A DNA stretch of 64,000 bases from Rhodoplanes tepidamans (lineage in GTDB: Bacteria; Pseudomonadota; Alphaproteobacteria; Rhizobiales; Xanthobacteraceae). Made by a program: the position numbers and the translations under genes. The stretch lies in the NCBI RefSeq assembly GCF_030813915.1, contig NZ_JAUSUJ010000009.1, forward strand, positions 62,001-126,000. Direction: 5' to 3'. Positions 1 to 64,000 of this stretch are shown here, piece by piece (the first letter of the stretch is position 1; each line of letters starts with the position of its first letter). The notes under the pieces were generated by a model, which saw nothing but the letters and a program-made list of their open reading frames with translations, did not search any database and was not told where the DNA came from.

Positions 1-99
1 TAGTCTTTTTCGCGCCCCAACGCTCGCGGATCCCGGGATCCCCTCCCGGGCGGCTCGACCCGGCCGCGACCGCCAGAAAATTTCGAGGAGACAGTCCGC

Positions 100-1323
100 A
101 TGGATCGGTATGCGCGCGGCCCCTTCAATGTCGGCTACGAGCAGCGGCTCGACGTCGCCGCGCTGCGGCAGAAGCGCATCGCCAAGGCGCAGGAGCAGCG
201 GCGCAAGGCCGGGCTCGACGCGCTGCTCGTCTGGAAGGACGAGAACCAGCGCTACCTCACCGACCTGCGGCCGCAACTGATCACCGGCAAGACGACGGCG
301 CTCAACGGCGCGTTGCTGGTCGAGGGCCGGGCGCCGATTCTGTTCTGCTCGGGCGGCGAGCGCGACCGCGTCGACCTCACCATGCCGTGGATCGAGGAGG
401 CGCATACCATCCCGATCATCGAGGAGGTCGCGCTGGTCGACGGGATGGTCAAGGACATCCTCGGGCCGGTGCTGCGCAAGTACGGCCTCGCCGACGCCAA
501 GCTCGGCCTCGACGAGTCCAACACCGTCTTCGTCAAGGCGCTGCAGCGGCATTTCCCCAAGCTCGCGATCGAGGACGGCGACACGCCGATGCTCGCCGCA
601 CGCAGGCACAAGCTGCCCGAGGAGATCGTGCTCCTGGAGGAGGCGACCGCCATCGCCGACGCGGTCACGGCCTCGGCCACCGCGGCGATCGCCGAAGGGG
701 TGCGCGAATGCGAGGTCGCCGGCGAGGCGATGCGCACCCTGTTCCGGCTCGGCGGCGAGTACTCGCACGTGATGACGCCCTTCGTCGCCTCCGGCGAGCA
801 CATGGCGCCGCCCAACCGCATCTGCGGCGACAAGTTGATCCGCTCCGGCGACATCGTCTTCATCGATATCGGCGCAGCCTTCGGCGGCTATTTCGGCGAC
901 GTCGCCCGGGCGGTGATCTGCGGCCGGCCGTCCGACCAGCAGAAGCGAATCTACACGGCCGTCTACGAGGGCCTGATGGCCGGCATCGCCGAGATGCGGC
1001 CGGGCCGCACCAACAAGGACTGCACCGACGCGATCGTGAAGGCGGCCGGCAAGCACGGGCTCGACGGGCGCTTCCTCTCGCTGTTCATCGCCCACGGCGT
1101 CGGCATCGGCGCCAACGAGCCGCCCTATATCGGCGAGACGCTGCCGGGCGCCCCGACCTACGAGTTCGAGCCCGGCATGGTGTTCGCGGTCGAGCCGCTG
1201 ATCTGGGTGCCCGGCGTGCGCGGCGGCGGCGGCGTGCGGCTGGAGGACATGGTGCTGATCACCGAAGGTGCCCCCCACGTCCTGTCGCGGGCCTCCTACG
1301 ACGAGAAGCTGATGCTGGGGTAG
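100..1323 (+). CDS. M24 family metallopeptidase (Xaa-Pro aminopeptidase / creatinase-like)
   Basis: A 407-residue protein with the creatinase/prolidase layout: an N-terminal non-catalytic domain (about residues 20-170) and a C-terminal pita-bread domain (about 175-400). All five metal ligands expected for the M24 family can be placed: D256 (FIDIG), D267 (FGDVAR), H332 (AHGVGIG), E365 (AVEPL) and E382 (RLEDM). The family hydrolyses Xaa-Pro peptides or related amide bonds in the cytoplasm with two divalent metals; the natural substrate cannot be read from the sequence. An AGGAGAC-like ribosome site lies about 8 bases before the ATG. The gene stands alone, converging with the monooxygenase gene downstream. 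No odd residues were seen. Confidence 0.92.
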   Translation: MDRYARGPFNVGYEQRLDVAALRQKRIAKAQEQRRKAGLDALLVWKDENQRYLTDLRPQLITGKTTALNGALLVEGRAPILFCSGGERDRVDLTMPWIEEAHTIPIIEEVALVDGMVKDILGPVLRKYGLADAKLGLDESNTVFVKALQRHFPKLAIEDGDTPMLAARRHKLPEEIVLLEEATAIADAVTASATAAIAEGVRECEVAGEAMRTLFRLGGEYSHVMTPFVASGEHMAPPNRICGDKLIRSGDIVFIDIGAAFGGYFGDVARAVICGRPSDQQKRIYTAVYEGLMAGIAEMRPGRTNKDCTDAIVKAAGKHGLDGRFLSLFIAHGVGIGANEPPYIGETLPGAPTYEFEPGMVFAVEPLIWVPGVRGGGGVRLEDMVLITEGAPHVLSRASYDEKLMLG

Positions 1324-1405
1324 GGGCGGGCCGCCGGGCGCGCGCGGCGCGGCACACGACGTCGTGACGACAGGTTCGGACGAGCGGGCCTGCACGGCTC
1401 CTTCT

Positions 1406-1424
1406 CTCTCCCCTCGCGGGAGAG
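1406..1424. repeat. Short intergenic palindrome, copy 1 (CTCTCCC-N5-GGGAGAG)
   Basis: A 7-base perfect inverted repeat with spacer CTCGC in the convergent gap between the M24 peptidase and the monooxygenase. The same 19 bases occur in reverse orientation at 62894-62912. The hairpin could act as a bidirectional terminator, but no T tract follows. Confidence 0.6.
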
Positions 1425-1467
1425 GGTTGCTCGGAGTCCGGACCCGATCGCCGGAGCCCCTCGCGCC

Positions 1468-2697
1468 TCACTCCTCCGCCTGCACGGGCGGGGCGGGGTC
1501 GAAGGAGGGGGGCGGGCGCCAGGCGTAGAGCCAGTCGTGGCGGGCCAGCACGGTCTCGCCGCCGAGCACGGTCCGCATGGCGAGGTCGCGCAGCAGCGCG
1601 GCGGGCTGGCCGAGGTGATAGACCCGGTCGTTGCGGCGCGCCGTGCGCTGGACCGCGGCGGTGCGGTCGCGGCGGCGGCCCTCGTACTCGCGCAGCGCCC
1701 CCGGCGCATCCCAGGGCCGGCGGGCCAGCGCGTCGGCCAGCACGGCGGCGTCCTCGATCGCCATGGCGGCGCCCTGCGCCATGAAGGGCAGCATCGGGTG
1801 GACGGCGTCGCCGAGCAGCGTCACCGGGCCGCGGCCCCAGCGGCGGCCGGGCCGGCGGTCGTAGAGGCTCCAGCGCAGCCAGCGCTCCGGCCGGGCGAGC
1901 AGGTCGCGCGCCGGCGCTGCCCACTGGTGCGCCGGGAACCGGCGCAGCACCTCGGCGCCGTCGCCGGGCGCGCTCCAGCCGGTGACGATCTCGTCGTCCG
2001 CGGCGATCGCCACCAGGTTGATCAGCGCCCCGGCCCGCACCGGATAGTGGACCAGATGGGCGCCGCGGCCGAGCCAGAGATTGACGGTCGGGGCGCGGTG
2101 CTCGGGCTCGACCCGGTCGGCCGGCAGCAGCGCCCGCCAGGCCGTGCGTCCGGCCGGCAGCGCCGGGCCGTCGTCGAACAGCCGGGCCCGCACCCGCGAC
2201 CACACGCCGTCGGCGCCGATCAAGGCGAGGCCCGCGAACTCGCCGGCGACGCTCGGCCCGGCGGTCGCCACCGTGACGCCGTTGGCGTGCACGGCGTACT
2301 CGTCGACGCGGGCGCCGAGCGTCAGCGTGATGTCGGGCCGGGCCCGGACGAGGTCGAGCAGCACGCCGTGCAGGTCGCCGCGATGGGCGACCCAGTAGGG
2401 GGCGCCGTAGCGGGTCGGCGACCGGCCGATCGGGATGCGGGCGAGGTCGCGCCCGGCGGCGTTGCGGACCCGGACGGCGTCCGGGGCGACCGCCACCGCC
2501 GCGAGCCGCTCGGCGGCGCCGAGGCCGATCAGCACCCGGGCGGCGTTGGGGGACAGCTGCAGGCCGGCGCCGGTCGGCTCCAGCTGGACGGCCTGCTCCA
2601 GCACCACGACGCGGAAGCCGCGGTCGGCCAGCGCCAGCGCGGCCGTGAGGCCGCCGATGCCGGCGCCGGCGATCAGGATCGTCCGGGACTCGGCCAC
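1468..2697 (-). CDS. FAD-dependent monooxygenase (salicylate hydroxylase-like, group A)
   Basis: A 409-residue flavoprotein hydroxylase. The dinucleotide motif GAGIGG is at residues 11-16, the DG motif (GADG) at 161-164 and the GD motif (LLGDAVHP) at about 294-301; R106 fits the conserved Arg after the substrate strand. Group A flavin monooxygenases use NAD(P)H and oxygen to hydroxylate aromatic rings, but some members work on other substrates, so the substrate is unknown. The gene lies just downstream of the CHCC zinc-finger gene on the same strand with a 12-base gap, so the two are probably cotranscribed. Length and motifs are normal for the family. Confidence 0.88.
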   Translation of the reverse strand: MAESRTILIAGAGIGGLTAALALADRGFRVVVLEQAVQLEPTGAGLQLSPNAARVLIGLGAAERLAAVAVAPDAVRVRNAAGRDLARIPIGRSPTRYGAPYWVAHRGDLHGVLLDLVRARPDITLTLGARVDEYAVHANGVTVATAGPSVAGEFAGLALIGADGVWSRVRARLFDDGPALPAGRTAWRALLPADRVEPEHRAPTVNLWLGRGAHLVHYPVRAGALINLVAIAADDEIVTGWSAPGDGAEVLRRFPAHQWAAPARDLLARPERWLRWSLYDRRPGRRWGRGPVTLLGDAVHPMLPFMAQGAAMAIEDAAVLADALARRPWDAPGALREYEGRRRDRTAAVQRTARRNDRVYHLGQPAALLRDLAMRTVLGGETVLARHDWLYAWRPPPSFDPAPPVQAEE

Positions 2698-2709
2698 GCG
2701 GGCGGCGCC

Positions 2710-2958
2710 TCAGGCGGCGCGACTCTCCTCCAGCGCACATTCGGGCGGGCGCGCCTCGAACCCGTGCAGCGTGGCATCGTACTTGTAGAGAGTAGAACAG
2801 TAGGGGCAGACGATCTCGTTGTCCGTCCCCATATCGAGGAAGACGTGCGGATGATCGAAGGGCGGCTTGGCGCCGATGCACATGAACCGCCGGGCCCCGA
2901 TGGCGATCGCCGCCACGCCCGGATCGTTATGGAAGTGGGGTACGATCTTGTCCGCCAT
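2710..2958 (-). CDS. Zinc-finger CHCC domain protein (NUMM/NDUFS6-like)
   Basis: An 82-residue protein with the CHCC zinc site: C27, H36 (with H38 nearby in DHPHVFLDMG), C51 and C54 (CPYC). The family is common in alphaproteobacteria and is homologous to the mitochondrial complex I accessory subunit NDUFS6/NUMM. A role in complex I assembly is known for the mitochondrial relative and only inferred here. It precedes the monooxygenase gene by 12 bases. The ATG at 2958 is preceded on the coding strand by GGTGGAA, an acceptable ribosome site. Confidence 0.85.
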   Translation of the reverse strand: MADKIVPHFHNDPGVAAIAIGARRFMCIGAKPPFDHPHVFLDMGTDNEIVCPYCSTLYKYDATLHGFEARPPECALEESRAA

Positions 2959-2990
2959 GATTCCACCTTTGCGGCAACGTCTTGTCAGTG

Positions 2991-3029
2991 ATCCGGGTGT
3001 ACTCGAACCGGGTGTAGTCGAACCGGGTG
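2991..3029. repeat. Tandem 15-base direct repeat
   Basis: TCGAACCGGGTG occurs at 3003-3014 and 3018-3029, preceded by a partial unit (ATCCGGGTG). It lies in the 68-base divergent gap between the CHCC gene and the plus-strand hypothetical gene, where it could be an operator or a slippage product. Confidence 0.55.
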
Positions 3030-3083
3030 AGCGGGAGCGGTCGGCCGGCTGAGCAGCCGGACCGGGACCATAGCGGGACCGAG

Positions 3084-4271
3084 ATGGATTTCCTAGTGTC
3101 GCCAGATCGATCGGAGCGGACGCGCAGGGCCCGCAGCGATCTCGCGCTGCCGCTGCTGGTCGCCGCGACGGTGGCGGGCGGGCTGTGGCTCGCGGCGCCC
3201 AAGGCGATCGATTCGGCCGGCCTGCTGGTCGACCAGAACGACCCGGTCCGGCTCGCCGACCGGGCAGTCGACAAGGCGCTCACCCCGGAGGTCGCCCGCC
3301 GCGAGATCGAGGCGGCGCTGGCCGCCGGCGACGCCGAGCTGGCGGCGAGCTTCGTCGAGCTCGCGCAGTCGCGGGCCATCGCGCTCGATCCCGGGCTGGT
3401 GGCGACGGTCACCGAGGCCAACACGGCGGCGGCCGGTGCGGTGCGGACGGCGCAGAATTTCGGCCGCGGGCTGGTGACCGGGGAGCCGGAGGACGGCGCC
3501 GGGCTCGCCGGCACGCTGCTCGGCGACCTCTTCGTGTTCGGCGACATCCGCGACGCGGTCCGCGAGGGCGGCCGGCTCGCCACCGGGGCGGAGGCCGACG
3601 AGCTGGTGCTCGGGCTGGCCTGCGTCGGGCTCGCCGTCACGGCCGGCACCTATGTGTCGCTCGGCGTCGCGGCGCCGGCCCGGGCCGGCGTCTCGGTGGT
3701 CAAGGCCGCCTGGAAGACCGGCAGGATGGGGGCGGGGCTCGCGGTGTGGACGGCCCGCTCGCTGCGCGGCGTCGTCGATCTCGCGGCGGCCCGCCGGGCC
3801 GTGTCGGGCACGGCGCTCCTGCAGCCCACGGCGGCGGCGCGCGGCCTCAAGGCCGCCGTGAAGCTGGAAAAGGCCGAGCCGCTGGTCGACCTCGTGCGCG
3901 ACGCCGGGAAGATCCAGGCCAAGGCCGGCACCCGCGCGGCGCTCGACGGGCTCAAGCTCGCCGACGGCCCCAAGGACGTCGCCCGCCTCGCCAAGGTCGC
4001 CGAGAAGAACGGCGGCAAGACCCGGGCGATCCTGAAGCTCGGCGGCCGTGCCGCCCTGGTCCTGACCACCGGGGCGATGACGCTGTTCAACTGGTCGGTC
4101 AGCGCGCTGCTGTCGCTGATCTGGGCGCTCGCCCTGGTGAAGAGCCTCACCGAGCGCACCACCCGCCGCGTCCTCGCCTTCGGCAAGTGGCGGCGGGCCC
4201 GCCGGGCGGCACGTGCCGCCCGCGCCACCGTGGCGCAATCCCTCCCGCAAGCGGCCTCGCAGCCGGCCTGA
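3084..4271 (+). CDS. Hypothetical membrane-associated protein
   Basis: Not assigned to a family. From the ATG at 3084 the product is 395 residues; an in-frame GTG at 3027 would add 19 residues that look unstructured, so the ATG is preferred without a strong ribosome site. A hydrophobic stretch near the N-terminus (ALPLLVAATVAGGLWLAA), one in the middle (about 180-210) and one near the C-terminus (LVLTTGAMTLFNW onward) look membrane-spanning; the tail is Arg-rich. The middle is rich in Ala, Lys and Val helices. The alpha/beta hydrolase gene starts 29 bases later on the same strand, suggesting one transcript. Confidence 0.7.
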   Translation: MDFLVSPDRSERTRRARSDLALPLLVAATVAGGLWLAAPKAIDSAGLLVDQNDPVRLADRAVDKALTPEVARREIEAALAAGDAELAASFVELAQSRAIALDPGLVATVTEANTAAAGAVRTAQNFGRGLVTGEPEDGAGLAGTLLGDLFVFGDIRDAVREGGRLATGAEADELVLGLACVGLAVTAGTYVSLGVAAPARAGVSVVKAAWKTGRMGAGLAVWTARSLRGVVDLAAARRAVSGTALLQPTAAARGLKAAVKLEKAEPLVDLVRDAGKIQAKAGTRAALDGLKLADGPKDVARLAKVAEKNGGKTRAILKLGGRAALVLTTGAMTLFNWSVSALLSLIWALALVKSLTERTTRRVLAFGKWRRARRAARAARATVAQSLPQAASQPA

Positions 4272-4300
4272 ACAAGCTCCTTCAACCCTCTGTCGTGCTG

Positions 4301-5053
4301 ATGCTTTCCTTCAAGAACGGTCCCGTCGAGCTCGCCTATCTGGACAAGGGCGAGGGCGAACCCATCGTGCTCGTCCACGGCTTCGCCTCCAGCAAGGAGG
4401 CCAACTGGGTGCACCCGCGCTGGGTCCACACCCTCACCCATGCGGGCCGCCGGGTGATCGCGCCCGACATGCGCGGCCACGGCGCCTCGACCAAGCTCTA
4501 CGATCCGGCCGACTACCACACCGAGCGGATGGCCGACGACGTGCGGGCGCTGCTCGACCACCTGGGCATCGGCCGCGCGGACGTGATGGGCTACTCGATG
4601 GGGGCGCGGGTGACGGCGTTCCTGGCGCTCGACCATCCCGAGCGGGTGCGCTCCGCCATCCTGGGCGGTCTCGGCTGGCACCTGGTCGACGGCGTCGGGC
4701 TGCCCGACACGGTCGCCGAGGCCATGGAGGCGCCGTCGCTCGCCGACGTGACCGACCCGCAGGGCCGCACCTTCCGGGCCTTCGCCGACCGGACGAAGTC
4801 CGACCTGAAGGCGCTCGCGGCCTGCATCCGCGGCTCGCGCCAGACCCTGTCGCAGACCGAGGTGGGCCGGCTGGAGCCGCCGGTGCTGATCGCCATCGGG
4901 ACGAAGGACGAGGTGTCCGGTCCGGGCCGCGCGCTCGCCGCCCTGATCCCCGGCGCCCGGATGGTCGACATCCCGGACCGCGACCACATGCTGGCGGTGG
5001 GCGACCGCACCTACAAGGCGGCGGTGCTGGAGTTCCTGACCGACCGGCCGTGA
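4301..5053 (+). CDS. Alpha/beta hydrolase
   Basis: A 250-residue alpha/beta hydrolase fold protein. The oxyanion segment VHGF is at residues 25-28, the nucleophile elbow GYSMGA at 97-102 (Ser99), an acidic residue follows in GTKDE (about 215) and the catalytic His is in RDHML near the C-terminus, so a complete Ser-Asp-His triad is present. The reaction is probably ester or related bond hydrolysis; the substrate is unknown. The reading frame is open far upstream, but homology to the fold begins only at the ATG at 4301 (a GTG at 4295 is also possible). It follows the hypothetical membrane protein closely. Confidence 0.88.
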   Translation: MLSFKNGPVELAYLDKGEGEPIVLVHGFASSKEANWVHPRWVHTLTHAGRRVIAPDMRGHGASTKLYDPADYHTERMADDVRALLDHLGIGRADVMGYSMGARVTAFLALDHPERVRSAILGGLGWHLVDGVGLPDTVAEAMEAPSLADVTDPQGRTFRAFADRTKSDLKALAACIRGSRQTLSQTEVGRLEPPVLIAIGTKDEVSGPGRALAALIPGARMVDIPDRDHMLAVGDRTYKAAVLEFLTDRP

Positions 5054-5149
5054 TTTGACCGGCATCGTGCCGATCGACGGCGATCGGGATATGATTGTCC
5101 AGACGCGATGCGCGGCGGGCCGAGGCCCGCGCGCGGTGCGGAGATCGGC

Positions 5150-5968
5150 ATGTTCCAGGACCGGACGACCAAGCCTCTCGATCGCGTCGACCCCGTGTGG
5201 GATCGCATCCGGGTCGAGGCGGAGGCGATGGCGCGGCGCGAGCCGGAGCTCGCCTCCTTCGCCTATGCCTGCGTGCTCCACCACGACCGGCTGGAGGACG
5301 CCGTGGTGCACCGGGTCGCCGCGCGGCTCGACCATCCCGATTTCGGCAGCGAGCTGATCCGCGGCGCCTATCTGGACGCGCTCGCCGCCAGTCCCGATCT
5401 CGGCGAGGCGTTCCGGGCCGACATCGTCGCCATCGTCGACCGCGACCCGGCGACCAGCCGGTTCCTCGAGCCGCTGCTCTACTACAAGGGCTTCCACGCC
5501 ATCCAGGCGCACCGGCTGGCGCACTGGCTGTGGAGCCGCGGCCGGCGCGACTTCGCGCTCTACCTGCAGAGCCGCGCGTCGGCGGCCTTCTCGACCGACA
5601 TCCATCCGGCCGCCCGGATCGGCCGCGGCATCTTCCTCGACCACGCCACCGGCCTCGTGGTCGGCGAGACCGCGGTGGTCGACGACGACGTCTCGATCCT
5701 GCACCACGTCACGCTCGGCGGCACCGGCAACGAGACCGGCGACCGCCATCCCAAGATCCGGCACGGCGTGATGATCGGGGCGGGGGCGAAGATCCTCGGC
5801 AACATCGAGATCGGGCACTGCGCCCGCATCGCCGCCGGCTCGGTGGTGCTGCGGCCGGTGCCGCACAACAGCACGGTCGCCGGCGTTCCGGCCCGGGTGG
5901 TCGGCGATGCCGGCTGTGCCGAGCCGTCCCACGCCATGGACCAGATGTTGCGCGATCTCGGCCTGTAA
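5150..5968 (+). CDS. cysE: Serine O-acetyltransferase
   Basis: Makes O-acetylserine from serine and acetyl-CoA, the first step of cysteine synthesis, in the cytoplasm. The protein is 272 residues, the usual CysE length, with an N-terminal helical domain (1-140) and a left-handed beta-helix of hexapeptide repeats (about 145-260). D150 (STDIHP) and H165 (LDHATG) correspond to the catalytic Asp143/His158 of the E. coli enzyme, and the GGTGNETGDRHP loop is intact. The ATG at 5150 has GCGGAG about 6 bases upstream; an earlier in-frame ATG at 5108 would add 14 residues not expected in the family. Confidence 0.95.
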   Translation: MFQDRTTKPLDRVDPVWDRIRVEAEAMARREPELASFAYACVLHHDRLEDAVVHRVAARLDHPDFGSELIRGAYLDALAASPDLGEAFRADIVAIVDRDPATSRFLEPLLYYKGFHAIQAHRLAHWLWSRGRRDFALYLQSRASAAFSTDIHPAARIGRGIFLDHATGLVVGETAVVDDDVSILHHVTLGGTGNETGDRHPKIRHGVMIGAGAKILGNIEIGHCARIAAGSVVLRPVPHNSTVAGVPARVVGDAGCAEPSHAMDQMLRDLGL

Positions 5969-5981
5969 TACGAGTTCCGCC

Positions 5982-6108
5982 TGATCAGTTCGGGGTCATT
6001 CCGGGGCGCAGCGAAGGTGCGAACCCGGAATCCAGCGGCAACGACCGTGTTTATGGCTGGATTCCGGGTCCGGCGCTCCGCGCCGTCCCGGAATGACCGA
6101 GTTGATCA
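5982..6108. repeat. Long imperfect palindrome, family R1 copy 1
   Basis: The outer arms begin with TGATCA and end with its complement at 6103-6108. Inside, GGTCATTCCGG pairs with CCGGAATGACC at 6088-6098, and CCCGGAATCCAGC pairs with GCTGGATTCCGGG around a central loop. The same GGATTCCGGG/CCCGGAATCC core recurs at 6506-6629. It looks like a REP/BIME-type element. It fills most of the 319-base gap (5969-6287) between cysE and the DUF3126 gene; nothing else was seen there. Confidence 0.75.
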
Positions 6109-6287
6109 CACGGAAGCCGTATAAGTCGTCCCGCTGTAAAGCAAAATCGGTCGTCCTTCCAGGCGGATCGCCGATGCGGCGCGGGCGCCTTGCGCGACCG
6201 CGCCGACCCCCGTATGGACTCCCTCGACTTCACCGGCGCGCCGCTCCTGGCCGCCGCCGAGACCGACAGCGGAAAAGGAGCCCGACC

Positions 6288-6497
6288 GTGGACGCCGTGG
6301 AAATCCGAAAGCTCGAAGGCTATCTGCGCCGCCTCTTCGGCAATGCCCGCCTGCGCGTGGTGCCGCGGCCCAAGAAGGACGATTCGGCCGAGGTCTATAT
6401 CGGCGAGGAGTTCATCGGCGTGCTGTTCGTCGACGACGAGGACGACGACCGCTCCTACAACTTCCAGATGGCGATCCTGAGCACGGATCTGGAGTAG
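6288..6497 (+). CDS. DUF3126 family protein
   Basis: A 69-residue acidic protein that matches in length and pattern (IRKLEGYLRRLF near the start, IGEEFIGVLFVDDEDDDRSY in the middle) the small alphaproteobacterial DUF3126 family, whose function is unknown. The GTG at 6288 is chosen because AAAAGGAG lies 7 bases upstream; longer in-frame starts run back into the repeat. It is flanked on both sides by copies of the same intergenic palindrome, the downstream copy beginning 9 bases after the stop codon. Confidence 0.85.
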   Translation: MDAVEIRKLEGYLRRLFGNARLRVVPRPKKDDSAEVYIGEEFIGVLFVDDEDDDRSYNFQMAILSTDLE

Positions 6498-6505
6498 ACG
6501 AGGCC

Positions 6506-6629
6506 GTCGTTCCGGGGCGCGGACCGTCAGGTCCGCGAGCCCGGAATCCACACGGCCGGCGGCAGTGGCTCACGAAAGACAGGGATCATGGATCCCGGGC
6601 TCGGCGCTTTCGCCGCGCCCCGGAACGAC
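6506..6629. repeat. Long imperfect palindrome, family R1 copy 2
   Basis: GTCGTTCCGG at the left pairs with CCGGAACGAC at the right, and GCCCGGAATCCA pairs with TGGATCCCGGGC inside. It shares the GGATYCCGGG core and overall design with 5982-6108. It sits between the convergent DUF3126 and 6638-7354 genes, where the fold may end transcription from both sides. Confidence 0.75.
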
Positions 6630-6637
6630 CGGGGTGC

Positions 6638-7354
6638 TCACCCCGCCTTCGGCCGCAGCATCGCGACCAGGCGGTCGAAGCCGGCGGCGACGCCGCGCCA
6701 GTCGGCGAGCCACTCGCGCGAAAACCGCATCGTCACCACGGCGCCGCCGACGATCCGCTCCGACAGGCAGGTGGCCGGCGGGCGGCCGGGGGCCGGGCGC
6801 TCGCAGCGCGCCAGGAACTTCTCCGGCGCGTTCTCCTCCCAGGCGAGGTCCTCGCCCTGATAGGGCGTTCCGTCGCGGAACTCGACCAGCGCCAGCCCGT
6901 CGGGCGCCGGGTTCAGCGTGTCGCGCACGTAGCGCAGCCAGATCTGGCGCAGGCGCTCGGGCGGCTCGAGGGCGCCGGCGGCCGGGGCGACCGTGACGTA
7001 GACGCGGTCGCCGGGCGGCGTCGCGGCGCCCGGCTCCTGGGCCGGCGGCGGCGCCAGGCCGGGCCAGGCATAGACGAGGTCGAGGCGCTCCTGCGGGCCG
7101 GGCCGGCGCTGCAGCGCAATGCGGATCGCGCCCGGCGCCACCACGAAGGTCTCCTCGGCCACCACGACCGGCAGATGCGGCGCGTCGGGCGCCGCCACCA
7201 CCGGGGTCGCCGGCCAGCGTGCCCACAGCGACCACAGTCCGGCCGAGACCGCGACGGCGCCGACCGCCACGAAGCCGGCCATCGCGAGGGCAGCCTTGCG
7301 GCTGTGCCGGCGGCGTGCCGGCCGCACCCGCCCCCCGTACGCCACGTCCACCAT
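6638..7354 (-). CDS. Hypothetical protein with one N-terminal membrane segment
   Basis: Not recognised. The 238-residue product has a basic N-terminus (RPARRRHSRKA), one membrane helix at about residues 22-45 and then a soluble, probably periplasmic domain with two Cys (in ARCERP and ATCLSE) that could pair. There is no lipobox. The gene is monocistronic and converges with the DUF3126 gene across a palindromic repeat. Codon use is like that of its neighbours, and the frame has strong third-position GC, supporting a real gene. Confidence 0.72.
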   Translation of the reverse strand: MVDVAYGGRVRPARRRHSRKAALAMAGFVAVGAVAVSAGLWSLWARWPATPVVAAPDAPHLPVVVAEETFVVAPGAIRIALQRRPGPQERLDLVYAWPGLAPPPAQEPGAATPPGDRVYVTVAPAAGALEPPERLRQIWLRYVRDTLNPAPDGLALVEFRDGTPYQGEDLAWEENAPEKFLARCERPAPGRPPATCLSERIVGGAVVTMRFSREWLADWRGVAAGFDRLVAMLRPKAG

Positions 7355-7448
7355 ACGTCACGCCTTACGCCACGCCTTACGCCATGCGTCTCGAATCAGG
7401 CGCGGAGTCTGCCACGCGGTCGTTAACCGCCCGTCGCCGTGGGGAACC

Positions 7449-7769
7449 TCAGGCCTCCGTCGCGGTCAGCGTCGGGATCCGCTCGACCTCCTCGGCGAGC
7501 GCCTCGGCGGCGAGGCGCAGGTCGTAGGCGCGCTGCATCGCCAGCCAGAGGTCCGGGCCGTTGCCGCACAGCTTGCCGAGGCGGAGCGCCATCCCCGGCG
7601 TGACCGGCTGGCGCTCCTCCAGGATGTCGTAGAGGGTCTGCCGCGAGATCCGCAGCAGGCGGGCGATCTCGGCCTTCGGCCGGCCGAGGGCCGGCAGCAC
7701 GTCCTCCCGGAGGAGCTCGCCCGGATGGGTCGGCCGCAGACCGCGGGTGAGGGGGTTCGGCGTGGTCAA
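7449..7769 (-). CDS. higA: HigA-type antitoxin (XRE helix-turn-helix)
   Basis: A 106-residue HigA-family antitoxin: THPGELLREDVLP at the N-terminus, then a helix-turn-helix at about residues 31-55 (KAEIARLLRISRQTLYDIL), then a helical tail. It binds and neutralises HigB and represses its own operon. It overlaps the upstream higB gene by four bases (ATGA), the usual toxin-first order of this family. The probable operator is the palindrome at 8053-8071. Confidence 0.9.
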   Translation of the reverse strand: MTTPNPLTRGLRPTHPGELLREDVLPALGRPKAEIARLLRISRQTLYDILEERQPVTPGMALRLGKLCGNGPDLWLAMQRAYDLRLAAEALAEEVERIPTLTATEA

Positions 7770-8044
7770 TGGTAGTCCTCCAGGTCGACCTCGACAGCGT
7801 CGCGTCCGTCCCAGCCGAAGGTCACGCGATAGTTCCGGCTGGCGTCGACGGCGTACCGGCCCTTGTCCCGGCCCTTCAGGACATGGAAGCGAAACCCCGG
7901 AAGATCCAGCTGCTCCGGCGCTGTCGCCGCGTCGAGGGTGGCGAGCACGCGGCGGACCCGGTCGAGGTTCGGCACACTCAGCTTCGAGGCGTCTCCGCTT
8001 TCGGCGAAACGGCGAAGCCCCTTGCTCCTGAAGTTCCGGATCAT
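7766..8044 (-). CDS. higB: HigB-type toxin (RelE/ParE superfamily)
   Basis: A 92-residue HigB-family mRNA interferase: MIRNF near the start, LPGFRFHVLKGRDKGRYAVD in the middle and NYRVTFGWDGRDAVEVDLEDYH at the end, the standard signature. The toxin cuts mRNA on the ribosome when free of HigA. It is the first gene of the pair. No ribosome site precedes the ATG (ACTCGTCCC), and the candidate promoter places transcription start at or next to the ATG, so the mRNA may be leaderless. Confidence 0.9.
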   Translation of the reverse strand: MIRNFRSKGLRRFAESGDASKLSVPNLDRVRRVLATLDAATAPEQLDLPGFRFHVLKGRDKGRYAVDASRNYRVTFGWDGRDAVEVDLEDYH

Positions 8045-8050
8045 GGGACG

Positions 8051-8079
8051 AGTGTAAGGCGATGCCTTACATTCGTCAA
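8051..8079 (-). promoter_or_regulatory. higBA promoter with embedded palindromic operator
   Basis: On the minus strand TTGACG (8079-8074) and TACACT (8056-8051) are separated by 17 bases, a good sigma-70 promoter. The perfect 8-base palindrome TGTAAGGC-N3-GCCTTACA (8053-8071) fills the spacer and overlaps the -10 box, as expected for a HigA operator that blocks RNA polymerase. Transcription would begin around 8044, the first base of the higB ATG. Confidence 0.72.
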
Positions 8080-8117
8080 TCGGGAGCGCCGGTCCGGCAC
8101 CTGGCGGCAGCCGCCCG

Positions 8118-8133
8118 TTAACCGTTCTTTAAC
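8118..8133 (+). promoter_or_regulatory. CtrA-type box TTAA-N7-TTAAC
   Basis: TTAA (8118-8121), seven bases, then TTAAC (8129-8133): an exact match to the full CtrA recognition site. It lies 67 bases upstream of the small membrane protein gene at 8200 and about 75 bases upstream of the divergent higB, so control of the former is the simplest reading. Confidence 0.55.
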
Positions 8134-8199
8134 GATGGCATGGCGGCGGCGGGCCGGATGGGGCACATCTAGGGGGTCGAACGCGTGCGGAGCCGTGTC

Positions 8200-8544
8200 A
8201 TGTCGCCCGAGTCCATCCAGAACTTCCTGGCGCTCGCCATCGGGTTCGCCTTCGCCGGGCTGATCGCCACCGGCTATCAGGCGTGGGCGCAGCGGCCGGC
8301 CTCGTTCCGGCTGCTCGAGCAGGGCTCCTCCGCCTCGAGCTTCGCGGCGGTGCCGTTCCTGGTGTTCGCGGCGCCGTTCATCATCATGCGCAACACGGTG
8401 CGGGGCCGGATCATCGAGCGCCGCCGCTTCGAGTTCGTGATGATCGCGACCGTGATCGCCGGGCTGTGGAGCCTGATGTCCGGGACCATCGTGGTGATGA
8501 CCGTCCAGGTGGTCTCGGCCGGCCTCGCGCATCTGTTCGGCTGA
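8200..8544 (+). CDS. Small integral membrane protein, unknown function
   Basis: A 114-residue protein with three predicted membrane helices (about 6-28, 50-68 and 83-108) and a basic loop (RGRIIERRRFEF). It resembles small conserved hyphomicrobial membrane proteins with a DUF number, but I cannot assign the family securely. ATG at 8200 has GCGGAG 7 bases upstream; a GTG at 8185 is less likely. A CtrA box lies 67 bases upstream, hinting at cell-cycle control. Confidence 0.78.
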   Translation: MSPESIQNFLALAIGFAFAGLIATGYQAWAQRPASFRLLEQGSSASSFAAVPFLVFAAPFIIMRNTVRGRIIERRRFEFVMIATVIAGLWSLMSGTIVVMTVQVVSAGLAHLFG

Positions 8545-8616
8545 CCGCCGGCGCTTCACCGGACTGCGTCTCCGGGGTAGGGGTGGAGCGGACACGCCCC
8601 AGCCGGAGTCGCGAGA

Positions 8617-9147
8617 ATGCCGATCTACGCCCTGGACGACCTCGTTCCCGAACTGCCGCCGGCCGGCCGCTTCTGGGTCGCCGACACCGCCGTGCTGATC
8701 GGCCGGGTGCGCCTGCTCGACGACGCGAGCGTGTGGTTCGGCGCGGTGCTGCGCGGCGACAACGAGTGGATCGAGATCGGCCCGCGCTCGCAGGTCCAGG
8801 ACAACGCCACCCTGCACACCGACATGGGCTTCCCGCTCACCATCGGGGCCGACTGCGTGATCGGCCACAACGTCATCATGCACGGCTGCACGGTCGCCTC
8901 CGACTGCCTGATCGGCATGGGCGCCATCGTGATGAACGGGGCCGTGATCGCCGAGGGCTCGATCGTCGGCGCCGGCGCCGTGATCCCCGAGGGCAAGAGC
9001 TATCCGCCGCGCTCGCTGATCGTCGGGGCGCCCGGCAAGGTGGTGCGCACGCTCGACGACGCGGCCGTCGCCCGCATCCGGCCGGGCGCCGACGGCTATG
9101 TGCGGCGGTCGAAGCAATACGCGGCCGGGCTGCGGCCGATCGGCTGA
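8617..9147 (+). CDS. Gamma-carbonic anhydrase family protein
   Basis: A 176-residue left-handed beta-helix protein of the gamma-carbonic anhydrase group (YrdA/PaaY/CaiE-like). The three zinc-binding histidines are present: H67 (TLHTD), H84 (IGHNV) and H89 (IMHGC). The RGDNEWIEIG turn near residue 46 is also typical. Members may hydrate CO2 or act as thioesterases or acetyltransferase-like proteins, so activity is not certain. The gene begins 72 bases after the small membrane protein on the same strand and converges with the phosphorylase gene. Confidence 0.88.
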   Translation: MPIYALDDLVPELPPAGRFWVADTAVLIGRVRLLDDASVWFGAVLRGDNEWIEIGPRSQVQDNATLHTDMGFPLTIGADCVIGHNVIMHGCTVASDCLIGMGAIVMNGAVIAEGSIVGAGAVIPEGKSYPPRSLIVGAPGKVVRTLDDAAVARIRPGADGYVRRSKQYAAGLRPIG

Positions 9148-9162
9148 GCGGCCGGGGCGCGG

Positions 9163-9849
9163 TCAGCCGCTGAAGGACGGCGTCGCCGGACCGGCGAAGT
9201 CGGCGAGGCCGAGGCCGGGGCCGAGCAGGCGGCGGCCGCGCACCAGCGTGGCGCGCGCCGCGCGGGCGTCGAGCGCGGTGCGCATCAGCGCCGGCAGCTC
9301 CTTCGGCTGGCGCATCACCTGCTTCACCATGGCGAGGATGTCGGTGGTGCCGTTCGGCCGCATGGCGGCGAGCGCCGCCTTGGGGAGCGCCCGGTCGGCC
9401 GGATCGGTGATGACCCGGATCGCCGCCACCGGCAGGCCGTGCGCGGCGCCGATCTCGGCGACGATGTGGGATTCCATGTCGACCGCCAGCGCGCCGGTGC
9501 TGGCGTGCAGGGCCCGCTTGGCCTCGGTGTGCGAGACCGGCTTCGGCACCCCGGCGATGGCGCCGCAGACCGCGTCCGGAATGGTGCCGGCGAGCTTGCG
9601 CGACCACGTCGCGTCGGTCGCGAAGCGCTGGGTGCCGGAGAGGATTTCCGAGGCGACCACGCAGGTGCCGGGCTCGAGATCGGGATGCAGCCCGCCGGCC
9701 ACCCCGAAGCTGATCAGCCCGCCGCACTTCTCGTCGATCGCCCGCGTCAGCGACGCGGCGAGATTGCGGCCGTCGCCGCTGCAGATCACACGCATCCCCG
9801 CGTCCGCGACGATCTTCGCCTCGAACGCCAGCCCCACGACGACAATCAA
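9163..9849 (-). CDS. hpnG: Nucleoside phosphorylase family protein, HpnG-like
   Basis: A 228-residue PNP/MTAP-fold protein. SFGVAGGLHPDLEPG (about 47-61) and AVDMESHIVAE (about 122-132) carry the phosphate and ribose contact signatures. The pattern best fits HpnG, which releases adenine from adenosylhopane during hopanoid side-chain synthesis. The assignment is by family resemblance only; no other hopanoid gene is in the window. The start is a TTG at 9849 with GGGGGTGG 4-10 bases upstream. It converges with the carbonic anhydrase gene. Confidence 0.72.
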   Translation of the reverse strand: MIVVVGLAFEAKIVADAGMRVICSGDGRNLAASLTRAIDEKCGGLISFGVAGGLHPDLEPGTCVVASEILSGTQRFATDATWSRKLAGTIPDAVCGAIAGVPKPVSHTEAKRALHASTGALAVDMESHIVAEIGAAHGLPVAAIRVITDPADRALPKAALAAMRPNGTTDILAMVKQVMRQPKELPALMRTALDARAARATLVRGRRLLGPGLGLADFAGPATPSFSG

Positions 9850-10179
9850 GAACCACCCCCAACGACGCTCGGTCGAACCCGAAGAGCGACGTCCCCCAAC
9901 GACTCTTCAAGCCTCTAAATTGCAGCCGGCCGGTGGCTTTGTACAGGTTCGCAGCGTTGCGCCGCGAACACGGCGCAATCTGGCACGATGTCGCAGGTCG
10001 TCGCCGCCGCGACAGAAATATCAGTGTCATCAACGCTGTAGGACTGTACCGGCCGGCCCGCCGCGGTGTGGCCGCGGGCGCGAGAAAAATGCAACAGTCG
10101 CGAAATTTCCGGACACGCTCGGTTGCGTCGCGACAACCCAGGGGTGGCGGCGGGCGAACGTCCCGCCGTGGCCGGTGCC
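9850..10179. other. Gene-free stretch between hpnG and korB
   Basis: About 330 bases with lower GC than the neighbours. It contains two copies of CCCCCAACGAC (near 9856 and 9893) close to the hpnG start, and a hairpin just past the korB stop (10149-10167). The open frames here are short and basic and not convincing. Promoter elements for hpnG are probably here but none stands out. Confidence 0.5.
10149..10167 (-). terminator. Candidate korB terminator hairpin
   Basis: GGCGGG and CCCGCC form a 6-base stem with a 7-base loop, 12 bases downstream of the korB stop codon on the minus strand. There is no run of T, so it is at best a weak or Rho-assisted terminator. Confidence 0.35.
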
Positions 10180-11235
10180 TCAGCGCAGCGCCGCGTTGAT
10201 CCCGTCGAGCGCTTCCGCGCCGGGGCACAGCTCGGCCTCGCCGAGCGCGTTGAGCGGGGTCGCGACCGTGTCGAGATGGCGGTGCAGGTCCTCCGGCTCG
10301 CGGTCGACATAGAGCAGGCCGGTGACGACATGGCCCTCGGCCGAGCGCGTCTGCAGGTAGCTCATGGCGGCGAGCCGGTCGGTCGGGTCGTAGTCGGCGG
10401 CGAGCTTGTGGAGCGCGATCCGGGTGCCGTCGTGCTGCTCGACGATCTCCACGGTGCCGGGCGGGTAGGAGACCTCGATGGGCGTGCGCGGCGGCACGAT
10501 GTCGAGCCGGTTCACCGCCTCGTTGTGGGCCCGCACGTGGTCGAAGCTCTTGGTCGAGCCCGGGTGGTTGTTGAAGGCGACGCAGGGCGAGACGACGTCG
10601 ATGAAGGCCGCGCCCTCGTGCTCGATCGCCGCCTCGATCAGCGGCACCAGCTGCTCCTTGTCGCCCGAGAAGGAGCGGGCCACGAAGGTGGCGCCGAGCT
10701 GCAGGGCGATGCCGACGAGATCGATCGGCGCGTCGCGGTTGACGGTGCCGCGCTTCGACTTCGAGCCGCGGTCCGCGGTCGCCGAGAACTGGCCCTTGGT
10801 GAGCCCGTACACGCCGTTGTTCTCGACGATGTAGACCATGCGGACGCCGCGCCGGATGGCGTGGGCGAACTGGCCGAAGCCGATCGACGCCGAGTCGCCG
10901 TCGCCGGAGACGCCGAGATAGATCAGCTCGCGGTTGGCGAGGTTGGCGCCGGTGAGCACCGACGGCATGCGCCCGTGCACCGAGTTGAAGCCGTGCGACT
11001 GGCCGAGGAAGTAGGTCGGGGTCTTCGACGAGCAGCCGATGCCGGACAGCTTGGCCAGCCGGTGCGGCGCGATGGCGAGGCGGAAGCAGGCCTCGATGAC
11101 GGCGGACGAGATCGAGTCGTGGCCGCAGCCGGCGCACAGCGTCGAGATCGCCCCCTCGTAATCGCGATGCGTGTAGCCGAGGGCGTTCCGCGGCAGCCGC
11201 GGGTGATGGAACTTGGGCTTCGCCAGATACGTCAT
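10180..11235 (-). CDS. korB: 2-oxoglutarate:ferredoxin oxidoreductase, beta subunit
   Basis: A 351-residue thiamine-diphosphate-binding subunit. CAGCGHD (C34, C37) at the N-terminus, GDGDSASIG (about 111-119) and ENNGVYGLTKGQ (138-149) are the diphosphate and magnesium-binding signatures of the 2-oxoacid:ferredoxin oxidoreductase beta family. With KorA it converts 2-oxoglutarate and CoA to succinyl-CoA, reducing ferredoxin. GAGGTGG lies 4 bases before the ATG. It is on the same strand as korC-korA but separated from korA by about 1.1 kb that holds a secreted protein gene and an opposing toxin-antitoxin pair, which is unusual since korA and korB are normally adjacent. Confidence 0.93.
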   Translation of the reverse strand: MTYLAKPKFHHPRLPRNALGYTHRDYEGAISTLCAGCGHDSISSAVIEACFRLAIAPHRLAKLSGIGCSSKTPTYFLGQSHGFNSVHGRMPSVLTGANLANRELIYLGVSGDGDSASIGFGQFAHAIRRGVRMVYIVENNGVYGLTKGQFSATADRGSKSKRGTVNRDAPIDLVGIALQLGATFVARSFSGDKEQLVPLIEAAIEHEGAAFIDVVSPCVAFNNHPGSTKSFDHVRAHNEAVNRLDIVPPRTPIEVSYPPGTVEIVEQHDGTRIALHKLAADYDPTDRLAAMSYLQTRSAEGHVVTGLLYVDREPEDLHRHLDTVATPLNALGEAELCPGAEALDGINAALR

Positions 11236-11275
11236 CGGCCACCTCGTCGGTGTGGGGGCGGGGGTGCGGCCCGCG

Positions 11276-11737
11276 TCAGCGCGAGCGCGCCAGCATCTTG
11301 CGCAGGGTGTCGCCCGCGGGCGTGCGGGCGTCGGCGATGCGCCAGCCGTCCTTGCCCCTGGCGAGCTCGAAGTCGAGATGCAGCGGCTGGCCCATGTTCT
11401 TCAGGTCGACCGCCACGGTCGCCTTGTCGCCGGTCACGGCGGCCGGCGCGACCGTCACGTCGGACAGCTCGAAGTCCTGCGCCTGGACGAAGAAGTCGGC
11501 GTCGATCAGCTCGGCCTTCTCCCAGCCCTGGACGATCGCCGGGACGAAGAAGCGCCGCAGCGTCTTCTTGTCCTGCGGCAGGCCCATCAGGTCGGTCTTG
11601 CCGGTGCCGTAGAAGGCGTAGAGCTGCTTCACGGCCTCCTCCGGCTGCGCGAACTGCGCCTGCGCCGGCGCGGCGGCCAGGAGGGCGAGGGTGAGGGCGG
11701 CGGCAGTCGTGGTAGAAGTCAGAATGCGCTTGAACAT
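11276..11737 (-). CDS. Secreted DUF3828-like protein
   Basis: A 153-residue protein with a clear signal peptide (hydrophobic LTLALLAAAPAQAQ, cleavage likely after AQA near residue 27). The rest, with EEAVKQLYAFYG, LRRFFVPAIVQGWEKAE, FFVQAQDFE and a C-terminal beta-rich part, resembles DUF3828 proteins, a periplasmic family of unknown function; this match is from memory of the pattern. It lies 40 bases upstream of korB on the same strand and may share its transcript. The ATG at 11737 sits inside the palindrome TGAACATGTTCA. Confidence 0.72.
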   Translation of the reverse strand: MFKRILTSTTTAAALTLALLAAAPAQAQFAQPEEAVKQLYAFYGTGKTDLMGLPQDKKTLRRFFVPAIVQGWEKAELIDADFFVQAQDFELSDVTVAPAAVTGDKATVAVDLKNMGQPLHLDFELARGKDGWRIADARTPAGDTLRKMLARSR

Positions 11738-11742
11738 GTTCA
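11731..11742. promoter_or_regulatory. 12-base perfect palindrome over a start codon
   Basis: TGAACATGTTCA is self-complementary. It covers the start codon of the 11276-11737 gene and lies 62 bases upstream of the divergent antitoxin gene, so it could be the operator of the toxin-antitoxin pair, or chance. Confidence 0.35.
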
Positions 11743-11803
11743 CAGGATTTGCGGTTGCCGGGTCATGATCGGGCGGTTCTGGCCCGAGCGCTGGGAGGAT
11801 ACC

Positions 11804-12022
11804 ATGGTGAAAGCGTCGGAGCAGGCACTGGCCGAGCTGTCGCGGCTGCCCGAGCCCGAGCAGGAGCGGATCGCCGGCGAGCTGCTGTCCCATCTCGACA
11901 AGGTCCGGTCGCTGCGGGCCGACATCGCGGCCGGCCTGCGCTCGCTGCACGCCGGCGAGGGCCGGGCGCTGGACATCGACGCGGTCATCGCACGGGCTCG
12001 ATCGCGGAATGGCCACCAGTAG
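11804..12022 (+). CDS. Antitoxin of a ParE/RelE-type toxin-antitoxin pair
   Basis: A 72-residue helical protein (LAELSRLPEPEQERIAGELLSH) that ends in ALDIDAVIARARSRNG, a pattern common in small antitoxins encoded before ParE-like toxins. No clear ribbon-helix-helix or HTH domain was seen, so DNA binding is uncertain. GGGAGG lies 6 bases before the ATG at 11804. Its end overlaps the toxin gene by 14 bases. The frame is open further upstream but without a better start. Confidence 0.8.
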   Translation: MVKASEQALAELSRLPEPEQERIAGELLSHLDKVRSLRADIAAGLRSLHAGEGRALDIDAVIARARSRNGHQ

Positions 12023-12320
12023 ACCAAAGCTCCTCTGGTCTCCCGAGGCGGAGAAGGACCTCGACGACGCCTACGATTATCTCGCCACCGCCGGTTCCCC
12101 AAAAGCTGCGGACAATCTGCTCCGAGCGATCGACACTGTGTGTCGATCGCTCGTCGACCATCCCGGCAAAGGCCGAAGCAGGAGCGAACTCGCGCCCGAC
12201 CTGCGGTCGATCGTGGTTCATCCCTACGAGATCTTCTATCGCCCGACCGATGCCGCGATCGAGAGCGTTCGCGTGCTTCGTGGGCGATGCGATATCGAGG
12301 CCATCTTCGGAGAGCCCTGA
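12009..12320 (+). CDS. ParE/RelE superfamily toxin
   Basis: A 103-residue toxin of the RelE/ParE superfamily: LLWSPEAEKDLDDAYDYLA at the N-terminus, then HPGKGRSRSELAPDLRSIVVHPYEIFYRP and VRVLRGRCDIEAIF, the usual ParE order. ParE members inhibit gyrase and RelE members cleave mRNA; which applies here is unknown. The gene overlaps its antitoxin by 14 bases and converges with korA, leaving only 5 bases between the stops. The pair interrupts the kor locus. Confidence 0.88.
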   Translation: MATSRPKLLWSPEAEKDLDDAYDYLATAGSPKAADNLLRAIDTVCRSLVDHPGKGRSRSELAPDLRSIVVHPYEIFYRPTDAAIESVRVLRGRCDIEAIFGEP

Positions 12321-12325
12321 ACCCA

Positions 12326-14173
12326 TCACGCCCCCACCTTGCGCAGCGGGGTGACCTTGCGGGCGTCGAGATGGCCGCCGATGGCGGCGGCGATGAAGCG
12401 GGCCGTGATCGGGGTGCCGTCGTAATGCAGGATCGGGACGAGGCGGGCCGGGTCGAGCCCGCATTCGGCGATCATCAGGGTGCGCAGCTGGGCGTCGCGG
12501 TTCTGCTCGACGACGAACACGCTGTCGTGCTCCATGACGAAGTCGACCACGTCCTGGTGGAACGGGAAGGCGCGCAGGCGCAGCCGGTCGAGGCGCAGGC
12601 CGCGTGCCTCCAGGAGCGAGATCGCCTCGTCCATGGGCGGCGCGGTCGAGCCGTAGTAGATCACCCCGGCGCGGGTCGGCTGGTCGGCGTTCCGGCGCAC
12701 CGGGCGCGGCACCAGCGTCTTCGCCGTCTCGAACTTCTTCAGGAGCCGCTCCATGTTGTCGACATAGGGGCCGCCCTCCTCGGTGTAGCGGGCGTAGCGA
12801 TCGCGCGAGGTGCCGCGGGTGAAGTAGGCGCCGCGGGTCGGATGCGTGCCCGGATAGGTGCGGTACGGGATGCCGTCGCCGTCGATGTCGAGATAGCGGC
12901 CGAAGTCGCGGCCCTTCTCCAGCTCCTCCGCCGTCATCACCTTGCCGCGGTCGTACTTGCGGGCGTCGTCCCAGGCGAAGGGCCGGGTGAGGTGACGGTT
13001 CATGCCGATGTCGAGATCGAGCATGACGAAGATCGGCGTCTGCAGCCGGTCGGCGAGATCGAAGGCGTCGGCGCCGAGGTCGAAGGCCTCGCCGGGATCG
13101 GAGGGCAGCAGCAGCACGTGCCGGGTGTCGCCGTGCGAGGCATAGGCGCAGCAGAGGAGATCGGACTGCTGGGTGCGGGTCGGCATGCCGGTCGACGGGC
13201 CGCCGCGCTGCACGTCGAACACCACGGCCGGGATCTCGGCGAAATAGGCCAGCCCCAGGAACTCCTGCATCAGCGAGATGCCGGGCCCCGACGTCGCCGT
13301 GAAGGCGCGGGCGCCGTTCCAGGCGGCGCCGATCACCATGCCGATCGAGGCGAGCTCGTCCTCGGCCTGGATGATGGCGTACCGCTTCCTGCCGGTGTCG
13401 GGATCGATCCTGAGCTTGCCGCACCAGCGCGTGAACGCGTCGGCGAGCGAGGAGGACGGCGTCAGCGGATACCAGGCGCACACCGTGGCGCCGCCGTAGA
13501 CGGCGCCCAGCGCCGCCGCCGCGTTGCCGTCGATGAAGATGCGGTCGCCGACCGCGTCGGCCGGCGCCAGCCGGATGCCGAGCGGGCAGGGGACGTTCTC
13601 CAGCACCCATTCGCGGCCCAGCCGCACCGCCTCGATGTTGGGTGCGATCAGCCTCTCCTTGCCCTTGAACTGCTCGGAGATCAGCGTCTCGACGGCTCCG
13701 CGGTCGAGGTCGAGCAGGGCCGAGAGCGCGCCGAGATAGACCATGTTCTTGAACAGCTGGCGCAGCCGCGGCTCGGGCCAGCGCGCGTTGCACATCGCGG
13801 TGAGCGGCACGCCGACCACGGTGATGTCGGTCCGCAGCTTCGCGGCGGCGAGCGGCCGGGTCGAGTCGTAGACGAGATAGCCGCCGGGCTCGATGGCGGC
13901 GACGTCCTTGTCGAAGGTCTGCGGGTTCATGGCGACCATCAGGTCGCAGCCGCCGCGGGCGCCGAGCCAGCCGGCCTGCGAGACGCGCACCTCGTACCAG
14001 GTCGGCAGGCCCTGGATGTTGGACGGGAAGATGTTGCGGGCCGCGACCGGCACGCCCATGCGCAGCACGGCGCGGGCGAACAGCTCGTTGGCGCTCGCCG
14101 AGCCGGAGCCGTTCACGTTGGCGAAGCGGACGACGAAGTTGTTTATGCTGCTGATCGGCGTGGCTGTCGGCAT
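12326..14173 (-). CDS. korA: 2-oxoglutarate:ferredoxin oxidoreductase, fused gamma-alpha subunit
   Basis: A 615-residue subunit. The gamma domain comes first (about 1-195, with ASANELFARAVLRMGV and SQAGWLGARGGCDLMVAMN), followed by the alpha domain (about 210-600, with AWYPLTPSSSLADAF, QAEDELASIGMVIGAAWNGA and TATSGPGISLMQE). This is the standard KorA fusion of CO2-fixing or aerobic KGOR enzymes. The ATG at 14173 lies inside the end of korC (31-base overlap), implying coupled translation. The frame remains open upstream across korC, but that is antisense-like shadow and carries no homology. Confidence 0.93.
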   Translation of the reverse strand: MPTATPISSINNFVVRFANVNGSGSASANELFARAVLRMGVPVAARNIFPSNIQGLPTWYEVRVSQAGWLGARGGCDLMVAMNPQTFDKDVAAIEPGGYLVYDSTRPLAAAKLRTDITVVGVPLTAMCNARWPEPRLRQLFKNMVYLGALSALLDLDRGAVETLISEQFKGKERLIAPNIEAVRLGREWVLENVPCPLGIRLAPADAVGDRIFIDGNAAAALGAVYGGATVCAWYPLTPSSSLADAFTRWCGKLRIDPDTGRKRYAIIQAEDELASIGMVIGAAWNGARAFTATSGPGISLMQEFLGLAYFAEIPAVVFDVQRGGPSTGMPTRTQQSDLLCCAYASHGDTRHVLLLPSDPGEAFDLGADAFDLADRLQTPIFVMLDLDIGMNRHLTRPFAWDDARKYDRGKVMTAEELEKGRDFGRYLDIDGDGIPYRTYPGTHPTRGAYFTRGTSRDRYARYTEEGGPYVDNMERLLKKFETAKTLVPRPVRRNADQPTRAGVIYYGSTAPPMDEAISLLEARGLRLDRLRLRAFPFHQDVVDFVMEHDSVFVVEQNRDAQLRTLMIAECGLDPARLVPILHYDGTPITARFIAAAIGGHLDARKVTPLRKVGA

Positions 14174-15957
14174 GGGTGTCCCGCTGGCGATCCCGCGTGT
14201 GTCGTCTCGATCAGGGTCTTGCGCATGTCCCAGGCGCCGGTCGGGCAGCGCTCGGCGCACAGGCCGCAGTGCAGGCAGACGTCCTCGTCCTTCACCATCA
14301 CCCGCGTGGTCTTGAGCGGGGCGGAGACGTAGAGGTCCTGGTCCGGGTTCGGCGCAGGCGCCCGCAGGCGGGTGCGCAGCTCGTCCTCGTCGCCGTTCGC
14401 CGTGAAGGTGATGCAGTCCATCGGGCAGATGTCGGCGCAGGCGTCGCACTCGATGCACAGGGGCGTCGTGAACACGGTCTGCACGTCGCAGTTCAGGCAG
14501 CGCTCCGCCTCCTTGAGCGCGAGCTCGAGGTCGTAGCCGAGCTCGACCTCGGCCCGGATGTCGGCGAGCGCCACCACCTTGTCGCGCAGCGGCACGCGGA
14601 AGCGCCGGTCGGGCGACACCGCGTTGTCGTAGCTCCACTCGTGGATGCCCATCTTCTGGCTGATCACGGTGACGGCCGGCAGCGGCCGCTCGGCGATGTC
14701 CTCGCCGGACAACAGCCTGTCGATCGAGACCGCGGCCTCGTGGCCGTGCGCCACCGCCCAGATGATGTTCTTCGGCCCGAACGCCGCGTCGCCGCCGAAG
14801 AACACCTTGGGGTGGGTCGAGCGCAGCGTCTTCGGGTCGACCACCGGCATGCCGTGGTCGTCGAAGGCGACGCCGATGTCGCGCTCGATCCACGGAAACG
14901 CGTTCTCCTGGCCGACCGCGACCAGCACGTCGTCGCACGGAAAGTGCTGGTCGGGCGCGCCGGTCGGCACCAGCTTTCGCCGTCCCCTGGTGTCGTACTC
15001 GGGCTTCACCTCTTCGAACAGGACGCCGGTGAGCCGCCCGTTCTCGTGGGTGAACTCCTTCGGGACGAGGAAGTTGAAGATCGGGATGCCCTCGTGCATG
15101 GCGTCCTCCTTCTCCCAGGGGGACGCCTTCATCTCCTCGTAGCCGGAGCGCACCACGACCTTGACGTCCTCGCCGCCGAGCCGGCGCGAGGAGCGGCAGC
15201 AGTCCATCGCCGTGTTGCCGCCGCCGAGCACGATGACGCGGCGGCCGATCGTGTCGACGTGGCCGAACGACACGTTGGCCAGCCACTCGATGCCGATGTG
15301 GATGTTCTTCGCCGCCTCGCGGCGGCCCGGGATGTCGAGGTCGCGGCCGCGCGGCGCGCCGCAGCCGACGAACACGGCGTCGAAGTCCTGCTCCAGCAGC
15401 ACCTTCAGGCTGTCGACCGGGGTGCCGCCGACGAAGGTGACGCCGAGGTCCAGGATGTAGCCGCACTCCTCGTCGATCACCTCCTCGGGCAGGCGGAAGC
15501 GCGGGATCTGGGTGCGCACCATGCCGCCCGGCTTCTGCTCGCGGTCGAAGATCGTGCAGGCGTAGCCGAGTGGGGCGAGGTCGCGCGCCACGGTGAGCGA
15601 GGCCGGCCCGCCGCCGACCAGCGCGATGCGCCTGCCGTTCGGCCGGGCGGCCTTCTGCGGCAGCCGCGCCCGGATGTCGTCCTTGAAGTCGGCGGCGACT
15701 CGCTTGAGCCGGCAGATCGCCACCGGCTCCGCCTCGACCCGGCCGCGCCGGCAGGCGGGCTCGCACGGCCGGTCGCAGGTGCGCCCGAGGATCCCGGGGA
15801 ACACGTTGGACCGCCAATTGATCATGTAGGCGTCGCCGTAGCGGCCCGCCGCGATCAGCCGGATGTATTCCGGGACGGGCGTGTGGGCCGGGCAGGCCCA
15901 CTGGCAGTCGACCACCTTGTGGAAATAGTCCGGATCGGTGATGTCGGTCGGATGCAT
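14143..15957 (-). CDS. FAD-dependent oxidoreductase with three Fe-S regions (KorC/GltD-like)
   Basis: A 604-residue electron-transfer subunit. The N-terminal Cys set (C18, C22, C61, C65, C69) matches the GltD-type Fe-S region; FAD binding GGGPAS is at 115-120 and a second dinucleotide motif GGGNTAMD follows near 245. The C-terminus has two 4Fe-4S ferredoxin motifs (CIECDACADICP and CLHCGLCAERCP). Placed first in the kor operon, it probably moves electrons between NAD(P)H and the ferredoxin or KOR. This role is inferred from position. It overlaps korA by 31 bases. Confidence 0.88.
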   Translation of the reverse strand: MHPTDITDPDYFHKVVDCQWACPAHTPVPEYIRLIAAGRYGDAYMINWRSNVFPGILGRTCDRPCEPACRRGRVEAEPVAICRLKRVAADFKDDIRARLPQKAARPNGRRIALVGGGPASLTVARDLAPLGYACTIFDREQKPGGMVRTQIPRFRLPEEVIDEECGYILDLGVTFVGGTPVDSLKVLLEQDFDAVFVGCGAPRGRDLDIPGRREAAKNIHIGIEWLANVSFGHVDTIGRRVIVLGGGNTAMDCCRSSRRLGGEDVKVVVRSGYEEMKASPWEKEDAMHEGIPIFNFLVPKEFTHENGRLTGVLFEEVKPEYDTRGRRKLVPTGAPDQHFPCDDVLVAVGQENAFPWIERDIGVAFDDHGMPVVDPKTLRSTHPKVFFGGDAAFGPKNIIWAVAHGHEAAVSIDRLLSGEDIAERPLPAVTVISQKMGIHEWSYDNAVSPDRRFRVPLRDKVVALADIRAEVELGYDLELALKEAERCLNCDVQTVFTTPLCIECDACADICPMDCITFTANGDEDELRTRLRAPAPNPDQDLYVSAPLKTTRVMVKDEDVCLHCGLCAERCPTGAWDMRKTLIETTHAGSPAGHPCRQPRRSAA

Positions 15958-16253
15958 GGCGGTCCCGTCGGGGGCATCGGGAGGGCAGCCCGACGATCAT
16001 GACGGCTCGACAGGGGGGATCGCCACCCCTTTCCGATCAATTTTTAGTCAGCGATGCGGCGTCCTGCTGTTCTGATGAATCGAACGAAACCGGCGTGGCA
16101 TCCGACGCGTGCCGGGATTCTGCACAACCCTTGGTCAGTGCTCGCGGGGGCTCCGGCGGGCCGCCGCGCGTCGTGCGCCGGGACGGCCGGCGGCGATGCC
16201 GCGCCCGGTCGTCGAGTCCCGGCCGTACCAGCTCCGGGGACCGGAAGGGGATC

Positions 16254-18290
16254 ATGATCGAGACAGACCACGTCGCGGCCGACTTCGGGACGGCGCTTTC
16301 GCACTATCGTGCCGGACGCCTCGGCCCGGCGGAGACCGCCTGCCGGGCCCTCCTGGCGCGCGAGCCGGCGCATCGCGACGCCGTCAACCTGCTCGCCGTG
16401 CTGTGCTGCCGCGCCGGCCGGCTGGCCGACGGCGCGGCGCTCGCCCGCCGGGCGCTGGCGATCGCGCCCGACGACCTGCAGGCGCTGGAGCTGCTCGGCG
16501 ACGCGCTCGATGCCCTGAAGGACCATGCCGGCGCCGCCGACGCCTTCCTGCACGCGGCGGCGCAGAAGGGCTGCCGGCGCTTCCACCTCAAGGCGGGCGC
16601 CTCGCTCCATCATGCCGGACGCTTCGAGGAGGCGGTCGAGCAGTATCGCGCCGTGCTCGCCAGCGGCGAGGCGACGGCCACCGACATCACCGAGTACGGC
16701 CTCGTGCTGACGGCGCTGGCGCGCACCGAAACGGCCGTCGCGGCGTTCCAGGCGGCCCTCAAGGTGGCGCCGCGCGAGGCGCGCACCTGGGCCTATCTGG
16801 CCGAGCAGCTCGCGCTGCTCGGCCGCACCGACGAGGCGATCTCGGCCTGGGACGTCGTGCTGGCGCTGCGGCCGGGCGACGCCGGCGCCCATTACGACCG
16901 CGCCCGCCAGCTCCATCTCGCCGGCCGCGACGAGGCGGCGCTGGGCGGCGTCGACCGGGCGCTGCTGCTCGATCCCGCCGCCGAGCGCGCGCACGGGCTG
17001 CGCAGCGCCGTGCTGTGGCAGCTCGGCCGCTTCGAGGAGGCCGCCGAGGCGGCCAGCCGGGCCCTCGCGCTCGCCCCCGGGAGCCCGACGGCGCTCACCA
17101 ATCTCGGCAACGCGCTCAAGGATCTCGGCCGGCTCGACGAGGCGCTGACGGCCCAGCAGCGGGCGCTCTCCCGCAGCGCCACGGCGGAGCAGCGCACCAC
17201 CGTGCTGGTCAATCTCGGCCTCGCCCACCAGGCGCGCGGCGAGGCCGCGGCGGCGCTCGCCGCGCTGGAGCAGGCGGCGACGCTGTCGCCCGACCAGCCC
17301 TGGCCGCAGTTCAACCTCGCGCTGGCGCGGCTGCGCGGCGGCGACCTCGATCTCGGCTGGCTCGGCTATGGCTGGCGCTGGCGCGGCTCGGGGCTGGCGA
17401 AGCGCCTCGCGGCGCTCGGCCGGCCGGTGTGGGACGGCCGCCCGCTCGACGGCCGGCTGATGCTGGTCGCCGAGCAGGGGGTGGGCGACGAGATCATGTT
17501 CGCCGGGCTGGTGCCGGCGCTGTTCGCCGCCGGTCTCGACGTGGTGATCGAGTGCGACCGCCGGCTCGCGCCGCTGTTCGCCCGCTCGTTTCCCGGCGTC
17601 ACGACGGTCGCCCGCGACGAGCTGCCCGAGGCGCCGGAGGGCGTCGCCGCGGCCTGCCCGATCGGCGACCTGCCCGGCCTGCTGCGGCCCGACGGGCGGC
17701 CGGGCCCGTGGCTGGCGCCCGGCCATCTCGCCGCCGACCGCGGCCATCGCGACGCGCTGCGCCGCCGCTATCACGACGGGCGGCCGCTGGTCGGCCTCGC
17801 GTGGCGGACCTCGAACGTCCGCTCGGGCCGGCAGCGCAGCATCGCGCTCGACCGGCTGTGGTCGCTCATCGACCTGCCGGTGCGGCTGGTCTGCCTGCAG
17901 TACGGCGACGCCGACGCGCTCGCCGCCGAGGCGGCGGCGGCCGGCGTCGATCTCGTCGTCGATCGCGAGATCGACCAGCGGCGCGATCTCGACGCCTTCG
18001 CGGCCCAGGTCGCCGCCATGGACGCGGTGCTCACCATCGACAACTCGACCGCCCACCTCGCCGCCGCGCTCGGCCGCCCGACCGTGGTGATGCTGCCGGT
18101 CGACGCCGACTGGCGCTGGTTCGCCGGCCGGTCCGACAGCCCCTGGTACCCGACCGTGCGGCTGATCCGCCAGCCGCACCCGGACGACTGGGATGCGGTG
18201 ATCGCCCAGGCGATCGAGATGCTGACCTCGCTGCCCGGCCTCGCCGGGCCGGCCGAGAAACCGGAGCACGTATCCCATGCCGTCCCTTGA
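16254..18290 (+). CDS. TPR protein with GT9/GT41-like glycosyltransferase-fold C-terminus
   Basis: A 678-residue protein. Residues about 5-430 are tandem TPR units (for example GRLDEALTAQQRALS, GRFEEAAEAASRALALAPG). Residues about 430-670 have the GT-B C-terminal pattern: VAEQGVGDEIMFAGL, VGLAWRTSN, then LTIDNSTAHLAAALGRPTVVMLP, as in heptosyltransferase-type and OGT-like proteins. It probably glycosylates a protein or surface glycan, with the TPRs holding the substrate. GGAAGGGG is 5 bases before the ATG at 16254. It overlaps the downstream methyltransferase gene by 14 bases. Confidence 0.88.
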   Translation: MIETDHVAADFGTALSHYRAGRLGPAETACRALLAREPAHRDAVNLLAVLCCRAGRLADGAALARRALAIAPDDLQALELLGDALDALKDHAGAADAFLHAAAQKGCRRFHLKAGASLHHAGRFEEAVEQYRAVLASGEATATDITEYGLVLTALARTETAVAAFQAALKVAPREARTWAYLAEQLALLGRTDEAISAWDVVLALRPGDAGAHYDRARQLHLAGRDEAALGGVDRALLLDPAAERAHGLRSAVLWQLGRFEEAAEAASRALALAPGSPTALTNLGNALKDLGRLDEALTAQQRALSRSATAEQRTTVLVNLGLAHQARGEAAAALAALEQAATLSPDQPWPQFNLALARLRGGDLDLGWLGYGWRWRGSGLAKRLAALGRPVWDGRPLDGRLMLVAEQGVGDEIMFAGLVPALFAAGLDVVIECDRRLAPLFARSFPGVTTVARDELPEAPEGVAAACPIGDLPGLLRPDGRPGPWLAPGHLAADRGHRDALRRRYHDGRPLVGLAWRTSNVRSGRQRSIALDRLWSLIDLPVRLVCLQYGDADALAAEAAAAGVDLVVDREIDQRRDLDAFAAQVAAMDAVLTIDNSTAHLAAALGRPTVVMLPVDADWRWFAGRSDSPWYPTVRLIRQPHPDDWDAVIAQAIEMLTSLPGLAGPAEKPEHVSHAVP

Positions 18291-18933
18291 GACCCGCCCG
18301 CCGAGCGACAAGCAGCTGCGGCTCCTCGACGCCTACGCGGCGATGGCCCGCGACGGCTACGCCCGCACCGACGGCAGCCACGTCGCCGCCGCCTACGACG
18401 ACATGGAGATCCGCGCCTTCAAGTTCCCGGTGCGCGCCCTGATCGCCCGGCACGGCGCGAAGACGCTGCTCGACTGGGGCTGCGGCGGCAGCGACTGGGA
18501 GACGGAGACGTTCCACGAGGAGCAGTCGGCGAAGCACTTCTTCGGGCTCGACGCGGTGTACCGCTACGAGCCAGCCCGCGGCATCGACGAGCGGCAGCCG
18601 TGCGACGCGGTCGTCTGCTTCGACGTGCTCGAGCACGTGTTCGTCGCCGACGTGCCGGCCACGGTACGGGCGCTGTTCGCCCATGCCGGCAGGCTGCTGA
18701 TGGTCAACGTCGCCTGCTATCCGGCGCGCGCCCTGCTGCCGAACGGCGAGAACGCCCATGTCACGCAGCGGCCGCCGCACTGGTGGAAGGGCGTGTTCGA
18801 CGCGATCGCCAGCGAGTTCCCCGACGTCACCGTGCAGCTGTGGTGCAGCACCGCGTGGCGCGCCGTGCATTCCTGGCCGCCGGTCGCCGCCCGCGACTGG
18901 CTCGCCCGCGACGGCTTCACGGTCGCGCTGTAG
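18277..18933 (+). CDS. SAM-dependent methyltransferase (class I)
   Basis: A 218-residue class I methyltransferase: motif I LLDWGCGGSDWE (about 64-75), an acidic residue at the end of the next strand in FGLDAVYRYEP, and motif CFDVLEHVF (about 112-120). The start overlaps the TPR/glycosyltransferase gene by 14 bases, so the two are translated together and probably modify the same glycan. The acceptor is unknown. No lid or extra domain is present; length is short but complete. Confidence 0.85.
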   Translation: MPSLETRPPSDKQLRLLDAYAAMARDGYARTDGSHVAAAYDDMEIRAFKFPVRALIARHGAKTLLDWGCGGSDWETETFHEEQSAKHFFGLDAVYRYEPARGIDERQPCDAVVCFDVLEHVFVADVPATVRALFAHAGRLLMVNVACYPARALLPNGENAHVTQRPPHWWKGVFDAIASEFPDVTVQLWCSTAWRAVHSWPPVAARDWLARDGFTVAL

Positions 18934-19020
18934 TGGCGGCGCCGTCGCGGCGGCGTCCGAACGGCGCGGTCGGCGCCTCGGAGAGGCCGCCCGGCCAGTC
19001 AGGTCGATGCGCGGCGATAC

Positions 19021-19854
19021 TCACGCCGCCACGGCGATCGGGTGGCCCGCGGTGGGGTGCGGCAGCACGAGCATGTCGAGGCCGTAGATGCGGCGCAGCG
19101 CGTCCGGTGTCATGATCTCGGCCGCGGTTCCCCGGATCAGCAGGTTGCCCCGGCCGAGCGCGACGGTCTCGTCGCAGAACCGGCTCGCCATGTTCACGTC
19201 GTGCAGCACGACGACGACCACGAGGCCGCGATCCCGGGCGAGTCGCCGCACCAATGTCAGGATTTCGATCTGGTGGACGACGTCGAGCGCAGAGGTCGGC
19301 TCGTCCAGCAGCAGGCATTCGGTGTCCTGAGCCACCAGCATGGCGATCCAGGCGCGCTGACGCTCGCCGCCCGACAGGGTTCCGACGAGACGGTCCGCCA
19401 GAGCCTCGACGCCGGTCAGCGCCATGGCCTCGTCCACCTTTACGCGGTCGCCGGCCCCGAAAGACCCCAGCGCGCCGTGCCAAGGATAACGCCCCATGGC
19501 GACGAGCTCCCGCACCAGCAGGCCATCCCCGGCGGGAATCTGCTGCGGCAGGTAGGCGACCTTCCGGGCGAAGGCCCGCGCGGGCCATTCGGAGAGAGGA
19601 CGTCCTTCGAGGAGGATCCGGCCGGCGGTCGGCGCCAACTGGCCCGCCAGCAGCTTGACCAGCGTCGACTTGCCCGATCCGTTGTGGCCGATCAACGCCA
19701 GCACGCGCCGTGCCGGCAGGGCGAGGGTCAACGGCTTGACAAGATCGCGCCCCGGCACGGCGAAGCCCGCTCCGTCGAGGAGGAACAGTGCATCGCGGGT
19801 GTCGGCGTGGGCCGGAGCGCAGGGGGCGCGGGAACGAGGCTCGTGTGCGGACAT
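19021..19854 (-). CDS. fhuC: Iron-siderophore ABC transporter, ATP-binding protein
   Basis: A 277-residue FecE/FhuC-type ATPase. Walker A GHNGSGKST is at 56-64, the signature LSGGERQR at 160-167, Walker B LLLDEPTS at 181-188 and the switch His at 218 (LHDVN). RYPWHG after the Q-loop is typical of siderophore importers. It powers the FhuB permease encoded at 25380. Unusually it is divergent from the rest of the island, across a 318-base regulatory gap. Codon use is somewhat less GC-extreme than the flanking housekeeping genes. Confidence 0.92.
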   Translation of the reverse strand: MSAHEPRSRAPCAPAHADTRDALFLLDGAGFAVPGRDLVKPLTLALPARRVLALIGHNGSGKSTLVKLLAGQLAPTAGRILLEGRPLSEWPARAFARKVAYLPQQIPAGDGLLVRELVAMGRYPWHGALGSFGAGDRVKVDEAMALTGVEALADRLVGTLSGGERQRAWIAMLVAQDTECLLLDEPTSALDVVHQIEILTLVRRLARDRGLVVVVVLHDVNMASRFCDETVALGRGNLLIRGTAAEIMTPDALRRIYGLDMLVLPHPTAGHPIAVAA

Positions 19855-20008
19855 CGGTCGCCTGGCTCGAAGAGGGCATCTGTCACTGAAGACGATCGTC
19901 GTGGCCGATCATCCACCGGCGACGCGAAAAACAGCCGCGGCGGCGATCTCGCATGCCGGTCTCCAGCCGGCCTCTCGCCGCCGAAGACCGGCCGTGTCGG
20001 CCGAGCAT

Positions 20009-20025
20009 TCTAGAACAGTTTCAAT
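20009..20025. promoter_or_regulatory. Possible iron-response (Irr-type) box
   Basis: TCTAGAA-CAG-TTTCAAT resembles the hyphomicrobial Irr/ICE palindrome as I recall it (TTTAGAA-N3-TTCTAAA): the left half matches 6 of 7 bases and the right half 4 of 7. It lies 10 bases upstream of the candidate -35 box. The consensus is from memory, so treat as a lead. Confidence 0.35.
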
Positions 20026-20034
20026 TCATTCCGT

Positions 20035-20062
20035 TTGAACGAAAGTCTTGTTGGGTTATCCT
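20035..20062 (+). promoter_or_regulatory. Candidate promoter of the ECF sigma factor operon
   Basis: TTGAAC (20035-20040), 16 bases, TATCCT (20057-20062). It would start transcription about 100 bases upstream of the sigma factor ATG, leaving a leader that carries the tandem repeat at 20112-20141. Confidence 0.45.
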
Positions 20063-20111
20063 GACGATCCGGCCCTTCGCGAAGAGCAGAAGGTCGGGCA
20101 CGATACCGGTT

Positions 20112-20141
20112 TCACAGTGACGAGCTATCACAGTGACGAGC
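20112..20141. repeat. Tandem direct repeat upstream of the sigma factor gene
   Basis: TCACAGTGACGAGC occurs at 20112-20125 and 20128-20141, a 16-base period. It ends 31 bases before the start codon, in the probable mRNA leader. Confidence 0.7.
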
Positions 20142-20172
20142 GTCTCTGCTCTTCTCAGAACCTCAGGCCGAC

Positions 20173-20718
20173 ATGAAGAGTTTCAGTTCCGAGCAGACCG
20201 TGGCGCCCGATGACCTGGACACGATCTTCCGGCTGTATTCCCGTGAGCTGCACCGTTTCGCCCATCGCAGGCTGGGTGACCCGGAGATGGCCGCCGACGT
20301 GGTTCAGGACGCCTTCCTGCGCTACCTGACCGTCACCCTCGATGGACGCGACGGGACGGCCCCGACCAGCCCCCGTTTCTTTCTGTGGCGGATCGTCAGC
20401 AACCTGATGATCGACTGGAGCCGGCGCGACCGTCGGCGCGGCGTGCATGCGGCACTCGATGACGTGGCCGAGCATTTCGCCGATCCCGCACCTCTGCCGG
20501 ACCGGGTTCTCGAAGGCCGCGAGGAGTTTCGCATCATCGTGACGACGCTCGACGCTCTGCCGCGGAAATGCCGCGCCGCGCTTCTGCTCAACCGTGTAGA
20601 GGGGCTCTCACACGTGGAAATTGCCGACCGTCTCGGGGTCTCGCCGAGCATGGTGTCGAAGTACGTCGTCACCGCCCTGCGCCGGTGCATGAAGGCCCTC
20701 GCGGTTCCGGGCGGCTGA
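20173..20718 (+). CDS. ECF RNA polymerase sigma factor, FecI family
   Basis: A 181-residue ECF sigma factor. Region 2 spans about 18-86 (DPEMAADVVQDAFLRYL, then RFFLWRIVSNLMIDWSRR) and region 4 about 122-175 (LSHVEIADRLGVSPSMVSKYV). FecI-type factors are released by a FecR protein when the cognate TonB receptor binds its ligand, and then transcribe the receptor operon. The neighbours fit this exactly: a FecR gene and a receptor with an STN domain follow. The gap to fecR is 114 bases. Confidence 0.92.
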   Translation: MKSFSSEQTVAPDDLDTIFRLYSRELHRFAHRRLGDPEMAADVVQDAFLRYLTVTLDGRDGTAPTSPRFFLWRIVSNLMIDWSRRDRRRGVHAALDDVAEHFADPAPLPDRVLEGREEFRIIVTTLDALPRKCRAALLLNRVEGLSHVEIADRLGVSPSMVSKYVVTALRRCMKALAVPGG

Positions 20719-20832
20719 AGCGGGGCCACGGCACAGGGGAGGGCGGTCGCCTGCGGTGTCGATCCGGATCGCGCGATCGTCTTATCGTTCAGGGAATTGT
20801 CCCGGCTGACCATCATTCCGTGCAGGCCAACC

Positions 20833-21837
20833 ATGATGTCCCGGTCCGAGCCAGTCGCGGCGAGCGACGCCATCGATGCGCGACTCGATCCCCTGACCGA
20901 GCGCGCGCTGGAGTGGCTCGTCCATCTGCATTCCGGGTCGGAGACCGAGCAGGACTGGAACGCCTTTCACGACTGGAAGGCCTCGGGCGCGGCGCAGCGC
21001 CAGGCGGCCGAGGCGGCGGAACGGCTGTGGGAGGGGCTCGGGTCGGCGCTGCGCCGCCGTCGTCGCGCCAAGGCCGCGGTGGCGACGGTCCTGTCCGCCT
21101 GCCTGCTGGCCGCCATCGGGCTCGGATTCGCCACCGGGTTGTTCGGAGCGCCGGTGGCTTACTTCACGGACGAGTGGACCGGCGTAGGCGAGCGCCGCGT
21201 CCTGACGCTCTCCGACGGGAGCCGGTTGGAGCTCGACGCGGCAACCAGCCTCGATGTCGGCTTCACGCCGGCGCAGCGGCGCCTCGTGCTGTTCGGTGGC
21301 CGCATTCACGTGACGGTCGCGGCGGATCCCGGCCGCCCGTTCGTCGTCGAGGCGGCCGGCGGCACCACGCGGGCGCTCGGCACTGCCTTCGAGGTGAGCC
21401 GGGCCGGTGACCAGGTCGAGGTCGTGGTGACGGAGCACGCCGTGCGTGTCGCCTATCCGGACGACGATCCCGGGGCGAGCGTCGAGGTCCACGCGGGCAG
21501 CGAGGTCGATTACGCCCCGCAGACCGGGCTCGCGCATCCGCGGACGGCCGACCTGCGCAGTCGTGGCGCATGGCGGCGCGGCATGCTCCTCCTCGACAGC
21601 CGCCCGCTCGGCGACGTGGTCACCGAGATCGAGCGCTATCGGCGGGGCCGGATCGTCATCGCCGACCCGGCGCTGCGCCAGCTGCCGGTGAGCGGGATGT
21701 TCGAGACCGCGGACACCGACGCGCTGCTCGACGCCCTGGCGACCGCCTTGCCGGTCCGGGTCGCGAAGCTGCCCTGGCTCACTGTGATCCGCCGCGACCC
21801 CGATCGCCCGCTGCAGCCCTTCCTGCCGCGCAAATGA
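20833..21837 (+). CDS. FecR family anti-sigma regulator
   Basis: A 334-residue inner-membrane regulator. The cytoplasmic N-terminal part (about 1-75) has the DUF4880 pattern (ALEWLVHLHSG, then DWNAFHDWKASGAAQRQAA), followed by one membrane helix at about 88-110 and a periplasmic FecR domain (LSDGSRLELDAATSL). The C-terminal SRPLGDVVTEIERYRRGRI segment is an STN-like end that contacts the receptor signalling domain. ATG at 20833 or 20836 is chosen; an upstream TTG at 20797 is possible. It transmits ligand binding to the sigma factor. Confidence 0.9.
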   Translation: MMSRSEPVAASDAIDARLDPLTERALEWLVHLHSGSETEQDWNAFHDWKASGAAQRQAAEAAERLWEGLGSALRRRRRAKAAVATVLSACLLAAIGLGFATGLFGAPVAYFTDEWTGVGERRVLTLSDGSRLELDAATSLDVGFTPAQRRLVLFGGRIHVTVAADPGRPFVVEAAGGTTRALGTAFEVSRAGDQVEVVVTEHAVRVAYPDDDPGASVEVHAGSEVDYAPQTGLAHPRTADLRSRGAWRRGMLLLDSRPLGDVVTEIERYRRGRIVIADPALRQLPVSGMFETADTDALLDALATALPVRVAKLPWLTVIRRDPDRPLQPFLPRK

Positions 21838-21854
21838 GAATGCTTCCATAGTTC

Positions 21855-21878
21855 GGGCCGGCGCTGTCGTGCCGGCCC
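21855..21878. terminator. Stem-loop between fecR and the receptor gene
   Basis: GGGCCGGC and GCCGGCCC form an 8-base perfect stem with an 8-base loop, 17 bases after the fecR stop. There is no T tract. It may reduce read-through from fecR or protect the receptor mRNA end. Confidence 0.45.
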
Positions 21879-21953
21879 CGTCCATCGTCTTCCCACCTGA
21901 GAGGCGCTTGCGAACCGTCGCGGCGGCGACGAACGCGGGAGGGGGACGAGGTG

Positions 21954-24446
21954 ATGAGATCGTACGAGCTGCAGGTCCGGGCAACGCCCGAACCGACCGG
22001 TGGTCCCTCCGGGCTCCGCCGCGTGTTCCAGGGACGCGGGCTCTGGCTGGCGCCGACCATCCTGGCGGCCCTGCATTGTCCAGATCCCGCGGTGGCGCAG
22101 AGCGTGGACGTCCCGGCCGCGAGCCGGAGCCGCAGTGCCGGCGTGTCGTTCTCGATCCCCGCAGGTCCGCTCGGGCCGGCGCTCACCCAGTGGGCCGAGG
22201 TCTCCGGTCTCAAGGTTCTGTTCTCGAGCGAGGTCGTGCGCGGCGTGGTGACGCCGGGGGTCGATGGCTCCCGGACGCCGACCCAGGCCCTGAGCGCGCT
22301 GCTGGCCGGCACCGGGCTGAGCTACGACTTCACCAGTGCGTCCACGGTCGCGATCCATCGCGCCGCCGACGGAGCGCCTGCCGCGGGCGAGGCGCTGCCG
22401 GGCGCAGTTCCGCTCGATCCGATCAGTGTCGTGGGAGCCGGCACCATCGGCTACATCGCGACCCGCAGCGACGCCGGAACCAAGACCGAGACGCCGATCG
22501 TCGAGACCCCGCGCTCGATCTCGGTGGTCACCCGCCAGGAGCTGGAGGACCGCAACGTCCAGAGCGTCCCGGAGGCCGTGCGCTACACGGCGGGCGTCAC
22601 TACCGGGGCGTTCGGGTACGATCCCCGTTTCGACCAGATCTATATCCGCGGCTTCGCCGCGACGACGCTCGGCGACTACCGCGACGGTCTGCAGCAGTAC
22701 GCCGGCAGCTACGCCCGCTTCACCACCGAGCCCTACGGTCTCGAAAGGATCGACATCGTGAAGGGGCCCGCCTCGGTGCTGTACGGCCAGGGCACGCCGG
22801 GCGGCCTCATCGATCGGATCTCCAAGCTGCCGAAGTCGGAGGCGACCCACGAGGTGGTCGGTCAGCTCGGCAGCTTCGGCCACCTTCAGGCGGCGTTCGA
22901 CGTCGGCGGTCCGATCGACGCGGACAAGAGCTTCCTGTACCGCATCGTCGGTGTCGCGCGGACCGGAGAGACCAACTACGACATCGCCGACGAGCGGCTG
23001 TATCTCGCGCCCTCGTTCACCTGGCGCAACGACAGCACGTCGTTCACCGTCATCGCTCTCGCCGACAAGAGCGAGACCGACGCCAATGTCGCGATGATCA
23101 ACCGTAGCGGACACGTGACGACCTTGCGGGCCAGTGATCCGGCCTACGACTACCAGAAGCAGACCCAGTATCAGATCGGCTACAAGTTCGAGCACCGTTT
23201 CGACGACGTGTGGAAGGTCCGGCAGAATCTGCGCTACAGCACGCTCGATCTCGAAGGACGCTATCTCACGGGCGGTGTCACCGGGGGCGGGTTCGCCAGC
23301 TCCAGCTCGACGATCTATCGTCGTGGAACGGCCGCTGTCGTCGAGACGCTCGATGCGTTCCAGGTCGACAATCAGGTTCAGGCCACCTTCGCCACCGGAC
23401 CGCTGCAGCACACGCTGCTGATGGGTCTCGACTACGGCACCCTCACAAGCCGCTTCGGCTCGGGCACCACCGCGGCGAACGCGGCCTACGCACTGAACAT
23501 CCTCGATCCGATATACGGGTTGAGCGGACCGACGGCGGCGATCACGACCTGGACCGGCAGCGACTTCGATCAGCTCGGCGCCTATGCCCAGGATCAGATC
23601 AAGCTCGGCAACTGGCGCCTCTCCCTGAGCGGACGCCAGGACTGGACCAACCGAACGCAGACCAACCTGATGACCGGCGCTCTGACCGGGGAGCGCGACG
23701 ACCAGGCATTCTCCTACAGCGGCGGATTGCTCTATCTGTTCGACAGCGGCTTCGCGCCCTATGTCAGCTACGCGACCTCCTTCCAGCCGACGAGCAGCCT
23801 GGACATCGACGGGCGCGTGCTCGAGCCGGCGACGGGGAAGCAGTACGAGGTGGGCGTCAAGTATCAGCCGGCCGGCGACCACCTGACGCTGACTTTGGCC
23901 GGCTATCACCTCGCCGAGCAGAACGCGGCGAAGTACGCGGGCTACAACGGCGCGACCGGGCTCTATTACTACAAGGCGATCGGCGAGATCGAGACCCGGG
24001 GCGTGGAGCTGGAAGGCCGCCTCCGGTTGGAGAACGGGCTCGAAGCCATCGCGGCCTACACCTACTCGGACGCCGAGATCGTCGCCTCCGCCACGGCGGC
24101 GGAGATCGGCAAGGTGCCGGCGGTGACGCCACGCCACGTGGCGTCGCTGTGGATGAACTATACGGTCCCGTCGGGACCGCTGTACGGCGCGAGCGGCGGA
24201 ATCGGCATCCGCTACATCGGAGAGACGTTCGGCAACAACACCAACACGGTGACGAACGAAGGCTACACCGTGGTCGACGCGACGCTGCGCTACGACATCG
24301 GCAAGTTCGATCGCCGGTTCGCGGGCCTCAGCGTCTCGGTGAACGCCACCAACATCGCCGATGTCCAGCCCGAGATCTGCAATTCGGGCACCTGCTATCT
24401 GGGGCAGGGACGCAAGGTGCTGGCCAACGTCAAGTACCGATGGTGA
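21954..24446 (+). CDS. TonB-dependent siderophore receptor with STN signalling domain
   Basis: An 830-residue outer-membrane receptor. After a long signal peptide (about 1-48, ending AVAQS) there is an STN domain (about 60-115, FSIPAGPLGPALTQWAEVSGL), then the plug (about 170-280, PRSISVVTRQELEDRN, VRYTAGV, YIRGF, RIDIVKGPASVLYGQGTPGG) and a 22-strand barrel ending in W. The STN domain marks it as a transducer to FecR. It imports a ferric siderophore, probably catecholate or mixed since an esterase is encoded downstream. The start has GGGGGACGAG upstream; a GTG at 21951 is equally possible. Confidence 0.93.
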   Translation: MRSYELQVRATPEPTGGPSGLRRVFQGRGLWLAPTILAALHCPDPAVAQSVDVPAASRSRSAGVSFSIPAGPLGPALTQWAEVSGLKVLFSSEVVRGVVTPGVDGSRTPTQALSALLAGTGLSYDFTSASTVAIHRAADGAPAAGEALPGAVPLDPISVVGAGTIGYIATRSDAGTKTETPIVETPRSISVVTRQELEDRNVQSVPEAVRYTAGVTTGAFGYDPRFDQIYIRGFAATTLGDYRDGLQQYAGSYARFTTEPYGLERIDIVKGPASVLYGQGTPGGLIDRISKLPKSEATHEVVGQLGSFGHLQAAFDVGGPIDADKSFLYRIVGVARTGETNYDIADERLYLAPSFTWRNDSTSFTVIALADKSETDANVAMINRSGHVTTLRASDPAYDYQKQTQYQIGYKFEHRFDDVWKVRQNLRYSTLDLEGRYLTGGVTGGGFASSSSTIYRRGTAAVVETLDAFQVDNQVQATFATGPLQHTLLMGLDYGTLTSRFGSGTTAANAAYALNILDPIYGLSGPTAAITTWTGSDFDQLGAYAQDQIKLGNWRLSLSGRQDWTNRTQTNLMTGALTGERDDQAFSYSGGLLYLFDSGFAPYVSYATSFQPTSSLDIDGRVLEPATGKQYEVGVKYQPAGDHLTLTLAGYHLAEQNAAKYAGYNGATGLYYYKAIGEIETRGVELEGRLRLENGLEAIAAYTYSDAEIVASATAAEIGKVPAVTPRHVASLWMNYTVPSGPLYGASGGIGIRYIGETFGNNTNTVTNEGYTVVDATLRYDIGKFDRRFAGLSVSVNATNIADVQPEICNSGTCYLGQGRKVLANVKYRW

Positions 24447-25387
24447 CGGGCCCGGTGGGCGCTGCGGCGGGCGGGCGGACGAACGGCGCGCGAGGCGCGA
24501 TCTCCCGCCGCGCGGTGCTCTGCGGTCTGGCCGCAGCGTCCGGCGGTGCGGTCGCCGCATTCGCCGCGGGCGAGCGCGGACCGCTACGGCGCATCGCGGC
24601 CCTCGACTACGGCCTCGCCGAGACGCTGCTGCTGCTCGACGTGCCGCCGGTCGCGGTGGTCGGCGCACGGAACTGGAGCCGATGGGTGGTGGAGCCGGCT
24701 CTGCCGCCCGACGTCGTCGATCTCGGCAGCAGCCGCGAGCCCAATCTCGAGCTGCTGCAGCAGCTCCGGCTCGACGCCATTCTGGTCACGCCATTTCAGG
24801 CCGGCATCGTCCATCGTCTCGAGAGGATCGCCCCCGTCCTGTCCTTTCCGATCTATGTTCCGGGCGGCCGGCCGTTGGCGCTCGCAGAGGCGGCGACCGT
24901 GCGCCTCGCTATGCTCTCCGGCCGCGACGACGCGCTCGGGGCGGTGACGGCGCGGCTCGAGGACGTCTTTTCCGCGACTCGCGATCGGCTCCACGACGAG
25001 CGCGACCGGCCGCTCTGTCTGGTGAGCTTCATGGACGGCCGTCACGTCCGCGTCTACGGCGCGAACAGCCTGTTCCAGGAGGTGCTCGACCGCGTCGGGC
25101 TCGTCAACGCCTATCGGGGCCGGACCAATTTCTGGGGCTTCGCCACCATCGGCATCGAGGCGCTCGAACCGGTTCCCGATGCGCGCCTCGTCTATCTCGA
25201 TCCGGTGCCGGCCGGCGTCCTGCAGGCTCTCGCTACAAACCCGCTGTGGAGCCGCCTACCGTTCGTGAAGGCGGGAGCCGTGATGGGTCTGCCGCCGGTG
25301 CTGATGTTCGGTGCTCTGCCGTCGGCGATGCGGTTCGCCGCGTTGCTCGGCGGAACGTTGGTGACGGAGGGCTCGCGCCGTGGCTGA
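24440..25387 (+). CDS. Iron-siderophore ABC transporter, periplasmic binding protein
   Basis: A 315-residue FhuD/FecB-type protein. The N-terminus has a twin-Arg motif (SRRAVL, R23-R24) and a hydrophobic segment, so Tat export is likely; C28 in VLCGL could also be lipidated. LDYGLAETLLLLDVPPVAVVG (fragment at about 51-70), SREPNLELLQQLRLDAILVT and VYGANSLFQEVLDRVGL are family signatures. The ATG overlaps the receptor stop by 7 bases and the frame overlaps the permease by 8 bases. It hands the ferric siderophore to FhuB. Confidence 0.9.
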   Translation: MVTGPVGAAAGGRTNGARGAISRRAVLCGLAAASGGAVAAFAAGERGPLRRIAALDYGLAETLLLLDVPPVAVVGARNWSRWVVEPALPPDVVDLGSSREPNLELLQQLRLDAILVTPFQAGIVHRLERIAPVLSFPIYVPGGRPLALAEAATVRLAMLSGRDDALGAVTARLEDVFSATRDRLHDERDRPLCLVSFMDGRHVRVYGANSLFQEVLDRVGLVNAYRGRTNFWGFATIGIEALEPVPDARLVYLDPVPAGVLQALATNPLWSRLPFVKAGAVMGLPPVLMFGALPSAMRFAALLGGTLVTEGSRRG

Positions 25388-27398
25388 CGGCGCGGCAGGC
25401 CCGTGCCGGGCGGACGGTGGGTGGCGAGCCTGGTCGGCCGCGGGTCTCCTGATCGCGGCCCTGACGCTGCCGGCCGCGGCGCTGTCGGTGCAGGCCTTGG
25501 CGACCTCGCTTCGACCCTCGCTGTGGCTCGCGGCGGTGCTCGCGCCGGATCCGGCGGATCCGGTGCAGTTGCGTGTGCATTTCGTCACGATGCCGCGGAT
25601 CGCCGCCAGCATCCTGTGCGGGGCCGCGCTCGCGCTGGCCGGGGTGATCTTTCAGCAGGTGCTGCGGAACCCGCTCGCAGCGCCCTCGACCCTCGGCGTG
25701 TCGGCAGGTGCCAAGCTCGCTCTCGTGTCGACGACCTTGTGGGCGCCTGGGCTGTTCGTCTTCGGCCGCGAAACGGTCGCCCTGGCGGGCGGCGGGGCGG
25801 CGTTGGCCGTCGTCCTCGCGCTCACCTGGCGCAAGAGCTTCGCGCCCGTTGCCGTGGTGCTGGCGGGGCTGGTGCTCGGGCTCTATTGCGGTGCCGCCGC
25901 GGCGGCCCTCGTCCTGTTCGAGGAGCACACCCTGGTCGGCCTGTTCATCTGGGGCAGCGGGTCGCTCAGCCTGCAGGGCTGGGCCGTCGTCTCGACCCTC
26001 GCGACCCAGCTCGCCGTCACGGCGGTGCTTCTGGTTCCGATCCTCCGGCCGCTGAGCGTGCTCTCGCTCGAGGAGGCCGGTGCCCGCAGCGTTGGTGTCT
26101 CGTTGCACGGCACCCGTCTCGCCGCGCTGACGCTCGCCGTCGCGCTCACCGCCTTCGTGGTCAGCGGCGTCGGGGTGATCGGCTTCGTGGGCTTGGTCGC
26201 GCCCGCCTTGGCGCGCCTCGCCGGAGCTCGGCGCCTGCGCGATCGGCTCCTGCTGGCGCCGCTTCTCGGTGCCGGGCTCCTGTGGTCGACCGATCAGCTC
26301 GTCCAGCGCGCCGGCGAGGCGATAGGAGGGTTGCTGCCGACCGGGGCCGTCACCGCGCTGTTCGGATCGCCGCTGCTGCTTTGGCTCCTGCCGCGCCTGC
26401 GAGTCGCTGCGCCGCTGCCGGTCGTCGATCCCGGCACGACGCCGCACCGGCGTCGGGCGGAGCCGCTGCTCGTGGGGCTCACGATCGCGCTGGTCGTCGC
26501 GTTCGTCGGGTCGCTGCTGCTCGGCCGCACGCCGTCTGGCGCCTGGGCTCTCGCCGGCTCGGACGATCTGGCGGCCCTGCTGCCGTGGCGGGCGCCGCGC
26601 GCGCTCGCCGCGCTGTGCGCGGGCGCGATGCTGGCGGCGGCCGGTGTCATCCTGCAACGAACGACGCGCAATCCGATGGCGAGCCCGGAGGTCCTCGGCG
26701 TCGGCGCGGGGGCCGCCCTCGGGCTGGTCGTGGTGGTGTTCGCCGTCGCTGTCGCCGGCCACGGGCTTCAGCTCGCCGGCGCCGCTGGCGGCGCCTTCGC
26801 GGTGCTCGGCCTGATCGTGCTCCTCGGTCGCCGGAGCGGCTTCGGCCCGGAGCGCGTGTTGCTCGCCGGAATCGCGATCGGTGCGCTGCTCGACGCCCTG
26901 GTCGGGGTAGTGACGGCGGGCGGCGATCCGCGGAGCCTGATGATTCTCAACTGGATGAGCGGCTCGACCTATCAGGTGGACGGCCCACAGGCCGCCTGGT
27001 GCGCCGGCGGCGCGATTCTGCTGATCGGCGCCGTGGCGCTGTGCTCGCGCTGGCTCGACCTGATGCCGCTCGGGGATCCGGCGAGCGCCGCCCTCGGCCT
27101 CGATCTCGCCCGTGTCCGCCTGATCCTGCTCGGTCTCGCCGCGGGGGCGACGGCGGCTGCGACTCTGCTGGTCGGGCCGCTTACCTTCGTCGGGCTGACG
27201 GCGCCGCACCTAGCCGTCCGGCTCGGTTTGCAGCGCGCGCTGTCGCAGCTGGCGGGCGCGGTGCTGGCGGGTGCCCTCGTGATGGTGACGGCCGACTGGC
27301 TCGGTCGGATGGCCGCGTTTCCCTGGCAGATGCCGGCCGGACTGATCGCGACCCTGATCGGTGGGCCGGCGCTGATCTGGCTCCTCGCGAGGAGATGA
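25380..27398 (+). CDS. fhuB: Iron-siderophore ABC transporter permease, double-length FhuB type
   Basis: A 672-residue permease made of two fused FecCD units (about 15-345 and 360-670), each with about ten membrane helices, as in FhuB. Each half keeps the core signature: RIAASILCGAALALAGVIFQ and RALAALCAGAMLAAAGVILQ with the following RNPLA / RNPMA. The fusion explains why only one permease gene is present with one ATPase gene. It starts at GTG 25380 inside the binding-protein gene and ends overlapping the esterase start by 4 bases. Confidence 0.92.
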   Translation: MADGAAGPCRADGGWRAWSAAGLLIAALTLPAAALSVQALATSLRPSLWLAAVLAPDPADPVQLRVHFVTMPRIAASILCGAALALAGVIFQQVLRNPLAAPSTLGVSAGAKLALVSTTLWAPGLFVFGRETVALAGGGAALAVVLALTWRKSFAPVAVVLAGLVLGLYCGAAAAALVLFEEHTLVGLFIWGSGSLSLQGWAVVSTLATQLAVTAVLLVPILRPLSVLSLEEAGARSVGVSLHGTRLAALTLAVALTAFVVSGVGVIGFVGLVAPALARLAGARRLRDRLLLAPLLGAGLLWSTDQLVQRAGEAIGGLLPTGAVTALFGSPLLLWLLPRLRVAAPLPVVDPGTTPHRRRAEPLLVGLTIALVVAFVGSLLLGRTPSGAWALAGSDDLAALLPWRAPRALAALCAGAMLAAAGVILQRTTRNPMASPEVLGVGAGAALGLVVVVFAVAVAGHGLQLAGAAGGAFAVLGLIVLLGRRSGFGPERVLLAGIAIGALLDALVGVVTAGGDPRSLMILNWMSGSTYQVDGPQAAWCAGGAILLIGAVALCSRWLDLMPLGDPASAALGLDLARVRLILLGLAAGATAAATLLVGPLTFVGLTAPHLAVRLGLQRALSQLAGAVLAGALVMVTADWLGRMAAFPWQMPAGLIATLIGGPALIWLLARR

Positions 27399-28324
27399 TC
27401 GTGGACGACGCCCCCGCCGTCATTCCCGACACAGTCCACTTCGACCTGGCGCCGCGAGACGGCGGCGAGCCCTACCGCATCTTCCTGCGCGTCCCCGCCG
27501 GTGCGGCGCCTGCGGGCGGATGGCCGGTGCTCTGTCTGCTCGACGGCAATGCCGTGGTCGGCACCGCGGTGGAGGCGCTGCGCGTGCAGGGGGCCTATCC
27601 GACCGGGACCGGCATCACGGATGCGGCGGTGGTCGCCATCGGCTATCCGACCGATGCGGCCTACGACAGCGTCCGTCGCTCGTGGGACATGGGACCGCCG
27701 CCGGGACGGACCTATCCGCCTCATAGTCCCGGCGGTCCGGACGTCAGGACCGGCGGCGCCGGGCGTTTCCTCGCCTTCATCACCGATGAGCTGAAGCCCG
27801 AGATCGCCCGGCGCCTGCCGATTGATCCGACGCGGCTCGCGATGTTCGGCCACTCCTTCGGCGGGCTGTTCGTGCTCTACGTGCTGTTCGAGCGCCCGGA
27901 CGCCTTCACGCACTGGATCGCCGTGAGTCCGGCCATCTGGTGGGAGGATGCCGTGGTGCTGCGCGGCGTCGACCGATTGGAGCGGATGCACGAGCCGTCC
28001 GTCGCACCCCGGGTGCTGCTCGCTGCCGGCGAGTACGAGCAGACGACCGCGCCTTTTCACGCGCGACAGCCGGATCATGCCGACCGGCTCCGACGCTACG
28101 AGCGGAGCCGCGTGGTGGACCGTGCACGCGACCTCGCCGCACGGCTCCGCGCCTTGCCCGGGGTACAGGCCGAGTTCACCCTCTTCGAGGGCGAGACCCA
28201 CATGTCCGTCCTGCCAGTCGCCGTCAACCGGGCGATCCGCTTCGCTTTCGGGCCTGACTCCGGGCCGCCCGCCGCGGCGCCGCCTTCCACGGCGAGGCCG
28301 TCCCGGCGGCATCCAAGCATCTGA
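27395..28324 (+). CDS. Siderophore (ferric-enterobactin-like) esterase
   Basis: A 309-residue PF00756-type esterase resembling IroE/BesA. The nucleophile elbow GHSFGG is at 152-157 (Ser154), the acidic residue is probably E213 (AAGEYEQ) and the His is H269 (GETHMSV). In such loci the enzyme hydrolyses the imported trilactone siderophore to release iron. No lipobox or clear signal peptide is seen, so it acts in the cytoplasm. It overlaps fhuB by ATGA. The last 30 residues are Pro/Ala-rich and non-conserved. Confidence 0.85.
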   Translation: MIVDDAPAVIPDTVHFDLAPRDGGEPYRIFLRVPAGAAPAGGWPVLCLLDGNAVVGTAVEALRVQGAYPTGTGITDAAVVAIGYPTDAAYDSVRRSWDMGPPPGRTYPPHSPGGPDVRTGGAGRFLAFITDELKPEIARRLPIDPTRLAMFGHSFGGLFVLYVLFERPDAFTHWIAVSPAIWWEDAVVLRGVDRLERMHEPSVAPRVLLAAGEYEQTTAPFHARQPDHADRLRRYERSRVVDRARDLAARLRALPGVQAEFTLFEGETHMSVLPVAVNRAIRFAFGPDSGPPAAAPPSTARPSRRHPSI

Positions 28325-28488
28325 CGCGACCGGTGTGGCCCGCCTGGGCCGCGCCGGTCTCGTCGCCGGGGCGATGCAGGTCAGAAACCCGCCCAGGAGT
28401 TAGGGGGGCGAGGCGGGAAGCGGCCGCCGCTCCGGGACGATCCGGCCCATGCGGGGTCGGATCGCCGTCCGTCGACCGTGGCTGCCGG

Positions 28489-28911
28489 TCAGCAGACGCG
28501 GCGCCAGGTCCAGCGCTTCTTGCTGATCCACACCTTGCGCAGGCACGGCATCTCGTCGACCTCGTCGAAGGTCGGATACGAGCCGTTCCAGTAGGCCGGG
28601 TAGTCCCACCAGCCCCACGGATAGGCGCCCCAGCCCCATCCGCCCCAGCCCCACGGCCGCGGCCGCCACGGGCCGGGCGGCGGATACGGGCCGGGACCCG
28701 GACCGGGGCGCCAGCCGGGACCGGGCCGGAAGCCCGGACCGGGGCGGAAGCCGGGGCCGGGTCGGAACCCGGGACCGCCGGGCGGCGGTCCGGCCATCCG
28801 CATTCCGGGGCCGCCGGGGCCGCCGCGATGCTGGGCGAGCGACGGCGTGGCGGCGAGCGACAGGCCGACGAGCGCGGCGACGGCCGCGGCCAGCACGGTC
28901 TTTCCGATCAT
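28489..28911 (-). CDS. Secreted Gly/Pro/Arg/Trp-rich repeat protein
   Basis: A 140-residue protein with a signal peptide (LAAAVAALVGLSLAATPSLAQ, cleavage near 27). The mature part has four near-identical six-residue repeats (GFRPGP x3, GWRPGP), then GPYPPPGPWRPRPWGWGG and a Trp/Tyr/Gly run, then a short end with two Cys (PCLRK and RRVC at the terminus). AGGAGAG precedes the ATG at 28911 by 7 bases. Such proteins are common in Hyphomicrobiales as envelope proteins of unknown role. It converges with the siderophore esterase gene. Confidence 0.75.
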   Translation of the reverse strand: MIGKTVLAAAVAALVGLSLAATPSLAQHRGGPGGPGMRMAGPPPGGPGFRPGPGFRPGPGFRPGPGWRPGPGPGPYPPPGPWRPRPWGWGGWGWGAYPWGWWDYPAYWNGSYPTFDEVDEMPCLRKVWISKKRWTWRRVC

Positions 28912-29175
28912 GGCAACTCTCCTGATGTGCGCCGGTCGGGGGTGGGGCCGGCGGATCGCGCTCCGGACGGACGAGGGCCGCGGTCGGCGGTCCGCGGACG
29001 CGATCGTCACGCAGTGTGCTCCGCGAATGGGCCGACAGCGCGGCCCGGTCGTGTCGGGGCGCGTCGGGATTGTTTCTAGCGCTCACATGTTGCTGATCGG
29101 TGTGCTGGCCGGACGGCGTCGCGGCGCCTAGATAAGGCCGCGTCAGCGGCCGGCGCCGCAGCCGACGGGAGCGCC

Positions 29176-29952
29176 ATGACGGATCTGTTCGACAGCTTCT
29201 TCGCCGAGAGCCCGGCCGACCCGAACGAGGCGGCCAAGCGCAGCATGCGGCCGCTGCGGCGGCGCTTCTACGAGGCCGTGACGCTGCGCGACACGCCGGA
29301 GGGCGTCGCGGTCGAGCTCGACGGCCGGCCGGTGCGCACGCCGGCGCGCCGCCTGCTCGCCTTCCCGACCGCCGCGCTGGCCGAGCGGGCCGCCGCCGAG
29401 TGGCGCGCCCAGACCGAGGTGATCGATCCGGCACAGATGCCGCTGACCCGGCTCGCCAACGCCGTGATCGACGCGGTCGCCGACAAGCCGGCCGAGGTCG
29501 CCGAGGAGATCGCCCGCTATCTCGGCTCCGATCTCCTGGTCTACCGGGCCGAGGGGCCGGAGCGCCTGGTCGAGACCCAGAGCCGCGCCTGGGACCCGGT
29601 GCTCGCCTGGGCCCGCGACACCCACGGCGCCCGCTTCGTGCTGGTCGAGGGCGTGGTGTTCACGGCCCAGCCCGAGCGGGCGGTCGCGGCGATGCGCCGG
29701 CTGATCCCGGCGAGCCCGTGGCGGCTCGGCGCCCTGCACGTGGCGACGGCGCTGACCGGCTCGGCCCTGCTGGCGCTGGCGCTCGCCGAGGGCGCGATCA
29801 CGGCCGACGCGGCGTGGACGGCCGGCCATGTCGACGAGGACTGGAACATGGAGCTGTGGGGCCTCGACGACCAGGCGCTCGCCCGCCGGGCCCACCGCCG
29901 CAGCGAGTTCGACGCCGCCGCCGCCGTGCTGGCGCTGGTGCCGGAGCGGTGA
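29176..29952 (+). CDS. ATP12 family chaperone (F1-ATPase assembly)
   Basis: A 258-residue ATP12-family protein. RRFYEAVTLRD (about 30-40), VELDGRPVRTPARRLL (about 46-61), AEWRAQTEVIDPAQMPLTRLAN and the C-terminal WGLDDQALARRAHRRSEFDAA are the family hallmarks. ATP12 binds the F1 alpha subunit before assembly; the mitochondrial protein is the studied case and the bacterial role is by homology. It is a common Hyphomicrobiales gene. It is followed by the FliK-like gene after 165 bases that contain a CtrA-like box. Confidence 0.93.
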   Translation: MTDLFDSFFAESPADPNEAAKRSMRPLRRRFYEAVTLRDTPEGVAVELDGRPVRTPARRLLAFPTAALAERAAAEWRAQTEVIDPAQMPLTRLANAVIDAVADKPAEVAEEIARYLGSDLLVYRAEGPERLVETQSRAWDPVLAWARDTHGARFVLVEGVVFTAQPERAVAAMRRLIPASPWRLGALHVATALTGSALLALALAEGAITADAAWTAGHVDEDWNMELWGLDDQALARRAHRRSEFDAAAAVLALVPER

Positions 29953-30052
29953 GGCGGACCGGGGGCGGGCGCGTGACCGGAAGGTCCGCGTCCGGACCGT
30001 CGAAGCGGCGACGCGATCCGCAGGCGTGATCCGCTCTGCCGCAACCGAGAGG

Positions 30053-30068
30053 TTAACGTTCGGTTCAC
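30053..30068 (+). promoter_or_regulatory. CtrA-like box TTAA-N7-TTCAC
   Basis: TTAA (30053-30056), seven bases, TTCAC (30064-30068): one mismatch to the full CtrA site. It lies 49 bases upstream of the FliK-like gene; flagellar genes are classical CtrA targets in alphaproteobacteria. Confidence 0.45.
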
Positions 30069-30117
30069 GTCCATCTGCCACGATCGAGGGTGGAGAACCC
30101 TCGAACGGACGCGGCCC

Positions 30118-31629
30118 GTGGATCTCGTCGTCTCGCCCATCGCGGTGGCCCTGAACACGCAAGGCGGAGGCAATCCGCCCGCCTTCACGCCCGGCCAGGT
30201 GCTCGACGCCCTGGTGATGCGGGTGATCGACCAGACCCATGTCCAGCTCGCGGTCGGCGACTCGCTGATCGACGTCCAGACCGCGGTGCCGCTGCAGCAG
30301 GGCGCGCACGTCCATCTCGCCGTGCGGGCGACCCCGGACGGGCTGCGCCTGGTGCTGCTGCATCCCGACGAGATCGGCGCGAGCGGCGGGACGGGTGCGG
30401 CCGGCGCGGTCGCGGCGCGGGCCGGCACCGACCCCGCCAGCGCCCGGGCACCGGCCGATCCGGCCGCCGCGGCGACCCCGCAGGCGGCGCTCGCCCAGGC
30501 GGTGCGCACCGCCGCGCTCCAGCAGGACGGGCTGGCGCCGCTGTTCGCCAATCTGGCTGCCGCGGTGGCGCGCGGCGATCTCGCCGATCCGGTACGGGTC
30601 GCGGCCGCCCAGCTGCTGGCGTTCCGGCTGCCCGCCGACCAGCCGGTGAAGCCCGAGGACCTCGCCCGTGCGCTGGCGCGCTCCGGCCTGTTCCTCGAAG
30701 CCGGACTCGCGGCCGGCGCCGGGCCGGCGTCGCCCGCCGGCGACATGAAGGCGGCGCTGGCCGCCCTCAGGGCGGCGCTCGCCGCCATGGCCGGAGGGGC
30801 CGCGGCGGGCCGCGGCGACGGCCAGGAGGCGAAGCTGCAGGGCTTCGTCGAGGCCTCGCTGTCGGGCGCCACCCAGGCCGGCGCCGCCCGGCTCGAGGCC
30901 GCCGGCGCCCAGGCGCTCTACCGCGCGCTCGCCCAGGCCGTGACGGCCGGCGGGCTGCCGGCCGGCGCCACCACGGCGGCCACCGCCGCCCCGGCCACCG
31001 CCGCTCCGGCGGCGCCGCACGGCGTCGCGCCCGGCGAGCCGGGCCAGCCGCAACGGCCGCCGCCGCCCTATCGGGGCGCCGCGCCGGCGGCGCAGCCGGC
31101 GGTCGGGCCGAGCCTCGGCGACGACGTCACGCCGGAGGCCGCCGCCCGCACGCTGCTCGCCCAGGCCGAGGCCGGGCTCGCCCGCCACACGCTCCTGCAG
31201 GCCGCCTCGCTGCCGGGCGCCGCGGGGCCGGGCGCCGAACCCGACGGGGCGCGCTGGGTCTTCGAGGTTCCGTTCGCGACCCCGCAGGGCACCACGGTCG
31301 CCCAGTTCGAGATCTCGCGCGACGCCAGGGGGCAGGGGAGCGGCGAGCGCTCCGCGCCGGCGTGGCGGGCCCGCTTCGCCATCGACGTCGAGCCGGTCGG
31401 GGTGGTCCACGCCCAGGTGACCGTGACGGGCGAGCGGGCCGGCGTCACCCTGTGGGCCGAGCGCGGCGACAGCGCCGCGCTGCTGCGCGACAATGCCGGC
31501 GCGCTCGCCGACCGCCTGCGCGCCGCCGAGCTCGATCCGTCCGAGGTGGTGGTGCGCGAGGGCGCGCCGCCGCGTCCCGCCCGCGAGGCGGCACCGCCGG
31601 CCGGCCGCTTCCTGGACCGCGCGTCATGA
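30118..31629 (+). CDS. Flagellar hook-length control (FliK-like) protein
   Basis: A 503-residue Ala/Pro-rich protein. The N-terminus (DLVVSPIAVALN, then TPGQVLDALVMRVIDQTHVQLAVG) and middle are low in conservation; the C-terminal part (about 400-490) has the FliK secretion-substrate fold pattern: ARFAIDVEPVGVVHAQVTV, then GVTLWAERGDSAALLRDNAGALADRLRAAEL. FliK is exported and measures hook length, switching the export gate through FlhB. The start is GTG at 30118. It overlaps the FhlB-like gene by ATGA. No other flagellar gene is in the window. Confidence 0.8.
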   Translation: MDLVVSPIAVALNTQGGGNPPAFTPGQVLDALVMRVIDQTHVQLAVGDSLIDVQTAVPLQQGAHVHLAVRATPDGLRLVLLHPDEIGASGGTGAAGAVAARAGTDPASARAPADPAAAATPQAALAQAVRTAALQQDGLAPLFANLAAAVARGDLADPVRVAAAQLLAFRLPADQPVKPEDLARALARSGLFLEAGLAAGAGPASPAGDMKAALAALRAALAAMAGGAAAGRGDGQEAKLQGFVEASLSGATQAGAARLEAAGAQALYRALAQAVTAGGLPAGATTAATAAPATAAPAAPHGVAPGEPGQPQRPPPPYRGAAPAAQPAVGPSLGDDVTPEAAARTLLAQAEAGLARHTLLQAASLPGAAGPGAEPDGARWVFEVPFATPQGTTVAQFEISRDARGQGSGERSAPAWRARFAIDVEPVGVVHAQVTVTGERAGVTLWAERGDSAALLRDNAGALADRLRAAELDPSEVVVREGAPPRPAREAAPPAGRFLDRAS

Positions 31630-31988
31630 CCACCGAGCGCCCCGCGATCCCGCTCGCCATCGCGCTCCAGTACGAGGCGCCGGGCGCCCCGCGCGTCGTC
31701 GCCAAGGGCCGGGGCGCGATCGGCGAGAAGATCGTCGCGCTGGCGAAGGAGCACGGCGTGCCGATCGAGGAGAACGCCGGCCTCGCCGCCGCGCTCTCCG
31801 ACGTCGAGCTCGGCGACGAGATCCCCGAGGAGCTCTACCGGGCCGTCGCCGAGGTTCTGTCCTTCATCCTCCGCCTCTCCGGCAAGCTGCCGGCGAGGCC
31901 GCAGCCGCAGCCGGCGCCGCCCGGGTCGGCCGCACCCGCCGGACCGGCGGGCGGGCCCCCGGCGACGGCGGGCCCCGGGCGCCGCTGA
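31626..31988 (+). CDS. FlhB cytoplasmic-domain-like protein (FhlB / EscU-YscU C-terminal family)
   Basis: A 120-residue protein equal to the soluble C-terminal domain of FlhB: AIALQYEAPGAPRVVAKGRG, then IVALAKEHGVPIEENAGLAAAL and IPEELYRAVAEVLSFILRL. It has no membrane helices and lacks the NPTH autocleavage motif of full FlhB (ALQY-EAPGAP here). Pairing by overlap with a FliK-like gene suggests that the two act together in hook-length or substrate-specificity switching. The Pro/Ala-rich tail (about 90-120) is disordered. Confidence 0.85.
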   Translation: MTTERPAIPLAIALQYEAPGAPRVVAKGRGAIGEKIVALAKEHGVPIEENAGLAAALSDVELGDEIPEELYRAVAEVLSFILRLSGKLPARPQPQPAPPGSAAPAGPAGGPPATAGPGRR

Positions 31989-31998
31989 ACAGCGATTC

Positions 31999-32019
31999 GC
32001 CTTCGGACTCCGAAGGCGC
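31999..32019 (+). terminator. Hairpin after the FliK/FhlB pair
   Basis: CGCCTTCGG and CCGAAGGCG form a 9-base perfect stem with loop ACT, 10 bases after the FhlB stop. A weak T-containing stretch (CATTGTTGCT) follows. It probably ends the two-gene transcript before pccB. Confidence 0.55.
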
Positions 32020-32143
32020 GACCCATTGTTGCTCTCCGCCCGGCATCTTTCGACACATCGTTGTCAAACGCTCGCCTCGTGCTGCACTGCCGTGCTATGA
32101 CGCGGATGCGGTGGTCATCCTTTTCGCGTGCGGGTTTTGAACC

Positions 32144-33676
<1,533 letters not shown>

Positions 33677-33691
33677 GGGCGGCGGGGGCGG

Positions 33692-33707
33692 GCGGGCCCC
33701 GGCCCGC
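33692..33707 (+). terminator. GC-rich palindrome after pccB
   Basis: GCGGGCC-CC-GGCCCGC, 15 bases past the pccB stop. The loop of two bases implies a shorter stem in RNA, and no T tract follows, so terminator function is tentative. Confidence 0.35.
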
Positions 33708-33713
33708 ACTCGG

Positions 33714-33791
33714 CTCATTCCGGCGCAAGCGGGACTCCCGAGCCCCACGCCCGTGGCGGCCCCGGGTCCCCGCCTTCGCGGGGACGAGCGG
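33714..33791. repeat. Intergenic repeat family R2, copy 1
   Basis: Begins CTCATTCCGGCGCAAGCGGG and ends GGGTCCCCGCCTTCGCGGGG-ACGAGCGG; the end contains the hairpin GTCCCCGC-N3-GCGGGGAC (with CTT as loop). The same design recurs at 34277-34353, so the two copies flank the YARHG gene in the same orientation. Confidence 0.75.
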
Positions 33792-33946
33792 GCTCGGCAG
33801 CCGACGCGGACCTCGTCACCGCATCGAACCGCGGCTCTCGCTTTCCGCACCAACAGGCGTAGTGTTGCCGCGTATTTCCCGCGGGCTGCGCCGGCCGCCC
33901 GACGATTGCCGTCCGACGCACCCGCTCCACCGAGACGGGGACTCCG

Positions 33947-34228
33947 ATGACCAGGACCAGGACGCTTCTCGCCGGAGCGGTCGCGCTCGCGATCGTCGCC
34001 GGCACCGCCGAGACCGTCGTCGCGCAAGGCGCCTGCGAGCAGCTCTGGGTCGAGCGCAACTCGATCTTCAAGGCGCGCGGCTACTGCTTCAAGACGCGCC
34101 GGGCGATCTCGTATTTCGGCAATGCCGGCTGCGTCTACGACAACGAGAACGCCGTCCCGCTGTCGCCCGGCGAACGGGCGCGGGTCGCCCAGATCCGCGC
34201 GATGGAACGCCAGTACGGCTGCCGGTGA
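33947..34228 (+). CDS. Secreted YARHG domain protein
   Basis: A 93-residue protein with a signal peptide (LLAGAVALAIVAGTAETVVAQG, cleavage near 27). The mature part has the YARHG pattern CEQLWVERNSIFKARGYCF-KTRRAISYFGNAGC with four Cys (C30, C47, C62, C92) that probably form two disulfides. The family is extracytoplasmic and of unknown function. It lies between two copies of the R2 repeat, 270 bases after pccB. ATG at 33947 has GGGGACTCCG upstream. Confidence 0.85.
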   Translation: MTRTRTLLAGAVALAIVAGTAETVVAQGACEQLWVERNSIFKARGYCFKTRRAISYFGNAGCVYDNENAVPLSPGERARVAQIRAMERQYGCR

Positions 34229-34276
34229 AGCGGAAGCGGTTGCGCGCGACGGCTCTCGACGCCGCACCACACGCCG

Positions 34277-34353
34277 CTCGTTCCCGCGCCAGCGGGACTC
34301 CAGGATTGCTCTGCCGTGTCGCCCCTGGGTCCCCGCCTGCGCGGGGACGAGCG
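34277..34353. repeat. Intergenic repeat family R2, copy 2
   Basis: Begins CTCGTTCCCGCGCCAGCGGG and ends GGGTCCCCGCCTGCGCGGGG-ACGAGCGG. It matches the copy at 33714-33791 at both ends with a variable middle. It lies between the convergent YARHG and purU genes, where the terminal hairpin may act as a terminator. Confidence 0.75.
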
Positions 34354-34379
34354 GACAATCGCCCGCGCCGGGGCCGTGC

Positions 34380-35249
34380 CTAGCGCCGGAACACCACCGT
34401 CTTGTGGCCGTTCGGGATGACGCGGTGCTCGATGTGGAACTGGACGGCGCGGGCGAGGACGACGCTCTCGATGTCGCGGCCGATGGCGACGAAGTCCTCG
34501 GGCGTGAAGGTGTGGTCGATGCGCTCGACGCCCTGCTCGATGATCGGGCCCTCGTCGAGGTCGCCGGTCACGTAGTGGGCGGTCGCGCCGATGATCTTCA
34601 CGCCGCGCGCATGCGCCTGGTGATACGGCTTGGCGCCCTTGAAGCTCGGCAGGAACGAGTGGTGGATGTTGATGCAGCGCCACGACAGGGCGGTGCACAG
34701 CTCCGGCGACAGCACCTGCATGTAGCGGGCGAGCACGACGAGGTCGATCTTCAGGCGGCCGATCAGCTCGAGCACCGCGGCCTCCTGGGCCGCCTTGGTC
34801 TCCTTGGTCACCGGCAGGTAGTGATACGGGATGCCGTGCCACTCGACCACGCGGGCGAGGTCGGGGTGGTTCGACACCACGGCCGGGATGTCGATGGGCA
34901 GGCTGCCGGTGCGGTAGCGGTAGAGCAGGTCGTTGAGGCAGTGGTCGAACTTCGACACCATGAGCAGCACCCGCGGCCTGGTCGCGGTGTCGTGGAATGT
35001 CCAGGTCATCCCGAACCTTTCGGCGATCGGCCGGAAGCCCGCCTCGATCTCGGCGATCGGCGGCTGCTCGGGGCCGGCCGTGAACACGGTGCGTTCGAAG
35101 AACCGGCCGGTCTCCGGATCGCCGAAATGCGCCGACTCGGTGATGAAGATGCCGCGCCCGGCGAGATAGCCCGAGGTCGCCGCGACGAGGCCGGTCGTGT
35201 CGGCGCAGGACAGCGTCAGCACGTAGGTTCTGGTGGTCATTGTCGACAT
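34380..35249 (-). CDS. purU: Formyltetrahydrofolate deformylase
   Basis: A 289-residue PurU: an N-terminal ACT domain (about 8-90, LTLSCADTTGLVAATSGYLAG) and a formyltransferase-fold domain (about 95-289). The catalytic Asn-His-Asp set is seen in CINIHHSFLPSF and GDLDEGPIIEQ. It hydrolyses 10-formyl-THF to formate and THF. Two in-frame ATGs exist (35249 and 35240), neither with a strong ribosome site. The frame is open 267 bases upstream but without homology. Divergent from the ATP-grasp gene. Confidence 0.94.
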   Translation of the reverse strand: MSTMTTRTYVLTLSCADTTGLVAATSGYLAGRGIFITESAHFGDPETGRFFERTVFTAGPEQPPIAEIEAGFRPIAERFGMTWTFHDTATRPRVLLMVSKFDHCLNDLLYRYRTGSLPIDIPAVVSNHPDLARVVEWHGIPYHYLPVTKETKAAQEAAVLELIGRLKIDLVVLARYMQVLSPELCTALSWRCINIHHSFLPSFKGAKPYHQAHARGVKIIGATAHYVTGDLDEGPIIEQGVERIDHTFTPEDFVAIGRDIESVVLARAVQFHIEHRVIPNGHKTVVFRR

Positions 35250-35560
35250 CGATCCGAGAAAGGCGGCGGCCGGCGCCTCCGCTGGCCGGCGCGGGCGCGG
35301 ACGGGCCCGCCGGGCGAAGCCGTCCGCGACTGGACGTAGACGATCGTGGCGGCGGTGGCCAGAGGGGGAGGGGATGTCGCCGTCGACGAAGGCGCGGGCG
35401 ATCTTGCCACCCCTCGGGCCAGGGTGCACCATCCGGCCGACTCGCCGCCGCCGGGGGCCGCAGCCGACCCGGACGGCACGCCCGGCGGATCCGGGTCCAG
35501 CCGGTCCATCCCTCATGCCGCGCGCCTTCGCTGCGCACGACGTCCGCAGCCGAGTCCGCC
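35250..35560. other. Gene-free stretch between purU and the ATP-grasp gene
   Basis: A 311-base divergent gap, very GC-rich, with only overlapping short frames lacking homology. A GCCGGC...GCCGGC inverted pair lies near 35267-35290. No clear promoter was seen. Confidence 0.45.
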
Positions 35561-36508
35561 ATGCGCCGCCGTCTCTTCGATCTGGGCACGATCGTGCACC
35601 GCCTGCCGCTGGTCGGCCCGCGCCGGGTCCGCCGCACGCTCGCGGCCCGCTATGCCGCGCGGTTCGGCGTCGCGCCGCGGCTCGACCGGCCCGTCACCTT
35701 CAACGAGCACATTCTCCACCGCATGATCTTCGATCGTGACCCGCGGCTGCGCATCGTGTGCGACAAGATCGCCGGCAAGGCGTTCATCGCGGCGCGCGGC
35801 GGGAGCGGCCTCGTGGTGCCGACACTGCGGGCGTGGCGCCGCCCCGAGGAGATCGACTGGAGCCTCCTGCCGGCCCGCTTCGTGCTCAAGCCGACCCACA
35901 CGTCCGGCCCGGTGGCGATCGTCGGCGGTCCGGCCGAGTGCGACCCCGCGGCCCTGGTCGCCGCGGCGCGCCAGTGGCTCGCCGCGGACTATTTCGACCA
36001 TTCGCTCGAATGGGGCTATCGCGGCGTCCCGCGCCGGCTGATCGCCGAGCCGCTGCTGCTCGGGCCGGGCGGCGCGCCGCCCGTCGAGGCGCTGGTGTTC
36101 ACGTTCGGCGGCCGCGCGCGCCTGATCCGCCTCCTGCGCGGCCGCAAGGGAACGGCCGAGGAGCGCGACGCCTGGTACGACGCGACCGGGCGGCGGCTGG
36201 CGCTGCCCGCCAATCTGCCGGAGGCGGACATTCCGCTCGCGCCGGCCGACCGCGCCGCCCTGGTGACGGTCGCCGAGCGGCTGTCGGAGGGCTTCTCGTC
36301 GCTGCGGGTGGACTGCTACCTGACCGCGGCGGGCCTGAAGGTCGGCGAGCTCACGCCCTACAGCAATGCCGGCCTGCTGATGTGGGGCTCGCCGGAGATC
36401 GACACCCTGCTGGGCGGCCTGTGGGACCCGGGTTTCGACCTCGCCCGGCTGCCGGGGCATGCCGGTACGCCGACCGGCGGCCGGGCGCTCGTCGCGGCCG
36501 GCCGATGA
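35561..36508 (+). CDS. TupA-like ATP-grasp family protein
   Basis: A 315-residue protein with the TupA-like ATP-grasp pattern: FNEHILHRMIFDRDPRL, then CDKIAGKAFIAARGG, ARFVLKPTHTSG (ATP-binding Lys), and FSSLRVDCYLTAAGLKVGELTPYSNAG, the family's metal and ATP site. TupA-like proteins join amino acids to surface polymers such as teichuronopeptides or capsules; the acceptor here is unknown. ATG at 35561 is chosen because homology begins just after it. It converges with the ClpP-like gene. Confidence 0.82.
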   Translation: MRRRLFDLGTIVHRLPLVGPRRVRRTLAARYAARFGVAPRLDRPVTFNEHILHRMIFDRDPRLRIVCDKIAGKAFIAARGGSGLVVPTLRAWRRPEEIDWSLLPARFVLKPTHTSGPVAIVGGPAECDPAALVAAARQWLAADYFDHSLEWGYRGVPRRLIAEPLLLGPGGAPPVEALVFTFGGRARLIRLLRGRKGTAEERDAWYDATGRRLALPANLPEADIPLAPADRAALVTVAERLSEGFSSLRVDCYLTAAGLKVGELTPYSNAGLLMWGSPEIDTLLGGLWDPGFDLARLPGHAGTPTGGRALVAAGR

Positions 36509-36571
36509 TCAGGACCGTTCGGTCAGGACTGCTCGATCGGAAGTCTCGGAGACGGACAGGCGGGGAGGGGC

Positions 36572-37060
36572 TCAGAACTCGTCCGGACAGGGATCGACGA
36601 TCATCCACAGATCGAAGCCGTTCTTGAGCTTCTTCATCTCCGCGGTGAGGCCGCCGACCTTGGCGATCCAGCGCTTCACCTCGTTCGGATAGACGGTCAT
36701 CAGCTCGGCCGTGCCGGCCGCGCTCGTCACCTTCACGCCGGCCGTCCACGCCTTGTCGTAATAGGCCTGGTGGAAGCCGAGGCTGGCGCGCGGGGTGACG
36801 CAGATGCGGTTCATCGGCACGATGCCGAGCACCAGCGTGCAGGCCGAATTGCAGATGCCGTCGATGACGACGCGCTGTCCGGTGTCGCGGATGCGGGCGT
36901 ACTTCGCCTTGTACTCCTCGACATAGCCGCCGAAGTCGCGCTTGATGACGTAGTCGGACGCCGCGGCCGGCGCGGCCACGGACCCGAACGACATCGCTGC
37001 GAGCAGACCTGCGGCAAGCAGGCGAGATGCGAGGCGAACCATCGCCGCCAGACCCCCCAT
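36572..37060 (-). CDS. Secreted ClpP-like (COG3904-type) protein
   Basis: A 162-residue protein with a signal peptide (LLAAGLLAAMSFGSVAAPAAAS, cleavage near 34). The core VIDGICNSACTLVLG (about 65-79) with S72 after the first Cys, followed by LGFHQAYYD with H97, matches periplasmic predicted ClpP-class proteins in which this Ser and His would be catalytic. Activity is unproven for the family. Starts at 37060 or 37042 (MVRLASRLL) are both possible. It converges with the ATP-grasp gene, 63 bases apart. Confidence 0.72.
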   Translation of the reverse strand: MGGLAAMVRLASRLLAAGLLAAMSFGSVAAPAAASDYVIKRDFGGYVEEYKAKYARIRDTGQRVVIDGICNSACTLVLGIVPMNRICVTPRASLGFHQAYYDKAWTAGVKVTSAAGTAELMTVYPNEVKRWIAKVGGLTAEMKKLKNGFDLWMIVDPCPDEF

Positions 37061-37393
37061 AATTCCCCGGCCCGTCTTTTGTTCCGAGGACCCGGCGGAA
37101 TTTTGACCGCGGTATGTTGGAAATTCGTTAACCACCGCCGCCCGCAGCGACGCCGCGGCCTCGGCGGCGCGGCGGCGGCGCGGCGGTGCGGCGGGGCGGC
37201 CGGAGAGGGAAGTCCACGCATTCCATCAACTTGAATGATGAATCGGATGAAGAACATTCGCTTTCGTCATTGAATGCGGGCTGGCACTCTGGCGACATCC
37301 GGCCGGACGCCGTTTTGATCCGGGCGCCCCCGCGTGCCCGCCGCCGGCCGAAACCCCATGTCGCAGCGCCGACTCGGCAGCCGGAGCGCCACC
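37061..37393. other. Divergent gap with an AT-rich patch upstream of the EamA gene
   Basis: A 333-base gap. A clearly AT-rich patch at 37222-37276 holds TTGAATG twice (37231-37237, 37270-37276) and an imperfect inverted repeat AATGATGA (37234-37241) / TCGTCATT (37264-37271). It looks like a regulator binding site or promoter. The rest is GC-rich and empty. Confidence 0.45.
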
Positions 37394-38278
37394 ATGCCGC
37401 GCAGAATCGAATCCGTGGTCGCGCTCCTGGCGCCCGGCGTGTTCGTCGTGCTGTGGGCCTCGGGTTTCGTCGGTGCCCGGCTCGGCCTGCCCTATGTCGA
37501 GCCGCTCACCTTCCTCACGCTCCGCATGGCCGGCGTCATCGTCCTGATGGCGTTGGTGATCGCCGTCACCCGCCCGGCCTGGCCGTCGGCCCGTGCCGTG
37601 GGTCACAGCGTCGTCTCGGGCCTGCTCATGCACGGCGGGTATCTGGGCGGCGTCTTCGTCGCCATCGACCACAAGCTCGCGGTCGGCCTCACCGCTCTGA
37701 TCGTCGGGCTGCAGCCGATCCTGGTCTCGACGCTGGCCAACCGGGTGCTCGGCGAGCGGGTCACGCCGCGGCACTGGGCCGGGCTCGCGCTGGGGATCGT
37801 CGGGGTCTACCTGATCGTGCAGGACAAGACGGTGGGCGGCGAGGCCGACACGATCGCCTGGATCGCCATCGTCACGGCGCTCCTGTCGATCACGTCCGGG
37901 ACGCTCTGGCAGAAGCGCCACGGCGGCGAGATCGACTGGCGGCCGGCCTTCCTGGTGCAGTACGGCGCCGCCGGCGCCGTGTTCGCGGCCGGCGCGGCCC
38001 TGTTCGAGACGGGGCGGATCGAATGGACGGGCGAGCTCGTCTTCGCGCTCGCCTGGCTGGTGCTGGTGCTCTCGCTGGGGGCGATCTGGCTTCTGTATTT
38101 CCTGATCCGCCGGGCGGCGGCGAGCCGCATCTCGAGCCTGTTCTATCTCACCCCGCCGGCCACCGCCGTGATGGCCTGGGCCCTGTTCGACGAGCGGCTC
38201 GGTCCGGTCGCGCTCGCCGGCATGGCGATCTGCGTCGCCGGCGTGTTCCTGGTCAATGTCCGGCTGCGGACCACCTGA
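37394..38278 (+). CDS. EamA/DMT family transporter
   Basis: A 294-residue inner-membrane protein with ten predicted helices in two EamA repeats (about 10-135 and 150-285). LWASGFVGARLGLPYVEPLTFLTLR at the start and the paired GxxLGIVGVYLIVQ and GMAICVAGVFLVN ends are typical. Substrate unknown: such proteins export amino acids or other metabolites. ATG at 37394 has GGAG 7 bases upstream; two earlier in-frame starts (37334 GTG, 37358 ATG) would add a non-hydrophobic tail. Confidence 0.88.
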   Translation: MPRRIESVVALLAPGVFVVLWASGFVGARLGLPYVEPLTFLTLRMAGVIVLMALVIAVTRPAWPSARAVGHSVVSGLLMHGGYLGGVFVAIDHKLAVGLTALIVGLQPILVSTLANRVLGERVTPRHWAGLALGIVGVYLIVQDKTVGGEADTIAWIAIVTALLSITSGTLWQKRHGGEIDWRPAFLVQYGAAGAVFAAGAALFETGRIEWTGELVFALAWLVLVLSLGAIWLLYFLIRRAAASRISSLFYLTPPATAVMAWALFDERLGPVALAGMAICVAGVFLVNVRLRTT

Positions 38279-38373
38279 GCCTGAGAAGGGCGGATCCGGG
38301 GAGGGCGTCTCGGCGTCGTCCGGATGCGCGTGCGTGCGAGGTGCGATACAGCCGTCGGGGCCCGAGATGTCCC

Positions 38374-38706
38374 ATGGTGTTCGCTTTTGATACGCTCGGC
38401 TATTCGAAGCGGCTTCGCGACGGCGGGGTGCCCCCGGCCCAGGCGGAAGCCCATGCGGAGGCGGCGCGGGACTTCATCATGGTCATCATGGTCGAGCTGG
38501 TCACCAAGTCCGATCTCGCGGCCGCGGTCGATCGCATCGACGGAACAGTCGGCGGCCTGCGCGCGGAAATGGATTTGCGGTTCGACGGGCTGCGCCGCGA
38601 TGTCGACGCGCGGATCGAAAAGCTGAGCCTGCAGCTCACCGTGCGGCTCGGCGCCCTGATGGTGGCGGGGCTGGGCGCCCTGGCCGTCATCCTGCGTCTG
38701 CAGTGA
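38374..38706 (+). CDS. CCDC90/DUF1640-like coiled-coil membrane protein
   Basis: A 110-residue protein: FAFDTLGYSKRLRDGGVPPAQAEAHAEA at the N-terminus, a heptad coiled coil (about 45-85, VTKSDLAAAVDRIDG onward) and one C-terminal membrane helix (about 88-108). The order matches DUF1640 proteins, relatives of mitochondrial CCDC90/MCUR1, of unknown function in bacteria and common next to mobile or accessory genes. The frame is open far upstream across the EamA gene but the domain begins at ATG 38374. Confidence 0.8.
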   Translation: MVFAFDTLGYSKRLRDGGVPPAQAEAHAEAARDFIMVIMVELVTKSDLAAAVDRIDGTVGGLRAEMDLRFDGLRRDVDARIEKLSLQLTVRLGALMVAGLGALAVILRLQ

Positions 38707-38901
38707 CGGCTGCATCTTTCTGAAATCGATGAACAGTCTGCGTTCGGGCGAACGGGCCCGGGGTCTCGCTGTCGCGGGCCTGCACCCGCTGTCGGGCGTG
38801 CACCCGTTCGCGACCCCGGGCCCGTCCCTCGACCGTCGTGTCGAGGGTTCGAGGCCGGCCCGCCGACGCGGGCGGGCCGGCCGTCGATGGCGTCGGTGCG
38901 C

Positions 38902-39261
38902 TTACCGGGCGGCCGGGGCCGGGGCGCCCGGATTGGCCGACCGTTCGCCGGCGGCGCCCGGAACGTTCGACGCGCCGGAGCCGGCCGGCGGGGCCGCCCC
39001 GCTGGTGGCGCCGGAGCCGGTGGTCGCGGCGGGCGCGTTGCGGTCCATGGTGACCTCGTTGGCGTTGCGGTCGGTCATGCCGTAGACGATCGCGATGATG
39101 AACACGGCCGCCACGATGCCGGCGAGCCATGCCCACATCGAGCCGCTGCGCCGCGACCCCGGCACGCTCGGGTCGGCATTGCGGTCGGCAAAGGCCGGAT
39201 TGTGAATGCCACGCGGATCGCTCAGCCGCGGATCGCGCGTACCGTCTTGCGGGTCGCTCAT
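38902..39261 (-). CDS. Hypothetical protein with one membrane helix
   Basis: A 119-residue protein. The N-terminal 38 residues are polar (DPQDGTRDPRLSDPRG), one membrane helix follows (about 42-61, WAWLAGIVAAVFIIAIVYG), then a disordered Ala/Pro/Gly-rich tail. GAGGAGG is 5 bases before the ATG at 39261, and codon bias is strong, so it is a real gene. Such proteins are widespread in Hyphomicrobiales without known function. Confidence 0.75.
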   Translation of the reverse strand: MSDPQDGTRDPRLSDPRGIHNPAFADRNADPSVPGSRRSGSMWAWLAGIVAAVFIIAIVYGMTDRNANEVTMDRNAPAATTGSGATSGAAPPAGSGASNVPGAAGERSANPGAPAPAAR

Positions 39262-39418
39262 GTCTGCCTCCTCTCGATTGCCTCCGGTGGGCAACCGCCG
39301 GAGCCGGGCGAGGTTCCGCAGATCGCTCTGGCGCGGTTTGAAAACTTCAAGTCTATCAGGGAGGTAGGGCGAGACCTCGACACCGTGGGCTAGGCTCGCC
39401 TGGGCCGCCCCGTGCGGC

Positions 39419-40402
39419 TCAGTTCGCCTTGATGCCGGCTGCCGCGATCACCGGGGCCCAGCGCGCCACCTCGGCGGCGACGCGGTCGCGGAAGGCCTCC
39501 GGAGTCGAGGGGATCGGCTCCATCACCTGGGTGGCGAGCTTCTCCCGGACGGTCGGCATCGCGAGGATCTCCCGCACCGTGGCGCCCATGCGGTCGAGCG
39601 CCGCCGGCGGCGTGCGGGCCGGTGCGATCAGTCCGTTCCAGGCCTCCGCCTCGACCTCGACGCCGCTCTCCTTCAGGGTCGGCACGCCCGGAATCAGGGC
39701 GTAGCGCTGCGGCGTCGACACGGCGATGACCTTGAGATTGCCGGCCTCCGCCTGCGAGGTGGCGGCGATCGCCGGCAGGCACCCCATCTGGGCGTCGCCC
39801 CGGATGATCGCGGTGGCCGCCTGGGGCGAGCTCGCATAGGCGATGTGGACGATCTCGGTGCCGCTCGTCTTCGCGATCGCCTCCATGGCGAGGTGCGACA
39901 GCGACCCGTTGCCGATCGAGGCGTAGTTGTACTTGCCCGGGTCCTTGCGGAGCTTGTCCAGGAGCTCGGCGACCGACGCGACGCCGAGGCTGTTGCTGAC
40001 CGCGAGCGCGCAGGGCTGCGTCGCCAGCGTCGTCACATAGGCGAAGTCGCGATCCCACGCATACGGCATCTTCGGCTGCAGCAGGGCGTTGATGGCGAGC
40101 GGCCCGGCGATCGAGACCCCGAAGGTGGTGCCGTCCGGCTCCGCCTTGGCGATCGCGTCGGTGCCGAGATTGCCGCCGGCGCCCGGCTTGTTCTCCACCG
40201 TGAACGGCTGGCCGAGCCGCTGCTGCAGGGCCTCGGCGACCACCCGGGCAATCAGGTCCGGGGTCGAGCCGGGGCCGAACGGCACGATGATCCGCACCGG
40301 CCGGGTCGGCCAGGTCTCGGCCCGCACGAGGGACGGAGCCGCCAGGGCCGCGAGCAGGGCGGCGCAGGCGAGCAGGACGGCGGGGCGGCGGACGGAGATC
40401 AT
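39419..40402 (-). CDS. Tripartite tricarboxylate transporter substrate-binding protein (Bug family)
   Basis: A 327-residue periplasmic binding protein. Signal peptide at 1-28 (cleavage after VRA), then WPTRPVRIIVPFGPGSTPDLIAR, ENKPGAGGNLGTDAIAKAEPDG and NYASIGNGSLSHLA, the standard Bug/TctC landmarks. Bug proteins bind carboxylates or related solutes. No TctA or TctB membrane subunit gene is nearby, so it is an orphan receptor, as is common in this family. Confidence 0.9.
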   Translation of the reverse strand: MISVRRPAVLLACAALLAALAAPSLVRAETWPTRPVRIIVPFGPGSTPDLIARVVAEALQQRLGQPFTVENKPGAGGNLGTDAIAKAEPDGTTFGVSIAGPLAINALLQPKMPYAWDRDFAYVTTLATQPCALAVSNSLGVASVAELLDKLRKDPGKYNYASIGNGSLSHLAMEAIAKTSGTEIVHIAYASSPQAATAIIRGDAQMGCLPAIAATSQAEAGNLKVIAVSTPQRYALIPGVPTLKESGVEVEAEAWNGLIAPARTPPAALDRMGATVREILAMPTVREKLATQVMEPIPSTPEAFRDRVAAEVARWAPVIAAAGIKAN

Positions 40403-40534
40403 CGGACGGGCTCCGGGACGGCAGGGGGCGGGGGCGCCATTCCGATAGTCGCGGCCCGCCCGGTTGTCACGTCGGCGTCTCGTCCGGCGGGGCGCGGCCG
40501 GCCCGACGCGGCCGGCGAGCCGTACCGGCCGGCG

Positions 40535-42859
40535 TCACGGCGCCGCCTCCAGCACCACGCGCTCGAGCAGGAAGCCGAGCGTCTTCGGGTCGGCCGCGCC
40601 GTGCCGCGACGCGCTTTCCGGATCGTCGATCGCGAAGGTCAGGAGCAGCGCGTCGCGGTCGCCGACGACGTCGGCCGGCAGGACGAACCGCCATTCGGAC
40701 GGGACCGGCGCGCCGGGCTCGACGACGAGCGTGGCGACGACGCGCCCGTCGACCACGGCGTCGATGCGCTTGCGGCGCGCCGGATCCGGCCGATACGGCT
40801 CGATGTCGAGCCGGACCGTGACGCCGGCCGCCGTGCGGGCGGCCGGCAGCCGGACGTAGAGCACGCTGCGGCGGCCCTCGCTCCAGGTGCCGGGCGGCTC
40901 CGGCACCGACCAGCCCTCGATCAGCCAGGTCCGCGGGGCGTCGTCGGCGGTGAAGCGCGCCGAGACGGCCGCGCCCTCGGCCTGCAGCGGCGGCTCCGGC
41001 AGGCACGCCACGCCGTCCGGCGGCTGCGCCAGGGCGTACAGGATGCGCAGCCCGTCCTCGAAGATCCGGCAGCCGGGCGCGAGGCCGGTGCGGATCGACG
41101 CGGCGAGGGCGGCGAGCTCGTCCTCCGTATAGGCGAGCTTCTCCACCAGGATGCCGTCGAAGCCGAGGCCCCGGGCCCGCTCCGTCGACACGCCCGTCGT
41201 CCCCTCGACGAGAGCCCGAAGCGCCGCGAACTGCGGCTGGCGCGGGGTGAGGCCGTAGCTCCACCGCACCGGGCTGCCGACCGCGTCGACGACGTAGGGC
41301 AGCATGTGCTGGTAGGCTTCGAACCGGCGCTGCGGCGGGACCTCCGGCCACGGCAGGACAGGCAGCTGCAGCACGGCCCTCATGTCGGCGGCGTGGACCA
41401 CCTTCAGCATGGCAGCGAGTCCCGTCCGCAGCTCCTGCGTGCCGGCCCGGGTCGACGCCTGCAGCCGCGACAGCGGGAACAGCGCGCTCGGCACGCCGAC
41501 GAGCAGCAGTGCGACCGTGGTGCCAGCGGCGACCCGGCGCCGCCGCGTCGGCTCGGACAGCAGGAGCTCCACCACGCTGCACACCGACACCAGCGCGAAG
41601 AAGCTCAGGAACGGGATGATGCGGGTCGGCGCCCGGATCACCGGCACGAGCAGATAGCTGAACAGGAAGCTCAGGCCGCTGCCCACCGCGAACACCAGGC
41701 CGAAGGTGATCAGGGCGAAGGACAGCCAGACGACCCGCAGGCGATCCGTCGGGCGGGGACCGCGGTCGAACAGGCCGACCAGCACGAACAGCGGTGCGGC
41801 GACGATCACGGCGCCGAGCAGCACGCCGGGCCATTCCAGGCGCTCGCCGCCCGGGAACTGGCGCATCACGGCCGAGTAGATGTCGAAGCGGCCCTTGAAC
41901 AGGCCGAGCTCGCGCAGCGGCGCCACCGCGTCGCTGACCAGGAGCCCGTAATACAGGGTCTCGTAATGCTGGCGGCGCGGCTGGCTGACGGCGCCGAAGA
42001 GCACGTCGGCGAGATGCCAGCGATAGCCGCTCGCGATCAGCAGCACGAGCAGCGCCCCGCACAGGCCGAGGCCGATCGCGAGGGGGCGCCAGTCGCGCTG
42101 CCCGGCCGCCATCCCGAGTGCCGTGACGGCGACGAACATGGCGGTGAAGAACGTGTAGTAGAGGCCCGAGGTCCCGGCGATCAGCAGGCACAGCGCGACG
42201 AAGGCCGCGACCGGGCCCTTGCGGCCGCCGCCGACGGTCGCGACCGCCGCGACCAGGTAGGAGAGCGCCGCGCCCCACGGCACCGCATAGTAGAGCGCCA
42301 GGAAGTCGTGCACGCCGGCGCGCCGCGCGAAGAAGGGCGACACCACGAACACCACCGAGGCGACGGCGGCCAGCCACGGCCGCACCGACAGGACGCGCAG
42401 CACCACGAAGGACGAGACGAAGATCGCCGCGATGCCGATGCCGTAGACGAGGCTCTCCACGACGAAGACCCGGTCACTGACCTGGGCCAGCAGCCACAGC
42501 AGGGCCCGCTGGCTGAGGTCGAACTGCGGGAAGAACAGGTTGTCCTGGATGCCCGGGAAGCCGAGGGCCGGGACGAAGCGGAGGCCGAAGCCGTCCAGCA
42601 GGGCCTTGATCTGGACCAGCAGGAACAGGTGGTCATCGCCGAGCCCGAGCGGCGCGCCGACCTCGATGCCGAGCGCGCCGGTGACCCACAGCGAGAGCAG
42701 CACGCCGACGACGACCACGACCGGGGTGGAGAGCCACGGCGCGGCGCGCGGCAGGCCGGGGACCGGCGCCTCCGGTCCGCCGAGGTCGGCACCGCCCCCG
42801 CCCGCGGAGTCGGCGGCACCGGCGGCTGCGGATCCGGACGGGGTGCGGAAGCGGACCAT
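40535..42859 (-). CDS. Large polytopic membrane protein, GT-C/YfhO-like
   Basis: A 774-residue protein with about eleven membrane helices in residues 45-480 and a large C-terminal extracytoplasmic domain (about 490-774) of beta-rich sequence. GLGDDHLFLLVQIKALLDGFG in the first loop has the acidic pair typical of GT-C glycosyltransferases. The best guess is a lipid-linked sugar transferase or glycan-modifying protein; sequence alone does not settle it. The N-terminal 40 residues are Ala/Gly-rich and non-conserved. It is alone on its strand. Confidence 0.75.
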   Translation of the reverse strand: MVRFRTPSGSAAAGAADSAGGGGADLGGPEAPVPGLPRAAPWLSTPVVVVVGVLLSLWVTGALGIEVGAPLGLGDDHLFLLVQIKALLDGFGLRFVPALGFPGIQDNLFFPQFDLSQRALLWLLAQVSDRVFVVESLVYGIGIAAIFVSSFVVLRVLSVRPWLAAVASVVFVVSPFFARRAGVHDFLALYYAVPWGAALSYLVAAVATVGGGRKGPVAAFVALCLLIAGTSGLYYTFFTAMFVAVTALGMAAGQRDWRPLAIGLGLCGALLVLLIASGYRWHLADVLFGAVSQPRRQHYETLYYGLLVSDAVAPLRELGLFKGRFDIYSAVMRQFPGGERLEWPGVLLGAVIVAAPLFVLVGLFDRGPRPTDRLRVVWLSFALITFGLVFAVGSGLSFLFSYLLVPVIRAPTRIIPFLSFFALVSVCSVVELLLSEPTRRRRVAAGTTVALLLVGVPSALFPLSRLQASTRAGTQELRTGLAAMLKVVHAADMRAVLQLPVLPWPEVPPQRRFEAYQHMLPYVVDAVGSPVRWSYGLTPRQPQFAALRALVEGTTGVSTERARGLGFDGILVEKLAYTEDELAALAASIRTGLAPGCRIFEDGLRILYALAQPPDGVACLPEPPLQAEGAAVSARFTADDAPRTWLIEGWSVPEPPGTWSEGRRSVLYVRLPAARTAAGVTVRLDIEPYRPDPARRKRIDAVVDGRVVATLVVEPGAPVPSEWRFVLPADVVGDRDALLLTFAIDDPESASRHGAADPKTLGFLLERVVLEAAP

Positions 42860-43246
42860 GAGCGGACTCGGCGGTTGGACGTCGAACGACGCGAAGGGCA
42901 GGCGAGGAGGGCACGAGTCGCCGGTGCACGGCGAACGAGCTGACGCGCCGGGCTCTCCTCGGTGGTTTGCGGCGCGGTGTCCAGGCCGCGGAAGCGATTT
43001 GCCCTGCGAGGCGCGCCGGCGCTGTGGACGAAGCCACCGTGCGGCTGGATGACGGGGAGCGGCTCAATCGGCGGTAGCGTATCGGCGTGTCGGCGGACCG
43101 CCAATCGCCGGAGGGCCGGACGGGTGCCTCCGGCCGCGGCGTGTCCTGCGGTCGCGGCAGGGCCCGTACCCCGCCGCCGGCCTTGCGTCGGCGGTTTCGA
43201 TCGCTTCTACTCCGCCGGCTTTTGCCGCCTGCCGCCGGGGGAATGC
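42860..43246. other. Gene-free divergent gap upstream of NnrU
   Basis: A 387-base stretch between the polytopic protein gene and the NnrU gene. Frames here are shadows without homology. No strong promoter or repeat was seen. Confidence 0.5.
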
Positions 43247-43849
43247 ATGGGACTTGCGGTCCTGGTCCTGGGTCTCGTCCTGTTCATCGGGGCGCATGTC
43301 GTCGTGTCGCTGCGCGATCGCCGCGCCGCGCTGATCGCGCGCCTGGGCGAGTGGCCCTACAAGGGCCTGATGTCGGTCGTGTCGATCCTCGGCATCGTGC
43401 TGATCGGCTGGGGCTTCGCCGCGTACCGGGCGGGAGGCGAGTGGATCGAGCTCTACGATCCGCCGACCTGGACCCGCCACCTGTCCGCCCTGCTGGTCTG
43501 GCCGGCCGTGATCATGGTCACGGCCGCCTACATCCCCGGCAACATCAAGCGCGTGCTCAAGCACCCGATGCTCTCCGGCGTGAAGCTGTGGGCGGTCGCG
43601 CACCTGATCTCCAACGGCGACCTCGGCTCGGTGCTGATCTTCGGCTCGCTTCTCGCCTGGGCCGTCTACGACCGCATCAGCCTCAAGCGCCGCACCGATC
43701 CCGGCGCTCCGCCGATCCCGGTCGGGGGCCGGCGCAACGACATCCTGGCCGTGGTGGTCGGGACGATCCTGTATCTCGCCCTCGCCTTCGTGTTCCACCC
43801 GCTGGTCATCGGCCGCGCCGTCTTCGGAACCCCGGCGCTCGGAACCTGA
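43247..43849 (+). CDS. NnrU family membrane protein
   Basis: A 200-residue protein with about six membrane helices. GLVLFIGAHVV, WPYKGLMSVVSILGIVLIGWGF, the conserved HPMLSGVKLWAVAHLISNGDLGS region (about 110-132) and RRNDILAVVVGTILYL are NnrU hallmarks. NnrU is linked to nitric oxide or nitrite metabolism in denitrifiers, but no denitrification gene is nearby; related NnrU-like proteins (isoprenoid reductase-like) exist in other contexts. CGGGGGAATGC places a ribosome site before ATG 43247. panB follows after 54 bases. Confidence 0.88.
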   Translation: MGLAVLVLGLVLFIGAHVVVSLRDRRAALIARLGEWPYKGLMSVVSILGIVLIGWGFAAYRAGGEWIELYDPPTWTRHLSALLVWPAVIMVTAAYIPGNIKRVLKHPMLSGVKLWAVAHLISNGDLGSVLIFGSLLAWAVYDRISLKRRTDPGAPPIPVGGRRNDILAVVVGTILYLALAFVFHPLVIGRAVFGTPALGT

Positions 43850-43903
43850 GCCCGGGCGTCGCCCGCCGACCCGCGCCAGCGCATTCGACCGAGAGAACGT
43901 CCC

Positions 43904-44728
43904 ATGTCCGTACACCGCGACGAGAGGCGGCTGACCGCGCCCGACATCCTGGCCCGCAAGGGCGGCGTGCCGATCGCCATGCTGACCTCGTACCATGCCC
44001 ACACGGCCGGCCTGTGCGACCGGCACTGCGATTCCATCCTGGTCGGCGACTCGCTCGGCATGGTGATGCACGGGCTGGAGACCACCGTCCCGGTGACGCT
44101 CGACATGATGATCCTGCAGGGGCTCGCGGTGATGCGCGGCTCGAAGCGGGCCCTGGTCGTCGTCGACATGCCATTCGGCAGCTACGAGGCGTCGAAGGAG
44201 CAGGCGTTCCATTCGGCCGCCCGCATCATGAAGGAGACCGGCTGCGGCGCCATCAAGCTCGAGGGCGGGGTGCGCATGGGCGAGACGATCCGCTTCCTCG
44301 TCGAGCGCGGCATCCCGGTGATGGGCCATGTCGGCCTCACCCCGCAGTCGATCAACACGCTCGGCAGCTTTCGCGCGCAGGGCCGGAGCCCGGACGACTG
44401 GGCGCCGATCGAGGCCGACGCCGCGGCGGTGGCGGAGGCCGGCGCCTTCGCGGTGGTGCTGGAGGCGATCGCCGAGCCGCTGGCCGCCAAGATTACCCGG
44501 GACGTGCCGATCCCGACCATCGGGATCGGGGCGAGCGCCGCCTGCGACGGCCAGGTGCTGGTGCTGGAGGACATGCTCGGCCTGTCCCCGCGGGTGCCCA
44601 AGTTCGTCAAGCGCTACGGGGACCTCGGCCCGGCGATCGAGCGCGCCGTGGCGGCCTATGCCGAGGAGGTGCGCTCGCGCACCTTCCCGGGGCCCGAGAA
44701 CGTCTATCCGATGAAGAAGGCGACCTGA
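43904..44728 (+). CDS. panB: 3-methyl-2-oxobutanoate hydroxymethyltransferase
   Basis: A 274-residue PanB. It transfers a hydroxymethyl group from methylene-THF to 2-oxoisovalerate to form ketopantoate for pantothenate and CoA synthesis. [57 protein letters not shown] and the IGIGAS loop are all present and intact. No panC gene is adjacent, unlike many bacteria. It follows NnrU on the same strand. Confidence 0.95.
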
Positions 44729-44936
44729 TCCGGGCCTGGACCGGGCCGCCGGCGGCCGCCGGCGCGTTGCCGCACAGCGGCCGCGCCTTGCGCTCGCCAC
44801 AAGCATGGGCTAGCGGCTTGGGGGACTGCCGTCCGGTGGGGACCGGGCGGCCGAGCGGCCGTCCCGGCTGAGCCGGAACCGAAACGAACAGCAACAAGCC
44901 CTTGAACCACCAGTCAATGAACCAGCGGGTCGACGC

Positions 44937-45593
44937 GTGACCGATATCTTTCAGGAAGTCGACGAGGAAGTCCGCCGGGAACGGCTCCAGCAGTTCTGGA
45001 AGCGCTATGGCGGCCTGGTCATCGCGCTCTGCGTGCTCGTGGTCGCGGGCGTCGCCGGCTGGCGCGGCTGGCAATGGTACGAGGCCCGGCAGGCGGCCGA
45101 GGCGAGCATCGCCTTCGACGCGGCCGTCCGGCTCGCCCAGGAGGGCAAGCACGGCGAGGCGAGCGCCGCCTTCGCCAAGCTCGCCGTCGACGTGAAGATC
45201 CCGGCCTATCGGAGCCTCGCCCGGCTGCGCGAGGCGGACGAGCAGGCGGCCACCGACCGCAAGGCGGCGATCGCCACCTTCGACGCGGTCGCCGGCGATG
45301 CCGGCACCTCGCCGCTGTTCCGCGAGGTGGCGACCCTGCGGGCCGGCCTGCTGATGGTCGACACCGCCCCCTATGCCGAGCTGCAGGCCCGGCTCGAGCC
45401 GCTCGCCCGACCGGACGGCGCCTTCCGCCACTCCGCCCGCGAGATGCTGGCGCTGTCGGCCTGGAAGGCCGGCGACGCCGCGGCGGCGCGGCGCTGGGCC
45501 GAGGCGGCCGCCGGCGACGCCGATGCGCCGGCCGGGCTGAAGGCCCGGGTCGACATCCTGCTCGCCCTGCTGGGCGAGAGCGCCAAGAGTTGA
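44937..45593 (+). CDS. YfgM-like TPR membrane protein
   Basis: A 218-residue protein with an N-terminal cytoplasmic stretch (FQEVDEEVRRERLQQFWKRYGG), one membrane helix (about 26-45) and a TPR-like periplasmic domain (YfgM/ancillary SecYEG translocon subunit type). It starts at GTG 44937. Its place upstream of der with a lipoprotein between matches the conserved yfgM-bamB-der neighbourhood; here the middle gene is not a BamB propeller. In other bacteria the family links the Sec translocon to periplasmic chaperones. Confidence 0.82.
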   Translation: MTDIFQEVDEEVRRERLQQFWKRYGGLVIALCVLVVAGVAGWRGWQWYEARQAAEASIAFDAAVRLAQEGKHGEASAAFAKLAVDVKIPAYRSLARLREADEQAATDRKAAIATFDAVAGDAGTSPLFREVATLRAGLLMVDTAPYAELQARLEPLARPDGAFRHSAREMLALSAWKAGDAAAARRWAEAAAGDADAPAGLKARVDILLALLGESAKS

Positions 45594-45660
45594 GCCGAAC
45601 GTTGAGCCGAACGTTGAAGCGACAGCTGGGTCGAGAGTTGAACCGAGAGCCGAAGGAGCG
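45589..45660. repeat. Degenerate 12-base tandem repeat
   Basis: Units start at 45589, 45601, 45613, 45625, 45637 and 45649: GTTGAGCCGAAC twice exactly, then GTTGAAGCGACA, GCTGGGTCGAGA, GTTGAACCGAGA and a decayed last unit. It fills the whole gap from the YfgM-like stop codon to the lipoprotein start. Confidence 0.75.
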
Positions 45661-45664
45661 CCCG

Positions 45665-46231
45665 ATGCGAGCCCGTGCCCGCCTGATGCTGCTGGCCGTC
45701 GCCGCCGCGCTGGCGCTGCCGGTCGCCGGCTGCGATCAGTTCGACAGCCTCCAGGCGATGTTCGACACCAAGAAGAAGCTGCCCGGCGAGCGCAAGCCGG
45801 TGTTCCCCGAGGGGGTCCCGGGCCTCCAGCAGGGCGTGCCGGCCGAGTATCTGCCGGGCGCCCGTGCCCCGGAGGGCGAGGCCGCGGTCCCGCCGACCGA
45901 GACGGCCGCCACCCCGGAGGCCCAGCCCGAGGCGAAGCCCGAGCCGAAGCCGCGCGCCCGCGCCTCGCAGCCGGCCCCGCAGCAGCGCCGCGCCGCCGCG
46001 CCGCCGCCCGACGCCGTCGACGACGAGCCTGCCGCCGCGCCGGCCCGCAGCGCCAAGCCTGCCCCGGCGACCCCGGTGGCCTCGGTTCCGGTGCGGCCGA
46101 AGCCGGCCCCGGGCGCCGCCCCGGCCCAGACCGCTCAGCCGGCGCAGTCGTCGTCGAGCGGCGGGGTCGCCCAGCCGCAGGCGACGCTGCCGTGGCCGAG
46201 CGCCCCGGCGCCGGGCTCCTTCTCGCGCTGA
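45665..46231 (+). CDS. Pro/Ala-rich lipoprotein at the bamB position
   Basis: A 188-residue lipoprotein: signal peptide with lipobox VAGC (Cys23), then [20 protein letters not shown] and [22 protein letters not shown] (about 43-64), and a long Pro/Ala/Lys-rich disordered rest (about 70-188). It lies between YfgM-like and der genes, where BamB is expected, but has no PQQ/beta-propeller repeats. The short conserved section may be what is kept in this order. GAAGGAG is 6 bases before ATG 45665. Confidence 0.8.
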
Positions 46232-46424
46232 TCCGCGGTCCCGCGCCGGACGGCCGTGCGCCGTTCGGCGCACCCCGATACGCCGCCCGCGGCCTGTGCT
46301 ATCGAGGGGCGCGACCGCGCGGCCCGAACCGGGCCCGCGCCGTTCCGTTCGTTTCGTCCCGAGACAGGCCCGGCGGCCCGCGCCGGGCCGTCCCTTCATT
46401 GCGAGAGGCCGCACGGCGACCCCG

Positions 46425-47861
46425 ATGTCCTTCACGATCGCCATTGTGGGGCGCCCCAATGTGGGCAAGTCGACCCTGTTCAACCGCCTCGTCGGCAAGC
46501 GCATCGCGCTGGTCGACGACCAGCCGGGCGTGACCCGCGACCGCCGCGAGGGCACGGGCCGGCTCGGCGACCTCGACTTCACCGTGATCGACACGGCCGG
46601 CTTCGAGGAGGCCGCGATCGAATCGCTCGCCGGCCGCATGCGGGCCCAGACCGAGACCGCGATGGCCCAGGCCGACGCGATCCTGTTCCTGATCGACGCC
46701 CGTGCCGGCCTCACCCCGATGGATCGCGCCTTCGCGGCGGCCGTGCGCAAGGTGGGGCGGCCGGTCGTGCTGGTCGCCAACAAGAGCGAGGGGCGCCAGG
46801 CGAGCTCCGGCGTCTACGAGGCGTTCGGGCTCGGGCTGGGCGAGCCGGTCGGCGTCTCGGCCGAGCATGGCGAGGGCCTCTCCGACCTCTACGACGCCCT
46901 GCGCGAGGCGCTGCCCGAAGCGACCCGGGCCGCCGCCGCCGCGACCAGGGCCGAGGTCCTGGCCGAGCGCGAGGCCAAGATCGTGGCCCGCGAGGCCAAG
47001 GCGGCCGGCGAGGAGCCGGTCGACCCGGGCGCGCCGACCCGGCCGATCCGCATGGCCGTGGTCGGCCGGCCCAACGCCGGCAAGTCGACCCTGATCAACC
47101 GGCTGCTCGGCACCGACCGGCTGCTCACCGGCCCCGAGGCCGGCATCACCCGCGACGCCATCGCGGTCGACCTCGACTGGGGCGGCCGGGCGTTCCAGGT
47201 GCACGACACCGCCGGCATGCGCCGCAAGTCCAAGATCGACGACAAGCTCGAGAAGATGTCGGTCTCGGACGGGCTCGAGGCGATCCGGTTCGCCGAGGTG
47301 GTCGTCCTGCTGATGGACGCCACCGCGCCGTTCGAGGAGCAGGATCTGCGCATCGCCGACCTCGTCGAGCGCGAGGGGCGGGCCCTGGTGCTGGGCCTCT
47401 CCAAGTGGGACCTCGCCGAGGGCGAGGCCGGAGCGCTCACGCGGCTGCGCGACGAGGTGGGGCACCGGCTGCCGCAGCTCGCCGGCCTGCCGGTGGTCGC
47501 CGTTTCGGGCCTCACCGGCCAGGGCCTCGACCGGCTGATGCAGGCCGTGCTCGACATCCACGCGATCTGGAACCGGCGGGTCCCGACCCACGCGCTCAAC
47601 CGCTGGCTCGATTCGGCGATCGACAACCATCCGCCACCCGCCGTCTCGGGCCGCCGGCTCAAGCTCAACTACATCACCCAGCCGAAGGCGCGGCCGCCGA
47701 GCTTCGTCGTCTTCTGCACCCGCGCCGACGCCGTGCCGGAATCCTACAAGCGCTACCTGATCAACGGTCTGCGCGAGAGCTTCGATCTCCCCGGCACGCC
47801 GATCCGCCTCACCCTGCGCGAAAAAGCCAACCCCTATGCGACCCGGGCCAAGGGGCGCTGA
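46425..47861 (+). CDS. der: Ribosome-associated GTPase Der (EngA)
   Basis: A 478-residue tandem GTPase with a KH-like C-terminal domain (about 385-478). G1 motifs GRPNVGKST (9-17) and GRPNAGKST (214-222) and both DTAG motifs are intact. G4 of the first domain is NKSE and of the second SKWD, where NKxD is usual; the second domain's Asn-to-Ser change is unusual. Der is needed for 50S subunit assembly. ATG at 46425; longer frames upstream run through the lipoprotein in another frame. The stop is 12 bases from the convergent SIR2 gene. Confidence 0.95.
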
Positions 47862-47873
47862 GGCGGGGCATCG

Positions 47874-50800
47874 TCACCGGTCGGCATCTTTCCGATCGAG
47901 CCCGGTCGCTTGCGGGACCACCGTGTTCTCGCGGTCCGATCCGCTGTCGGTCATGTGTCGCTGCAGGAGCAGCCGGTAGCCGATGCTGCGCGCCGCCTGG
48001 AGGGCTTGTCCCTTGATGCGGGTTGCCTCGTCGGTCCACCCGCGCTCGCGCAGGATGTCGGCGAGTAGGCTGCGATAGGCGATCGAACGCAGATATTGCC
48101 CGTGGAGCGTCGCGATTCGGATGGCCTTCACGGCCTTGTCGCTCGCGAGCGCGGTTTCGCCCTGCTGCAGCAGGATCTGCGCATGAACGAAGCTCGCCTC
48201 GGCGGTGAGGATCGGAATGTCCATGGCGCCGGCATAACGCTCCGCCTCTTCGAGGCATCTGGTTTGCTGTCGTAGGTCGTGCTGACGCGCGACGTTCATG
48301 CGGGCCTTCGCCACCATTGCGAGGTGAGCCATGTCCTCGAAGCCGCTGCGGCGGGCGTAATTGACGGAGGCGGACAGGTCTTCGCCCGCCTTGTCGTAAT
48401 CCTCCATGTCGCGATGCAGCTGCCCGCGATGGCGGAGGAACAGGCTGACGGATCTGCTCCGCCCGAGTCGGACGAGCCCCTTGATGGCGGTCCCGTATCC
48501 TCTGATCGCGGTGTCCCGGGCGCCGCCGAGATGGTCGAGCAGGGCGGTGTAGCCGCCGGCGATCAGCCGGATCGTCTCGTCCTCGCTCGACTCCCGCCGC
48601 ACCTCGTCCAGCAGGCGGCGTGCCTTCTTGAGGCGCCCGCGCATGATGTCGCATTCGGCGACATTGAGCAGCACCCGCCGACGGATCGGGCCACCCGCGG
48701 GTCCCTCGATCCGTCGTGCCGCCCTCAGGGCGGCGTCGAGCATCGCGATCGTGTCGACGAGCGATCCTTGGGCCAGCCCGAAGACGCCGCACTCGTTGAA
48801 GAGCCAGACGATCTCGTCGCGATAGAACGGTAGGTGACTTGGTGAGGCGGTAGAAGGCTCGGTCTCGCCGTCGCGTGTCGGAGTGCCGCCGAGCGCCGCG
48901 GCCCGGTGAAGCATCCAGCGTAGAATCAGGCGGTGGTGCTCGAAGTACCCGGACCGCGGCGGTTTCGGGACGCTGATTCCCCCGATGTCGCAGAAGCGGG
49001 CGACGACCCCGAGCGAGAACAGCGTCCTGGCGATACCGATCCCCGCGCGAAGACGCCTGGCCTCGAAGGTGCGCACCTCGCCGGGGCTCGATCCTGAGTC
49101 GGCGTCTGTGCACGAAGCCGGTTCGAACTCCGAGCGCAGGGTCGGAAACCCAATCATCCGGGTGACGAGGTCGTGCAGGAACGCGTAGGCGTTGGCGCTC
49201 AGGGCCGGCAGTTCGCGAGCCTGCGACGCATACAGCGACACCGAGAAGTTGTAGGTGTCGGGCGGCTCCGAGTATTGCGCCCCGAGCTTGCGGTAGGCGT
49301 GAAGTTGGACGGTGCGGTGCACCTGGTATCGTGGCGACTCAGGCGTTCGTCCGGCGGCGGGCCTTTCGTTGACGCCGTCCTCATGCACGGGGGGGATACG
49401 GGGCTCGAGCGTGAACACCAGTCCGCGGGCCGACAGCAGCGCGAGCGCATAACGGACGATGTCGAGGCGGAGGTGCCTGATCGGTACCGCAGCGCGCCCG
49501 TCGAACGAGTTGGACAGGTCCTCGACCCGCCGCTCGATCATCGGACATTCGAGCAGGATGTCGGCTTCCACCGGCATCGAGATGACGGCGAGATGGCGGA
49601 TCAGCAGCTCGAGCAGGCTGCTGTCGTGGGCGCAGCGTAACAAGTCATCGAATCGTTCCGGCTCGTGGCTCTCACCCTGTTCTTCGCGGAGCGTCCTGAA
49701 GCGATCTTTATCGAGATCGTGCAAATAGGGACGAGCCGCCCAGTAATCGAGAACGCGCTCGACGAAGCGTGGCGGGTCGATCCGGCCATCGACATCAGGA
49801 AGATTTCCGATCGACCCGCGGATTTGCGTCAGGTAGTCAATGCGTTTCAACGTTTCGAGGTCTTTATCGAGCAGAGTCGCCAGGGTGGCGTGGAAGCGGG
49901 ATGCAATCGGCGGCCCCGACGCGTGGTCAGCGGCGACGGTGGCAGGAATGAAATAGATGTAGCTGTCGTCCGCAGGCGGAACCGGACCTCTCGTGGCCGA
50001 GGAAACAGGCGAGCCGGCAGCCTGGAAACCGGGCGCGAGCCGCACTCCGGATCGCCGAACAGCCGCGGCCAACTGCTCTTGGGCGTGCGCGTGCGCGTGC
50101 AGGTCGCGGACCGAAGGAGCCGACAGGAGGCGGAGCGTGCGCGGCTCGCATTTGTCGCGACGATCGGAAGGCGAGGACGGGGGCGGGTCGATCCGATAAT
50201 GCAGCGGGAGCCGGGTGTCGCGCACCAGGAAGACGAGGTCGAGCGGCAAATCGGCCCGGTCCGGCGAGGTCAGCAGGTCGAAGATCGCCCGGATCTCGGC
50301 GCTTTTCGGGTATCCGTCGGCCTCGAACGCGAGACCAAAGGCATTGAGGAGGATCAGGCCGCGCGCCTCGACGGGCCCGCAACGGTGGTGCAGCCGACCA
50401 GCCGTCTGCTTGAGCTGGGCGGCCGTACCGTCGAGCGCCGCCGCCAAGGCGGCGATGCGTCCCTGGCCACCGGTCCACATGGGATGTTGCACGAGTGTGT
50501 CGGACGCCGGCCGCAGCGGATCGAGCAGGAACGCCGTGAGCGCGTCCCAGACCGACGCGATCTCGCTGAAGAAGCTGAAGCTCGCCGAGAAGATCGCGGC
50601 GTAGTGCCGTCCGGTCGCGTTGCGCCTCGGCTCGATGCGGATGGGATTGTCCTCGAGCAGGCGGTCGCTGCACTCGGTGAGGTCACGGTGCAGGCCTCCT
50701 TTACCGCCGCCGCGCGGCGCGGCGACGAAGACGATGCGCCGGCCGGGCGCACGGAAGCTGTCTCGCCGCGGCCATGCTGCGACGAGATCATCGAGCATGG

Positions 50801-53015
50801 AACGGTCGGGCCGTAAGGTGTCGCGCTCCCGGTTCTTGCCGGCAGGCGGGTTCCACCAGATGTGACGCGTCCAACGTGGGCGTTCGAGACGAGCCGCCTT
50901 GGGCGGAGACTCGAGATTCTCGATGCGGCTTTGCGGAATCGCCAGCCATTCGGTTGACCACGTCTGCCAATCGCTCTCGAGTTTCTTCAGGCAGGCTGTC
51001 AGCGCAGCGATCCTGATGGCGTCCTCGATGCGCCGCACGGTCCGCTTGAGGAGCGAGATGGCCTTCTCTTTGGGACCATCGGAGAGCTCATCGAGCAGCG
51101 AAGCACCGTGCTGCTCCACCAGCGTCCCGATCCAGGCGAGCAGTTGCAGTTCGAGGCCGATGGAACAACCGGTCTTCTTGCAGACGGCATCCGCCGCATT
51201 GCGGCTTAGCGGCGGGCCGAGGTCGATGCCGGAAGTCACCGGATCCCTCGGAGGGTCGGCAGGAGCGCCTAGGAAATCGAGCAGGCCTTCGAACGCCTGC
51301 CGAGGGGAGCGGGTCCGCGGAGAGCTGGGTAAGCCGTCCAGTGAGGCAACGATCGTTTCGGTCAACTCGAAGACCCTGGCGAGCCAGCTCGGATCCGGGG
51401 GTTCCTCGTCGGAAGAGGGCTTCACGTCCCCGGGACCAAGAATGCCGTAGTGCAGGACGTAGACGCCATGCCGGATGTACTGCTCCAGGGTGAACTTGTC
51501 GCGTTTCGCCTTCGGCTCGGTGGCGGGCCGCAGGGCGACGACCGAATGATTACCGCGGATATGCTCGCCGGCGAACTCGCGCAGCGGCCGCATCAGGTCA
51601 CCCTCCGACAGCCCGACGCCGACGAAGAGAATCGGATTTCCACCGAAGAGGATCTGCGATCCTTGACGGAACAGGACCTTGTGCCGCTCATCGCCGATGT
51701 ACTGGTCCTGATAGTCGCGATCGGTGACGACGAGCGGTGCTTCGTCGGTCGCCCGGCCATGGACGTGAACGACCTGGATCGAATGCGGATTGGCCCCAGC
51801 CGCGAAATCGAGAAGGTCGACGGCGTTGTTTTCGCCCAGAACGATGTCGCGTGCGCGACCGCCCATCGGTCCGATGCGCTCGATCTCGTCGTCGGAGAGA
51901 TCGTCCTGTGCTCCGAACGTCGTTCGTTTGAAGCCCAGCTGATCGATCAGCCGCTCGATCTCCAGGTCGTAATTCGTGGTGACGAAGCGCCCGACCTCGA
52001 GACCGACCGCGAGGTGCCACAGCGGATCCTTGTCGGGCGACGCGATCTCGGTTCGGCGGATTGGGACCGTGTTCGACAAGGCCGCATCGGGGGCGATGGC
52101 ACCCGCGATCGTTTTCATTCCGTCTTTTGGCGGTGTCTTCGTCAGCAGATGAAATGTCCGGATCAGATCGATAGCGAAGCCGAGAGCGTGGTAGTTGACG
52201 GGGTCGAGGCCCGCCCGTGAGTTGGAGTGCGACACCGACAACTCTTCCGACAGGCGATCGAGTATCGCGGTGGATAAAGCGAGGAGGACATGTGGGTTCT
52301 GTGGAGCGAGACTGCCCACGTAGTCACGAGCGGCACTCACGACCTTGGTCGAGAAGATGTTGTGGAGCCGGCGACTGTGGTTGCCGGGAAATCGCGTCAT
52401 CGAGGTGTGCGCCAACCCACGGGCGATGGCGTCGATCGAATCGCGATCGTTGTACGGATTCGAAAGGATCCGGCGGACATGATGTGTCTCGTCGTAGGTC
52501 GCCTGCTTGATCGAACGCCGGAAGCGGTCGCGGCGATAGAGGTCGGACTTGCGTGACGGCGGGAGGTCGCGTTCGGTTTCTCCGATGCAAAAGTGGGATT
52601 CCAGCGCGTTCAGCAGCGGCTTGTCGGCCAGGATCCAGATCTGCTCGGCGATCTGCATGGCGAGCATAATGGCGTCGGACTTCTCGGCCTTGACCTCGAC
52701 GAGGAGGTTCTTGAGCTGCGTCTTCAGAGAGACGATCGGACCGGGCTGAGCGTGTCCGGAACTCTCGGATGCATTAATCGTGTCGAGGATTCCGGTGACG
52801 ACGTGACCTCCGAGCTCGCCCCATGACACGCGTCCATAGGCCATCGAAGCTCCGGCGCCGACGAAGGCGACCAGACGCCGGGTGTTGAGCGCGCGACAAA
52901 GAAAAAAGCGGCCTTGCGCCTCGATACGTCGCGGATCGAGCAGCGCCGTCGCGGCCTCCCAGTTGTACGGCCATGCAGCATCGTGCAATCCATTGTCGCG
53001 CAATCCGTTCGACAT
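47874..53015 (-). CDS. Giant SIR2 domain - STAND-like - TPR protein (candidate anti-phage effector)
   Basis: A 1713-residue protein from the ATG at 53015 (AGAGAGA lies about 10 bases upstream; an earlier in-frame start at 53135 would add 40 residues). The SIR2 domain occupies about 45-500: GAGAS (53-57), TTNYD with N348, HVHG with H419 and FVGVGLSEGD (464-473), so NAD-binding and catalytic residues are all present. A central region has a degenerate P-loop APRGGGKGG (766-774, lacking the Ser/Thr), a Walker B-like hydrophobic strand (887-893) and a STAND sensor-like LVFLVRDTRLP (927-937). The C-terminus (about 1390-1690) is TPR-like helices. This fits NAD-depleting single-protein defences such as SIR2-STAND and DSR types. 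GC is visibly lower than in flanking genes, suggesting transfer. Confidence 0.85.
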   Translation of the reverse strand: MSNGLRDNGLHDAAWPYNWEAATALLDPRRIEAQGRFFLCRALNTRRLVAFVGAGASMAYGRVSWGELGGHVVTGILDTINASESSGHAQPGPIVSLKTQLKNLLVEVKAEKSDAIMLAMQIAEQIWILADKPLLNALESHFCIGETERDLPPSRKSDLYRRDRFRRSIKQATYDETHHVRRILSNPYNDRDSIDAIARGLAHTSMTRFPGNHSRRLHNIFSTKVVSAARDYVGSLAPQNPHVLLALSTAILDRLSEELSVSHSNSRAGLDPVNYHALGFAIDLIRTFHLLTKTPPKDGMKTIAGAIAPDAALSNTVPIRRTEIASPDKDPLWHLAVGLEVGRFVTTNYDLEIERLIDQLGFKRTTFGAQDDLSDDEIERIGPMGGRARDIVLGENNAVDLLDFAAGANPHSIQVVHVHGRATDEAPLVVTDRDYQDQYIGDERHKVLFRQGSQILFGGNPILFVGVGLSEGDLMRPLREFAGEHIRGNHSVVALRPATEPKAKRDKFTLEQYIRHGVYVLHYGILGPGDVKPSSDEEPPDPSWLARVFELTETIVASLDGLPSSPRTRSPRQAFEGLLDFLGAPADPPRDPVTSGIDLGPPLSRNAADAVCKKTGCSIGLELQLLAWIGTLVEQHGASLLDELSDGPKEKAISLLKRTVRRIEDAIRIAALTACLKKLESDWQTWSTEWLAIPQSRIENLESPPKAARLERPRWTRHIWWNPPAGKNRERDTLRPDRSMLDDLVAAWPRRDSFRAPGRRIVFVAAPRGGGKGGLHRDLTECSDRLLEDNPIRIEPRRNATGRHYAAIFSASFSFFSEIASVWDALTAFLLDPLRPASDTLVQHPMWTGGQGRIAALAAALDGTAAQLKQTAGRLHHRCGPVEARGLILLNAFGLAFEADGYPKSAEIRAIFDLLTSPDRADLPLDLVFLVRDTRLPLHYRIDPPPSSPSDRRDKCEPRTLRLLSAPSVRDLHAHAHAQEQLAAAVRRSGVRLAPGFQAAGSPVSSATRGPVPPADDSYIYFIPATVAADHASGPPIASRFHATLATLLDKDLETLKRIDYLTQIRGSIGNLPDVDGRIDPPRFVERVLDYWAARPYLHDLDKDRFRTLREEQGESHEPERFDDLLRCAHDSSLLELLIRHLAVISMPVEADILLECPMIERRVEDLSNSFDGRAAVPIRHLRLDIVRYALALLSARGLVFTLEPRIPPVHEDGVNERPAAGRTPESPRYQVHRTVQLHAYRKLGAQYSEPPDTYNFSVSLYASQARELPALSANAYAFLHDLVTRMIGFPTLRSEFEPASCTDADSGSSPGEVRTFEARRLRAGIGIARTLFSLGVVARFCDIGGISVPKPPRSGYFEHHRLILRWMLHRAAALGGTPTRDGETEPSTASPSHLPFYRDEIVWLFNECGVFGLAQGSLVDTIAMLDAALRAARRIEGPAGGPIRRRVLLNVAECDIMRGRLKKARRLLDEVRRESSEDETIRLIAGGYTALLDHLGGARDTAIRGYGTAIKGLVRLGRSRSVSLFLRHRGQLHRDMEDYDKAGEDLSASVNYARRSGFEDMAHLAMVAKARMNVARQHDLRQQTRCLEEAERYAGAMDIPILTAEASFVHAQILLQQGETALASDKAVKAIRIATLHGQYLRSIAYRSLLADILRERGWTDEATRIKGQALQAARSIGYRLLLQRHMTDSGSDRENTVVPQATGLDRKDADR

Positions 53016-53228
53016 CGCTGTCTCTCTCTGAAATACCGCAAACAATACGCAATCAATGATAGAAAATGACAATAGTGCACGCAAGCGCTCGTCTCCCGTC
53101 GGGTTCTCGACGGCTTTCCGAATGCGATGAGCCACATTTCAAGGGGCTGCCGGTCATGCAGGAGATGCGACGACGGGGCGTAGAGCGGAGCAACGATCCT
53201 GGATCGGCACGCGAAACGGCGCCCCCTC

Positions 53229-54503
53229 GTGGCTGAGGCGGCGGCCCCGACGGGACAGGCTCGTCCAGGTCCGGCCAAGCAGGGGCCGGACGCACCGCCC
53301 GGCCACGGACGGCGCCGCGCGGCGTTCGGGTTCGTCTTCGTCACGGTGGCGATCGACATGCTGTCGGTCGGCATCTTCGTGCCGGTGCTGCCGCGGCTGG
53401 TCGCCGACTTCATGGGCGGCGACGAGGTGGCGGCGGCCTCGATGTACGGGCTGTTCGGCACCGCCTTCGCGCTGATGCAGTTCGCCTTCTCGCCCGTGCA
53501 GGGGGCGCTGTCGGACCGCTTCGGCCGGCGGCCCGTGATCCTGATCTCCAATCTCGGGGTCGGCCTCGACTACGTCGTCATGGCGCTGGCGCCGTCCATC
53601 TGGTGGCTGCTCGCCGGGCGGGTGATCTCCGGCATCGCCTCGGCCTCGATCGCCACCGCCTTCGCCTACATCGCCGACGTGACCGAGCCGGAGAAGCGGG
53701 CCGCCCGCTTCGGCATGCTGGGCGCCGCCTTCGGGCTCGGCTTCGTGCTCGGCCCGGCGATCGGCGGGCTCGCCGGCAGCGTCGATCCGCGCCTGCCGTT
53801 CTGGATCGCCGCCGGCCTGAGCCTGCTCAACGCCTGCTACGGCTATTTCGTGCTGCCGGAGTCGCTGCCGCCGGAGAAGCGGGCGCCGCTGTCCCTCGCC
53901 CGGGCCAACCCGCTCGGCGCGCTCGTGCTGCTGCGCTCGCAGCCGCAGCTGCTCGGCCTCGCCGGGGTGTGGTTCGTCAGCCAGCTCGCCCATTTCGTGC
54001 TGCCGACCATCGGGGTGCTCTACCTCACCTTCCGCTATGGCTGGGACGAACGCACCATCGGCTTCACCATGGCGGCCGTCGGGCTCGCGGCCGTGATCGT
54101 CCAGGGCGGCCTGATCGGGCCCGGCGTCCGCCTCGTCGGCGAGCGCGCCGCGCTGATCGGCGGCTTCGCGGCCGGCATGGTCGGGCTCTCCATCCAGGGG
54201 CTGGCGCCGGAGGGCTGGATGTTCTGGCTCGGCATCCCGTTCACCAGCCTGTGGGGCTTCGCCAACGCGGCCGGCAACAGCCTGATGAGCCGCCGCCTCG
54301 GCCCCTCCGAGCAGGGCCGCCTGCAGGGCGCCAATGCCTGCCTGATGGGGATCGCCGGGCTGATCGGGCCGGGCCTGTTCTCCCAGGTCTATGCGCTCGC
54401 GCTGGCCAGCCCGGGCACCTTCCCGGGGCCGGGCGCCCCGTTCTTCCTCGCCGTCGCGCTGATCCTCGTCGCCATGCTGATGGCGGTACGGGCCAGCCGG
54501 TAG
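53229..54503 (+). CDS. MFS transporter, TCR/Tet-like
   Basis: A 424-residue major facilitator with twelve predicted helices. Motif A is SPVQGALSDRFGRRPV in loop 2-3 and motif C is GLGFVLGPAIGGLAG in helix 5, both drug:proton antiporter marks. Similarity to the TCR/Tet subgroup is by these motifs and layout; no claim of tetracycline transport is made. The GTG start at 53229 gives a 30-residue Pro-rich N-terminus. It is divergent from the SIR2 gene. Confidence 0.88.
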   Translation: MAEAAAPTGQARPGPAKQGPDAPPGHGRRRAAFGFVFVTVAIDMLSVGIFVPVLPRLVADFMGGDEVAAASMYGLFGTAFALMQFAFSPVQGALSDRFGRRPVILISNLGVGLDYVVMALAPSIWWLLAGRVISGIASASIATAFAYIADVTEPEKRAARFGMLGAAFGLGFVLGPAIGGLAGSVDPRLPFWIAAGLSLLNACYGYFVLPESLPPEKRAPLSLARANPLGALVLLRSQPQLLGLAGVWFVSQLAHFVLPTIGVLYLTFRYGWDERTIGFTMAAVGLAAVIVQGGLIGPGVRLVGERAALIGGFAAGMVGLSIQGLAPEGWMFWLGIPFTSLWGFANAAGNSLMSRRLGPSEQGRLQGANACLMGIAGLIGPGLFSQVYALALASPGTFPGPGAPFFLAVALILVAMLMAVRASR

Positions 54504-54734
54504 CGCCTGCGGCCGCGGCCGAAAAACCACACCTCCCGCCCGTCCACCCCGACGCTGCGCGAACCGGCTTGCATCGCGGCGCGCCAGCCTAGAATGTTTC
54601 CGAATTGTGACGAGTCCCGGGTGGCGTGTGACAGCCCGGGCCGGGCGCATCGCGCGGCCGTGGACGATCGCCCTCGGGCGTCCGGGAGGACGCCCCGTGC
54701 GGTTCGGGGCACCGTCGGGAGGGGGCGAGAAAAG

Positions 54735-56678
54735 ATGACGTCTCAGGACGTTACCGCCGGGAGTTTGGACGCCGTCTCGGCTGGTGCCGCGGCCCGCACA
54801 CGGGTGGCTGCGCATGTCGAGACGGGCTATCGGGCCGACATCGACGGCCTGCGCGCGGTCGCCATCCTGCCGGTCGTCTGTTTCCACGCATTTCCAGCCG
54901 CGATGCCGGGCGGCTTCGTCGGGGTCGACGTCTTCTTCGTCATCTCGGGCTACCTGATCAGCGGGATCATCCTGTCCCAGCTCGATCGCGGCACCTTCGG
55001 CCTCGCCGACTACTACGCCCGCCGGGTGCGCCGCATCTTCCCGGCGCTCGGGGTCGTGCTGTCGACCTCCTATGTGACCGGCTGGTGGCTGCTCTATCCG
55101 GACGAGTTCAAGCAGCTCTGCAAGCACATCGCGGCCGGCGCCGCGTTCGTCGCCAATTTCGCGCTGCGCCGCGAGGTCGGCTATTTCGACGGCGCCGCCG
55201 AGACCAAGCCGATGCTGCATCTGTGGTCGCTCGGCGTCGAGGAGCAGTTCTACATCGTCTGGCCGCTGCTGCTGTGGGCCGCCGTCAAGGCGCGGGCGAA
55301 CCTGCGCACCGTCATCCTCGCGGCGCTCGCCGTCTCGCTCGCCTGGAACCTGTGGGCGGTCGGAGCGGACGACCCCAGGAGCTTCTTCTCGCCGCTGGTG
55401 CGGGTGTGGGAGCTGGCGACCGGGGCGCTGCTGGCGCAGGCCGGCGCCGGTGCGGCCGGCCCCGGGGCGCCGCGGCGCTCGCTCGGCCGCGATGCGCTGT
55501 CGGTCGTCGGCGCGGCGCTGCTCGTCGGGGCGGTGCTGCTGATCGACCGGGAGATGCCGTTCCCCGGCTGGCGCGCGGCCGTGCCGGTTGCCGGGACGGC
55601 GCTGCTGATCGCGGCGGGGCCGGGGGCGCTGGTCAACCGCACCGTGCTGGCGAACCCGCTGATGGTCGGGATCGGGCTGATCAGCTACCCGCTGTATCTG
55701 TGGCACTGGCCGCTGCTGTCCTTCGCCCATGTGGCGGTCCTCGACGCGGCCGAGCCGCTGGTGCGCGGCCTCGCCGTGGCGGCGGCCTTCGGGCTCGCCT
55801 GGGCGACCTGGCGGTTCGTCGAGCGGCCGCTGCGCTTCGGGCGGCTCCGCCGCGTCGCCGTGCCGGGACTCGCGGCCGCGCTGGTGGCGATCGGTGGCGT
55901 CGCCTGGGCGACCAACAAGGCCGACGGGCTTCCCGGCCGCGTCCCGGCCGAGACCGGCGGGCTCGCCTCCTGGCGCTACGACACCGCGCCGGCCTACCGG
56001 TCCGGCACCTGCTTCCTCGAGGAGCTGCGCGCCAGCGCCTTCGGCGACTGCGTCGACCCGCCTGCCGCCGGACCGCGGCTGGTCTTCCTGTGGGGGGATT
56101 CGCACGCCGCCCATCTCTATGCCGGGCTGCGGACGGCGGCGCCCCGCATGGCGCAGTACACGGCCTCCGGCTGCCCGCCGCTGCTGGAGACCGATTTCGG
56201 CTACCGCGCCAATTGCCGGGTCATCAACGAGGCGGTGCTCGAGCGGCTGGTGCGGCTCGCGCCCCACACGGTCGTGCTGGCGGCCCACTGGAAGGACCAC
56301 GACTGGCGGCGGCTCGATGCGACGCTCGCCGCCCTCGAACGGGCCGGCGTCCCCCGCGTCGTCGTGGTCGGGCCGGTGCCGCAATGGCAGATCGCGCTGC
56401 CCAAGGTGCTGCTGCGTTACGCGGCGCGCAGCGGCGGCGCCTATCCGGAGCGCACGAGCTGGGGGCTCGCGTCGGAGATCGGCCGGCTCGACCACGCCAT
56501 GAAGCCGTTCGTCGAGGCGCGCGGCGGCGTCTACGTGTCTCCCTATGCGGCGCTGTGCGACGCGCGCGGCTGCCTCACCCATGTCGGCCCGGTGCCCGAC
56601 GGCCTGATCACCTTCGACGGGCACCACCTGACCGTGGTCGGCGCGACCCATGTGGTGCGGACGCTGGCGCTGCCCTGA
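54735..56678 (+). CDS. OafA/YrhL-type acyltransferase with C-terminal SGNH domain
   Basis: A 647-residue membrane enzyme. The acyltransferase-3 domain (about 32-395) has about ten helices, YRADIDGLRAVAIL with catalytic H51 in VVCFHAFP, and HLWSLGVEEQFYIVWPLLL. The SGNH domain (about 420-647) has FLWGDSHAAHL (Ser) and DGHHLT (Asp/His). Such proteins O-acetylate surface glycans such as O-antigen. GGGAGGGG lies about 9 bases before ATG 54735. It converges with the PP-loop/FkbM gene. Confidence 0.9.
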   Translation: MTSQDVTAGSLDAVSAGAAARTRVAAHVETGYRADIDGLRAVAILPVVCFHAFPAAMPGGFVGVDVFFVISGYLISGIILSQLDRGTFGLADYYARRVRRIFPALGVVLSTSYVTGWWLLYPDEFKQLCKHIAAGAAFVANFALRREVGYFDGAAETKPMLHLWSLGVEEQFYIVWPLLLWAAVKARANLRTVILAALAVSLAWNLWAVGADDPRSFFSPLVRVWELATGALLAQAGAGAAGPGAPRRSLGRDALSVVGAALLVGAVLLIDREMPFPGWRAAVPVAGTALLIAAGPGALVNRTVLANPLMVGIGLISYPLYLWHWPLLSFAHVAVLDAAEPLVRGLAVAAAFGLAWATWRFVERPLRFGRLRRVAVPGLAAALVAIGGVAWATNKADGLPGRVPAETGGLASWRYDTAPAYRSGTCFLEELRASAFGDCVDPPAAGPRLVFLWGDSHAAHLYAGLRTAAPRMAQYTASGCPPLLETDFGYRANCRVINEAVLERLVRLAPHTVVLAAHWKDHDWRRLDATLAALERAGVPRVVVVGPVPQWQIALPKVLLRYAARSGGAYPERTSWGLASEIGRLDHAMKPFVEARGGVYVSPYAALCDARGCLTHVGPVPDGLITFDGHHLTVVGATHVVRTLALP

Positions 56679-56717
56679 GCCGGCGCGGGGCAGGCGTCCG
56701 CGGACGGTGCGAGGCGC

Positions 56718-58793
56718 TCAGATCCGGGCGCGCAGCACCACGTCCTGGGCATGGAAGCGGCCGCCGGCGAGCAGCGCGGCGAGGCGGGCCGGGTCGGCGT
56801 CCGGCACCGGCACCAGGGCGCCGGTCGCCGGCTCGAACAGCTCCACGGTGAAGGCCGCCAGGATCTCGGCGCGATCGGGCTCCGGCAGATGGTGCATCTC
56901 GATCATCGCCGCGAAGGCGGCGAAGCTCCGCGCGGCGTCGCCGAGGCCGCGCAGCACCGCCGCCTCGTGCCCCTCGACGTCGATCTTGACCAGCACACGC
57001 TTCGCGTCGTCGTCCGTGCCGGCCGCGAGCAGGCGCGCCAGCGTCGTCGCGTGGACCAGGATCGGCTCCAGCCGGTGGCCGGCCGTCTCGGCCGGCGACA
57101 CCGCCGCGGCCGACAGGCCCGACCAGGTGCGGTCGATGGTCAGCGCCAGCGTGCCCTCGCGGTCGCTCAGCGCCTTCTGCACCAGCGTCACGGGGCGGCC
57201 GGCCTCCTGCAGGGTGCGGGCGAGGTGCCAGCAGACATGCGGGTTGGGCTCGACCGCGACGACCCGGGTGCCGGCCGGCAGGTCGAGGTCGACCAGCATC
57301 TCGCCGTAGTTGGCGCCGACGTCGACCACATCGGTCCACGGCCCGGCGTCGACGAGGCGCCGCCACAGCCGCAGCGACACCGGGTTCAGGTCGCCGGCCC
57401 GCGCCAGCAGGGCGTGGCCGCGGCGGTCGTCGGGGTCGACATGGATGGCCCGGCCTCCCGGCGACCGGGCCGCGGCCGGCGTCTCGGCGTGGACCGGCGG
57501 CGGGCCGGCCGGTCGCGGCGGCGGCGGGGCGCCGGTCCAGGCCGGAAGGCCGTGCGGCCCGGAGCGGCCGCGCAGCGTCCGGGCGATCCGGCGCATCAGC
57601 CGCGCCGGCGCCGGCCGGCCGGTGCCGCCGAGCACGTAGTCGAGGCGGCGGCGCAGCTCGTGCGACTCGCGCTCGGCGTCCATCCCGGCCGTCGTCCGGA
57701 GGCCGGCGCGCAGCAGGCGCCGCTCCGCCGCGTCGATCCAGGCCGCGGCGAGGCCGCGGCCGCGCGCGGTGCGCACGGCGTCGTCGAGCGCCACGAGCGT
57801 ATAGGGGTTGTCCTCCAGGCCCTCGATCGCCTCCGGCGCCGGCACGGCCCCGCCGAGCGAGGCCGGCACCGGATGCCCCAGTGCCGCGAACAGGAGCGCG
57901 GTCTGGAGGCACTTGCGGCAGCGACGGCAGGGGCCGCCGTCGGGGCCCGGGTCGACGCAGCTGCGCAGCGCGGCGACGCCCTCGGGCCAGCCGGCGATCG
58001 CGTCGGCCTTGTCGATCCGCCGCATCCAGGCGCCGTGATGCCGGACCGGAAAGCCGGGCCGGCCGAGCAGGGGATCGGAGATCGGATTGGTCTCGTGCGG
58101 CAGGTCGAGCGCGACGTAGGGATAGGCCGACGGCATCGCCACGGCAGCGTGGCCGGAGAGCAGCAGCGGCACCGCGATCACGGGCGCGAAGTAGCCGAGA
58201 TGGCCGGGCCGGCCGGGCGCGACCTCCTGCCAGTTGGTGGCGGCCTCGACCAGCGGCACGCCGAGCGACTGCGCGCAGGATCGCATGCCGGCGAGAGCCC
58301 CGGCCCAGCGTCCGGCGTCGGCCAGCGCGATGTCGAGCCCGCGAATGGCGACCAGCGTCCCGAGCGAGCCGTCGCGGGCGAGCGTCAGGGCCGAGAAGGC
58401 GCTGTCGAGCCCACCCGAATACGGCAGCACGATCCTGCGCTCCGGCCGGTAGGGCTCGTCCGGGACGAGGCTGTGCTGCCGGATCGCGACCGGGCGGAAC
58501 CGGTCCGGCATCCAGGCCGACCAGCCGCGCTGGAACTCGGCCAGGTTCTCGATCAGGCCGGCGGTCAGCGGTCCGTCGACGGCGAGGTCGCGGCCGGCCG
58601 CCATCGCCATCGCGACGGCCGACACCGTGAAGGCGTGGGCGACCGCGAGCGGCTCCAGCGGCGGCGCCGGCGCCGGGTCGAGGCGGTACCACAGCCGCGC
58701 CGGTCCGCCGGCGAGGCCCGCGAGCACGGCCGCCACCGTGCAGGACGTGCCGTCCCGCGTCTCCGGCTCGATGCGAAGCGTGATCGCGGCCAT
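56718..58793 (-). CDS. Fusion of a QueC/ExsB-like PP-loop domain with an FkbM-type methyltransferase
   Basis: A 691-residue protein. Residues about 115-310 have a PP-loop: PYSGGLDSAFS (SGGLDS 126-131) and a Cys set C279, C289, C292, C295 (CRRCRKC) as in the zinc site of QueC. Residues about 445-680 are an FkbM-type class I methyltransferase: DVVDVGANYGEM (SAM site 491-498) and KIDVEGHE (603-610). A Pro-rich linker (about 410-445) joins them. The first 110 residues are unassigned. The N-terminal half may adenylate a carboxyl or thiolate and the C-terminal half O-methylate a sugar, by inference. ATG 58793, 26 bases after the SDR gene stop. Confidence 0.82.
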   Translation of the reverse strand: MAAITLRIEPETRDGTSCTVAAVLAGLAGGPARLWYRLDPAPAPPLEPLAVAHAFTVSAVAMAMAAGRDLAVDGPLTAGLIENLAEFQRGWSAWMPDRFRPVAIRQHSLVPDEPYRPERRIVLPYSGGLDSAFSALTLARDGSLGTLVAIRGLDIALADAGRWAGALAGMRSCAQSLGVPLVEAATNWQEVAPGRPGHLGYFAPVIAVPLLLSGHAAVAMPSAYPYVALDLPHETNPISDPLLGRPGFPVRHHGAWMRRIDKADAIAGWPEGVAALRSCVDPGPDGGPCRRCRKCLQTALLFAALGHPVPASLGGAVPAPEAIEGLEDNPYTLVALDDAVRTARGRGLAAAWIDAAERRLLRAGLRTTAGMDAERESHELRRRLDYVLGGTGRPAPARLMRRIARTLRGRSGPHGLPAWTGAPPPPRPAGPPPVHAETPAAARSPGGRAIHVDPDDRRGHALLARAGDLNPVSLRLWRRLVDAGPWTDVVDVGANYGEMLVDLDLPAGTRVVAVEPNPHVCWHLARTLQEAGRPVTLVQKALSDREGTLALTIDRTWSGLSAAAVSPAETAGHRLEPILVHATTLARLLAAGTDDDAKRVLVKIDVEGHEAAVLRGLGDAARSFAAFAAMIEMHHLPEPDRAEILAAFTVELFEPATGALVPVPDADPARLAALLAGGRFHAQDVVLRARI

Positions 58794-58819
58794 GGCACCT
58801 GGTCCGCGGTGCGGCGTGG

Positions 58820-59560
58820 TCAGTCCGGCGGATTGTAGTGGAGGAGCCGCCCGGCGCGCAGGTCGAACAGCCGGCCGGTCTCCTGGAAGCTCGGCAGGCA
58901 CAGCGACAGGATCGCCGCGGCGGCGTCCTCGGGCGGCTGTACGGTCTGCGGATCCTCGCCCGGCATCAGCTGGGCCCGCATGCGGGTGCGGGTCGGGCCG
59001 GGATTGATGACGTTGACGCGCACCGGCGTCGTCACCGTCTCGGCCGCGTAGGTGCGGCCCATCATCTCGAGCGCCGCCTTGGAGATCGCATAGGGGCCGC
59101 GATAGGCCTTGCCCGAATGGGCGGCGCCGGACGAGACGAACACGACGCGGGCCGCCGGCGCCTTGCGCAGCAGCGGGTCGAAGCAGCGCAGGATGTGCAG
59201 GTTGGCGGTGACGTTCACCTGCATCAGCTCGTCCCACTCCTTGGGATCGACATGCGGCAGCGGCGTCACCGGGCCGAGCCGGCCGGCATTGGCGACCAGC
59301 ACGTCGAGCCGGCCGTAGCGGTCGTTCAGGACCAGGGCGAGACGGGCGATGCCGTCCGTGTCGGCGAGGTCGAGCGGCACCAGGGTCGCCGAGCCGCCGG
59401 CGGCCTTCACGGCGTCGTCGAGCTCCTCCAGCCCGCCGACCGTGCGGGCGACCGCGACCACATGGGCGCCGGCCTTGGCGAGGGCGAGCGCGGTCGCGGA
59501 GCCGATGCCGCGCGACGCCCCGGTGACGAGCGCAATCTTGTCGGAGAGCGGTTTGGTCAT
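58820..59560 (-). CDS. SDR family oxidoreductase
   Basis: A 246-residue short-chain dehydrogenase. TGASRGIG (14-21), NAG (about 90-92), Ser of FVSSGAAHS and YAISK (catalytic Tyr and Lys) are all present. It uses NAD(P)H on an unknown substrate. In Hyphomicrobiales an SDR of this kind usually follows purF directly; here the PIN pair separates them. It begins 7 bases downstream of the PIN gene. Confidence 0.9.
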   Translation of the reverse strand: MTKPLSDKIALVTGASRGIGSATALALAKAGAHVVAVARTVGGLEELDDAVKAAGGSATLVPLDLADTDGIARLALVLNDRYGRLDVLVANAGRLGPVTPLPHVDPKEWDELMQVNVTANLHILRCFDPLLRKAPAARVVFVSSGAAHSGKAYRGPYAISKAALEMMGRTYAAETVTTPVRVNVINPGPTRTRMRAQLMPGEDPQTVQPPEDAAAAILSLCLPSFQETGRLFDLRAGRLLHYNPPD

Positions 59561-59567
59561 GCTGTGG

Positions 59568-60065
59568 TCAGGTCCAATCGTGTGGTCGGATGTGATTGAA
59601 ATTCAAGACATCTTGGCCGCGGCGCGAAATCACGGCGGCGAGGCGGAAGTCGTCGGTCACAACCAGCACATCCGCGGCCCGGGCGGCCGCGAGAAGTCCC
59701 GTGTCGGTCAGACCGAGGCGCACATACGCCCCGTCACGCACAGCGTCCGACGAGGGAATATAGACCTCGAACGATTTTGCAATGATCTGGCCGGCGGTCG
59801 CCGCCAGAGCGTCATGCTCGTGTTCCGGGAGCTGCCGCGTCAGGTTGTCCGTCTCGGTCGGGATCGAGGGGGTCGTGACCCGGCGAGCGGCGCGGTCGGC
59901 GAGGGCGAGAACGATGTCGAAATCCGCTGCTGTGTAACGCTCGGTCCGCTTGAATGTCGCGATACGAGGCCGGCGACAGAGGCCGATCGTCAGCAGCAGC
60001 ATCAGGTTCGTATCGAGCAGAATCCCTTTCGATCGGCAGCGGGCGACGAGGGTGTCGGGGAGCAC
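59568..60065 (-). CDS. PIN domain protein (probable ribonuclease toxin)
   Basis: A 165-residue PIN-fold protein with the acidic nuclease site: D18 (LLDTNL), E71 (PTETDN), D121 (LTDTG) and D138/D139 (VTDDF). PIN toxins of the VapC type cut tRNA or mRNA. It lies 6 bases downstream of the 94-residue gene and is probably cotranscribed with it. GC content is lower than in purF and the SDR gene on either side. Longer than usual VapC (about 130), with an insertion after residue 30. Confidence 0.82.
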   Translation of the reverse strand: MLPDTLVARCRSKGILLDTNLMLLLTIGLCRRPRIATFKRTERYTAADFDIVLALADRAARRVTTPSIPTETDNLTRQLPEHEHDALAATAGQIIAKSFEVYIPSSDAVRDGAYVRLGLTDTGLLAAARAADVLVVTDDFRLAAVISRRGQDVLNFNHIRPHDWT

Positions 60066-60071
60066 GGCGAG

Positions 60072-60356
60072 CTATTCGATGGGGTGCAGCGTCCGAACCT
60101 TCATGGAGTTGACATGCCCGGTCTCGGCATCGACGCGAAACTGCCGGTAGTTCCGCTTCGACGAGAGTTCGGCCAGCGTCCCGGCATCTTTTGGAATGTC
60201 GATCATGCTCAGGGTGATCACCCACTGGTTCGAGCCGTCGTCGAATTCGGTTTCTTCCAGGCGAGCCTGGCGCGCACCGATGAAATCGTCGAACTGATCG
60301 AGATAGGCGGCCGCAGCCCGAACTGCCGCCCTCACGTCGACCACCGGAACGGGCAT
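60072..60356 (-). CDS. Unknown 94-residue partner of the PIN gene
   Basis: Not recognised. It is acidic to neutral with an N-terminal helix (VRAAVRAAAAYLDQF), then LEETEFDD-NQWVITLSM and YRQFRVDAETGHVNSMKVR, resembling a PepSY-like or cystatin-like beta fold rather than a DNA-binding antitoxin. It is translated just before the PIN gene (6 bases) and begins 37 bases after purF, so it probably is the partner or antidote in this pair. Confidence 0.75.
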   Translation of the reverse strand: MPVPVVDVRAAVRAAAAYLDQFDDFIGARQARLEETEFDDGSNQWVITLSMIDIPKDAGTLAELSSKRNYRQFRVDAETGHVNSMKVRTLHPIE

Positions 60357-60393
60357 CGCGAACCTCCACCTCGATCGATCCGGAACGATCCTC

Positions 60394-61884
60394 TCAGCTT
60401 GCCTCGGCCAGCAGGGAGAGCTGCGACTTGCCGTTCGACTCGGCGGCGAGGTCGGTCAGCGGGGTCGGATACTCGCCGGTGAAGCAGTGGTCGGTGAACT
60501 GCGGCCGGGCCGGGTCGCGGCGCTCCTCGCCGACCGCCCGGTAGATGCCGTCGACCGACAGGAAGGCGAGGCTGTCGGCGCCGATGTACTGGCGCATCTC
60601 CTCGATCGAGTGGGTGGCGGCGAGCAGCTTCTCGCGCTCCGGGGTGTCGATGCCGTAGTAGTCCGGGTGGGTGATCGGCGGCGAGGCGATGCGGAAATGC
60701 ACCTCGGTGGCGCCGGCCTCGCGCATCATCTGGACGATCTTCACCGAGGTGGTGCCGCGCACCAGCGAGTCGTCGATCAGCACGATGCGCTTGCCGGCCA
60801 CCACGGCGCGGTTGGCGTTGTGCTTGAGGCGGACGCCGAGCTCGCGCACCGACTGGGTCGGCTGGATGAAGGTGCGGCCGACATAGTGGTTGCGGATGAT
60901 GCCGAGCTCGTAGGGGACCCCGGCCGCCTGGGCGTAGCCGATCGCCGCCGGCACGCCGGAGTCCGGCACCGGCACGACCACGTCGGCGGGGGCGGCCGCT
61001 TCCCTGGCGAGCTCGGCGCCCATGTTCTTGCGGACCTCGTAGACGCTGCGGCCGCCGACCATCGAGTCCGGCCGCGAGAAGTAGATGTACTCGAAGATGC
61101 ACGGGCGCGGGGCGACCGGCGGGAACGGCTTGTAGGTGTGGGCACCGGTCTCGTCGAACACGAAGACCTCGCCGTTCTCGATGTCGCGCACGTATTTGGC
61201 GCCGATGATGTCGAGCGCGCAGGTCTCCGAGGTGACGATCGGGCAGCCGTCGAGCTCGCCCAGCACCAGCGGCCGGATGCCGAGCGGGTCGCGGGCGCCG
61301 ATCAGCTTCTTGTTGGTCATCGCGACCAGCGAGTAGGAGCCCTCCAGCTCGCGCAGCGCCTCGACGAACTTGTCGACGAAGCGGTTGCGGCGCGACCGCG
61401 CCACCAGATGCAGGATCACCTCGGTGTCGCTGGTCGAGTGCATCATGGCGCCTTCGCCGACCAGGCGGCGCCGCAGGGTCAGGCCGTTGGTCAGGTTGCC
61501 GTTGTGGCCGACCGCGAAGCCGCCCGACTCGAGCTCGGCGAAGAACGGCTGGACGTTGCGCAGGATGGTGCCGCCGGTGGTCGAGTAGCGCACGTGGCCG
61601 ACCGCCATGTGGCCGGGGAGCTGCTCGATGACGTGGCGCTTGGAGAACGTGTCCTCGACCAGCCCGAGCCGCCGCTCGGAATGGAAGCGGCTGCCGTCGA
61701 AGGAGACGATGCCGGCCGCCTCCTCGCCGCGGTGCTGCAGGGCGTGCAGGCCGAGTGCCGTGATGGCGGCCGCGTCGCGGTGCCCGTAGATGCCGAACAC
61801 GCCGCATTCCTCGCGGAGCCGATCGCCGTCGAGCACCGGATCGAAGGCCGACATCCCGGACGCAGGCGCGGTCGAAACAGTCAT
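60394..61884 (-). CDS. purF: Amidophosphoribosyltransferase
   Basis: A 496-residue PurF, first committed enzyme of purine synthesis: PRPP and glutamine to phosphoribosylamine. The start at ATG 61884 has GAGGA 8 bases upstream and leaves a 26-residue propeptide before the nucleophile Cys27 (CGVFGIYG), removed in maturation. The PRPP loop VLIDDSLVRGTTS is intact. Earlier in-frame starts (61902, 61956) would lengthen the propeptide. It follows cvpA by 166 bases. Confidence 0.95.
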   Translation of the reverse strand: MTVSTAPASGMSAFDPVLDGDRLREECGVFGIYGHRDAAAITALGLHALQHRGEEAAGIVSFDGSRFHSERRLGLVEDTFSKRHVIEQLPGHMAVGHVRYSTTGGTILRNVQPFFAELESGGFAVGHNGNLTNGLTLRRRLVGEGAMMHSTSDTEVILHLVARSRRNRFVDKFVEALRELEGSYSLVAMTNKKLIGARDPLGIRPLVLGELDGCPIVTSETCALDIIGAKYVRDIENGEVFVFDETGAHTYKPFPPVAPRPCIFEYIYFSRPDSMVGGRSVYEVRKNMGAELAREAAAPADVVVPVPDSGVPAAIGYAQAAGVPYELGIIRNHYVGRTFIQPTQSVRELGVRLKHNANRAVVAGKRIVLIDDSLVRGTTSVKIVQMMREAGATEVHFRIASPPITHPDYYGIDTPEREKLLAATHSIEEMRQYIGADSLAFLSVDGIYRAVGEERRDPARPQFTDHCFTGEYPTPLTDLAAESNGKSQLSLLAEAS

Positions 61885-62050
61885 GGACAGGTCCTCGGGC
61901 ATCAGGGTGCGGACCGGCCGGGCCCGCGGGGCGGCCGGCGGCGGACCGCCGGCCATGAAAAACAGAACATCGACCGCTCCGTCGATCCTGCTTTCGCAGG
62001 GGACGGATCGGCCGACACGTCGGTCGCGGCCTGACGAGGTCGCGTCGGGG

Positions 62051-62662
62051 TTACAGCACGCGCACGCCCGGCCCGTCCGGCACGAGGCCGGAACGACGGT
62101 CCGCCGGGGCGCGATCGGAGCGCTGCTCCGGCGGCGGTTCGGCGTCCTCGTCGGCGGGCCGTTTCTTGAACCGCTTCAAGATGGTGTTCTCGGGGTCTTC
62201 CGGCAACAGGGACATCAGCCACTGGCCGGTGCCGCGCAGCACCACCTGCGACCGGGCGTTGCGGACGGCGTCGGGCTGCGACTTCGCCGGGACCAGCCAG
62301 TCGAAGAAGATGAAGGCGACGACCACGATCAGCAGGCCGCGGCCGAGCCCGAACAGGAAGCCCAGCGTGCGGTCGAGGGCGCCGATTCGGCTGTCCAGCA
62401 CGCGGTCGGAGATGCGCACCGTGAGGGCCGAGACGATGATCAGGGTGAGCAGGAAGACGCCGCCCGCGGTGGCGCCCATCGCCACGTAGTCGTTGTTGAA
62501 ATACTGCTTGGCCCAGGGCAGCAGCCGGGGAAACGAGTACAGCGTCGCGACCGCGGCGCAGCCCCAGGCGGCGATCGACAGCACCTCGCGCATGAAGCCG
62601 CGCACCATGGCCAGCAGCCCCGAGATCAGCATCACGGCGATCAGGAAGATGTCGAGGTACAT
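62051..62662 (-). CDS. cvpA: CvpA family membrane protein
   Basis: A 203-residue inner-membrane protein with four helices (about 4-22, 28-50, 65-85, 105-125) and a hydrophilic Pro/Glu/Arg-rich tail. The N-terminal LDIFLIAVMLISGLLAMVRGFMREVLSI is the family mark. It lies between radA and purF, the usual alphaproteobacterial place. CvpA affects colicin V production and envelope stress tolerance in other species. ATG at 62662. Confidence 0.92.
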   Translation of the reverse strand: MYLDIFLIAVMLISGLLAMVRGFMREVLSIAAWGCAAVATLYSFPRLLPWAKQYFNNDYVAMGATAGGVFLLTLIIVSALTVRISDRVLDSRIGALDRTLGFLFGLGRGLLIVVVAFIFFDWLVPAKSQPDAVRNARSQVVLRGTGQWLMSLLPEDPENTILKRFKKRPADEDAEPPPEQRSDRAPADRRSGLVPDGPGVRVL

Positions 62663-62893
62663 CTGAGGCGGGCTCGTTCCATGGGGCCGCGGCCGGTCGC
62701 CGACCGGCCGGCGGGATGCGGGCCCGTGTATAGAGCATTTTCCGTCGGCCTGGGAACCGGCGCGGCCAGAAATCCACGGCGCTGCCCACGGTTCCGGGAG
62801 ACCTGTGGCAACCCGGTCATGGGTGGGAGGCGAACCTGTCGCGGCCGGCGCGCCGGACGGCGCGGGCCGGTGACCCGGCCACGGCCGCTGACC

Positions 62894-62912
62894 CTCTCCC
62901 GCGAGGGGAGAG
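62894..62912. repeat. Short intergenic palindrome, copy 2 (CTCTCCC-N5-GGGAGAG)
   Basis: The exact reverse complement of 1406-1424, here with spacer GCGAG, in the gap between radA and cvpA. Confidence 0.6.
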
Positions 62913-62977
62913 GGAAAAGGGTGCCGGTTTCCAAGGTAGGTCGAGCGATCGACCGGAGGTCTCGCTCGCGGGCGCCG

Positions 62978-64000
62978 TCAGCTCCGCGCCTCCCGCCGCT
63001 GCGCCGGGCGGCCGGGGACGATGCGGGCGACGAGGTCGGTCAGGCTCGCGACCGGGGCGAGGGCGAGGCCGTCGCGCTCGGCCCCGCGGGTCGCGTCGGG
63101 GACCACGGCGCGGGCGAAGCCGAGCTTCTGGGCCTCCTTCAGCCGGGCCGGCGCATGCGACACCGGGCGTACCGCGCCGGACAGCGACACCTCGCCGAAA
63201 TGCACGGCGTCGGCGGGCAGGGGGGTCTTGGCGAGCGAGGAGACCAGCGCGGCCGCCGCGGCGAGGTCGGCCGCCGGCTCCTGGATGCGCAGGCCGCCGG
63301 CGACGTTGAGGTAGACGTCGTAACCGCCGAGCTTGACACCGCAATGGGCCTCGAGCACGGCCAGCACCATGGCCAGCCGGCTGGGATCCCAGCCGACCAC
63401 GGCGCGGCGCGGGGTGCCGAGCGAGGTCGGCGCGACCAGGGCCTGCATCTCGACCAGCAGCGGCCGGGTGCCCTCCATGCCGGCGAACACGGCGGTGCCG
63501 GGCGCACCGAGGTCGCGCTCGGACAGGAACAGGGCGGAGGGGTTGGCGACCTCGGAGAGGCCGCCGCCCGTCATCTCGAACACGCCGATCTCGTCGGTCG
63601 GGCCGAAGCGGTTCTTCACGGCGCGCAGGATGCGGAAGTGGTGGCCGCCTTCGCCTTCGAAGGAGAGCACCGCATCGACCATGTGCTCGACCACCCGGGG
63701 GCCGGCGATCTGGCCGTCCTTGGTGACGTGGCCGACCAGGATCACGGCGGCGCCGGCCCGCTTGGCGAAGCGGATGAGGAGCTGGGCGGAGGCCCGCACC
63801 TGGGTGACGGTGCCGGGCGAGGACTCCACCATGTCGGTCCACATGGTCTGGATGGAATCGATCACCACGAGGCGTGGAACCCTGCCTTGCGAGAGGGTTG
63901 CGACGATGTCCTCGACCGAGGTCTCGGCCGCGAGCTCGACCGGCAGCCTGGTCAGGCCGAGCCGCTCGGCGCGCAGCCGCACCTGCGCGACCGACTCCTC
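62978..64000 (-). CDS. radA: DNA repair protein RadA, N-terminally truncated by the window edge
   Basis: The last 340 residues of RadA. The frame enters at 64000 as EESVAQVRLRAERLG, so the zinc finger and Walker A lie outside. Present are Walker B (LVVIDSIQTM), the KNRFGPTDEIGVFEM motif specific to RadA, and the Lon-protease-like C-terminal domain (about the last 170 residues, from GYDVYLNVAGGLRIQ). RadA promotes branch migration in recombinational repair. The gene leads the radA-cvpA-purF order. Confidence 0.95.
   Translation of the reverse strand, partial: EESVAQVRLRAERLGLTRLPVELAAETSVEDIVATLSQGRVPRLVVIDSIQTMWTDMVESSPGTVTQVRASAQLLIRFAKRAGAAVILVGHVTKDGQIAGPRVVEHMVDAVLSFEGEGGHHFRILRAVKNRFGPTDEIGVFEMTGGGLSEVANPSALFLSERDLGAPGTAVFAGMEGTRPLLVEMQALVAPTSLGTPRRAVVGWDPSRLAMVLAVLEAHCGVKLGGYDVYLNVAGGLRIQEPAADLAAAAALVSSLAKTPLPADAVHFGEVSLSGAVRPVSHAPARLKEAQKLGFARAVVPDATRGAERDGLALAPVASLTDLVARIVPGRPAQRREARS

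Follow-up and report, generated by a model that had tools for sequence, protein, structure and literature searches.

A rare giant SIR2-TPR protein with a non-canonical P-loop downstream of der in Rhodoplanes tepidamans: a candidate single-protein immune receptor

The window analyzed here, a stretch of 64,000 nucleotides (64 kb) from Rhodoplanes tepidamans, carries at 47874..53015 (-) a gene for a protein of 1713 aa, which combines an N-terminal SIR2 domain, a P-loop-like segment and C-terminal TPRs in one chain and has homologues along nearly its whole length. The frame is open from 47874 to 53135 (-), and translation from the ATG at 53015 results in the 1713 aa. Since the conserved stretch starts only at about residue 15 (WPY in the window protein and several relatives), this ATG is a likelier start than the upstream GTG. 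The stop codon of der ends at 47861 and that of the SIR2-TPR gene begins at 47874, leaving the 12 bases between the two genes that had been noted in an earlier sequence-only reading of this DNA. The same reading had described a base composition unlike that of the flanking genes and a lack of mobile-element neighbors, and both descriptions hold. The gene shows a GC content of 65.0% and a GC3 of 0.79, compared to 71-73% and 0.92-0.975 for the der, MFS, panB and acyltransferase genes. Eight of the ten neighboring ORFs scanned belong to Pfam families, none of them a mobile-element family, and two gave no match; no defense gene was found around der among the Pfam matches of these ten ORFs.

The SIR2 domain covers residues ~45-530 (51426..52883, -), as supported by the SIR2_2 match and by matches of the family profile to SIR2 proteins in the PDB. 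The GAGAS motif lies at residues 53-57 (52845..52859, -), the TTNYD motif with N348 at residues 346-350 (51966..51980, -) and the HVHG motif with H419 at residues 417-420 (51756..51767, -). The positions of GAGAS, N348 and H419 had been given correctly before, and APRGGGKGG, noted earlier as well, lies at residues 766-774. Pfam SIR2_2 (PF13289) matched residues 344-505 with an E-value of 6.9e-12 and 46.1 bits, compared to a curated cut-off of 24.5. Motifs were tabulated for 13 family proteins, 12 of them full-length and one an N-terminal half. The Asn and the His were found in all 13 and the first Gly motif (G-x-G) in 12, in agreement with the intact SIR2 domain claimed earlier. The distance from the first Gly motif to the Asn ranged from 148 to 483 residues, and the long insert of the window protein between the first and the second motif (~60-330) was mostly helical in a low-confidence AlphaFold model. 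A profile of the SIR2 region matched the PDB entries 7uxt (E 3.8e-8; labeled 'USG protein' in the match list), KomC (1.5e-6) and ThsA (0.0057), in a list that also includes chance matches, for example to MAP kinase 7 (E 0.04). The PADLOC models for ThsA, PDC-S25 and Dsr1 matched 11 of 11 SIR2 regions at E <= 1. On the window protein the Dsr1 model reached 19 bits, with its best stretch at residues 414-474 only, so that the match does not extend over its full length. Judged by these motifs and matches, the N-terminal SIR2 domain is probably able to destroy the NAD of the cell.

At the other end, the proposed TPR region was confirmed at residues ~1415-1679 (47979..48773, -) by Pfam TPR_12 (best stretch residues 1415-1472, E 3.3e-9) and by profile matches to TPR proteins of known structure. 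TPR_MalT matched residues 1445-1679 below its Pfam cut-off. The stretch between SIR2_2 and the TPRs of the window protein gave no match in the Pfam scan, and NCBIfam gave none for the four proteins of the family that were scanned. The defense candidate is thus detected by Pfam and PADLOC only through its SIR2 and TPR ends, and by NCBIfam not at all.

The middle part contains the P-loop-like motif APRGGGKGG (residues 766-774; 50694..50720, -). The canonical Walker A motif GxxxxGK[ST] is absent from all 13 proteins, which show G-x-G-[KR]-G in its place, with Gly directly following a P-loop Lys in eight and an Arg in five of them; seven carry a Ser or Thr one position further on. The missing P-loop Ser/Thr is therefore a trait of the family. 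The sequence-only reading had attributed it to decay in this protein, an explanation that finds no support in this form, and a private decay of the P-loop was rejected in view of the common motif. Since adenylate kinases work with a GKGT loop (one such sequence was seen among the comparison sets), G-x-G-[KR]-G alone is no proof of inactivity. A Walker B-like strand, LILLNAFG at residues 887-894 (50334..50357, -), can be assigned by alignment, and at its acidic position the alignment places Asp in eight, Glu in three and Gly in two of the 13 proteins. The two with Gly are the window protein and L004, so that the window copy, with GKGG and without the Walker B-like acid, departs further from the usual motifs than most.

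The middle part had also been read as a STAND NTPase, for which the searches gave no direct confirmation. No STAND, NACHT, NB-ARC or nSTAND3 model matched in Pfam and PADLOC, nor in NCBIfam for the four proteins scanned there. In particular, a search at E <= 10 detected nSTAND3 (PF20720) neither in the window protein nor in the middle part of 11 members, and a search at 1e-6 did not detect it in the genome of the window, where 18 of 206 first-look candidates were scored. A NACHT search of the relatives returned matches mostly below the family cut-off, and a profile of the middle region gave one weak PDB match, to the P-loop of VirB11 (E 0.08). Two AlphaFold models, of the SIR2 and the middle part, were calculated from alignments of four rows and reached a mean pLDDT of 40; at this low confidence, strands and helices follow each other across residues 760-931 as they would in a P-loop fold. 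Foldseek with the middle model showed no match at E <= 0.001 (best E 0.11), and the many P-loop ATPases (such as DnaB, ORC2 and NB-ARC) among the best 50 of 217 matches are not significant. In hhalign comparisons of the core region with NB-ARC, NACHT, adenylate kinase, Der and nSTAND3, the P-loop alone was aligned, at probabilities of 0.17-2.8%. The score for nSTAND3 was 24.3 compared to 14.7-17.4 for the other sets, but this does not discriminate, because the sets were small and several contained short or wrong-frame ORFs. Since none of these models matched and the predicted structures are poor, we infer the STAND label from the domain order and the position of the P-loop. The arrangement of an effector, a P-loop-like hub and TPRs, as in Avs5 and SAMD9, would by analogy argue for it.

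The SIR2-TPR family is rare, scattered and located at unlike sites. Its members have lengths of 1570-2451 aa, most of them measured as stop-to-stop frames, and the window protein shares 37% identity with L003 over residues 12-928 and 43% over residues 1040-1686. A homologue was found in 3 of 60 related genomes including that of the window, whereas the five other genomes of its genus had none. Within its own family, the genome of the window was the only one of 36 with a match; the two other matches among the 60 belong to other families of the order. In the class, 7 of 385 genomes matched, again including its own, one of them (G401) through a weak match to a different SIR2 protein in a frame of 314 aa. 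At the level of the phylum, a C-terminal profile matched 4 of 398 genomes at E <= 1e-10, of which one is the own genome and two are weak. A pattern-limited scan of 84,980 genomes returned five loci with four long matches, two of these encoding one protein. These two, L002 and L003, are identical 1708-aa frames in MAGs of one project labeled Binataceae and Xanthobacteraceae, which probably results from a mis-binned contig, and L002 was left out of the counts. We did not include G401 (L034), L006 and the weak matches G450 and G615 among the members, and the motif table also leaves out the C-terminal half of G092 and G669. In the latter, the homologue at G669:C5:4206-5839 occupies two adjoining stretches in different open frames (1862 + 157 aa), due to either a broken gene or a sequencing error. 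Among 72,556 plasmid records, two carry a homologue, a conjugative plasmid of Azospirillum lipoferum 4B and a plasmid of Methylobacterium sp. FF17, both with transposases near the copy; the copy at L027 lies ~4 kb from a phage-type integrase. No relative was present among 50,697 phage records, and none was confirmed in viral contigs by one pattern-limited scan.

A comparison of the region downstream of der had been suggested for distinguishing presence from absence in relatives, and it shows such a pattern. The der query matched all 20 genomes, including the own one; the match in G005 (58% complete) was weak, as to another GTPase. The SIR2-TPR gene is absent from all eight related der-downstream regions compared. 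In five of these, among them the four from the same genus in which der is complete, the MFS gene adjoins der within ~250 bp; in G001 and G004 it could use an in-frame ATG located within the end of der. By contrast, der and the MFS gene of the window are split by ~5.37 kb, in which the SIR2-TPR gene is the only gene seen. The promoter-side part of this insert, 216 bp at 53016..53231 upstream of the gene, matched nothing where der and the MFS gene meet in the relatives. The MFS ORF of the window (53229-54503) has a GTG start beside the right copy of the repeat described below, compared to the in-frame ATG within der in G001 and G004. The sequence-only reading had named two grounds that would speak against it, a SIR2 match lacking Asn or His and a conserved non-defense locus in most relatives; instead, both residues are present in 13 of 13 proteins, and the gene occupies 0 of 8 related der regions.

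The edges of the insert share a 10-bp direct repeat, GCTGAGGCGG, whose left copy (47857..47866, +) lies over the der stop codon and whose right copy (53232..53241, +) lies where the MFS ORF starts; it occurs only these two times on the forward strand of the window. However, random window segments of the lengths first searched (160 + 340 bp) shared a 10-mer in 6338 of 20,000 draws (32%), and the repeat is accordingly no longer taken to prove a duplicating insertion. For segments of 40 + 105 bp, lengths chosen after the repeat had been seen, the value was 484 of 20,000 (2.4%); an earlier run at these lengths, in which draws lying too close were skipped yet counted, gave 442 of 20,000. As a mark of insertion the repeat is only suggestive, and a duplicating insertion that left both neighbors whole is possible. 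Because the finding that relatives lack the gene is independent of the repeat, the weakness of the latter does not affect the probabilities given below. The gene apparently was inserted into the chromosome recently.

Two other sites could be compared with relatives. In G045, homology to relatives stops ~100 bp before the stop of the SIR2 gene, just after an oxidoreductase gene. G805 shows the same oxidoreductase edge, followed by EcoRII, Vsr and cytosine methylase genes; the left edge is thus common to both and the right edge is not. In G808, the other relative compared at this site, the family scan ended at that edge. The EcoRII-Vsr-cytosine methylase genes of G805 (L135:2684-5658) and the SIR2 gene of G045 (L026:7371) come after one and the same oxidoreductase gene, which could mark a slot for the insertion of defense genes. 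In G234, the SIR2 gene lies between an ABC-F gene (ettA-like by sequence) and carB, where the same-genus genomes G330, G797 and G798 contain 1.8-3.4 kb of other DNA. In G330 this DNA encodes BrnT and HTH proteins and in G797 Phd and PIN proteins; from G798 a single ORF was scanned, with no family match. For G802, G803 and G800 the match was confined to ettA, and no further homology appeared over the length compared; G799 and G801 of the same genus were not part of the comparison. Within one genus, the DNA between ettA and carB thus differs in both size and content (L033:6349-11523; L128, L130, L131). PADLOC found no match among ten neighbor ORFs, taken as longest non-overlapping frames, at five other loci. 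A role in defense would be favored indirectly by the defense-type genes that relatives carry at these two sites, by the eight der regions without the gene and by the two plasmid-borne copies.

Several known systems resemble the window protein. Avs5 (AVAST type 5; SIR2-nSTAND3-repeats) is likewise a single protein with an N-terminal SIR2_2, a central ATPase-like part and C-terminal TPR-type repeats. Its defense against jumbo phage requires each of the three parts, SIR2, ATPase and repeats; a phage protein is sensed, and the Walker B of PaAvs5-1 is also incomplete, with one acid (PMC12931631). SAMD9/SAMD9L, known from animals and actinobacteria, has a family-wide non-canonical P-loop in which the Lys is replaced, with GG[TS] (PMC5445408). 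By plan, these proteins share with the present family the order of SIR2-like, STAND-like P-loop and TPR parts, but here the Lys/Arg is kept and the Ser/Thr is Gly. AlbA_2 and the OB-fold, parts of the SAMD9 family, gave no match in the window protein in the Pfam scan. The plan of effector, NTPase and sensor is also found in bNACHT proteins with SIR2 or TIR effectors (PMC10952713), whereas the window family shows no NACHT match. DSR1/DSR2, ThsA and KomC have the same SIR2 type and motifs. To our knowledge, they lack the middle and TPR arrangement of the window protein. In a literature search on SIR2/STAND/TPR and degenerate Walker A, the family was not found in titles and the starts of abstracts, a weak negative since few subscription papers were covered.

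Altogether, we assume with a probability of about 0.6 that the gene arrived by horizontal transfer and encodes a single-protein immune receptor. The protein is best read as an Avs5-like and SAMD9-like SIR2 NADase receptor that belongs to a distinct family, one whose P-loop is non-canonical. Receptors with a SIR2 effector are known already; the present family is a variant of them with G-x-G-[KR]-G in all 13 proteins compared. The NADase activity, the sensing by TPRs, the STAND-like switch and the role in defense are all predicted from sequence. The TPR end would hold the protein off and recognize a component of an invader, either phage or plasmid. The central P-loop-like module would pass the signal on, most likely by nucleotide-dependent assembly, and the N-terminal SIR2 domain would then cleave NAD+, stopping the cell or the infection.

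An ordinary, divergent Avs5 protein would share the order of SIR2, ATPase-like and TPR parts as well as PF13289, and the three Avs5 proteins tested are only 18-21% identical to each other (PMC12931631). We consider this improbable, given that nSTAND3 was not found in any of the model searches described above, for which reason Avs5 was also rejected as the family name. Furthermore, the present proteins are about twice as long or more and carry the long insert inside SIR2: the residues named for PaAvs5-1 reach 828 and its SIR2 motifs lie 86 residues apart, compared to 1570-2451 aa (mostly stop-to-stop) and 148-483 residues here. The P-loop of PaAvs5-1 is the canonical GPAGSGKT, compared to Gly after the P-loop Lys here, and the HG motif is Asn-Gly in about half of Avs5 but His-Gly in 13 of 13 family proteins (Avs5 values from PMC12931631). 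The receptor might instead be directed against plasmids or other mobile elements and not phages. Since two members lie on plasmids near transposases and the L027 copy lies near an integrase, competition between mobile elements is possible. Nothing in the present data tells the triggers apart, but Avs5, the most similar architecture with experimental tests, responds to a phage protein, and we regard this alternative as unlikely.

A signaling or regulatory function outside defense, as a MalT-like TPR regulator whose SIR2 domain has another activity, could account for the TPR_MalT match, although this match is below its cut-off. SIR2 domains can have activities other than NAD cleavage. The SIR2 type is nevertheless that of known SIR2 defenses, the presence is sporadic and at unlike sites, and restriction-modification and toxin-antitoxin genes occupy the corresponding sites of relatives, which makes this as improbable as the Avs5 assignment. 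A decaying relic on its way to a pseudogene is very improbable. It would be in line with the lack of both the Ser/Thr after the P-loop Lys and the Walker B-like acid in the window copy, but the Ser/Thr is missing in the whole family (and the acid in L004 as well), 1713 codons are free of stops, the SIR2 catalytic residues are intact and identity to L003 is retained over both halves.

Taking the protein as an immune receptor, a more specific possibility can be put forward tentatively: that these proteins form a family of giant SIR2 receptors in which binding or release of a nucleotide, and not its hydrolysis, arms the NADase, by means of a P-loop without the Mg2+-binding Ser/Thr. This would be a bacterial parallel to SAMD9, whose P-loop is broken at the neighboring residue. 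The family adds one further defense candidate, recognized by Pfam and PADLOC at its ends only, to the receptors with SIR2 effectors that tie bacterial to animal immunity. A fixed non-canonical P-loop on the same plan would allow a test of the need for nucleotide hydrolysis in such receptors, a question that has also been raised for SAMD9.
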